A stretch of 32,974 nucleotides of DNA from an uncultured Acidobacteriia bacterium (GTDB taxonomy: Bacteria; Acidobacteriota; Terriglobia; Bryobacterales; Bryobacteraceae), in NCBI GenBank assembly GCA_903882645.1, contig CAIRXZ010000211.1, forward strand, positions 1-32,974, read 5' to 3'. Each line of letters starts with the position of its first letter. Position 1 is the stretch's first letter. Below are positions 1 through 32,974 of the stretch, piece after piece. Both the position numbers and the translations under genes were made by a program. The notes beneath the pieces were generated by a model. It saw only the letters and a program-made list of their open reading frames with translations, had not been told where the DNA came from and ran no database searches.

Positions 1-172
1 GCCGAAAAATGGTCTTGACAAAGGGGTCCACTTTAGACTTCTTCCTTCGCGGTCTGCTTGAAGTCTTGGAACGAGCCTACGAATGGGGGTGTCCGCCTGC
101 TGCCGGGCTCGGGGGGAGATCCGCCGACGGGCATCCCAAGGAATGTGCAGCCTAACGCGCTCCCCGACTCTC

Positions 173-199
173 GTCGTTTCTCGTTTGTCGTTTCTCGTT
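173..199. repeat. Short tandem repeat, 13-nt unit x2
   Basis: GTCGTTTCTCGTT occurs at 173-185 and again at 187-199, one base apart. It lies in the 236-base leader before the first gene, in which I see no other gene. It belongs to the group of simple intergenic repeats found throughout this window. Confidence 0.75.
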
Positions 200-236
200 G
201 GTGCGGCGGGCAGGGCGGGGTGTAGAATTGAATTGA

Positions 237-1343
237 ATGCTGACTCGGATCTACATCGACAATTTCCGATGTTTTGTCAACTTCGAGCACAAGCCTGCCC
301 GCAAGCAACTGATCCTCGGCCGTAACGGCTCCGGCAAGTCGTCCTACCTGGACGCGCTACTGTTTGTGCGCCAGTTCGTCACAAAGGGCGACGTGTTCGA
401 AGACTTCTTCATATTGAGCCAACGAACGCGATGGCTGAATCAACAACACCAGACGTGCGAGCTCGAAGCGGAGCTGGACGGCGGCAGGTATCTCTACCAC
501 CTTGTAATTGAGCCGTGGGGAGAACCTGCGCGACCGCGAGTCAAGTCGGAGACCGTTCACTTCAACGGGAAACCGATCTTTGAGTTTGAGACCGGCGAGG
601 TGCGTCTTTACAACGACCGATTCGAGCACAAGGTCACCTACGAGTTTGACTGGCATCGTTCGGCGCTGGCGACGATCATTCCGCGAAGGGACAATCAGAC
701 GCTGAGCCGATTCAAAATGTGGATCGCCGGCCTGTTCTGCTTTCGGATTAACCCATTTGCGATGGGGCCTCGATCGGAAGGGGAGAACCTTTCTCCTAAC
801 GTCGATCTCTCAAACATCGCCTCATGGTACCGACACTTGGTTCAAGCGGACCCTAAGCAGAATGCCGCCATGCTCGAGAGTTTGCGTGCATCACTGGACA
901 ATTTCAGTTTTCTTCAACTGGAGCCGGCGGGAGAGAACGTCCGTCTGCTAGCGGCTGAATTCGCCCAGGGCGGCGGACGGACCAGCAAGTTTTACTTCAA
1001 CGAATTATCCGATGGTCAGCGATGTCTGATTTGTCTGTATACAATTCTACACTTTGTCCTTGCCAAGGGTAGCACGGTAATTCTCGACGAGCCTGACAAC
1101 TTTGTATCGCTCCGTGAGATTCAGCCGTGGCTGATGGCGGTAACGGATGCCGTTGAGGGGGGTCAAGGACAGGTTCTCTTGGTTTCCCACCACCCGGAGG
1201 TCCTCGATCAATGGGCCCCAAGAAACGGAGTGCAATTCGTTCGGGATGGAATTGGGCCCGTTCGCGTCGAGCAGTTTCGCGGGGATCCTGAGAACTGCCT
1301 GCCCCCGTCGGAGGTCATAGCTCGCGGATGGGAGCGTGAGTAG
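237..1343 (+). CDS. ABC/AAA-type ATPase (SMC/OLD-like), partner of the next gene
   Basis: A 368-residue ATP-binding protein of the AAA_21/OLD-like group, with an SMC/RecF-type start (IYIDNFRCF). Walker A is GRNGSGKSS at residues 28-36. The ABC signature LSDGQ is at 257-261. Walker B VILDEPDN is at 281-288, with catalytic Glu285. The H-loop is SHH around 317-319. The roughly 220 residues between Walker A and the signature are too short for a long SMC coiled coil. It overlaps the downstream TOPRIM-like gene by 8 bp, so the two are co-translated. In known families such ATPases act as sensors or clamps for an effector nuclease (OLD, PARIS, RloA/AbiL). That role here is inferred from context. The ATG at 237 has no clear Shine-Dalgarno sequence, so the start is less certain than the frame. 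Confidence 0.9.
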   Translation: MLTRIYIDNFRCFVNFEHKPARKQLILGRNGSGKSSYLDALLFVRQFVTKGDVFEDFFILSQRTRWLNQQHQTCELEAELDGGRYLYHLVIEPWGEPARPRVKSETVHFNGKPIFEFETGEVRLYNDRFEHKVTYEFDWHRSALATIIPRRDNQTLSRFKMWIAGLFCFRINPFAMGPRSEGENLSPNVDLSNIASWYRHLVQADPKQNAAMLESLRASLDNFSFLQLEPAGENVRLLAAEFAQGGGRTSKFYFNELSDGQRCLICLYTILHFVLAKGSTVILDEPDNFVSLREIQPWLMAVTDAVEGGQGQVLLVSHHPEVLDQWAPRNGVQFVRDGIGPVRVEQFRGDPENCLPPSEVIARGWERE

Positions 1344-1881
1344 GCCCTCGCTGGTCATAGTCCTCGCTGAGGACGACCGGCATGCACGATTAGTCCGTTT
1401 GTACCTCTACCGGCTGGGGCACTCTCGACACGATATTCGTGTCGAACCCTTATCAAGCGGGAGGGGTTGTGGGGAGCAGTGGGTGCGCGAAAGGTACGCA
1501 CGGGCCGTCCAAGCATACCGAGGTCGGTCCGCACGCGCAAAGACGGCGCTCATAGTAGCGATTGACGCCGATACGGGCGACATGGGCCGACGTATTCGCC
1601 AACTCCGAGAGGCCCTCGAACGGGCCAGGTTGGCCGCGCGTACCGACGGCGAGGCGATCGTTCACTTAGTCCCCAGGCGCAGTGTCGAGACCTGGGTTCT
1701 GTGCCTCAGCGGGAGGCATGTAGACGAGAACACAGATTTCAGCGGGGAGGTCTCCGTCGATAGACTCATCGCGCCTGCCGCCGTCACCTTTTTTGAGTGG
1801 AGCCGCGCGAGTGCTTCACCACCAACGCACTGCATTCCGTCATTACTGGCGGCGATCCCCGAGGTGAGGCGGTTAGAGTAG
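1336..1881 (+). CDS. TOPRIM-like small protein, putative effector nuclease
   Basis: A 181-residue protein starting at a GTG inside the end of the ATPase gene (8-bp overlap). A beta-strand followed by an acidic cluster (LVIVLAEDD, Glu12) comes first. A strand ending in AIDADTGD (Asp77, Asp79, Asp82) follows, then VPRRSVETW (Glu118, Trp120). This Glu, Asp-x-Asp and Glu-x-Trp order resembles TOPRIM-type nucleases of the AbiL/RloB and PARIS AriB sort, but the spacing and flanks are not those of a family I can name. I recall similar uncharacterised proteins beside ATPases, without an established function. Metal-dependent nuclease activity is an inference. There is no signal peptide or membrane segment. 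It appears full length, ending in a conserved-looking PSLLAAIPEVRRLE tail. Confidence 0.75.
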   Translation: MSRPSLVIVLAEDDRHARLVRLYLYRLGHSRHDIRVEPLSSGRGCGEQWVRERYARAVQAYRGRSARAKTALIVAIDADTGDMGRRIRQLREALERARLAARTDGEAIVHLVPRRSVETWVLCLSGRHVDENTDFSGEVSVDRLIAPAAVTFFEWSRASASPPTHCIPSLLAAIPEVRRLE

Positions 1882-2083
1882 GCACAGGGAGGCCCGTGCC
1901 TCCGCATCCGGCGGCGTGACGGAGGCGTCCCGCGCGGTCCAGAGGGATCCCTCCACAAGCCCGACACGGCGCCGATGGCTATGTGAGAAAGACACCCATT
2001 TGAAATCGAAGGGCGCTTGTCACAGGAGGCCAAAGGGCGCACACTTGAGGCCGGTGCATCATATTGGCCACTGGAGGACAGCC

Positions 2084-2450
2084 GTGAAACCCTGGATGGT
2101 GTACGCCGCCCGCGCTTTGGCGTTGTTGTGGGCCGGATTCTGGATCTTTTTCTTCGTGGCATCGGTGATAGTCGAGGGCGCGCCCAGACATGTAATCGTG
2201 CCCGGGGCGGCGGTGCTCCTGCTGTTCGTGATTCTGGCGCTGGGAAGCGGCCGGGGGGCTTCTTCTCGTGGTCATGAGTTTGTTGATTGGGGCGACCTAT
2301 GCGATCACGTCGGCCGCGATCGTGAGGCGCGACGGGTCGCGGCTCCCTCTGGCCGTCCGCGCGATCACGACCGCCGTTTTCACCGGACCGCCGCTGGTGG
2401 CCGGGATTCTCTTCCTGATGCATCGTCGGTCGTTGAAAGCCCGGGCCTGA
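2084..2450 (+). pseudogene. Frameshifted small membrane protein (DUF7670-like)
   Basis: A GTG at 2084 sits 6 nt after a strong GGAGG (2073-2077). It opens a membrane protein with hydrophobic stretches ALLWAGFWIFFFVAS and VPGAAVLLLFVILAL. After about residue 55 this frame leaves hydrophobic sequence. The +1 frame, from about 2235-2255, continues with WRWEAAGGLLLVVMSLLIGA and then a last hydrophobic segment, PPLVAGILFLMH, ending at 2450. Joined, the two halves give a plausible four-helix protein of about 120 residues, like the small membrane proteins grouped as DUF7670. One indel therefore splits the gene. It could be a decayed gene, a sequencing error or, less likely, a recoding event. The 202 bases before it, after the TOPRIM-like gene, hold nothing else I can support. 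Confidence 0.7.
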
Positions 2451-2510
2451 GGCCGAGGCGCCGCTCAAACCAAGGCTGCGGGCGCGCCAGGACGATTGAC
2501 CGCGAGGTAT

Positions 2511-2529
2511 TAGCGGCTGACGGCTGATA
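2511..2529. repeat. GGCTGACGGCTGAT-type simple repeat
   Basis: A TAGCGGCTGACGGCTGATAG stretch lies 8 nt beyond the stop codon of the minus-strand sulfatase-like gene. It shares the GGCTGACGGCTGAT core with the longer array beyond the actB stop at 26962-27019. Confidence 0.6.
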
Positions 2530-2536
2530 GTTGTCT

Positions 2537-3739
2537 TCACGCGGAATAGCTCTGCCGCCACTTGGCGATTTCGGCCGCCAGGGCCGGCCGGATGGACGTG
2601 AATTGTCCGTCTTCGTAGCCGTTGGTCCTCTCGCGCGGATCGGTTTGCAGGTCGTAGAATTCGTTAGGACCCTTGCCGCCGCCGCGCAGCACCAGTTTGT
2701 AGCGCGAATCCCGAACCATATCCGTGTCCTGGAGATGGCTGAAGACCACGCCCCTCCAAGGCTGCTTCTTGGGAAGGGGCTTCCCCATGGCAAGCGTGAG
2801 GTAGCTGCGCCCGCACAGGTTGCGGCCGGGCGGCGCGACGCCGGCGACCTCGCAGATGGCGGGCACGAAATCGCAGGCGCTCAGCGATTCGGGCCGGGTG
2901 GTCTGCGGCGGCAGGCGCGAGGGCCAGCGCCAGATCATCGGGGTCGAGACCGATTCCTCGTACATGTTGACGGGGTCGGATGCCTCGCCGGAATTCCAGA
3001 GGCCGTGCCGGCCGTATAGCGAGCCGCACGTCGATGTGAAGACCACCAGCGTGTCATCGAGCAGTTGCCTCTGCCTGAGCTTCTCAATCAGGGAGCCAAC
3101 CTGTTCATCCACGGCTGAGATGGCGGCCGCAACCTTGCGCAGGCTGGCAAGCAGGTTGGGCAGCATCTCCTTTCCGCCGCGCGCGTTGGGGGCTGGCGAA
3201 TCGGAGGGGAAACAGGATTCGAACATTGCCTGGGCATAAGCGTCGCGGTGCTTCCGCGGGACGCCATCGTAGGGCGGGACGAGACTCGTAAAGGCGGCGG
3301 TAAGGAAGAACGGTTTGCCGGCCGCCTGCGCATCGACGAACTTCGCCGCCTGCGCGGCCACGGCATCCGGGGCGCCGCTATCGGCGGCGAAGCAGCCGTA
3401 CCCCAGGTCGCCCAGTATCCTGGTCAGATGAATCTCCGCCCCGGGTATCGCCTCGGCGCCGCCGAGTTGCAGCGCCGTGCGGCCCGTCAGCAGCGAGGCG
3501 CGCGCCGGCCCCGGCGCCGGGGAAGCCGCGAAATGGTTGCGGAAGCGCACGCCGGTGTCGTAGATGCGGTCGATATTCGGCGTCCGGACCTCCTTGCCGC
3601 CGTAGCAGCCCAGCATCCAGGAGGGCAGCCAGTCCACCAGGACCAGCGCGATGTTGGGCTGGTCCCCGGCTTTCTTCTTTTCGGCGAGGACGGGCAGCGC
3701 GAGGCTGCCGAGGAAGAAATGGCGGCGCGATAGGTGCAT
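2537..3739 (-). CDS. Sulfatase-fold protein with degenerate active site
   Basis: A 400-residue exported protein of the sulfatase/alkaline-phosphatase superfamily. It has a Tat-like N-terminus (SRRHFFLGSLALPVLA) and family landmarks: PNIALVLVD, TPNIDRI, RASLLTGR, HGLWNSG and a C-terminal FYDLQTDP. The catalytic parts are altered. The Cys/Ser-x-Pro-x-Arg site that becomes formylglycine reads PGPAR, with Pro76 in place of Cys/Ser. The paired metal Asp residues read Asp36-Trp37. The usual FTSDNG metal site reads FTSTCG (Thr237, Cys238). The GKWH lysine-histidine motif and the PHxP histidine are absent (AADSG, SLVPPY). The frame is intact at nearly normal length for a short sulfatase. The family call is strong; hydrolysis of sulfate esters is very unlikely. 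A binding or scaffold role is possible but not shown. Confidence 0.88.
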   Translation of the reverse strand: MHLSRRHFFLGSLALPVLAEKKKAGDQPNIALVLVDWLPSWMLGCYGGKEVRTPNIDRIYDTGVRFRNHFAASPAPGPARASLLTGRTALQLGGAEAIPGAEIHLTRILGDLGYGCFAADSGAPDAVAAQAAKFVDAQAAGKPFFLTAAFTSLVPPYDGVPRKHRDAYAQAMFESCFPSDSPAPNARGGKEMLPNLLASLRKVAAAISAVDEQVGSLIEKLRQRQLLDDTLVVFTSTCGSLYGRHGLWNSGEASDPVNMYEESVSTPMIWRWPSRLPPQTTRPESLSACDFVPAICEVAGVAPPGRNLCGRSYLTLAMGKPLPKKQPWRGVVFSHLQDTDMVRDSRYKLVLRGGGKGPNEFYDLQTDPRERTNGYEDGQFTSIRPALAAEIAKWRQSYSA

Positions 3740-3751
3740 GGCTGAAATATA

Positions 3752-3757
3752 AGTATA
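3752..3757 (-). promoter_or_regulatory. Putative -10 box of the sulfatase-like gene
   Basis: On the minus strand TATACT lies 12 nt before the ATG at 3739, in a short AT-rich patch. I see no convincing -35 box. It faces the pgsA promoter in the same 90-bp gap. Confidence 0.45.
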
Positions 3758-3789
3758 GTGGGTTAAGCGGAGTTGAAGGGCTTCTCCGG

Positions 3790-3818
3790 TTGTGGCCGGG
3801 CGCGCCCGGCATTATATT
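3790..3818 (+). promoter_or_regulatory. Putative pgsA promoter with palindrome in the spacer
   Basis: TTGTGG (3790-3795) and TATATT (3813-3818) are separated by exactly 17 nt, and the ATG of pgsA follows 11 nt later. Overlapping the -35 end and filling the spacer is a perfect 16-bp palindrome at 3795-3810 (GCCGGG CGCG CCCGGC). This could be an operator or a chance GC repeat. The promoter reading comes from the sequence alone. Confidence 0.5.
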
Positions 3819-3829
3819 TGGTTGGGGCG

Positions 3830-4519
3830 ATGAATCTTCCGAACACACTCACGATCCTGCGTATTTTCTTCGTGCCGCTGCTGGTGGCGGCGCTGGTACA
3901 GCAGCGCGAGACGGGCGTTCATCTGGCGGGCATCGAGGTCACGCAGGAGTGGCTGGCCCTGGCCATTTTCCTTTCGGCCGCCGGCACCGACATGCTGGAT
4001 GGTTACCTGGCGCGGCGCTGGAAGCAGGTCACCACGATCGGCACGCTGCTCGATCCTATCGCCGACAAGCTGCTCATCTCCGCCGCGCTGGTGTCGCTGG
4101 TGCAGGTTGGGGCCTTGCCAGGCTGGATGGCCATTCTGATCATCGGCCGCGAGTTCGCCGTATCGGGGCTGCGCGGCATCGCCGCCGCCGAAGGGTACAT
4201 TATCCGGGCCAGCGATTTGGGCAAGACCAAGATGGTGTCGCAGGTAGTCGCGATTTCCTTCGTGATGCTCGGCAGGCGGTGGGGGGCGCTGCGCACGCCG
4301 GCCATGATCCTGATGTGGGCCGTGGTGTTCTTCGCCATGATCTCCGCGGTAAGCTACTTCCGCAAGTTCTGGCGCAAGGTGGACAAACGCGTCAAAGGGC
4401 GGCGGCGGCGCGAGCTGCTGGCGCTGGAGCGGAAGCGCCAGAAGGCGCTGCAACGTCAAAGAGGCGGGGCGGCGGACTTGGGTGGCGCAACGATGTCGAA
4501 GCCGCCCGAAGCGATCTGA
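3830..4519 (+). CDS. pgsA: CDP-diacylglycerol-glycerol-3-phosphate 3-phosphatidyltransferase
   Basis: Inner-membrane enzyme that joins CDP-diacylglycerol and glycerol-3-phosphate, the committed step towards phosphatidylglycerol and cardiolipin. The 229-residue protein starts MNLPNTLTILRI, the typical PgsA opening. It carries the full CDP-alcohol phosphotransferase signature D-G-x2-A-R-x8-G-x3-D-x3-D from DGYLARR to LLDPIAD at about residues 63-86. Several hydrophobic helices follow and it ends in a basic, Arg/Lys-rich tail of about 40 residues, longer than in most homologues. The frame is open further upstream, but this ATG lies just after a promoter-like TATATT and matches family N-termini. 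Confidence 0.95.
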   Translation: MNLPNTLTILRIFFVPLLVAALVQQRETGVHLAGIEVTQEWLALAIFLSAAGTDMLDGYLARRWKQVTTIGTLLDPIADKLLISAALVSLVQVGALPGWMAILIIGREFAVSGLRGIAAAEGYIIRASDLGKTKMVSQVVAISFVMLGRRWGALRTPAMILMWAVVFFAMISAVSYFRKFWRKVDKRVKGRRRRELLALERKRQKALQRQRGGAADLGGATMSKPPEAI

Positions 4520-4545
4520 ACCGTCCGCGTCTCCCCCGGCGCGCT

Positions 4546-4806
4546 TTACTTCTTCTTCCCGCCCAGCAGGTTCTTCAGAAAGCCTGTGGCCGCCTTCCCG
4601 GCCGTCGCCTTCAGCTTCTGTTCTTCCTGCGCGGCCAGCGCCTTGACGTCCGGTTTGAAGACCGGGTTCGACGCGTCGCCTTGAATGAGGAACGGCACGG
4701 CAGCGCGGCTCAGAACCGCGGCGGTTTCGGAGATGCGCACCGTGGCGCGCATCTTGAAATCGAGCGCGTTGGCGCAATTGCCAGCGCAGTCAGGGCGGTG
4801 CACCTT
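4546..4806 (-). pseudogene. 3' remnant of an AsmA-family gene
   Basis: On the minus strand the last 80 or so codons read like the C-terminus of an AsmA-type outer-membrane-biogenesis/lipid-transport protein: ALDFKM, then VPFLIQGDASNPVFKPDV, then a Lys-rich ATGFLKNLLGGKKK ending. No AsmA sequence continues beyond about 4800, where the plus-strand antitoxin gene begins. The bulk of an expected 600+ residue protein is missing. It has no start of its own in a sensible place. I read it as a gene truncated when the neighbouring TA region was acquired or rearranged. Its stop lies 26 nt from the pgsA stop, tail to tail. Confidence 0.7.
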
Positions 4807-4807
4807 A

Positions 4808-5032
4808 ATGAATGTGAGCCCTCTCGAGAACATCGTCGAGGAGTTGAAGACGCTTCCGCCGGGCAGGCTGGAAGTGGCCGCCGACTTCGTCCACCGGCTT
4901 AGCCGGATCAGCGAAGAGGAGCGCAAGGCGATTCTCGCCCGGACCTTCGGGAGCCTCTCAGCGGAAGACGCGGACGCGATGGAGAAGGCCATCGAGGAAG
5001 GCTGCGAGCAGATTAATGAACACGGCTGGTAG
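4808..5032 (+). CDS. Putative antitoxin of a PIN-toxin module
   Basis: A 74-residue acidic, helix-rich protein (VEELKTLPPGRLEVAADFVH, then a Glu/Asp-rich tail). It resembles the short DUF2281-like antitoxins that precede VapC-type toxins. The ATG at 4808 begins where the AsmA remnant ends; an open frame continues upstream but overlaps the remnant in antisense. The next gene starts inside its 3' end (17-bp overlap), the usual antitoxin-toxin arrangement. The toxin partner is interrupted, so the module is probably inactive or the antitoxin is orphaned. No DNA-binding domain is obvious. Confidence 0.7.
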   Translation: MNVSPLENIVEELKTLPPGRLEVAADFVHRLSRISEEERKAILARTFGSLSAEDADAMEKAIEEGCEQINEHGW

Positions 5033-5411
5033 CGTCCTGCTGGATACCAGCGTCGTGGTTCCTTACCTCCGGGGCGACCAGTCCTTGCCCACGCGCTTCA
5101 CCCAGGCTGCCGGCATTCATGTGCCGTCGGTCGTGCTCGGTGAACTGCGTTTTGGCGCGCGGCGGGCAGTTCGGCCGGACGAAGCGCTTGCCTAAGTCCG
5201 CGCCTTTCTTCGCACCACCACGCTGTTGCTGCCCGACGAAGGCACTGCGGAGTGCTACGGCGATCTCAAGGCCGAACTCGCCCGGCTCGGCAGGCCTATT
5301 CCGGACAACGACCTTTGGATCGCGGCGATGGCCCGGCAGTATGATCTGCCGCTGGCAACGAGGGAGGCGCACTTCACCCACGTGCCGCGATTGCAGACGC
5401 TCGCATGGTAG
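5016..5411 (+). pseudogene. VapC-type PIN-domain toxin with in-frame stop
   Basis: The ATG at 5016 overlaps the antitoxin gene. The frame reads SVLLDTSVVVPYLRG (first PIN Asp), VLGELRFGAR (conserved Glu), then stops at a TAA at 5193-5195. The same frame resumes at once with VRAFLRTTTLLLPDEG and runs through PIPDNDLWIAAMARQYDLPL and LATREAHF to 5411. That makes a complete PIN domain of about 130 residues but for one stop codon. A single substitution in a Gln, Lys or Glu codon explains it. The last acidic position, usually Asp in TRD, is Glu here. VapC toxins are ribonucleases that cut tRNA or rRNA; this copy should make only an inactive 59-residue piece. Confidence 0.8.
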
Positions 5412-5433
5412 GACAGCAGCACAGGTTACGTGC

Positions 5434-5439
5434 TACACT
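5434..5439 (+). promoter_or_regulatory. Putative -10 box of the second TA module
   Basis: TACACT ends 6 nt before the GTG start at 5446. If it is used, the transcript would be leaderless or nearly so. I see no clear -35 box. Confidence 0.35.
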
Positions 5440-5445
5440 GGTTAT

Positions 5446-5682
5446 GTGCACCGAAGGAACCTGACCCTTACCATCGACGAAGATGTCCTCCTGGCCGCGC
5501 GGAAAGCAGCGCTTGACCGAAAGACCTCGGTAAACCAGTTGGTCCGCGACTATCTCGCGCAATTCGCAGGCGCGACTGACGAGCAGAAGGCAGCTATGGC
5601 GCGGTTGGAGGAACTCTATCGCACCAGCGAGTTCGAGATGGGCCCACGTACGTGGACACGCGAAGAGCTGCATGAGAGGTGA
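5446..5682 (+). CDS. VapB-type antitoxin
   Basis: A 78-residue protein whose first half, RNLTLTIDEDVLLAARKAAL followed by SVNQLVRDYL, is the beta-strand plus two-helix pattern of ribbon-helix-helix antitoxins (DUF6364/VapB-like). The C-terminal tail (EELYRTSEFEMGPRTWTREE) would bind and block the toxin. The GTG at 5446 is preferred because it begins the ribbon strand directly; an ATG two bases earlier is in another frame. The frame is open upstream through the previous pseudogene, but that part looks non-coding. Its end overlaps the toxin gene by 11 bp. Autoregulation by the antitoxin is expected from the family. Confidence 0.8.
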   Translation: MHRRNLTLTIDEDVLLAARKAALDRKTSVNQLVRDYLAQFAGATDEQKAAMARLEELYRTSEFEMGPRTWTREELHER

Positions 5683-6136
5683 CCCGCGCGTACGCTCGTT
5701 CGTCGACACGAACGTCTTCGCTTATGCTTACCTAAACGACGATGCAGTACGCTCGCCAGTCGCGCAGGAGCTGTTGCGAGGCCTGATGGCGGCGCGATCG
5801 CTGTACACCAGCACGCAAGTCCTTCAAGAGCTCTTTGTGGTTCTCACCAGGAAGGGGCGAAGGAACCTGACCGCAGAGCAGGCCCTGCGATACCTCGATG
5901 AGGTCGCCCACTGGCCGGTGCGTACGTTAGACTACAGCGTCATACGGCAGGCGGGCGAGTTGTGCCAGAACGCCAGCTTGTCATTCTGGGATGCGCTGGT
6001 GGTGGTTGCGGCTGTGCGCTCCGGATCCGAGTTCCTGTATACGGAGGACCTGCAACACGGGCAGAAGATTCTCGGCGTGGAGATTGTGAATCCGTTCCGC
6101 CCAGCCGGGAACACCCGTCCCGGCCAGCAGGTATAA
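5672..6136 (+). CDS. vapC: VapC-type PIN-domain ribonuclease toxin
   Basis: A 154-residue PIN-domain protein with all acidic positions present: Asp in SFVDTNVFAYAY, Glu in VLQELFVVLTRKG, Asp in SFWDALVVVAA and Asp in LYTEDLQHGQ. The PIN fold binds Mg2+/Mn2+ and cleaves RNA in known VapC toxins. It starts inside the antitoxin gene (11-bp overlap). This module is intact, unlike the neighbour 260 bp upstream, and the two toxins belong to different PIN subgroups, so they are not a recent tandem duplication. The last codon and stop overlap the TATAAT in front of the next gene. Confidence 0.88.
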   Translation: MRGDPRVRSFVDTNVFAYAYLNDDAVRSPVAQELLRGLMAARSLYTSTQVLQELFVVLTRKGRRNLTAEQALRYLDEVAHWPVRTLDYSVIRQAGELCQNASLSFWDALVVVAAVRSGSEFLYTEDLQHGQKILGVEIVNPFRPAGNTRPGQQV

Positions 6137-6137
6137 T
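6132..6137 (+). promoter_or_regulatory. Putative -10 box of the Gfo/Idh gene
   Basis: A perfect TATAAT overlaps the vapC stop codon (6134-6136). No good -35 box lies 17 nt upstream. An AAGGAG ribosome site at 6170-6175 precedes the ATG at 6186. Confidence 0.45.
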
Positions 6138-6185
6138 CGTTCTTGTTCCCCCGGGCGCGGCCCGAATCCAAGGAGTTCCTCTTCC

Positions 6186-7385
6186 ATGCAGTCGCGGCGA
6201 TTCTTCATCGGCAAAGTGGCCAGCGGCATTACCGGCGCCCTGGCGGCGACCAACGCGCTCGGCGCCAACGAGCGCATCCGGATCGGCATTATCGGCCCGG
6301 GAGACCGCGGCAAGGAAATCCTGCGCGAGGCGGTCGGCTGCGACAACGTCGAGTGCGTGGGCGCGGCCGACGTTTACAGCAAGCGGCTGGAAGAAGCCGG
6401 CGCCATCGCGCCCGGAGCGAAGACATATCGCGATTACCGCGGCCTGCTGGAGGACAAGAGCATCGACGCGGTGTTGATCGCCACCCCGCAGCACCTGCAC
6501 GCGGAGCACTTCACCGCCGCGCTGGACGCCGGCAAGCACGTCTACCAGGAAAAGACCATGGCGTTCACGGTCCAGCACGCCAAGAAGATGCGCGCGGCCT
6601 ACCAGCGCGCCGCCAAGCGCGTGGTGCAGATCGGCCATCAGTGGACCTCCACCGGCCAGGTGGCCGACGCCGCCAGCTTCCTGAAGCCCGAGTTGATGGG
6701 CAAGATCACCGCCATCCACGCCCACATGTACCGCAACACGCCCCACGGAAAGCCGCAGTGGGCCAGGCCCGTCTATCCGGACATGACGCCCGAGAACATC
6801 GTCTGGAAATCCTTCCTGGGCGAGGCGCCGCAGCGGCCCTTCGACGCCAACCGCTACATCAACTGGCGCTTCTTCTGGGACTACTCCGGCGGCAACGTCT
6901 ACGAGAACATGTGCCACCAGGTGGCTTTCTGGTACAAGCTGCTGGGCCTGAAGATCCCAAAGTCGGTCACCATGACCGCCGGCCTCTACCTTTGGAAGGA
7001 CGGCCGCGAGGTGCCCGACACCATGAACGTCACGATGGAGCAGCCGGAGGAAATCCTGGTCAGTTGGGATTCCAGCTTTGGCAACGACAAGCTGGGGCTC
7101 AGCGAGGACGTGCTCGGAACCGATGGGACCGTGTCGCGCGGCCAGCAGATCCGCTACGCGCCGCAGAAGGTGAACCGGCCCCAGGGAAACGAGATGACCG
7201 GCCAGACGGGAACTCCGCCGCGCGCTCACATGCAGAACTTCTTCGACTGCATCCGCGGCGCCGCGGAGCCTAACTGCCCGTTCGAGCTTGGTTACCGCGT
7301 CGCGATCGCGTGCCGCATGGCGGTCGAAAGCCATCGGCTTCAGCGTACCGTGCGATGGGATGCGGAGAAGGAAGAGATCGTCTGA
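6186..7385 (+). CDS. Tat-exported Gfo/Idh/MocA-family oxidoreductase
   Basis: A 399-residue NAD(P)-dependent oxidoreductase acting on sugars or sugar-like cyclic compounds. A twin-arginine signal ([20 protein letters not shown]) indicates export of the folded, cofactor-loaded protein. The Rossmann motif GIIGPGDRG is at residues 34-42. The segment [14 protein letters not shown] around 95-108 and EKTMAFT around 122-128 correspond to the usual TPxxxH and EKPxA sites, with Thr where Pro is usual. AAGGAG lies 10 nt before the ATG. Such Tat-exported copies are numerous in soil Acidobacteriota and Planctomycetota. The substrate cannot be read from the sequence. Confidence 0.92.
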
Positions 7386-7392
7386 TCCACGG

Positions 7393-8259
7393 GTGCGGAA
7401 CTTGACAGCGGAAATCGGAATCATCGGCGGCAGCGGCCTCTACTCCATGCCGGGGTTCGAGGCCCAAGACGAGGTCTTTATCGACACGCCTTTCGGAGGG
7501 CCTTCGGACCATTACGTCGTGGGCCGCCTGGCGGCCCGCCAGGTGGCCTTTCTCGCCCGCCACGGGCGGGGGCATCGGCTTTCCCCTTCCGAGCTGAACT
7601 ATCGCGCCAACATTTACGGCATGAAATCGCTGGGCGTGGAGCGCATCGTCTCACTCAGCGCCGTGGGCTCTCTAAAGGAAGAGCACCGGCCGCTCGATTT
7701 CGTGATTCCCGACCAGTTCTTCGACCGCACGCGCGGCCGCGTCTCCACGTTCTTCGGCGAAGGCCTGGTGGCGCACATCGGCTTCGCGGACCCGGTTTGC
7801 CCGGAACTGTCCGATCTGGTGGCGGGCGCCTGCCGCGCCGCGGGCGTCAACGCGAAGCAGGGCGGCACGTATCTCTGCATGGAAGGGCCCGCGTTCTCGA
7901 CCAAGGCGGAATCGAACGTGTACCGCTCCTGGGGCATGGACGTGATTGGAATGACCAACCTCACCGAGGCCAAGCTGGCCCGCGAGGCCGAGATCTGTTA
8001 CGTTACCGTCGCCATGGTGACGGATTACGATTGCTGGCATCCCGATCACGACGCCGTCACGGTTGACCAGATTATTTCCAACCTCGTAAAGAACGCCGCG
8101 AACGCCTGCCGGGTGGTGGCCGGGGCGGTAGCCGCCATGCCTTCCGCCCGCGGCTGCAAGTGCGGCTCGGCCCTCGCCAACGCCATCATCACCGACCGCA
8201 AGCTGGTTCCCGAAACCACCCGCGCCAGGCTGGGTATCCTCATTGAAAAGTACCTGTGA
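7393..8259 (+). CDS. mtnP: S-methyl-5'-thioadenosine phosphorylase
   Basis: Cytosolic phosphorylase that splits 5'-methylthioadenosine into adenine and methylthioribose-1-phosphate for methionine salvage. Family marks are [10 protein letters not shown] at the N-terminus, the phosphate loop RHGRGH, the [10 protein letters not shown] segment, CMEGPAFST, and [18 protein letters not shown] followed by VTDYDCWH. The last pair favours MTA over purine nucleosides. The frame extends upstream, but homology begins at [13 protein letters not shown] 7393 and TTG 7402 are both possible starts, and I chose the GTG. The 3' end overlaps the glycosyltransferase-like gene by 17 bp, suggesting translational coupling. 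Confidence 0.93.
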
Positions 8260-9430
8260 AGAGATCGCCCAGGAGACCCTCGCGCAGTGCCTGGCGGGCC
8301 GCCCTCCCGAGGAGTTGCCGCGAGCGCTGGCCGACGACCCACAGGGCGACGCGCTCTTCGGGACCCTGGTGGAGGGTCTGGCCGATCGCTTCGAGCCATC
8401 GCTGTGCGACGCGTACGCGCGCCTGTTCTCTTCGGCTGTGGCCCGCGCCGCGGAGGGTTGGGACGCCGCGTCTCTGCTGGCGCGCTACCAGCGGGTGCGG
8501 CGCGTCCGCCCGGCCGCCGGCGATCCGCGCCGCGTGTTCGTGCTCTCCCGCGTGACGCTCGGCGCCGACGTGGCCATCACCAGCGTCCTGCTGGCGGCGG
8601 CCAAGCTGCGTTTTCCGCGCGCCGAAATCGTGCTCGCCGGCCCCCGCAAGAACTTCGAGTTGTTTGCCGGCGATCCGCGTATCCGCCACGCCGAAATCGC
8701 CTACCTCCGCGGCGGACTGCGCCAGCGCCTGGCCGTTTGGGACAGCCTGGAGAAACTGCTCGGGGATCCGGACAGCGTGACCATCGACCCCGATTCCCGC
8801 CTCACGCAATTGGGGCTGCTGCCGGTTTGCCCCGAGGACCGCCATTACCTCTTTGAGAGCCGCGCCTACGGAGGCGATAGCAGCCGCGCGCTGCCCGAGT
8901 TGGCGGCCGCGTGGGCGGCGGAGACATTCGGGGTTTCCAGAATGAAGCCCTGGTTGGCTTTGGAGGGATCTCCGAAGCCGGGCGGCCACACCGCCGTGAG
9001 TCTCGGAGTAGGCGACAACCCCGCCAAGCGCCTTCCGGACCCTTTCGAGGAAGGATTGCTGCGGCTGCTTGCCGCGGGCGGCGCGCCCATTGTCATCGAC
9101 AAAGGCGCCGGAGGCGAGGAAGCCGCTCGCGCGCAGCGCGCCGTCGCGCGCTCGGGCGCTCGGGCCTCGTTCTGGGAAGGCTCCTTCGCCGGTTTCGCTT
9201 CGATCGTCGCCGGCGCCACGCTGTACGCCGGATACGATTCGGCCGGCCAGCATGTCGCCGCCGCCGCCGGCGTGCCTGTGATCAGCGTTTTCGCCGGTTT
9301 CCCGGCCCTCCGCATGTTCGAGCGCTGGCGCCCCGTGGGCGGCCGTTGCCACGTGATCCGGGTGGACAGCCCCGATATCGACGCCACGCTAGCCCGTGTT
9401 CGCGAGGCGCTTCTACAGTTGCGCGGTTAG
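8243..9430 (+). CDS. Glycosyltransferase family 9-like protein
   Basis: A 395-residue protein with a heptosyltransferase-like C-terminal half: [20 protein letters not shown] resembles the nucleotide-sugar binding NDSGxxH region of GT9 enzymes. The N-terminal half (residues 90-150) has the strand-turn pattern of the acceptor domain ([34 protein letters not shown]). The GT9 Gly-Asp/Asn-Asp-Ser motif is changed to GYDSAGQH, so activity and substrate are uncertain. It starts at a TTG inside mtnP. Its 3' end overlaps the convergent tumA gene by 18 bp. It could act in surface polysaccharide synthesis; no other such gene is nearby. Confidence 0.72.
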
Positions 9431-9784
9431 CCGGATGTCCCGCGCCACGGGCGTAATCCACTTCTGCCTACCATGGCCCGGCAGAGCCTTGTCGGCAACT
9501 TGCACGACGCCAAAGCGCGCCAGCGTATGCACATCGCGTGTGACCGCGCTCCTGTCCCGATTCAGTCTTTTGGCTAGATCGCTGATAGACGCCGGACTCG
9601 CCTTGAGCTGCTTGAGCAGGAGCACGCGCTTCTCCGTCAAGAGATGAAGAAGAGACTCGATATCCTCGAAAGCGACGATTCGACTGGGCGGAATCGGCGC
9701 GCCACGGTCCGCGAGCATCGCGATCTTGCGGCCACGCTCAAAGAACGCCTCGACTGGTTCAACTCGGATCTCGGTCTTTCGCAC
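9413..9784 (-). CDS. tumA: TumA-type antitoxin, winged-helix DNA-binding protein
   Basis: A 123-residue protein with a winged helix-turn-helix near residues 55-100 (LLLKQLKASPASISDLAKRL, then RSAVTRDVHTLARFG). The layout fits the HVO_A0114-type putative DNA-binding proteins that pair with TumE toxins. It starts at a GTG inside tumE (26-bp overlap), so here the toxin gene comes first. It should neutralise TumE and probably represses the operon through the palindrome at the tumE start. The 3' end overlaps the convergent glycosyltransferase-like gene by 18 bp. Confidence 0.8.
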   Translation of the reverse strand: MRKTEIRVEPVEAFFERGRKIAMLADRGAPIPPSRIVAFEDIESLLHLLTEKRVLLLKQLKASPASISDLAKRLNRDRSAVTRDVHTLARFGVVQVADKALPGHGRQKWITPVARDIRLTAQL

Positions 9785-10088
9785 GGTTCACCTCTCTCAC
9801 CAGGCTCCTCCATTCCTTCTGAAAACGCGCCTCAATCTCTTCGAAGCAAGAGAACCGAACCGCGGTCTCTTTGCCCTTGTAGTGGCGGTGGTGGCGTCCA
9901 TGGGCGGAGTCGTAACCCAGGACACGGCCATTGTCGCCCGCATAAATCAGGTGGTTGATGTATGCGAGGTTGTAGCGGACGATCCGGCCCCTATGGTCGG
10001 TCCATATCTCCCGGCGCAGAATACCGTCGCCCTTGGCCATAGACGGAGAAATCCGTTCGTCCACGACCTTCCGAAGACCGCCAGCCAT
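9759..10088 (-). CDS. tumE: TumE-family toxin (DUF6516)
   Basis: A 109-residue protein with the DUF6516/TumE core: RIVRYNLAYINHLIYAGDN, then VLGYDSAHGRHHRHYKG, a His-rich Asp-containing stretch typical of the family, then RFSCFEEIEARFQKEW. It pairs with the wHTH antitoxin whose start lies within it. TumE proteins are described as toxins inhibited by TumA; the biochemical target is not visible here. The ATG at 10088 sits 5 nt after a -10-like TATCCT, so the message may be leaderless. A perfect 9-bp inverted repeat spans the start codon. Confidence 0.82.
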   Translation of the reverse strand: MAGGLRKVVDERISPSMAKGDGILRREIWTDHRGRIVRYNLAYINHLIYAGDNGRVLGYDSAHGRHHRHYKGKETAVRFSCFEEIEARFQKEWRSLVREVNRAKDRDPS

Positions 10089-10107
10089 GATTTAGGATAT
10101 CATGGCT
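10083..10107. promoter_or_regulatory. Inverted-repeat operator over the tumE start
   Basis: AGCCATGAT (10083-10091) and ATCATGGCT (10099-10107) form a perfect 9-bp inverted repeat with a 7-nt spacer. It covers both the tumE start codon and the -10 box TATCCT (minus strand, 10099-10094). A protein bound here would block transcription, so it is the natural candidate site for TumA autoregulation. Confidence 0.6.
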
Positions 10108-10121
10108 GATTTGAGCCGCAA
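10094..10121 (-). promoter_or_regulatory. Putative tumE promoter
   Basis: On the minus strand TTGCGG (10121-10116) and TATCCT (10099-10094) are 16 nt apart. The ATG begins 5 nt after the -10 box, predicting a leaderless transcript. The same TTGCGG hexamer serves the rpmB promoter. Confidence 0.45.
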
Positions 10122-10157
10122 CGCTCTAGTGATCGGTGGTGACAACGGAAGGCTGGG

Positions 10158-10209
10158 CCAAGGTGGGGCGGACGCCCGCGTCCGCGCGCGACCCCCTGGT
10201 CGCGCTCTT
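10158..10209 (+). repeat. 52-bp dispersed repeat, copy 1
   Basis: By eye this 52-bp block matches the reverse complement of 24704-24755 at 50 of 52 positions. It contains GTGGGGCGGAC followed by GTCCGCGCGCGACCCCCTGG. Here it lies in the 158-bp gap between tumE and rpmB and encodes nothing. The other copy forms the beginning of actE. Confidence 0.85.
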
Positions 10210-10246
10210 GCGCCGATTGTCGATTCGTACGCGGGACGGGACGACG

Positions 10247-10438
10247 CTAGGCGGTCTTCAGGACCTTGCCGTCGCGGATGCAGGATGTGCAGACGCGCAT
10301 CCGGCGGCTGGCTCCGTTCACCTTCGCGCGAACGTTCTGCAAGTTGATGTTCCAACAGCGCTTGGTGACATTGTGGGCGTGGCTGATCCGGTTGCCGAAC
10401 TTCGGCCCGCGGCCGCACACGTCGCATACTCGTGCCAT
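10247..10438 (-). CDS. rpmB: 50S ribosomal protein L28, zinc-binding form
   Basis: Large-subunit ribosomal protein of 63 residues, complete. It begins MARVCDVCGRGP and contains the L28 signature NRISHAHNVTKRCWNINLQN. Cys pairs CDVC near the start and CTSC near the end form the zinc-ribbon (C+) variant. It is a single gene with its own promoter and a good GAGGGAGA ribosome site. Flanking TA and DUF4258/DUF2283 genes make it a housekeeping island in accessory DNA. Confidence 0.97.
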   Translation of the reverse strand: MARVCDVCGRGPKFGNRISHAHNVTKRCWNINLQNVRAKVNGASRRMRVCTSCIRDGKVLKTA

Positions 10439-10472
10439 AAGACGGAAATCTCCCTCGTGGTTCTAAAATGAG

Positions 10473-10502
10473 ATTATAACAATAGGGTTCCGCTTCCCGC
10501 AA
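10473..10502 (-). promoter_or_regulatory. rpmB promoter
   Basis: On the minus strand TTGCGG (10502-10497) is followed after 18 nt by a perfect TATAAT (10478-10473), 34 nt before the rpmB start. It is one of the clearest promoters in the window. Confidence 0.65.
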
Positions 10503-10557
10503 CCAAGGCGGCGGCCCTTCTGGTCCGCGACCGCACTTTCCGGGGAGAGTAATAGCC

Positions 10558-10821
10558 ATGAGGTTCCAGCTGTCGCGTCACGCCCAATGGGAGATGGCCC
10601 GCCGCAGTCTTCCCGTGGCGATGGTCCAGGCCGTGGTGAACGCTCCCGAACAACGTCTCCGCGACGAATCCCGCGCTGGCGCCTGGGTCTACCAGTCGCG
10701 GCTGCGGTTCGAAGATGGGAAAATGTATTTGTTGCGGGTCGTTGTGGCGGAAGAACACGCGCCGCCTGTGATCGTCACCGCCTACAGAACCGGCAAAATC
10801 GCGAAATACTGGAGCGCTTAA
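10558..10821 (+). CDS. DUF4258 protein, possible toxin
   Basis: An 87-residue protein with the DUF4258 pattern: a leading His (SRHAQWEMARR), PVAMVQAVVNAPEQ, a strand YLLRVVVAEE and the final VIVTAYRTGKIAKYW. DUF4258 has a RelE/BrnT-like small-toxin fold and is often paired with a DUF2283 partner, as here. GGGGAG at 10542-10547 gives a good ribosome site 10 nt before the ATG. Its stop overlaps the next start (TAATG). Toxicity is inferred from the family and gene pairing. Confidence 0.85.
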   Translation: MRFQLSRHAQWEMARRSLPVAMVQAVVNAPEQRLRDESRAGAWVYQSRLRFEDGKMYLLRVVVAEEHAPPVIVTAYRTGKIAKYWSA

Positions 10822-11036
10822 TGAAAGTCGTATACGATCCCGAAGTGGACGTTCTCAGCTTCCTGCTGAGCGATGCTCCGGTCGCGGAAAGCGACCAGGA
10901 CAAGCCCGGCGTGATCCTGGATTACGACGGCGATGGCAACGTTGTGGGGCTTGAGGTCCTCGACGCATCCAAGCGCATGGCAAACCCAATGTCGGTCGAG
11001 TACGCCGTCACGCCCCCGCTGCGGCAACCCGCATGA
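10821..11036 (+). CDS. DUF2283 protein, possible antitoxin
   Basis: A 71-residue protein with the DUF2283 features: MKVVYDPEVDVLSFLLSD, then VILDYDGDGNVVGLEVLDAS. The ATG shares one base with the stop of the DUF4258 gene, so the two are translationally coupled. The pair recurs widely and is commonly treated as a TA-like module. I cannot tell which member is toxic from sequence alone. Confidence 0.87.
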   Translation: MKVVYDPEVDVLSFLLSDAPVAESDQDKPGVILDYDGDGNVVGLEVLDASKRMANPMSVEYAVTPPLRQPA

Positions 11037-11040
11037 CATG

Positions 11041-11217
11041 AAACGCAATTTCTGGCGTTCCCTCGTCGCGGTGGTCGCCGGCAACGCCATCTATTTCTCC
11101 CTGATGCGCTACCTGCCGCCGCGAGGCCAGCACCAGCCGTTCCAGATCGATTGGGGCCTGGCGGTGGATTTCTGGGTCTGCCTGTTCTGCTACGGGCTGG
11201 TGCGGATGATCCGCTGA
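11041..11217 (+). CDS. Small membrane protein, unknown function
   Basis: A 58-residue protein starting 4 nt after the DUF2283 stop. It has one hydrophobic stretch near the start (SLVAVVAGNAIYFSLM), a polar loop (PPRGQHQPFQIDWG) and a second hydrophobic stretch (LAVDFWVCLFCYGLV), which predicts two membrane passes. A basic MKRNFWR start fits an inside N-terminus. I do not recognise a named family. It may be the third gene of the DUF4258/DUF2283 unit. It ends 4 nt from the convergent TPR gene. Confidence 0.75.
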   Translation, partial: KRNFWRSLVAVVAGNAIYFSLMRYLPPRGQHQPFQIDWGLAVDFWVCLFCYGLVRMIR

Positions 11218-11221
11218 CGCG

Positions 11222-11665
11222 CTATTTCAGCTTCTCGATCTTCTTCCGGATTTCGGCGGCGTTCTTGGCATTCGGCTCGAGCTTGAGGTAATGGGCGTAG
11301 GCTTCCCTGGCGGCTTCCTTGTCTTTGGATTTCTCCGCCGCCTCGCCCAGGTGCAGCCACGCGTCGCTATTGCCGTCGTTCCACTTGGTGGCGTCGCGGT
11401 AGCGGCCTTCCGCGGCGCGGTAGCGGCCCAGCTTGAAGTAGTAGTTGCCCACCCGCACGTCCCTCTCCGACTGGAGCGGATTGAAGGAGTAGTTCGTGAC
11501 GGCCAGCGATGTGTCCTCTTCGGGCGGGGCTTCGATGGCATCGTTGCGGGCGGGTTGCGGGCGCTCTGTCTTCAGTTCGCTCCGGTCCGGCGCCTGTTGC
11601 GGTTTGGGATCCTGCGCCTGGAGCGCCACAGCCGCGGCCAGCAGAGCCAGAATCGAGCGCATCAT
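11222..11665 (-). CDS. Secreted TPR-repeat protein
   Basis: A 147-residue exported protein. The signal peptide is MMRSILALLAAAVALQA. A Pro/Glu-rich linker follows, then from about residue 65 two to three tetratricopeptide units (RVGNYYFKLGRYRAAEGRYR, DAWLHLGEAAEKSKDKEAAR, YAHYLKLEPNAK). The start of the TPR region resembles BamD/YfiO-type proteins (SERDVRVGNYYFKLGRY), and small proteins of this sort are common in Acidobacteriota. It probably scaffolds a periplasmic or outer-membrane complex; the partner is unknown. Confidence 0.82.
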   Translation of the reverse strand: MMRSILALLAAAVALQAQDPKPQQAPDRSELKTERPQPARNDAIEAPPEEDTSLAVTNYSFNPLQSERDVRVGNYYFKLGRYRAAEGRYRDATKWNDGNSDAWLHLGEAAEKSKDKEAAREAYAHYLKLEPNAKNAAEIRKKIEKLK

Positions 11666-11684
11666 GATCCGATTTTAGCGCGGC

Positions 11685-11740
11685 AGTGGGGCGGACCTCC
11701 CGGTCTGCCTTCTTCTTGCCCGGCGGCGCGGTGGAAAACC
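11685..11740 (+). repeat. GTGGGGCGGACCTCC repeat, half copy before uvrC
   Basis: AGTGGGGCGGACCTCCCGG and the following TCTGCCTTCTT match the left arm of the hairpin at 13581-13656. The tail GTGGAAAACC also matches its loop (CTGGAAAACC), but the right arm is absent. It fills most of the gap between the TPR gene and uvrC. Confidence 0.75.
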
Positions 11741-11779
11741 GCCATGCATGGCTATACTGAAATCGAAGCCGGTCCCCCC

Positions 11780-13582
11780 ATGGAACTCCGCGATAAAGCC
11801 AGCCAGCTTCCGCTTGCGCCGGGCGTGTACCTCTACAAGGACGCCGCTGATCGCGTCATCTACGTCGGCAAGGCCAAGAGCCTGCGCAGCCGGGTCCGCA
11901 GCTACTTCTCGGAGGACAAGCTTGGGGACCTCAAAACCGGCACGCTGATTTCCGAAGCCAGGGATATCGATTACATCCTGGTCGACAACGAAAAGGAGGC
12001 CCTGGCGCTCGAGAACAACCTCATCAAGCAGTACAAGCCGCGCTTCAACATTCTCCTGCGCGACGACAAGACCTACCCCTACGTCAAGCTCACCAATGAG
12101 AAGTACCCGCGCGTGTACGTCACGCGGCGGCTGCGCAAGGACGGCGCCGCCTACTTCGGCCCTTTCTTCCCGGCCAACCTGGCGCACCGGCTGGTACACT
12201 CCATTCACCGGCATTTCCTGGTACCCTCCTGCAAAGTGGATTTGACCCGGCGCCATCCCAAGCCGTGCCTGCAATGCCACATCCATCGCTGCCTGGGACC
12301 GTGCGTCGAAGGTCTGACCACGGATGAAGCCTACGCCGCCGCGGTGCGCGACGTGAAGCTGTTCCTCGAAGGCCGCCACGGAGATCTGGCGCGCGGCCTG
12401 CGCGCGCGCATGGAAGCCGCGTCGGAAGTCATGCTATTCGAACAGGCTGCCTCCTTGCGCGACCTGCTGGCCACTGTGGAGGAGATGGAGCAGCGTCAGA
12501 AAATGGCCGCCGCCAGCGGAGACGACGTCGATATCCTGGCCTGCTACGCCGAGCCGCCCCTGGTCGCCCTGAACCTGTTCCATTTGCGCCACGGCCAGAT
12601 CGTCGACCGCCGCGAATTCTTCTGGGAGGACCGCGAGGAGTTCGAGGAACCTGCCTTTTTCTCGTCTTTGCTCAAGCAACTCTACCTGGACCAGCAGTTC
12701 ATCCCCGCGGAGATTCACGTCCCCGTGGATTTCGAGGACCAGGAAGCTCTCGAAGAGCTGCTCTCCGAGAAGCGCGGGCGGCGCGTCGAAATCCGCACCC
12801 CCCGGCGCGGGCAGAAGAAAGCCTTGCTGGTTCTTGTCGCGACCAACGCCAAACACAGCTTCGACGCCCGCTTCCGGGTGCTCAAGCCTTCCTCGCGCGC
12901 CATCCGCGAGGCGCTGCGCGACGCGCTGAACCTGCCGGACGCGCCCGCCCGCATCGAGTGTTTCGACGTCTCCCACATCCAGGGCACGGACAAGGTCGCC
13001 AGCATGGTGGTGTGGGAGGACGGCCGGATGAAGAAGGCCGATTACCGCAAGTTCATCATCCGCACCGTCATCGGCAACGACGATTTCGCGAGCATGCGCG
13101 AGGTGGTAACGCGCCGCTATTCCCGGCTTCAGGAAGAGAAGAAGCCCATGCCCGGGCTGGTGCTGATCGATGGCGGCCTCGGGCAGTTGCACGCCGCGGC
13201 CGATGCGCTCGAGGCCATCGGCGTGTCGGACCAGCCGCTGGCGGCTATCGCCAAGCGCGAAGAGACGATCTACGTATATGGCCAGGAAGACGAGCCGATT
13301 GCGCTCGACCGCTTCTCGCCCATCCTGCACCTGATCCAGTCCATTCGCGATGAAGCCCACCGCTTCGCCGTGACCTTCCACCGGTCGCGCCGCAACGCGC
13401 TCCAGCTTACCTCCGAGCTGGACGCCATCGAGGGCATCGGGCCAAAGACCGTGGTCAAGCTGCTCAAGGAATTTGGCAGCTCAGCGCTGGTGCGCGCCGC
13501 AACGGAAGACCAATTGGCCGCCGTGGCCGGCCGCGCCGCCGCCCGCCGCCTGAAAGCGCACTACCAAGCGGTCTTGTCTTAG
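11780..13582 (+). CDS. uvrC: UvrABC system protein C, excinuclease subunit
   Basis: Nucleotide excision repair nuclease that makes both incisions around a lesion after UvrA/UvrB loading. The 600-residue protein has the GIY-YIG domain at the start (GVYLYKD, VIYVGKAKSLRSRV) and four closely spaced Cys (PCLQCHIHRCLGPC, about residues 154-175) that can hold the 4Fe-4S cluster reported for UvrC. The UVR motif follows (around LFEQAASLRDLL), then the C-terminal RNase-H-like nuclease (ECFDVSHIQGT and VLIDGGLGQLHAA). Tandem helix-hairpin-helix motifs end it (IEGIGPKTVVKLLKEFG). The frame runs about 490 nt further upstream, but that part is antisense to the TPR gene; MELRDKASQLPLAPGVY matches UvrC starts. 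TATACT at 11753-11758 may be its -10 box. Confidence 0.96.
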   Translation: MELRDKASQLPLAPGVYLYKDAADRVIYVGKAKSLRSRVRSYFSEDKLGDLKTGTLISEARDIDYILVDNEKEALALENNLIKQYKPRFNILLRDDKTYPYVKLTNEKYPRVYVTRRLRKDGAAYFGPFFPANLAHRLVHSIHRHFLVPSCKVDLTRRHPKPCLQCHIHRCLGPCVEGLTTDEAYAAAVRDVKLFLEGRHGDLARGLRARMEAASEVMLFEQAASLRDLLATVEEMEQRQKMAAASGDDVDILACYAEPPLVALNLFHLRHGQIVDRREFFWEDREEFEEPAFFSSLLKQLYLDQQFIPAEIHVPVDFEDQEALEELLSEKRGRRVEIRTPRRGQKKALLVLVATNAKHSFDARFRVLKPSSRAIREALRDALNLPDAPARIECFDVSHIQGTDKVASMVVWEDGRMKKADYRKFIIRTVIGNDDFASMREVVTRRYSRLQEEKKPMPGLVLIDGGLGQLHAAADALEAIGVSDQPLAAIAKREETIYVYGQEDEPIALDRFSPILHLIQSIRDEAHRFAVTFHRSRRNALQLTSELDAIEGIGPKTVVKLLKEFGSSALVRAATEDQLAAVAGRAAARRLKAHYQAVLS

Positions 13583-13656
13583 TGGGGCGGACCTCCTGGT
13601 CTGCCTTCTTTTTGCACTGGAAAACCAAGAAGGCAGACCAGGAGGTCCGCCCCACT
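13581..13656. repeat. Perfect 30-bp hairpin element after uvrC
   Basis: The arm at 13581-13610 is exactly complementary to the arm at 13627-13656, with a 16-nt loop. The arm contains GTGGGGCGGACCTCCTGG. The left arm begins in the uvrC stop codon, and the right arm ends 8 nt before the permease start. There is no T-run, so intrinsic termination is uncertain. It looks like a REP or MITE-type mobile palindrome. Confidence 0.92.
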
Positions 13657-13664
13657 GAACTACA

Positions 13665-15056
13665 ATGGTCTTTCCCGTGGACGCTCCCCACACCGGCGCA
13701 ACCCGCCTCCGACGCACGCTGGGCCTGTGGGACCTCATTCTTTACGGCGTCATCGTGATTCAACCGGTGGCGCCCATGTCGGTGTTCGGCGTCCTCAGCG
13801 ATCGCGGCAAGGGGCACGTCGTCACCACGATCTTGATCGCCATGGCGGCCATGCTGTTCACGGCGATCAGCTATGGGAAGATGGCGCGCGCGTATCCCAG
13901 CGCCGGCTCGGCGTTCACCTACGTCGGCCGGGAAATCAACCCCGCGCTGGGCTATATCACCGGGTGGAGCATGGTCATGGATTACATGCTCAACCCGATC
14001 ATCTGTATCATTTGGGTCGGCCAGCAGGCCCACGTGTTCGCTCCAGCCGTACCCTACGCCGGCTGGGCGATTCTGATCGCCCTGCTATTCACCGGCCTGA
14101 ACATCCAGGGCATTCGCGCCTCGGCGCGCATGAACACCGGGCTGGCCGCTGGAATGGGCGTGGTGATTGCGATCTTCTTCGCCTGCGCGGCCCGCTACAT
14201 CCTTGGACACCCGCACGGCGGCGCCGCGTTCTTCACGCGGCCGTTTTACGACCCGGCGACCTTCACCGTGGGCGGCGTGCTGGGCGGCACTTCCATCGCG
14301 GTGCTGACCTACATCGGCTTCGACGGGATTTCCACCTTGTCGGAAGAGGCGGAGAATCCGCGCCGTAACATTCTGCTGGCCACCGTGCTGACCTGCGTCG
14401 CGATCGGGATTCTTTCGGCGGCCGAGGTGTACGCCGCGCAACTGGTATGGCCCGCGTCCCAACCGTTTCCCAATGAGACCACCGCCATCGTCCACGTGGC
14501 CGGGCGGATGTGGCCGCCGCTGTTCGCCATCATCGGCATCACGCTGGTGGTGGCGAATTTCGGCTCGGGCATGGGGGCGCAGCTCGGCGCGGCGCGCCTG
14601 CTGTTCGGCATGGGCCGCAGCAACGCGCTGCCCAAGTCGTTCTTCGGGGCCATCGAACCGAAGCGCCGGATTCCGCGCAACAACGTGGTCTTCGTGGGCG
14701 CCGTGAGCCTCGCGGGCGCCTTTCTCATGGACTACGACTTGGGGGCGCAAATGCTCAACTTCGGAGCCCTGATCGCCTTCATGGGCGTCAACGCGGCGGC
14801 TTTTCTGCGCTACTACGCGCGCGCGGCGGACAAGAAGCTGTCGAACCTGATTCCGCCGGTTCTGGGATTCGCCATCTGCCTGCTGCTCTGGCTGAGTCTC
14901 AGCCGCCCCGCGCAGATCGCCGGCAGCATCTGGATGGCCGCCGGGATCGCCTTCGGCGCCTGGAAAACCAGGGGCTTCCGCGGCGAACTGGTGGATTTCG
15001 AGATCCCCGGAGAGGACGAGGGCAACAAAGAAGGCAGGGTCGAAGAGCCAGCGTAG
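13665..15056 (+). CDS. APC-superfamily amino acid permease
   Basis: Inner-membrane amino acid or polyamine transporter of 463 residues with about twelve hydrophobic helices. Family marks are the first-helix segment GLWDLILYGVIVIQPVAPMS, the SAGSAFTYVGREINPALGYITGW region after helix 2, and GFDGISTLSEEAENPRRNI after the middle helices. The substrate cannot be read. The ATG lies right after the 30-bp hairpin with no good ribosome site, so translation may depend on RNA structure. The C-terminal 25 residues are acidic and cytoplasmic. Confidence 0.9.
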   Translation: MVFPVDAPHTGATRLRRTLGLWDLILYGVIVIQPVAPMSVFGVLSDRGKGHVVTTILIAMAAMLFTAISYGKMARAYPSAGSAFTYVGREINPALGYITGWSMVMDYMLNPIICIIWVGQQAHVFAPAVPYAGWAILIALLFTGLNIQGIRASARMNTGLAAGMGVVIAIFFACAARYILGHPHGGAAFFTRPFYDPATFTVGGVLGGTSIAVLTYIGFDGISTLSEEAENPRRNILLATVLTCVAIGILSAAEVYAAQLVWPASQPFPNETTAIVHVAGRMWPPLFAIIGITLVVANFGSGMGAQLGAARLLFGMGRSNALPKSFFGAIEPKRRIPRNNVVFVGAVSLAGAFLMDYDLGAQMLNFGALIAFMGVNAAAFLRYYARAADKKLSNLIPPVLGFAICLLLWLSLSRPAQIAGSIWMAAGIAFGAWKTRGFRGELVDFEIPGEDEGNKEGRVEEPA

Positions 15057-15072
15057 GCATCGGCGCCCCTTG

Positions 15073-15175
15073 TGGAGCGAGCCTCCGGCTTGCCATGCCG
15101 CCATTCCTGGCGGCATCCTCTCGGCGGGCGGATGCCCGCAAGAAAGCGGGCATGGCAGGCCGGAGGCCCACTCCA
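15073..15175. repeat. Imperfect 27-bp inverted repeat element (103 bp)
   Basis: The arm at 15073-15099 pairs with 15149-15175 with three mismatches. Between the arms are smaller hairpins such as GCCGCCATTCCTGGCGGC and GCGGGCGGATGCCCGC. The whole has the layout of a small non-autonomous palindromic element. It occupies the 257-bp gap between the permease and the secreted protein gene, where I see no coding sequence. Confidence 0.8.
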
Positions 15176-15246
15176 CGGAAGCGAACCGGGGACCGCCCTC
15201 AGTGTTTTTCATGAGATTCCGTATCCCACAGGCCCTCCCCAACAGC

Positions 15247-15262
15247 CCGGGAGGTCCGCCCC
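15247..15262 (-). repeat. GGGGCGGACCTCCCGG repeat fragment
   Basis: On the minus strand this is the core of the family seen at 11685, 13581 and 32033. Only the core is present here. Confidence 0.6.
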
Positions 15263-15313
15263 GCAAAGGCAATGAAATCGGCGGCCCGTCCCGGGCGTCT
15301 AAGATAGAAACAT

Positions 15314-16468
15314 ATGCGTTATCGCCTTCTCGCGGGCGTATTCGCGCTCTGCCTGGCCGCGGCGGCGGCCACCATGTCCGTGGACAAGCTGTTCACCTTC
15401 GTCCAGTCTTCGCTTCAGCTCATCAAGGAAGGCAAGATGACGGACAAGGACCTGGCGGACTTCCTGCTGGAGAAAACCACCAAGCTAACCGAACGCCTCG
15501 ACGACCGCTCCATCGAACAGATGCAGAGCCTCGGCATCGGGCCGAGGACGCTGGCGGCGCTGCGCCGCCTGGAAGAGCAATCGCAGTCGCTCCCCGCCGC
15601 CAAGCCCATCGAACCGCCCTCCGCGCCGGCCCAGGCGCCGCCGCCATCCTCCGAGGAACAAGCCGCTATCCTCGACGGCGTGCGGGCCTACGCGCTGGCT
15701 TACAGCAAGAACCTGCCGGACTTTATCTGCACGCAGGTGACCCGCCGCTTCGTGGCCCCCAGACCCGGTACGCGGTACGGCGGACGGGCGGACAGCGAAC
15801 CCTCCTGGCAAGGGCCCGACGTTCTGACCATCCGGCTCAGCTACTTCGAACAAAAAGAAGACTACAAGCTGATCATGCAGAACGATACCATCACCACCCA
15901 GGACTACAAGACGCTGGGCGGGGCGACCACCTCCGGAGATTTCGGCAGCATGACGAAGGAAATCTTCGAACGGGCCACTCAGGCGCACTTCCAGTGGGAC
16001 CACTGGGCAACGTTGCGTTCGCAGTTGGCCATGGCCTTCGCCTATCGCGTGGAACAGGCCCGTTCGCAGTGGCACATCGTTTACGACCGCCAGATGGATA
16101 TCGTCCCGGCCTACCGAGGCCTGGTCTACGTGGATCCGAAAAGCCGCGAGATTGTCCGCGTCACGCTGGAAGCCGAGAATCTACCCCCGAGCTTTCCCGT
16201 GAAGATGGCGCAGTCGATTCTGGATTACGATTACGCGGACCTTTCCGGCCAGCGGTTTCTGCTTCCGCTCAAGGCGCAGACCCTCATGGCGGCCGACGAC
16301 TACATGAGTAGGAACGACACATCGTTCCACAACTATCGCAAATACTCCGCCGAGTCGGTTCTCAAATTCGACACGGACACGCCCGATCCGATACCCGAGG
16401 ACAAGACCAAGGAAACCCCGCCCGCGCCGCCCGCGCCCGCCAAGAACCAGAAGAACAAGCAGAAGTAA
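15314..16468 (+). CDS. Secreted protein of acidobacterial type, unknown function
   Basis: A 384-residue exported protein with signal peptide MRYRLLAGVFALCLAAAAAT. A helical, charged region occupies residues 25-95 and a Pro-rich linker 95-118. The main domain carries KNLPDFICTQVTRRF at about 135-150 and ends with VYVDPKSREIVRVTLEAE, ILDYDYADLSGQRFLLPLKA and FHNYRKYSAES. I recall the LPDFxCTQ motif and this domain order from many paralogues in Solibacter-type genomes; no function has been established. A low-complexity Pro/Lys tail (TPPAPPAPAKNQKNKQK) ends the protein. The start is supported by the signal peptide. Confidence 0.82.
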   Translation: MRYRLLAGVFALCLAAAAATMSVDKLFTFVQSSLQLIKEGKMTDKDLADFLLEKTTKLTERLDDRSIEQMQSLGIGPRTLAALRRLEEQSQSLPAAKPIEPPSAPAQAPPPSSEEQAAILDGVRAYALAYSKNLPDFICTQVTRRFVAPRPGTRYGGRADSEPSWQGPDVLTIRLSYFEQKEDYKLIMQNDTITTQDYKTLGGATTSGDFGSMTKEIFERATQAHFQWDHWATLRSQLAMAFAYRVEQARSQWHIVYDRQMDIVPAYRGLVYVDPKSREIVRVTLEAENLPPSFPVKMAQSILDYDYADLSGQRFLLPLKAQTLMAADDYMSRNDTSFHNYRKYSAESVLKFDTDTPDPIPEDKTKETPPAPPAPAKNQKNKQK

Positions 16469-16539
16469 GCCAACATGCCCCGGCCGCCGGCCTTGGCCCC
16501 TTCCGAAGCTTGCCGGAACATGCCGCACTGGAATAACGT

Positions 16540-17016
16540 ATGGATAGACAGATGCCGTTTTGCAGCCAATGCGGATTCCAAGTGGGCGTTTCCGCCCGGT
16601 TCTGCGGCCGGTGCGGAGCCACGCAGCCGTCCGGGACCGCCGGGCCATCGGGCGCCCCGCCGCAGCCTGGGGACCCGTTGGCAGGCATCAGCCCGCGAAC
16701 CGCGTCGATCCTGTGCTATATTCCCTGGATTGGCTGGGTGGCCGCCGTTGTGGTACTGGCCTCCGGCAGGTTTCGCGGCGACCGCACTGCTCGTTTTCAC
16801 GCCTTCCAGGGCCTATACCTCTTCGTGGCGGTGCTGATGAACGAGTGGGTGCTGAGATGGATCCCCTGGCCGTTCCCGCACTTTGAATTGCACGGCCTCA
16901 TCTCGGTCGCGCTCACCATCATGGCCATCTTCATGATGGTCAAGGCCGCCCACGAGCAAGCCTACGCCTTGCCGCTTTTCGGCGAGCTGGCCGCCCGGTC
17001 GGTAGCAGAAGATTAG
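16540..17016 (+). CDS. Zinc-ribbon membrane protein, DUF4870-like
   Basis: A 158-residue protein that opens with a zinc ribbon (FCSQCGFQVGVSARFCGRCG, two CxxC knuckles). A Gly/Pro linker follows, then a DUF4870-type membrane domain: ILCYIPWIGWVAAVVVLA, the conserved RFHAFQGLYLFVAV, and a last helix pair. The ribbon should face the cytoplasm. The function of DUF4870 proteins is not known. It ends 41 nt from the convergent DUF5615 gene. Confidence 0.85.
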   Translation: MDRQMPFCSQCGFQVGVSARFCGRCGATQPSGTAGPSGAPPQPGDPLAGISPRTASILCYIPWIGWVAAVVVLASGRFRGDRTARFHAFQGLYLFVAVLMNEWVLRWIPWPFPHFELHGLISVALTIMAIFMMVKAAHEQAYALPLFGELAARSVAED

Positions 17017-17057
17017 GCCTGGGGTAGATCCGCGGGCCGTCCAACTCCAGCATATTC

Positions 17058-17459
17058 TCATTGACGAATGAGCCTGGAAGCGGTAGCGAAGGGACCCGCC
17101 GAGCAGAACTCCAGGATGGCGCCGGCCAGCGAGGCGCAGGATCCCGGCAGGCGCGCCACGCTCGCGAACTCCCGCCGGTTCGCGCGGCGCACGGCCTCTT
17201 CGACAATCAGGTAGAACGTGGCATCGGAAGGCAGACGCGCGCCGCCAGCCCACAACGTGTGAAGCCGATAGAAATCCGAGACGTTGAACGTATAGAGGAC
17301 GCACCCGTGTTCGGCGGCAAAAACCAACTGTTCCTCGTCGGACTTCTCGATGAGACCGGCGTCTAAAGGCGTGGTCACTGTAACGCCGCGGGAACGAAGG
17401 GCCGCGACAAGATCGCTGTCCATCGCGTCTTCGTCTATGTAGATCCTGATCCGGCTCAC
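17058..17459 (-). CDS. DUF5615 PIN-like toxin
   Basis: A 133-residue protein with the DUF5615 (Mut7-C-like PIN) N-terminus: IRIYIDEDAMDSDLVAALRS with the acidic Asp-Glu-Asp cluster, SDEEQLVFAAEHG, and VLYTFNVSDFYRLH. It follows its DUF433 partner by 9 nt on the same strand. The last 50 residues (from about LPSDATFYLIVEEAV) differ from what I expect of the family, so the C-terminus may be divergent. RNase toxicity is expected from the family but not shown. Confidence 0.8.
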   Translation of the reverse strand: MSRIRIYIDEDAMDSDLVAALRSRGVTVTTPLDAGLIEKSDEEQLVFAAEHGCVLYTFNVSDFYRLHTLWAGGARLPSDATFYLIVEEAVRRANRREFASVARLPGSCASLAGAILEFCSAGPFATASRLIRQ

Positions 17460-17468
17460 AGATGAGGG

Positions 17469-17750
17469 TCAGCGCCTGTGCCGCTCTTCGAGGGCCGCTG
17501 TCTCCCGCTCTTCGGCTTCGAGGTCCGCATCGATCTCCGCCTGGTTGGCGTGGTAGCAGGCGAGAGCCGCATGAACCTGAGCCAGCGACAGATGGCCAAA
17601 CTTCCGCACGATCTCCTCTGGAATCAGGCCCATGTTGTGCCACTGAGCGATCCGGCGAACCGAGACGCCCGTCCCGGCAATGCACGGCCGGCCGCCGCGA
17701 ATTTCGGAGCGCCGCGAGATCAGGCTGCCTATCTCGGTGACGGTTGCCAT
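17469..17750 (-). CDS. DUF433 antitoxin
   Basis: A 93-residue protein with the DUF433 helix-turn-helix: RSEIRGGRPCIAGTGVSVRR, then GLIPEEIVRKFGHLSLAQVH and AALACYHANQAEID. The GGRPCIxGT segment is the hallmark. The acidic C-terminus probably binds the DUF5615 toxin encoded just downstream. The ATG overlaps sequence before the PIN remnant on the other strand. Confidence 0.88.
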   Translation of the reverse strand: MATVTEIGSLISRRSEIRGGRPCIAGTGVSVRRIAQWHNMGLIPEEIVRKFGHLSLAQVHAALACYHANQAEIDADLEAEERETAALEERHRR

Positions 17751-17764
17751 CGATTTCGAGTATA

Positions 17765-17890
17765 CCGCAGCGGTACGATCTGACGCTGGCCGATGCCCAT
17801 GGGTTGGCGGTCATGCGTGAACGAAGAATTGGGTGCTGCTGGTCGACGGACCGGCATCTGGGGTTGCATCGGGTTCGGCTGGTGATTCGA
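17765..17890 (+). pseudogene. C-terminal remnant of a PIN-domain toxin
   Basis: About 40 codons read PQRYDLTLADAHGLAVMRER, then CWSTDRHLGLHRVRLVI. This is the end of a VapC-like PIN domain with its third and fourth acidic sites (LADA and STDRHL). The N-terminal half with the first Asp and Glu is absent; the divergent DUF433 gene begins where it should be. It is therefore a truncated toxin gene, perhaps cut when the DUF433/DUF5615 module arrived. Confidence 0.65.
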
Positions 17891-17937
17891 AGAGCTGGCG
17901 ACCAACGTAACGCGGGGATGAAATGCGAAATACCGAG

Positions 17938-17976
17938 CGCCGACATGAGTGTCGGCGCGGCAGACTGAGAGTCTGC
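17938..17976. terminator. Double hairpin after coxD (REP-like)
   Basis: Two adjacent perfect stems are present: CGCCGACA-TGAG-TGTCGGCG (17938-17957) and GCAGACT-GAG-AGTCTGC (17960-17976). They start 7 nt beyond the coxD stop on the minus strand and so close the respiratory operon. No T-run follows, so they may protect or end the transcript. Their compact paired form is also that of a REP-type repeat. Confidence 0.6.
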
Positions 17977-17983
17977 GCCACGG

Positions 17984-18268
17984 TTACAGCCAGCCCCGCG
18001 AGATGTAATCCGCCAAGGTCAACACGATCAGGATGGCCAGCCACAACGTGGCGCCTGAGATTACCAGCTTGGTTAGCTTGGTGCTGTGGCGGACGTGCAT
18101 GAAGAATAGGGTCACCAGGAGCATCTTGACGGCGGCGATGGTCAGGGCTACAACCACGTTGAGCGGGCCGAGATCGACATAGGCGACCGTGGTGGTTACG
18201 GCGGTAAGGATCAAGAGGGCGATCCAGACGGTGGTGTAGGTCTTGACGGAATCGATGTGTCCGGTCAT
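17984..18268 (-). CDS. coxD: Cytochrome c oxidase subunit IV
   Basis: Small membrane subunit of the aa3/caa3 oxidase, 94 residues with three predicted helices. It has the caa3-type subunit IV pattern: YTTVWIALLILTAVTTTVAY, AAVKMLLVTLFFMHVRHS and a last hydrophobic helix. KMLLVTLFFMHVRHS is the family hallmark. It starts within the end of coxC (ATGA, 4-bp overlap). It is the last gene of the operon and is followed by a double hairpin. The frame extends upstream, in antisense sense only, through coxC. Confidence 0.92.
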   Translation of the reverse strand: MTGHIDSVKTYTTVWIALLILTAVTTTVAYVDLGPLNVVVALTIAAVKMLLVTLFFMHVRHSTKLTKLVISGATLWLAILIVLTLADYISRGWL

Positions 18269-18936
18269 GGCTTGACTCCGTGGCGGTCGATCAGGTAGAG
18301 GAGCGGGAACAGGTAGATCCAGACGATATCGACGAAATGCCAGTACAAGCCGATCATGTCTATGGGGGTGTAGTAAGCGGCGCTGAACCTGCCTTTGTAG
18401 GTCTGGTAGATCAGAAGCGCCAGCAGGCCGGCGCCGATTACCATGTGCAGGGCGTGCAGGCCGGTCATGGCGAAGTAGAGCGAGAAGAATAACTGCGCCT
18501 CGCCCTGTTGCGGCGTGCCTTCCAGGTGGAACGCGGGGCCGGGGACGTGATGTTCCTGGAACTTCTCGTTCCATTCGAAGGCTTTGACGCCCAGGAAAAC
18601 CATTCCAAGAATCAGGGTCAGTACGAGGAAGATAATGACGACCTTGCGGCGGCCAAGCTGACCGGCGCGCACGGCCAGCACCATGGTGAAGCTGCTGCAC
18701 AGGAGCACGGCCGTGTTGATGGCGCCGAGGGTGGCGTTCAGGGAGCGGCTGGCGGCGCCGAAGACCGCCGGATACATGTTGCGGTACACGGTGTAGGCCA
18801 AGAACATGCCGCCGAAAAACATGACTTCGGTGACGAGGAAGATCCACATCCCCAGCGACGAGGCGTCCTTCTGCTGCGCGGCGGTGTCGAACTGCTCGCG
18901 CAGCGCGAGCGTTTCCACGTGAGGTTCGCTAACCAA
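18265..18936 (-). CDS. coxC: Cytochrome c oxidase subunit III
   Basis: Membrane subunit that stabilises subunit I and shapes proton and oxygen access. The 223-residue protein has seven predicted helices; it opens with [20 protein letters not shown], includes [20 protein letters not shown], and ends [20 protein letters not shown], which are standard subunit III blocks. It is shorter than mitochondrial subunit III but normal for bacterial enzymes. It overlaps coxA by 8 bp and coxD by 4 bp. Confidence 0.95.
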
Positions 18937-20554
18937 CTGGAACCTCCTCGTCGATTACCGCGCTGTAGTCGTATGCTTCGTGAGTGACGACCGGGATCTG
19001 GTCGAAGTTGTGGGGCGGAGGCGGCGAAGCGGTCGTCCATTCCAGGCCGGTGGCCTTCCACGGATTCGATCCGGCGAGCTTCCCGTAGCGGAGCGACCAG
19101 GCGAAGTAGACAATGGGGAGCATATAGCCGACGGCCAGCACCGAAGCGCCGGCGGTCGAGAGCACGTGCAGCACCTGGAACTCGTCGGGATACACGTGGT
19201 AGCGCCGCGGCATCCCCAGATAGCCAAGAATGAACTGCGGGAAGAAGGTGAGATTGAATCCTACGAAGATCACCAGGGCCGAGAGTTTTGCCCATCCTTC
19301 GGGATACATGCGCCCGGTCATCTTGGGCCACCAGTAGTGCAGGCCGCCGAGGTACGCCATGATGGCGCCGCCCACCATGATGTAGTGGAAATGCGCGACC
19401 ACGAAGTAAGTGTCGGTGACATGCACGTCGATTCCCAGACACGCCACGAAGAGTCCGGTCAACCCGCCGATGGTGAACAGGCCGATGAAGCCGAAGGCGT
19501 AGAGCATGGGGGTGGCGTAGGAGATGGAGCCTTTGTACAGCGTCGCGGTCCAATTGAATACCTTGATGGCGGAGGGAATGGCGACGAAGTAACTCAGGAA
19601 CGAAAACACCATGCCGGCATACAGGGACATGCCGCTGACGAAGAGGTGATGGCCCCACACCAGGAAGCCCAGCACCGCGATGGCGACGCTCGAGAAGGCC
19701 ACGACGCTGTAACCAAAGATCCTCTTACGGGAGAACACCGAAACCAGCTCGCTCAGCACGCCCATGGCTGGTAGGATCATGATGTAGACGGCGGGGTGCG
19801 AGTAGAACCAGAAAAGGTGCTGGAACAAGACCGGGTCGCCGCCGCGGGCGGGGTCGAAGATTCCAAGATGCAAAAGGCGCTCGGCCGCGACCAGCACGAT
19901 AGTCACCGCCAGCACCGGCGTGCCAAGCACCTGGATGATCGCGGTAGCGTAGTGAGCCCACACGAACAGGGGCATGCGGAACCAGGTCATGCCGGGGGCC
20001 CTCATGCGGTGTACCGTCACGATGAAGTTCAGGCCGGTCAGAATGGACGAAAAGCCGGCGATGAAAATGCCTAGGGCCGTGGCGACGACCCAAGTGTTGG
20101 AATACGTGGTGCTGTAGGGCGTGTAGAAAGTCCAGCCGGTGTCCACGCCGCCGGCCACCATGGCGAAGATGGCGAACAGCCCGCCGATTACGAGCAGGTA
20201 CCAACTGAGTAAGTTGAGTTTGGGGAACGCCAGGTCGCGCGCCCCGATCATCATGGGGAGAAAGAAGTTCCCCAAAGTGGCCGGGATGGATGGGATGAGG
20301 AAGAAGAATATCATCACCACCCCGTGCATGGTGAACAGCTTGTTGTAGGTGTCGGAGGAGACCAGGTTGCCGTGGGGCGATAGCAGCTCGATGCGGATCA
20401 GCGTGGCGAACACGCCGCCGATAAAGAAGAAGAACGTGATGGTGGCGAGATACAGCAGCGCGATGCGCTTGTGGTCCTTGGTCAGGAGCCACGATTTGAG
20501 GCCATAGCCGGCGTTCAGGTAATTCTGTTGTTCTTCGACTGCCGCGGTGATCAT
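18929..20554 (-). CDS. coxA: Cytochrome c oxidase subunit I, A2-type
   Basis: Catalytic oxygen-reducing, proton-pumping subunit of 541 residues with about twelve helices. Heme and copper ligands are visible: His77 (TMHGVVM) and His390 for the low-spin heme, His388 for heme a3, and His253, His302 and His303 for CuB. Tyr257 in HPAVY is the cross-linked tyrosine. The A1 glutamate of the GHPE motif is missing and helix VI reads YSHPAVY (Tyr251, Ser252), the signature of A2-type oxidases such as that of Rhodothermus. The K-channel lysine (IPSAIKVF, Lys331) and a D-channel Asp (ARDLAF, Asp107) are kept. It overlaps coxB by 4 bp and coxC by 8 bp. Confidence 0.97.
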
Positions 20555-21528
20555 GGGTTACGGACCGCTCCCTGACGGTCGCGGCTCTGACTCGGGGCTT
20601 TCGGCTCGGGGCTGAGCGACTTGATGTACTCGACCAACTGCAAAACACCCTCTTCGGTGACTTGGCCTTGGAAGGTTGGCATAAGGGGCTGATAGCCGGC
20701 CACGACCTTGGCGGCCGGCCGCAGAATCGATTCGCGGATGTAGGCTTCGTCGGCCGTCACGGCCGTGCCGTCCGCCAGCGAGACGGTGCTGCCGAAGAGG
20801 CCTGCCAAGGCCGGGCACCGGCCCGACCCATCGGGCTTGTGGCAGTTGGCGCAGGCGAGGTCCTGAAAGAGCTTCCGCCCGTTTTCGGCGAGCGTTGCGC
20901 CCGGAGTTTCGCCGCTCAGCCATGCCGCGTAGTCCTCGGGCTGCATGACGTAGATCCAGCCCGTCATGCCGGAGTGCCGGTCGCCGCAGTACTCGGCGCA
21001 GAACAGATGATACTTGCCCGTCTTGGTGGGTTGGAACCAGGTGGTGCTGTAACTTCCCGGAACCACGTCCTGCTTGGTGCGGAAGGCCGGCACGAAGAAG
21101 CTGTGGATGACGTCCTCGGAAGTCATGGTCAGCTTGATGGGCCGTCCCAACGGGATATGCAGCTCGTTGATTTCGCGCGGGCCTTCCATGTGCTGGAGCT
21201 TCCACATCCACTGCTTGGCCACCACGTCGATCTGAATCGCGTCGGCGGGCGCGCTTCTTCCCGTGAAGTACACGCTCGCGCCCCAAGTGAACATCACCAT
21301 GGTGAGGCCGAAGGGAATCACGGACCAGAGGATTTCGAGCGGCACGCTGCCATGGATCGCCTTCGGCAATTCACGGTCGGAGCGCCGGCGGTAGCGGATG
21401 GCGAAATAGAAGATGGCGCCGAAGATCGCCACCGTGAAGAACGCCGCCGCCGCGAGCAGGAAGAACAGAAGGTGGTCCACCTGGGGCGCCAGCGTGGACG
21501 CTTGTTCGGGAAAGAGCCGGAATCCCAT
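20551..21528 (-). CDS. coxB: Cytochrome c oxidase subunit II with fused cytochrome c
   Basis: Electron-entry subunit of 325 residues. Two membrane helices (about residues 18-45 and 64-88) are followed by a periplasmic CuA domain with His142, Cys177, Glu179, Cys181, His185 and Met188 ([12 protein letters not shown]). A C-terminal cytochrome c domain has CANCH at 226-230 and an axial Met283 (PLMPTF). This makes the enzyme a caa3-type oxidase. Residues 311-325 ([11 protein letters not shown] and flanks) are encoded by a dispersed repeat that also ends another gene of this operon, so the tail is probably not part of the functional domain. There is no obvious cleaved signal. Confidence 0.95.
20563..20599 (+). 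repeat. GACCGCTCCCTGACGG repeat inside the coxB 3' end
   Basis: This 37-nt block matches 22465-22501 at 35 positions by eye. Read on the minus strand it encodes QSRDRQGAV at the end of CoxB. Confidence 0.88.
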
Positions 21529-21534
21529 CGCGAA

Positions 21535-22401
21535 CTACCCAACCCTCGCCGGCCGGCGCCTATCCGCGCGCCGTTCGCGGCGAAACACGAACAGCAGGAA
21601 CCCGCCGCCGATCAGGACAAACACGCCCGCGGTGGCGCGCACCATGTTCAGGGCGATGGCGCCGTACTTACCGGTGGACGGGTCGTAATGGTAGCAGAAC
21701 AGCAGAATCTGGTCGACCGGAGTGCCGATCCGGTTGCGCGAGGCCTCGACCAGACCCAGGCGAATGTCGCGCGGCGCGTACTCGACGCCATAGAAGTACT
21801 TCGAGAGGCGGCCCTCCGGGGTGAGGAGCATGATGCCGCTGGCGTGGGCGTACTGATCGGTCGAGGGGTCGTACTTGTAGTGGAATCCGACGGCGTCCAT
21901 GAGCGCTTTGATGTTCGCCGGATCGCCGGTGAGGAAGTGCCAGCCGTTGGCGGTGTTCTCGCGGCCATAGCGGCGGACATACGTCTGCTTCTTGGCGGCG
22001 GCCAACTCGACGGTGTCCTTGGGATCGAAGCTGAAGGCCACGACCTCGAAGTCTTTTCCGGGGTCGAAGGAGACGGCCTTGAGGCTGCTGGCGAGACCGT
22101 TCAGGATCTGGGTACACAACATCGGGCAGCGGTAGTAGACCGGGGCCAGCAGCACCGGCTTGCCGGCGTGAAAGTAAGTGGAAAGCGGAACGGCGCGGCC
22201 ATACTCGTCGCGGAAGGTTATGTCCAGAGGGACCTGGGCATTGAGCCTTTGGTCGATTCCGACGCCTTGGAGCGCGCCGGGGAGGGCGGGCCTGAGGTTG
22301 GAATCCTGCATGCCGATGGTGGGCTGGGCCGGGGCCAATTGGCCCGGCTGAGCGAAGCCGGCGGCGAGCGCGAGCGCGGCGATAGTAAGCAGTTTGATCA
22401 C
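21535..22401 (-). CDS. sco: SCO1/SenC-family copper chaperone
   Basis: Periplasmic, membrane-attached thioredoxin-fold protein that loads copper into the CuA site of CoxB. It has signal-like MIKLLTIAALALAAGFA, the CPMLC copper motif (YYRCPMLCTQILNGL) and the conserved distal His (QYAHASGIMLL). A C-terminal hydrophobic helix (NMVRATAGVFVLIGGGFLLFVF) and a basic tail follow. I chose the GTG at 22401 because it begins the signal peptide; an ATG at 22443 is possible but falls in a palindromic repeat. It sits 6 nt upstream of coxB, which fits its role. Confidence 0.9.
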   Translation of the reverse strand: MIKLLTIAALALAAGFAQPGQLAPAQPTIGMQDSNLRPALPGALQGVGIDQRLNAQVPLDITFRDEYGRAVPLSTYFHAGKPVLLAPVYYRCPMLCTQILNGLASSLKAVSFDPGKDFEVVAFSFDPKDTVELAAAKKQTYVRRYGRENTANGWHFLTGDPANIKALMDAVGFHYKYDPSTDQYAHASGIMLLTPEGRLSKYFYGVEYAPRDIRLGLVEASRNRIGTPVDQILLFCYHYDPSTGKYGAIALNMVRATAGVFVLIGGGFLLFVFRRERRADRRRPARVG

Positions 22402-22431
22402 GACAGCACCCTCAGACAGCACCCGGACAGC

Positions 22432-22457
22432 GGGGCCGGGCATGCCCTGGCCCTACG
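22432..22457. repeat. GGGCCGGGCATGCCC palindromic repeat, copy 1
   Basis: GGGGCCGGGCATGCCC followed by TGGCCCTACG forms a near-perfect palindrome and shares its core and the trailing CCCTACG with 24777-24798. It lies in the gap between the 161-aa gene and sco. Confidence 0.7.
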
Positions 22458-22464
22458 AAAAAAC

Positions 22465-22501
22465 GACCGCTCCCTAACGGTCGCGGCTCTGACCCGGGGC
22501 T
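22465..22501 (+). repeat. GACCGCTCCCTAACGG repeat at the end of the 161-aa gene
   Basis: Second copy of the 37-nt block at 20563-20599. Read on the minus strand it gives GQSRDR and then a TAG stop, where the coxB copy has CAG. One base change in the repeat therefore creates the stop codon of this gene. Confidence 0.88.
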
Positions 22502-22959
22502 AACGGGCCACCGGGCGGCAACATCTTCGGCCCCAGGCCGCTCTCGGTGGGAACGGTCACGCCGGAGGCGGCGCTTTCCGGTTCATTTTGCCGGCGCGCG
22601 GGCAACCCTCGTTGCGCCAGCAGGTCAATGGCGCGGCCGATCGGCAGCCTCACAATGCCTTTTTGCCGGTCGACCCAACCATAACTCCCAAGTATTTGAT
22701 CCTCCTCGCCGCGCATTTGCTTCAAATCCCGCGCAGGAGTTTCTTGCAGGCGCGGTTCGGGAGGCGGACCGAGGGCCACGGTGGCCTCCCCGGCGGGAGA
22801 CTCCCGACTCTGAAAGTACCGGAACAGCCCGAAGAGCAGCACTAAAGCGGCAATGCACAGCACCGCCAGCGCGATGCCGAACTTTCCCACGGCCCAAACG
22901 TTGACGTCCCTTTCCTCGTGGCCGGCGGCGGGCCGCCGATCCTGGTTATTCGCGGCCAT
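22474..22959 (-). CDS. Membrane-anchored protein of the act/cox operon, unknown function
   Basis: A 161-residue protein with a short polar start, one membrane helix at about residues 28-48 (GIALAVLCIAALVLLFGLFR) and a periplasmic part. The clearest segment is ILGSYGWVDRQKGIVRLPIG with RAIDLLAQRGLP, a motif I recall from proteins placed between ACIII and SCO genes. I know no function; an assembly or stabilising role is inferred from position. Its start overlaps actF by 14 bp. Its last residues (QSRDR) and the TAG stop are supplied by a dispersed repeat, so the native C-terminus may have been different. Confidence 0.8.
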   Translation of the reverse strand: MAANNQDRRPAAGHEERDVNVWAVGKFGIALAVLCIAALVLLFGLFRYFQSRESPAGEATVALGPPPEPRLQETPARDLKQMRGEEDQILGSYGWVDRQKGIVRLPIGRAIDLLAQRGLPARRQNEPESAASGVTVPTESGLGPKMLPPGGPLAPGQSRDR

Positions 22960-24145
22960 GTTCCAATGCCTCCCGTAAGTGCGGATCGTGAAGCGGCATC
23001 AGCGGGCGCTTCTCCAGTTGCGTAAGAAAGTACGCCAGCCAGAGGCCGAACACGCCGGCCGGAGCCGCGAAATCCAGCCAGCTCAAACCAAACGACCCTC
23101 TGAGGAAGCCGGGCGCCACAAGCCAGTAGAGGTCCACGAGGCGCATGAAAAGGACGAAAACCGCGATCCCCGCCAGCAGCTTGAAGTTTCGCTTCAAGTC
23201 GCGCGATAAGAGCAGGGCGAAAGGCAGGGCGAAGTGCCCGAACACCAGCGCCAATCCGACGTATTGCCATCCGCCGCGCATTCGCGCCAGGTACCAGGGA
23301 ATTTCGCTCGGCAGGTTGGCCGACCAGATAATCAGGAACTGCGAAAACGAAAAATAGGCCCACACCATCACCAGGGCCAGGAGGAACTTGCCGAGGTCGT
23401 GGAGGTGGCGCGGCGTGAGGATCTCCGACATGGGCCGGCGGAAGGAAAGCAGCGCCATCAAGGCGATCAGGAAGGCCATCGCGGAGAGCGCCTGGCCGGC
23501 CATGAACATCATGCCGAAGATCGTCGAGAACCACTTCGGGTCGAGCGAAAGCACCCAATCGATCGCCATGAAGGTGACGCTGAAGCCCCAGAACAAGAGG
23601 CCCGGGCCGGCAAGCGCCGCGAGTTTCCGGCTGGCGGGGCCGGGGCCATCGCGGTCCTCCGCGGCCGACCAGCGGTTGAAGAACCAGGAAAGCAGCAGCC
23701 AGCCGCCGAGGTACGCCGCCGCGCGGACGAGGAAGAACGGCACGTTCAGGTATGCGTGCTTGTGCTGGAGGATCTCGTCGGCGGCCACGATTTTCGGGTG
23801 CGACCACTGGTACAGGTTGGGGATGCCGACTATGATCGGCAGAAACATCAGGGCCACCAGCGGAAGGGTCCGCGCCGCGGCTTCGCAGGGCCGCCGGATG
23901 ACGACGCCCCAGGCGCCGCCGGTGACATATTGCAGCATCAGCCAGGCCAGCGACCCGGCGCTCAACCCGACGACGAACAGGTACGACCACAGGTAAGAGC
24001 GGAAGAACTGAAACGGCGCGCGGAGGAACCCGGCGGCGCACAGGGCGGCGCCCAGGAGGCCGACGGCGAGGGCGCGCTTGCGCCACCGGCGCAGCTCGGC
24101 GCGCAGTTCGGAGCCGATATCGAAATCGAGCGAGGCGGAGGTCAT
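22946..24145 (-). CDS. actF: ACIII membrane subunit ActF (NrfD-like, quinol side)
   Basis: Polytopic membrane subunit of alternative complex III, 399 residues with about ten helices. The acidic cytoplasmic start is followed by helices that resemble ActC/NrfD; useful landmarks are WSHPKIVAADEILQHKHAYL, FNRWSAAED, WVLSLDPKWFSTIFGMMFMA and FSQFLIIWSANLPSEIPWYL. These are standard ActF blocks. It is translated from an ATGA overlap with actE (4 bp) and overlaps the next gene by 14 bp. Confidence 0.93.
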   Translation of the reverse strand: MTSASLDFDIGSELRAELRRWRKRALAVGLLGAALCAAGFLRAPFQFFRSYLWSYLFVVGLSAGSLAWLMLQYVTGGAWGVVIRRPCEAAARTLPLVALMFLPIIVGIPNLYQWSHPKIVAADEILQHKHAYLNVPFFLVRAAAYLGGWLLLSWFFNRWSAAEDRDGPGPASRKLAALAGPGLLFWGFSVTFMAIDWVLSLDPKWFSTIFGMMFMAGQALSAMAFLIALMALLSFRRPMSEILTPRHLHDLGKFLLALVMVWAYFSFSQFLIIWSANLPSEIPWYLARMRGGWQYVGLALVFGHFALPFALLLSRDLKRNFKLLAGIAVFVLFMRLVDLYWLVAPGFLRGSFGLSWLDFAAPAGVFGLWLAYFLTQLEKRPLMPLHDPHLREALEHGRE

Positions 24146-24750
24146 TTCCGGGCCTCCAATTGCTCGCGCGCCTCCGGCGGCACATCGCCGATCGAGGCGT
24201 TCTGGCTCAACTGGAGGGCGCGCACGTAAGCCACGATGGCCCAGCGGTCGCGCGGCTCGATTTGCGCGGCGTAGTCCTGCATGGCGCCGAAACCGCTGGA
24301 GATCACGCCGTAGAGATATCCGCTCGGCGCGTTGCGCAGGCGGTCTATGTGATAGGAGGGCGGGCGCCGGAAGCCGCGGCGGACGATCATGCCGCCGCCA
24401 TCGCCGAGGCGGCCATGGCACGGGGCGCAGTAGATGTCGAAGCGCTGCCCGCCGCGCTCGATGATGTCCTTGGTCACCGGAAAGGGGAAGGCCTCGACGG
24501 GTTGTCCGTCCGGTCCTTTGCCGGTGTAGTATTCCGCGTCGCCGTTGAGATGGCCGCGCGCGACCGTGCCCTCCGCCAGCGGCCGTTCGGAGCGTCCGTC
24601 GGCGAAGAAGTCGCTGGGCCGCAGCGGAATGTACTTGGGCTGGTCGTGCATGTCCTGGCGGCAGGCGGAGGAGGCGAGGGCGAGCAGCACGGCAGCTAAG
24701 GCGAAGAGCGCGACCAGGGGGTCGCGCGCGGACGAGGGCGTCCGCCCCAC
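24142..24750 (-). CDS. actE: ACIII subunit ActE, monoheme cytochrome c lipoprotein
   Basis: Periplasmic monoheme cytochrome c of alternative complex III that takes electrons towards the oxidase. A lipoprotein signal (LVALFALAAVLLALASSAC) is followed by DMHDQPKY, typical of ActE. The heme site is CAPCH, and AMQDYAAQ carries the likely Met ligand. The start is the problem: the native-looking part begins inside a 52-bp dispersed repeat. A GTG at 24750 in the repeat would give MGRTPSSARDPLVALF as the beginning of a good signal peptide, about 202 residues in all. The frame stays open to an ATG at 24858, but that extension runs through simple repeats. The 3' end overlaps actF by 4 bp. Confidence 0.88.
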   Translation of the reverse strand: MGRTPSSARDPLVALFALAAVLLALASSACRQDMHDQPKYIPLRPSDFFADGRSERPLAEGTVARGHLNGDAEYYTGKGPDGQPVEAFPFPVTKDIIERGGQRFDIYCAPCHGRLGDGGGMIVRRGFRRPPSYHIDRLRNAPSGYLYGVISSGFGAMQDYAAQIEPRDRWAIVAYVRALQLSQNASIGDVPPEAREQLEARK

Positions 24751-24755
24751 CTTTG
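24704..24755 (-). repeat. 52-bp dispersed repeat, copy 2 (forms the actE start)
   Basis: Reverse complement of 10158-10209 with two differences in 52 positions. On the minus strand it contains the proposed GTG start of actE and its first 15 or so codons. Confidence 0.85.
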
Positions 24756-24776
24756 CCCGATCAAGGTGGGCCGCGG

Positions 24777-24792
24777 GCCGGGCATGCCCGGC
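24777..24792. repeat. Perfect palindrome GCCGGGCATGCCCGGC
   Basis: A 16-bp perfect palindrome followed by CCCTACG, homologous to 22432-22457. It lies in the 97-bp actD-actE gap. Confidence 0.75.
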
Positions 24793-24811
24793 CCCTACGC
24801 CGGGGCGCGGC

Positions 24812-24846
24812 CTTCCGACTTCCGACTCCCGACTTCTGTCTCCTGT
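24812..24846. repeat. Heptamer tandem repeat (CTTCCGA-like x5)
   Basis: Five consecutive 7-nt units: CTTCCGA, CTTCCGA, CTCCCGA, CTTCTGT, CTCCTGT. The array ends one base from the actD stop codon. Confidence 0.8.
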
Positions 24847-24847
24847 T

Positions 24848-25381
24848 TCAGTGGGCAACTTCAGACACCTCTTTAGGGTCCAGGGTCAGCAGGAATTCGC
24901 CGGTTTGGGCGCGATCGAACAGCGGGTCCCTGGATTCGATGCACAGGAAGAAACGGTTGCGCGAAGCCAGCGCAAAGCGCGGCGCATTGAAGACCGGATG
25001 ATAAGGCATTGGCAGCCCGCACAACGCGAGAAGGCCGAGCACCGCCGAGAGGGCCGCAAACAGAATGGTGGTTTCGAAGGCGATGACGACGTAGGACGGC
25101 CAGCTATGGAGCGGCCGGCCCGCGATGTTGATGGGGTAATACCAGACCGTGACGAAGTATTGCAGGAGATATCCGGCGATGAGGCCCGCGATGCCGCCGG
25201 CGAGCACGATCAGCGGCAGCTTGTTCTTGTGGAGATCGAGCGCGCCGCTCAGGTCCTCGATGGGGAAGGGAGAGTATGCGTCGAGCTTGCGATATCCCTT
25301 CTCGCGCGCGGCGCGGGCGGCGCGGACCAGCGCGGTGGGACTGTCGAACTCCGCCATGAGTCCGTAGATGGGCGTGGTCAC
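24848..25381 (-). CDS. actD: ACIII subunit ActD
   Basis: Two-helix membrane subunit of alternative complex III, 177 residues (DUF3341 family). Cytoplasmic part: IYGLMAEFDSPTALVRAARA, then GYRKLDAYSPFPIEDL. The helices are LPLIVLAGGIAGLIAGYLLQ and VIAFETTILFAALSAVLGLL, with the conserved YPINIAGRPLHSWPSYV between them. It starts at a GTG that overlaps the actC stop (GTGA, 4 bp). The stop is followed one base later by a heptamer repeat. Confidence 0.94.
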   Translation of the reverse strand: MTTPIYGLMAEFDSPTALVRAARAAREKGYRKLDAYSPFPIEDLSGALDLHKNKLPLIVLAGGIAGLIAGYLLQYFVTVWYYPINIAGRPLHSWPSYVVIAFETTILFAALSAVLGLLALCGLPMPYHPVFNAPRFALASRNRFFLCIESRDPLFDRAQTGEFLLTLDPKEVSEVAH

Positions 25382-26757
25382 GGGCGCGACTCCTTTTCGA
25401 CCTTGGCCTGCGGCAACAGCGTGCGGACCTCGAAGATCGAGATCATGGGCAGCAGGCGGATGAACAGGAAGAACAGGAACAGAAACATGCCGATGGTGCC
25501 AAGGTAGGTGGCCCAGTCCCAGCGGGTGGCGTGGAAGATGCCCCACGAGGAGTTCATGAAATCCTGCGCCAGGCTGGAGACGATGATGACGTAGCGCTCG
25601 AGCCACATGCCCACCAGCACGAAGATCGACGATATGAACAGCGCGACCGGGCTGGTGCGCACCCGTTTGAACCACAGCGCCTGCGGGAGGAGGATGTTGC
25701 AAGTGATAAGCGCCCAGTAGCTGAAGGCGTACGGTCCGGTCATGCGATGCCAGATGGCCGCCTGCTCGAAGACGTCGCCGCTATACCAGGCGGTGAACGT
25801 TTCGAGAATGTAGGCGTAGGCGACGATCAGGCCGGTGGCCAGCATCACCTTGGCGGCGTTCTCGAGGTGCTTGCCGGTGATGAGGCCCTGGAGGCCGTAG
25901 ACCGAGCGGACCGGAATGGCCAGGGCCAGGACCATGGCGAAGCCGGAGTAAATCGCGCCGGCCACGAAGTAGGGCGGGAAGAAAGTGCTGTGCCATCCGG
26001 GCACGATGGCGATGGTGAAATCGAAGCTGACGACGGTGTGGACCGAAAGCACCAAGGGCGTCGCCAAGCCGGCCAGCAGCAGCGAGGCCGTCTCATAGAC
26101 GCTCCAGTGACGCGCCGAACCGCGCCAACCCAGGGCCATGACGCCGTAGACTAAGCGCGCGATACGGTTCCCGGCGCGGTCGCGCAGCGTGGCGAGATCG
26201 GGCATGAGGCCGACGTACCAGAACAAGAGCGAGACGGTGGCGTAGGTGGAGACCGCGAACACGTCCCAAACCAGCGGGCTGCGGAAATTCGGCATGACGC
26301 CCATGCTGTTGGGGAGAGGGAACAGCCAGTAGAAAAGCCACGGCCGGCCCAGGTGCAACAGCGGGAACATGCCCGCGCACGCCACCGCGAACAGCGTCAT
26401 GGCTTCGGCGAAGCGGTTGATGGAATTGCGCCACCTCTGGTTCAGCAGAAGCAGAATGGCCGAAATCAGCGTGCCCGCGTGGCCGATGCCGATCCACCAC
26501 ACGAAGTTGGTGATGGCGAAGCCCCACATTACGGGCGTGCGGATGCCCCAGATGCCCACGCCCTTGGCCAGCAGCATCGCCACGGCCCACAAGAACAGCA
26601 GCAGCAGTCCGAACCCGACGGAGAAGCAGGCCATCCAGAAGACCGGCGTGCGCTTGGTGAGCACCACGGCGGCGATCTGGTCCGTGATGCTCCCGAACGT
26701 GTAGCCGGGGGCGATGACGTCGCGGGGCGGGTCGGCGAGTTGGGTGTCATCTGCCAT
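25378..26757 (-). CDS. actC: ACIII subunit ActC, NrfD/PsrC-like membrane protein
   Basis: Quinol-oxidising membrane subunit of alternative complex III, 459 residues with about ten helices. NrfD-type blocks include VWWIGIGHAGTLISAILLLL, PLLHLGRPWLFYWLFPLPNS, VVSFDFTIAIVPGWHSTFFP and MWLERYVIIVSSLAQDFM. It works with ActB to pass electrons from quinol and may contribute to energy conservation. A repeat-filled gap of 267 bp separates it from actB, unlike most other junctions, and no clear new promoter is visible there. Confidence 0.96.
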   Translation of the reverse strand: MADDTQLADPPRDVIAPGYTFGSITDQIAAVVLTKRTPVFWMACFSVGFGLLLLFLWAVAMLLAKGVGIWGIRTPVMWGFAITNFVWWIGIGHAGTLISAILLLLNQRWRNSINRFAEAMTLFAVACAGMFPLLHLGRPWLFYWLFPLPNSMGVMPNFRSPLVWDVFAVSTYATVSLLFWYVGLMPDLATLRDRAGNRIARLVYGVMALGWRGSARHWSVYETASLLLAGLATPLVLSVHTVVSFDFTIAIVPGWHSTFFPPYFVAGAIYSGFAMVLALAIPVRSVYGLQGLITGKHLENAAKVMLATGLIVAYAYILETFTAWYSGDVFEQAAIWHRMTGPYAFSYWALITCNILLPQALWFKRVRTSPVALFISSIFVLVGMWLERYVIIVSSLAQDFMNSSWGIFHATRWDWATYLGTIGMFLFLFFLFIRLLPMISIFEVRTLLPQAKVEKESRP

Positions 26758-26775
26758 GGGCTGGCACGAGTATTT

Positions 26776-26840
26776 GACGCGGAGACGCGGAGACGCGGAG
26801 ACCGAAAAGGGGATTCACCGCCGAGGCGCAGAGGCGCAGA
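26776..26840. repeat. GACGCGGA x3 and AGGCGCAG x2 simple repeats
   Basis: GACGCGGA is repeated three times (26776-26799) and AGGCGCAG twice (26824-26839), joined by CCGAAAAGGGGATTCACCGC. Repeats of this exact flavour, often written as CGCGGAGACGCGGAG and GCGCAGAGGCGCAGAG, are known from many unrelated bacterial genomes. They lie in the actB-actC gap, where I see no gene. Confidence 0.85.
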
Positions 26841-26961
26841 GAAAACCGTTCATTAGGGTTCGGCTGGGCGATCGCGCTCGTCCCGGGGTTCGCGCGCGGA
26901 GGGAGCGGAGGAACATGCTCGCCCCGATGGAGAGGATCTGGACCGGCAACAGCCAAGGCAA

Positions 26962-27019
26962 GCTGATGGCTGACGGCTGATGGCTGACGGCTATCTCGCT
27001 GACGGCTATCTCGCTGACA
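26962..27019. repeat. 14/15-nt tandem repeats beyond the actB stop
   Basis: GCTGATGGCTGACG is repeated at 26962 and 26976; GCTATCTCGCTGAC plus one base is repeated at 26990 and 27005. The array ends 5 nt from the actB stop codon. The core is shared with 2511-2529 beyond the sulfatase-like gene. Confidence 0.85.
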
Positions 27020-27024
27020 GCTAT

Positions 27025-30000
27025 TCATTCCTCTATCTCCGGATTAGGATTGCGCAGTTCGGCCAGATAGGTTGTGCGCGGGCGGGTGTTCAGATCGGCC
27101 AGCATCCCGTAGTTCGACTTCTCGGCTTTCATTTTGGACACGCGGCTGGCGGGGTCGTTGATATCGCCGAAGACGATGGCCTCGGCGGGGCAGGTGGCCT
27201 GGCACGCGGTCTGAATTTCGCCGTCGCGGACCTTGCGGTCCTGCTTTTCGGCGTCGATCTTGGCGGCGTTGATCCGCTGCACGCAGTAGGTACATTTCTC
27301 CATGACCCCCCGGCTGCGCACGGTGACATCCGGGTTATGCAGCAACTTCAGGCTGGGCGTCTCGTAATCGGAAAACAGGTAGAAATTGAAGCGCCGGACC
27401 TTATAAGGACAGTTGTTCGAGCAGTAGCGGGTGCCCACGCAGCGGTTATAGACCATGTCGTTGAGGCCTTCGCTGGAGTGGTTGGTGGCCTGCACGGGAC
27501 ATACCAGCTCGCAGGGGGCGTTTTCGCATTGCATACACGGGACCGGCTGATTGTGAATTTCCGGCTGGCCCGGTTCGCCCTTGTAGTAACTGTCGACGCG
27601 CAGCCAGTGCATGGCGCGGCCGCGGCGCACCTGGTCCTTGCCGACGACGGCGATGTTGTTTTCCGCCTGGCACGCGGTCACGCACGCGCCGCAGCCCATG
27701 CAGGCGGTCAGGTCGATGGCCATGCCCCACGCGTGGCCCTCGTACTTCCATTCGGGATAGAGCGTGAGTCCGCGCGGCGGCTCTTCGGCGCCCGCATGCA
27801 CGGATTCGGGATTCTTGCGGTAGTCCTCGATATCGCCGGCGCGGAAGATGTGGCGGCGGGCGTCGAGCGTGTGATCGCTCTGGGTCGATGCGAATTCGTA
27901 GGCGCCGGAGACGCGCCTGGCGTCCAGTCCGGTGTCGTGCCACAAGGCCTTGGAGGTGCGCAGGAGGTAGGGATTGAAGCCCACGCCCGTGCCGGCGCGT
28001 CCGGCGCGGGTGCGGCCGTAGCCAAGATGCAGCGTAGCCGCGCCATCGGCATGCCCGGGCTGGACCCACGCCGGAGCGCGCAGCGACCGTCCCTGGTAAG
28101 TCAGTTGGAGCATGTCGCCGGTCTTCACGCCGAGGTAGTGGGCCGTGGCGGGACTCACGATGGCGGCGTTATCCCAGGTCAGCTTGGTGACGGGCCTGGG
28201 CAGCTCCTGAAGCCAGCCATTGTTGGCGAAGCGGCCGTCGTAAACGGCCGGATCGGGCCGGAAAATCACCTCCAGCTTGCCGCCGAGCCGCGGCGCCCTG
28301 GCGCGCACGGAGATGTTCTCACCATGAAGCGTGGGCGTCTTCGGGGGCAGGGCGGTGTCCGCAACCACGCCATCGTGTACCGCGCGCCGCCACCAGGCCT
28401 CGAAATCGCGGGGCGAAGATCCGCTCCGCCGGCCCGCCCAATACGTCCCGACGATCTCGCGGCCGGTCATTTCCGGCTGCTCCGTGAGCATCTGCAAGAC
28501 CTCGCAAGCCGAGCGGCCGCCGTACAAAGGCTGGATCAGGGGTTGTTGGATGGTCACGGTTCCATCGAAGGCCCGCGCGTCGCCCCACGTTTCCAGGTAA
28601 TGCGCTTCCGGAAGACGCCACTGGCAGACGGCGGAAGTTTCGTCGTCGTAGAGGCTGAGGTGGACGCGCATGCGGGCTTTTTGGATGCGGCCGCGCATGC
28701 CGATTTCGACCGGCGCGCCGAATACCGGATTGCCGCCGAGCACGAGGAGCAGGTCCACCGCCCCGGCGTCGAGATCTTTCACAAGGTCGTCGAGAGACGC
28801 CGCCTGATCGACGGGATTGGCTTCGATCGGGTCCGTGTAGAAGACTGTCTTGCCGACGTTGCCGAGGGTGTGGTTGATGGCGTGCGCCAGCGCGTGGACC
28901 GCGGGCGGCTGGTGCTCTCCCGCGATCACCAGGCTCGCGCCCTTGTTGCGGAGCAGGTCGCTGGCAATCGCGCCCACCCACTTGTAGATATCGTGGTTCT
29001 CGCCTTCCCTGGGTCCGCGGGCGGTTCCGATGGCGGCGGCCAGGGCTCCGGCGAAGATCTCGATATCGGCCGCGCGCAGCGCAAGGCGGTGGTCGGCCTT
29101 CGACCCGGTGGGCGTGGGCAGCGGCTCGACGGCGTAGAGCCGGTTCATCGACGTATCGCCGCCGCGCACCCGGCGGCGCGCGGAAAACTGGCGCGCGTAC
29201 CGCAAGCTGGCCGGGCCGGAGGCCAGAAAGTCGGAATCGATGGCCACCACCACATTGGCGGCGGCGAGATCGTAGTACGCGTGGACCGGCTCGCCGAAAG
29301 CCATGAGCGCCCCGGCGCGCGCGCTATGCGGGCCGGCCGGCTCCCATTGATGCCATTTCATGGCCGGGAAGAGCTGCTGGATGCGCCGGAGCTGGTCCGC
29401 GACAGTGGGCGACGTGACGGTTTCGGTAAGGATGCGGATGCCCGCGCCATTCTTCGTCTTCTGCGCTTCCAGCGCCTCGCGCAGCGCCGAGAAGAACATT
29501 CCCCACGAGCGGATTTCGCCCTGGAACTTGACGGCCTGCGTGCGGTCCGGATCGTAGAGCTGCAATACCGAGGCTTGGGAAAAGCTATCGCAGGCGCCCA
29601 GCGTGGCCGGGTGCTCCGGATTGCCTTCGATCTTGGTGGGGCGCCCTTCGTGGCTCTCGACGAGCACGCCGCTGGCCACGCCGTGGAGCGTGGTGGCGGT
29701 GGCGTAGAACAGCGGCCGGCCGGGGATCAACTCTTCCGGCTGCCGCGCGTAGGGCACGATGTGCTCGGCGGGTTGGCGGGTGCAGGCTGCAAGGCCGGCC
29801 AGCGCCAGCGACGCGCCCATCAGCTTCAGGAAATTGCGGCGGCCATCGGCGAGGTTTTCGTCATCGCTCCAGCCGATGGCCTGGCGCGGGAACTCACGCT
29901 CCATCAGTTCCCGGAATTCCGGCGTGGAGGCCAGCTCGTCGAGACTGCGCCAATAGCCGCGCCCGGCGGGCGAGGCTTCCAGCCGGGCCCGCGGGCCGGC

Positions 30001-30030
30001 GAGGTCCGGGTTGTTCGGTAGGTCGGTCAT
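27025..30030 (-). CDS. actB: ACIII subunit ActB, molybdopterin-type/Fe-S protein
   Basis: Large periplasmic subunit of alternative complex III, 1001 residues. A twin-arginine motif (GRRNFLKLMGASLALAGLAAC, residues 63-83) directs export, with a possible lipobox Cys83. Residues 90-750 resemble a molybdopterin oxidoreductase; in ACIII this domain lacks the cofactor. The C-terminal ferredoxin-like part holds the cluster ligands: CMGCGACVTACQ (about 773), CMQCENAPCELVCP (about 835), CVGTRYCSNNCPY (about 862), CTYC (about 911) and CQATCP (about 944), enough for one 3Fe-4S and three 4Fe-4S clusters. The ATG overlaps actA by 4 bp. The frame extends further up but only antisense to nothing known. Confidence 0.97.
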   Translation of the reverse strand: MTDLPNNPDLAGPRARLEASPAGRGYWRSLDELASTPEFRELMEREFPRQAIGWSDDENLADGRRNFLKLMGASLALAGLAACTRQPAEHIVPYARQPEELIPGRPLFYATATTLHGVASGVLVESHEGRPTKIEGNPEHPATLGACDSFSQASVLQLYDPDRTQAVKFQGEIRSWGMFFSALREALEAQKTKNGAGIRILTETVTSPTVADQLRRIQQLFPAMKWHQWEPAGPHSARAGALMAFGEPVHAYYDLAAANVVVAIDSDFLASGPASLRYARQFSARRRVRGGDTSMNRLYAVEPLPTPTGSKADHRLALRAADIEIFAGALAAAIGTARGPREGENHDIYKWVGAIASDLLRNKGASLVIAGEHQPPAVHALAHAINHTLGNVGKTVFYTDPIEANPVDQAASLDDLVKDLDAGAVDLLLVLGGNPVFGAPVEIGMRGRIQKARMRVHLSLYDDETSAVCQWRLPEAHYLETWGDARAFDGTVTIQQPLIQPLYGGRSACEVLQMLTEQPEMTGREIVGTYWAGRRSGSSPRDFEAWWRRAVHDGVVADTALPPKTPTLHGENISVRARAPRLGGKLEVIFRPDPAVYDGRFANNGWLQELPRPVTKLTWDNAAIVSPATAHYLGVKTGDMLQLTYQGRSLRAPAWVQPGHADGAATLHLGYGRTRAGRAGTGVGFNPYLLRTSKALWHDTGLDARRVSGAYEFASTQSDHTLDARRHIFRAGDIEDYRKNPESVHAGAEEPPRGLTLYPEWKYEGHAWGMAIDLTACMGCGACVTACQAENNIAVVGKDQVRRGRAMHWLRVDSYYKGEPGQPEIHNQPVPCMQCENAPCELVCPVQATNHSSEGLNDMVYNRCVGTRYCSNNCPYKVRRFNFYLFSDYETPSLKLLHNPDVTVRSRGVMEKCTYCVQRINAAKIDAEKQDRKVRDGEIQTACQATCPAEAIVFGDINDPASRVSKMKAEKSNYGMLADLNTRPRTTYLAELRNPNPEIEE

Positions 30031-30686
30031 CGGTGGCAAGTGTTGCAGCTTGTGAGCGTGCGAACGTCCTGAATTCCGTATTCCTTGACGAGCCGGCGGC
30101 CGATCTCCTCCCGATCGCCGGCTGGCTGGTAGCCCAGGGCCGTAACAAACTCGCGCGGCCTTACGTACTTTTCGGGCTGGCGGTGACAATCGAGACACCA
30201 GGACATCTGGAGCGAGTGTTCCTGCCAGGTGAGCGGCATCCGGTCCACCCTTCCATGACAAGTCTCGCAGCCGACCCCCTTGTTGACATGGATGCTGTGA
30301 TTGAAATAGACGAAGTCCGGCAGGTCGTACACCCTGGTCCACCGGATCGACGTTCCAGTGCGGAAACTCGCGCGCACGGGTTCCAGGGTGGGGCTCGCGC
30401 TCCAGATTTGCGAGTGGCAGTTCATGCAGGTCTTGGTAGGCGGAATGTTGGCGAAGCTCGAGGTTTCGACGGTGGTGTGGCAGTAGCGGCAGTCCAGCCC
30501 GAGATCGCCGACGTGGTGCACGTGGCTGAACGGAACGGGCTGCTCGCGGATCTGCGCCTGGCGCGTCTGCCACGGCGAGCGGTCGATTTCGAAGGCGATC
30601 CAGCCAAGGAACGCCAGCATGAAAACGGCGCCGAAGATCGAGATCCGGGCGAAGCTATTGGCGCTCCGATGAAAGATCTGGGACAT
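30027..30686 (-). CDS. actA: ACIII subunit ActA, pentaheme cytochrome c
   Basis: First gene of the operon: a membrane-anchored pentaheme cytochrome c, 219 residues. One N-terminal helix (ARISIFGAVFMLAFLGWIAF) is followed by five CxxCH sites at residues 66-70, 87-91, 140-144, 164-168 and 214-218. The last heme is two residues from the C-terminus. ActA relays electrons from the ActB Fe-S clusters to ActE or the oxidase. MSQIFHRSAN matches ActA starts. The frame extends 23 codons upstream without support. It overlaps actB by 4 bp. Confidence 0.96.
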   Translation of the reverse strand: MSQIFHRSANSFARISIFGAVFMLAFLGWIAFEIDRSPWQTRQAQIREQPVPFSHVHHVGDLGLDCRYCHTTVETSSFANIPPTKTCMNCHSQIWSASPTLEPVRASFRTGTSIRWTRVYDLPDFVYFNHSIHVNKGVGCETCHGRVDRMPLTWQEHSLQMSWCLDCHRQPEKYVRPREFVTALGYQPAGDREEIGRRLVKEYGIQDVRTLTSCNTCHR

Positions 30687-30760
30687 GGTCCTAGCCCCGT
30701 CCCAATCCGACTGCCGGAGCTTGGTTGAGCATCGGGAAAATAGCAATCGCTCCAAGTAAG

Positions 30761-30788
30761 AACCGCTCCCCGGCGGGCGCGGCTCGGA
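30761..30788 (+). repeat. Diverged copy of the CCGCTCCC repeat
   Basis: ACCGCTCCCCGGCGGGCGCG followed by GCTCGGA resembles the repeats at 20563 and 22465 but is diverged in the middle. It sits in the 266-bp gap between actA and the RhaT-like gene. This gap must hold the divergent promoters of both transcripts, but I cannot assign the actA promoter with confidence; a weak GATAAT at 30929-30934 may serve the RhaT-like gene. Confidence 0.55.
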
Positions 30789-30952
30789 ATAGTGACATCC
30801 CTATCAGTTTCGCGCAATACGGCCCTATTGAACGGATGCAAAACCGGCTAATTTGTTTCAGGAAAGCGGAGAGGGAGGTTTTCGGCGCGCGCGGGCGCAA
30901 GTTCGTCCGGCACGGGTCCCAAAAGACGGATAATAGCGGGAAGGAAAATACT

Positions 30953-32029
30953 GTGCAAGCTCTGCCTCCCGATACATCGAGTCCAGCCCTGGGGATCATG
31001 ATTTTCGCCCTTGGCGGACTGGCAGGGGCGGTGTTCTACCTCCCCTTCAAGAAGGTCACAAACTGGGCGTGGGAAAGCTACTGGCTGATCTACGCGATCT
31101 TTGGGCTGATAGCCGTGCCATGGCTTCTCGCGCTGACGACTTCCCCAAACACGATCGCGGTTCTCGAAGCCGCGCCGGGAAAAGAGATCGCTTACTGCCT
31201 GCTCTGCGGCGCGATCTGGGGTTTTGGCGGGCTGACCTGGGGCCTGATGATCCGCTATCTGGGCGTCGGGCTGGGACTGGCGATGGGCGCGGGAATCACC
31301 TCCGCGGCCGGTACCCTGATCCCGCCGATGCTCAAGGGCGGCGACGCGGTGACGGCCATGTTCACCACGCCGGCGGGGATCGTCTCGGTGATCGCCGCTC
31401 TGATCTCGGTAGCCGGAATCGTGTTCGTGGGGATGGCCGGCAGATCGAAGGAAGGCGAGCTTCCCGAAGAGGAGAAGAAAAAGGCGGTCGCGGAGTTCAA
31501 CTTCAAGAAGGGGATGATGGTGGCGGTGTTTTCCGGGCTGATGAGCTCGGGGATGAGCTTCGGCCTGCAAGGCGGGCCGAGGATTCAGGAACTCGCCAAG
31601 GTTACGGCGCCCGTGACATCCGCGATCTGGGCTGGAATGCCGGTGCTGGTGGTGGTTCTGCTTGGTGGATTCCTGGTGAATGGCGCCTGGTGCATCCTCC
31701 TGAACGTCCGCAACAAGACCGCCGGCGATTACCTCAAGAGCGGCGCCCCCTTGCTTCCCAACCTGCTCTTCGCGGGTCTGGCCGGCGCCATCTGGTGCTC
31801 GCAGTTCATCTGCTTCAAGACGGGCGAGCCGCGGATGGGCAAGACCTCGTACATCGGTTGGGCGGTTCTGATGGCCAGCCAGATCCTGTTCAGCCAGTTG
31901 CTGGGGGTGAAGCTGGGTGAATGGAAGGGCGCCAGCTCCCGGACCGCGCGATTGCTGATCGCGGGCCTGGCGCTGCTGATCGTCTCGGCCGTGGTGGCGG
32001 GGTACGGAAGCTCGCTGGCGCAAGCGTAG
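30953..32029 (+). CDS. rhaT: RhaT-family sugar/proton symporter
   Basis: Inner-membrane symporter of 358 residues with ten hydrophobic helices, in the L-rhamnose/H+ symporter family (E. coli RhaT has 344). Family blocks: LGGLAGAVFYLPFKKVTNWAW near the start, AIWGFGGLTWGLMIRYLGVG, AAGTLIPPML, and a central charged loop (GRSKEGELPEEEKKKAVAEF). I chose GTG 30953 because AAGGAA lies 7 nt before it and the family N-terminus begins there; the open frame runs 76 codons further but lacks family sequence. The substrate may be another deoxy sugar, as no rhamnose catabolism genes are nearby. Confidence 0.88.
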   Translation: MQALPPDTSSPALGIMIFALGGLAGAVFYLPFKKVTNWAWESYWLIYAIFGLIAVPWLLALTTSPNTIAVLEAAPGKEIAYCLLCGAIWGFGGLTWGLMIRYLGVGLGLAMGAGITSAAGTLIPPMLKGGDAVTAMFTTPAGIVSVIAALISVAGIVFVGMAGRSKEGELPEEEKKKAVAEFNFKKGMMVAVFSGLMSSGMSFGLQGGPRIQELAKVTAPVTSAIWAGMPVLVVVLLGGFLVNGAWCILLNVRNKTAGDYLKSGAPLLPNLLFAGLAGAIWCSQFICFKTGEPRMGKTSYIGWAVLMASQILFSQLLGVKLGEWKGASSRTARLLIAGLALLIVSAVVAGYGSSLAQA

Positions 32030-32032
32030 CGT

Positions 32033-32075
32033 AGTGGGGCGGACCTCCCGGTCCGCCTGCCTGGGCCGGCAGGCG
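32033..32075 (+). repeat. GTGGGGCGGACCTCC repeat with hairpin after rhaT
   Basis: AGTGGGGCGGACCTCCCGG starts 3 nt after the rhaT stop. An 8-bp stem CGCCTGCC/GGCAGGCG (32054-32075) follows. It is a copy of the uvrC-flanking family with a different tail, and may act as a transcript end. Confidence 0.75.
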
Positions 32076-32079
32076 TCCT

Positions 32080-32098
32080 CACAAGGACACAAAGGACA
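32080..32098. repeat. ACAAAGGAC-type simple repeat
   Basis: CACAAGGACACAAAGGACA is two near copies of a 9-nt unit. The same kind of repeat occurs widely in bacterial intergenic DNA. Confidence 0.6.
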
Positions 32099-32142
32099 GA
32101 ATCCGGCGCCGCGGCCGGGCCTTGCGCGCTAACATAAAAGGT

Positions 32143-32835
32143 ATGCGCTTGACCACGTTTTTGCTTGCGGCAGGGTTTGTCTGCTCGCCCCTTTTCGCCG
32201 CCGATCCAAGTACCAAGGCGACCGCGCGGCTCGCCGCCGCCGCCGACCTGTTTTCGGAGGTGATGTCGGCCCCGGACAAGTCGATTCCGCAAGACCTGAT
32301 AAACAAGGCCCAGTGCGTCATCCTGGTTCCCGGGATGAAGAAGGGCGCGCTCGTTTTCCTCGGGGCTAAGTACGGCCTCGGTTTCGCGGTTTGCCGCGGC
32401 GCGGACGGCTTCGGATGGGGACCGCCGGCGGCGGTTCGCATTGAGGGCGGGAGCTTCGGCCTTCAGATCGGCTTTTCCTCCACCGACGTGCTGATGCTGG
32501 TGATGAACGAACGCGGCATGCGGCGTCTGACCACCAGCAAGTTCACTCTGGGCGGCGAGGCAGCCGTGGCCGCCGGCCCGGTGGGCCGCAACGCGACCGC
32601 CCAAACCGACGCGCTGATGAGCGCCGAGATCCTCTCGTGGTCGCGGTCGCGCGGTCTGTTCGGCGGCGTCTCGCTCGATGGCGCAACCTTGCGGAACGAC
32701 CTGGACGTGAACAGGGAGATGTACGGCCAGCCCTGGGACAACAAACGAGTCCTCGCCAGCGGCCTCAAGCCGCCGGAAGCCGCGGCGAAACTGCTCGCCG
32801 TGCTGAACAAGTACTCCGCGCGGAAAACGAACTGA
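32143..32835 (+). CDS. SYLF-domain (YSC84-like) secreted lipid-binding protein
   Basis: A 230-residue exported protein with signal peptide MRLTTFLLAAGFVCSPLFA. The SYLF/DUF500 domain follows: an N-terminal helix (ATARLAAAADLFSEVM), IPQDLINKAQCVILVPGMKK, GFAVCRGADGFGWGPPAAVR, then LQIGFSSTDVLMLVMN and the final EILSWSRSRGLFGGVSLDGA. SYLF domains bind phosphoinositides or other lipids in eukaryotes; the bacterial role is unclear. The ATG at 32143 gives the best signal peptide; a TTG 21 nt upstream is in frame. Confidence 0.92.
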   Translation: MRLTTFLLAAGFVCSPLFAADPSTKATARLAAAADLFSEVMSAPDKSIPQDLINKAQCVILVPGMKKGALVFLGAKYGLGFAVCRGADGFGWGPPAAVRIEGGSFGLQIGFSSTDVLMLVMNERGMRRLTTSKFTLGGEAAVAAGPVGRNATAQTDALMSAEILSWSRSRGLFGGVSLDGATLRNDLDVNREMYGQPWDNKRVLASGLKPPEAAAKLLAVLNKYSARKTN

Positions 32836-32864
32836 GGTGGGGCAGGCGCTTTCGCCCAATGCCA
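32836..32864 (+). terminator. Weak hairpin after the SYLF gene
   Basis: GGCG-CTTT-CGCC (32845-32856) is flanked by partly pairing GTGG and CCAC arms and followed by CTTAAAT. The stem is short and imperfect. Confidence 0.35.
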
Positions 32865-32877
32865 CTTAAATAGGCCC

Positions 32878-32906
32878 TGGCCAAAACATAAGTACTGATC
32901 TATGTT
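32878..32906 (+). promoter_or_regulatory. Putative promoter of the last, partial gene
   Basis: TGGCCA (32878-32883) and TATGTT (32901-32906) are 17 nt apart in a patch richer in A and T than the rest of the window. The ATG at 32915 follows 8 nt later. Confidence 0.4.
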
Positions 32907-32914
32907 TCAGTTGT

Positions 32915-32974
32915 ATGGATCAGACACGCGACGACGCTTTCGGGCTGTACCAGCGGTGCATATCGAGTGGCGTA
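32915..32974 (+). CDS. Start of a gene cut by the window edge
   Basis: Twenty codons from an ATG (MDQTRDDAFGLYQRCISSGV) stay open to the window end. The promoter-like sequence before it supports a real start. The style recalls the N-terminus of an ECF-type sigma factor, but 20 residues are too few to name it. Confidence 0.4.
   Translation, partial: MDQTRDDAFGLYQRCISSGV

Follow-up and report, generated by a model that had tools for sequence, protein, structure and literature searches.

The window, the whole stretch of 32,974 nucleotides that was analysed (contig C211 of genome G000, an assembly of 366 contigs and 5.27 Mb), carries an alternative complex III (ACIII) gene cluster on its minus strand. 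We identified a gene for an ActB-like large iron-sulfur protein, assigned from its position and Fer4 domains, the NrfD-like actC (25378-26757, minus), and actD (24848..25381, minus, upstream end approximate), which was found by a codon-usage gene caller and matched Pfam ActD (PF11821, 1.2e-60). The actD stop codon, TGA, lies at 24848-24850 (minus). An open frame at 24142..24858 (minus) follows, with SCO1 and cytochrome oxidase genes downstream. Its translation matched Pfam Cytochrome_CBB3 (1.4e-10) and the PDB chains 8k9e_E (cytochrome c domain-containing protein, 8.3e-52), 6f0k_E (quinol:cytochrome c oxidoreductase monoheme cytochrome subunit, 2.9e-46), and 6btm_E (Alternative Complex III subunit E, 1.3e-13). 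The heme motif CxxCH is present in the form CAPCH, and the act gene order is kept, with ActD and the NrfD-like ActC adjoining. Judged by its predicted product, the gene is the monoheme cytochrome ActE of alternative complex III. The nearest named relatives include Bryobacterales and Candidatus Solibacter MAGs. One contig labelled Bifidobacterium breve (L121) carries an Acidobacteria-like actE and is probably from a mislabelled MAG.

In ActE, a hydrophobic stretch precedes the Cys of the conserved CRQDMHDQ (codon at 24661..24663, minus), which would be the first residue of the mature predicted lipoprotein. This Cys is kept in most relatives. The putative lipobox of the window reads SSAC, without the Leu that is usual in a lipobox. 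In the relatives, the end of actD overlaps the start of actE. A common junction form is GAGGTGTCCGAAGTTGCGCACTAA, whose TTG, 11 nt ahead of the stop-codon end, opens M-R-T-N or a similar sequence, followed by the hydrophobic stretch up to the Cys. The window junction reads GAGGTGTCTGAAGTTGCCCACTGA, and the frame is open from the TTG at 24856-24858 across every repeat module as far as the putative lipobox Cys. The gap between the actD stop and the Cys codon is 184 nt in the window versus 46 nt in the commonest case, an increase of 138 nt comprising three repeat modules, and repeat material makes up nearly everything from the actD stop up to the hydrophobic core of ActE. The predicted signal peptide spans about 65 residues, versus 19 in the same-genus relative L012. 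Within the genus, genomes G001 and G002 lack an insert and G003 carries a different one.

The first module (TGAAACAGGAGACAGAAGTCGGGAGTCGGAAG type; 24811..24850, minus) has five other listed matches (87-92%), two of which start at query position 1 and so begin with the actD TGA; as a guess, this module may have brought the present actD stop. The second module (24770..24807, minus; query positions about 44-81) has dozens of listed matches and holds the palindrome GGGCCGGGCATGCCCGGCCC at 24775-24794. The third is a 55-bp REP-like repeat, read as VGRTPSSARDPLVALF (24704..24758, minus), with two hairpins at 24728-24745 and 24708-24727. RNA folding of this copy on the coding strand gave z = -3.74 for its two adjacent hairpins, and the whole window insert gave z = -0.6.

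The repeat search of the window and the subsequent alignment paired 24704-24758 (minus) with 10155-10209 (plus) over 55 nt at 96% (53/55 bases identical), in inverted orientation. The initial annotation had reported a 52-bp repeat identical at 50 of 52 positions to 10158-10209, which the alignment confirmed, with 2 mismatches in 55 nt. A whole-genome search, with 50 matches listed and 40 of 82 candidate stretches scored, gave at least 47 matches at E<=2.4e-5, so the pairing is not a chance resemblance. Some of the copies form inverted pairs, and several sit shortly after the 3' end of the preceding gene. Among the 30 best-matching copies with loci, 27 lie outside the genes called by a simple codon-usage gene caller, and the other three lie in actE (L041), a rimI-like ORF (L060), and an error-prone polymerase gene (L065). 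The head of the unit is GGTGGGGCGGAC. Reading of the unit found no GTAG, and CGTC occurs solely within the first hairpin, at neither end. We therefore call it REP-like rather than a REP, because the GTAG/CGTC end tag that serves as the criterion in PMC3733652 is missing. Rfam gave no match in the window at gathering thresholds.

The second window copy (10155..10209, plus) is intergenic, between a TumE-like toxin gene (9759-10088, minus; 1.7e-6) and the gene for ribosomal protein L28 (10247-10438, minus). The codon-usage caller placed no gene on it. A mechanical ORF at 10136-10471 (plus) reads the repeat in the frame used in actE, yet it runs antisense over the L28 gene; the copy is therefore best read as non-coding, and the description of this site as such in the initial annotation was a fair reading. 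The rimI-like acetyltransferase ORF (L060, 1481-1960, ATG at 1481) runs through the repeat in the frame that actE uses, and we considered it as a parallel case. It proved ambiguous: its score is slightly below the rimI cut-off, relatives begin near the domain (e.g., MLEIRPG in L260), and an alternative TTG five codons ahead of the aligned domain could be the start. In L065 (1-2206), the coding sequence of an error-prone DNA polymerase (PRK05672 at 6e-276, scoring slightly below the cut-off) contains an in-frame inverted pair of the 55-bp repeat family at about 1440-1543. Elsewhere in the window lies a AGTGGGGCGGACC repeat (13580-13656, plus) whose head shares bases with the TAG stop codon of uvrC (11291-13582). 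Its two 30-nt arms, 13581-13610 and 13627-13656, are perfect inverted copies of each other.

The most likely start of actE is the TTG at 24856..24858 (minus), which overlaps the 3' end of actD and has a conserved position in relatives. A Shine-Dalgarno-like GAGGTG (24866..24871, minus) lies within actD, 7 nt ahead of this TTG. The initial annotation had placed the start at an in-frame GTG inside the repeat (24748..24750, minus). This GTG is present and opens VGRTPSSARDPLVALFALAAVLLALASSAC, as claimed, and the codon-usage gene caller chose the same codon as the actE start; AAAG is immediately adjacent to it, leaving no spacer for Shine-Dalgarno pairing. If the TTG is the start, the peptide encoded upstream of 24750 includes, e.g., GRPRPGVGAGHARPAAHLDR.

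We compared the actD/actE junctions of 127 family loci, leaving out L226 (unreadable bases) and L151, L152, L153, and L162 (contig ends, without actD). L037, L039, and L040 were included although they are weaker than the 1e-55 cut used for the main family search; further matching places outside the set were G199:C375, G087:C249, G090:C826, and G091:C108. The start was assigned as the last in-frame start codon between 40 nt before and 2 nt after the actD stop. Among the 122 junctions in which actD was found, TTG occurs at -11 in 64 and at -14 in 15, and 41 of the remaining 43 have another in-frame start that overlaps or touches the end of actD. A start that overlaps or touches the actD end is thus present in 120/122 junctions, in relatives with and without inserts, which favors a start at the overlap.

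Between the actD stop and the Cys codon, 98 junctions have a gap of 34-74 nt and the other 24 one of 79-374 nt; the cut-off of 79 nt for a long insert was chosen once this distribution was known. We rejected L212 as an insert locus. Its actD is apparently split by a frameshift, and the real end of the gene gives an ordinary 37-nt gap, leaving long inserts in 23 of 121 family junctions, from 18 genera. Read from the conserved start, 22 of these 23 inserts are open and keep the frame (binomial p 5e-10 against 1/3); shared ancestry makes such p values optimistic, and the per-genus count is safer (17/18, p 1e-7, or 16/17, p 3e-7, with L017 and L174 merged). These two loci carry the same 48-bp piece at the same place, and their inserts may represent one event. 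With a cut-off of 100 nt, 17 of 18 inserts were open and in frame. Shuffled versions of the 22 open inserts were open in 15-80% of cases, before an extra factor of three for the frame, and the joint chance of all 22 being in frame and open was 10^-18.2 (mononucleotide shuffles). For the window taken alone, an in-frame open insert is expected at about 1/3 x 0.5, or about one in six, which makes the frame argument weak there. GAGGT occurs within 18 nt ahead of the overlap start in 21 of the 23 insert loci, being missing in L211 and L040.

Codon choice was also examined at the Val codon in which GTT is needed to keep the TTG. Of 22 insert loci with Val at this position, 17 use GTT, as do 52 of 80 loci without inserts; the background, counted over actD and actE of 16 insert loci with the tested codons included, is 40 GTT among 312 Val codons (13%). 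The invariable GTT in the 16 loci with TTG at -11 is circular, as these were picked for TTG, so that 17/22 alone is informative, itself subject to shared ancestry. The window insert looks recent, given its 53/55 identity to another copy, and retention of the TTG in the window may therefore be passive.

The exception is L040, whose 374-nt insert contains a stop and is closed, so that its actE start must lie downstream. In this locus, the overlap ATG of actD opens another frame of 112 codons that ends just past the new actE start, an arrangement possibly involving frameshift or re-initiation.

The inserts are not of one kind, and those from different genera have pieces of several palindromic families in common. 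Pieces of one family are common to L157, L167, L170, L175, L211, and L040, a second family is common to L016, L154, and L159, and a third to L174 and L215. We checked four of the 22 other insert loci for dispersed repeats in their own genomes. The inserts of L154, L174, and L170 were dispersed, and that of L244 matched itself and at most one further place. Among the 23 whole inserts folded, strong folding was found for L174 (z -8.7), L170 (-7.2), L017 (-4.4), and L244 (-4.2), followed by L154 (-3.8), L016 (-2.4), and L173 (-2.0); folding was not strong in the other 16, the window insert included. A search for selection of positive charge in the n-region inserts compared the read frame with the other frames of the same inserts and found no difference in net charge (p 0.50). 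There is thus no sign that the inserts were selected for charge.

These results bear on where translation of actE begins. The reading that the repeat gives a new GTG start at 24748-24750, 29 residues ahead of the Cys, with the old TTG abandoned, would yield a signal sequence of ordinary length, coincides with the choice of the codon-usage caller, and finds a parallel in the downstream shift of the start in L040. Against it stand the conserved TTG and GAGGTG, the AAAG that abuts the GTG, and the frame kept at 22 of 23 insert loci. In addition, five of the 23 insert loci (L154, L157, L167, L170, and L175) have no ATG, GTG, or TTG behind the actD stop 14-45 codons ahead of the Cys, and hence no replacement start. 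We regard this reading as unlikely. Since the frame is kept from the overlap start in 22/23 loci, which would otherwise be needless, starts do not appear to be renewed inside the inserts. The proposal that the repeat is the source of the actE start is thus not upheld; a start at 24858, which the initial annotation had itself named as the outcome that would speak against it, is the better supported of the two. The birth of a functional N-terminus from the repeat holds in part, for the predicted signal-peptide sequence read in the actE frame and not for the start codon.

Translation might also begin at both codons, at the TTG through coupling to actD and additionally at the GTG, in which case the repeat would add an internal start. 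Both codons are open and in frame. The GTG lacks a spaced Shine-Dalgarno-like motif, and the same five insert loci have no comparable second start, which leaves this arrangement slightly less likely again than a GTG start alone. Much less probable is that the repeat is an untranslated hairpin spacer, with translation starting downstream at the GTG at 24690. A precedent is offered by PMC3733652, which argues this for most REPs at 5' ends in P. putida, C. koseri, and S. maltophilia, but a start at 24690 leaves nine residues ahead of the Cys, without a basic n-region, and would not account for the preservation of frame in the relatives. A damaged actE or a misassembled junction, conceivable in a fragmented assembly of 366 contigs where repeats can misjoin contigs, is the most improbable, as the genes on both sides are syntenic, complete in length, and undamaged, and different inserts occupy this place in other genomes.

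We therefore return to the TTG at the overlap and consider it highly probable that actE starts at 24856-24858 and that REP-like palindromes landed behind the actD stop, lengthening the n-region of the signal peptide. The 55-bp repeat very probably lies in the actE frame and forms part of the predicted ActE signal peptide, namely the n-region and the first hydrophobic residues. Most likely, to judge from the reading frames, it lengthens the n-region rather than supplying the start.

The neighboring junctions of the same loci served as controls. Long inserts were found at actC/actD in 2 of 121 loci, versus 24 (23 without L212) at actD/actE, and at actE/actF in 1 of 43 loci, versus 12 of 43 at actD/actE (Fisher p 7e-6 for 23 versus 2 of 120, and p 0.0016 for 12 versus 1 of 43). 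Three of the 121 actC/actD distances (L031, L186, and L207) were negative and are unreliable. All three neighboring-junction inserts are closed, with the downstream gene beginning at an ATG past the insert; two of them, L213 and L214, come from the same genus. The actE/actF insert of L161 carries an inverted pair of the 55-bp repeat family and is closed. In this locus, actF begins at an ATGA directly after the insert, and a second ATGA precedes the insert.

A possible source of the palindromes is suggested by the Y1 transposases. This genome has seven Y1_Tnp matches, six of them above the cut-off, and we examined five Y1 loci (L254-L258). The Y1 gene of L256 has the GGGCCGGGCATGCCCGGCCC palindrome, also found in the window actE insert, on both sides; that of L257 has repeats of the L167/L170 family on one side; and that of L258 lies between sister repeats that share the GTGGGGCGGAC head and are not the 55-bp unit itself. 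L254 and L255 have Y1 genes with other inverted repeats. Of the three palindrome families at L256-L258, two are thus shared with actE inserts, and the remaining one is a sister family to the 55-bp repeat.

Y1 (RAYT-like) transposases probably mobilise the palindromes, which would have landed at or immediately past the actD stop. The overlap of the actE start with this stop would put the landing spot inside actE, from about codon 4, in the n-region of the predicted lipoprotein signal peptide. The survivors would be solely those inserts that lack a stop and keep the frame. The n-region may tolerate inserts as few demands are made ahead of the hydrophobic core, and since, on export, it would be removed by the cut at the Cys. 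The excess of inserts at actD/actE would then follow from the start overlapping the stop together with an n-region that bears insertion. On a broader reading, REPs have used the actD/actE junction repeatedly as a landing pad, where those behind a stop become coding if the next start overlaps and the n-region is disposable, and where different REP families independently rewrote the same n-region family-wide; we consider this generalisation about as likely as not. If true, it would provide a general, testable rule for mobile palindromes turning into protein, the suggested requirements being an overlap start and a cleaved signal peptide. A practical caution is that gene callers may put starts inside such repeats, as happened for actE here.

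A literature search found nothing on actE repeats or on REPs turned coding at overlapping junctions, which is weak evidence, as most subscription journals lay outside its coverage. ActE is described in the consulted part of PMC5928083 as a monoheme cytochrome c with a proposed lipobox, Cys24 of the Rhodothermus protein being the suggested lipid site. The Rhodothermus protein thus has 23 residues ahead of the Cys, in contrast to the 65 predicted in the window.

Mobile repeats within predicted signal peptides have been described among enterobacterial RU/MITE ORFs (PMC2759123). As far as seen in that source, these are single predicted cases without a frame test, whereas the present case involves an identified respiratory gene, a conserved start, and parallel insertions. 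Rickettsia palindromic elements (RPEs) are palindromes kept in frame within genes, some of them NH2-terminal and expressed, according to the parts of PMC10969869 and PMC3733652 consulted. The actE insert resembles them in that it is apparently read in frame, with the host frame open on both sides (the window and 21 other loci, 22/23). It differs from RPEs in its host, and in that the element here is mostly intergenic (27/30 best-matching copies) and is tolerated within a predicted signal peptide that would be cleaved off.

Another close comparison is with the intragenic REPs of PMC3733652. In the sections consulted, these carry GTAG and CGTC tags, often lie at the NH2 end of reading frames, and are found mostly just past the 3' end of the preceding gene, and DnaE2 is named among the REP-bearing genes. 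Both systems involve short mobile palindromes in reading frames and a DnaE2-type target, here L065. Unlike those REPs, the inserts described here share one recurrent overlapping-gene site and derive from several repeat families, and the 55-bp unit contains no GTAG. The same source cites the expression of Rickettsia proteins with an N-terminal RPE-1, and the translation of N-terminal palindromes is therefore not in itself novel. The new element here, for which the literature search gave no precedent, is a single signal peptide in which repeats have landed repeatedly with the frame preserved. The consulted text doubts the translation of most 5'-end REPs in three species, and the question was left in doubt there for several species, whereas the frame test on the 23 insert loci favors translation. 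The actD/actE inserts of 18 genera thus constitute a natural experiment, and their preservation of frame may offer an answer on whether 5'-end REPs are translated.
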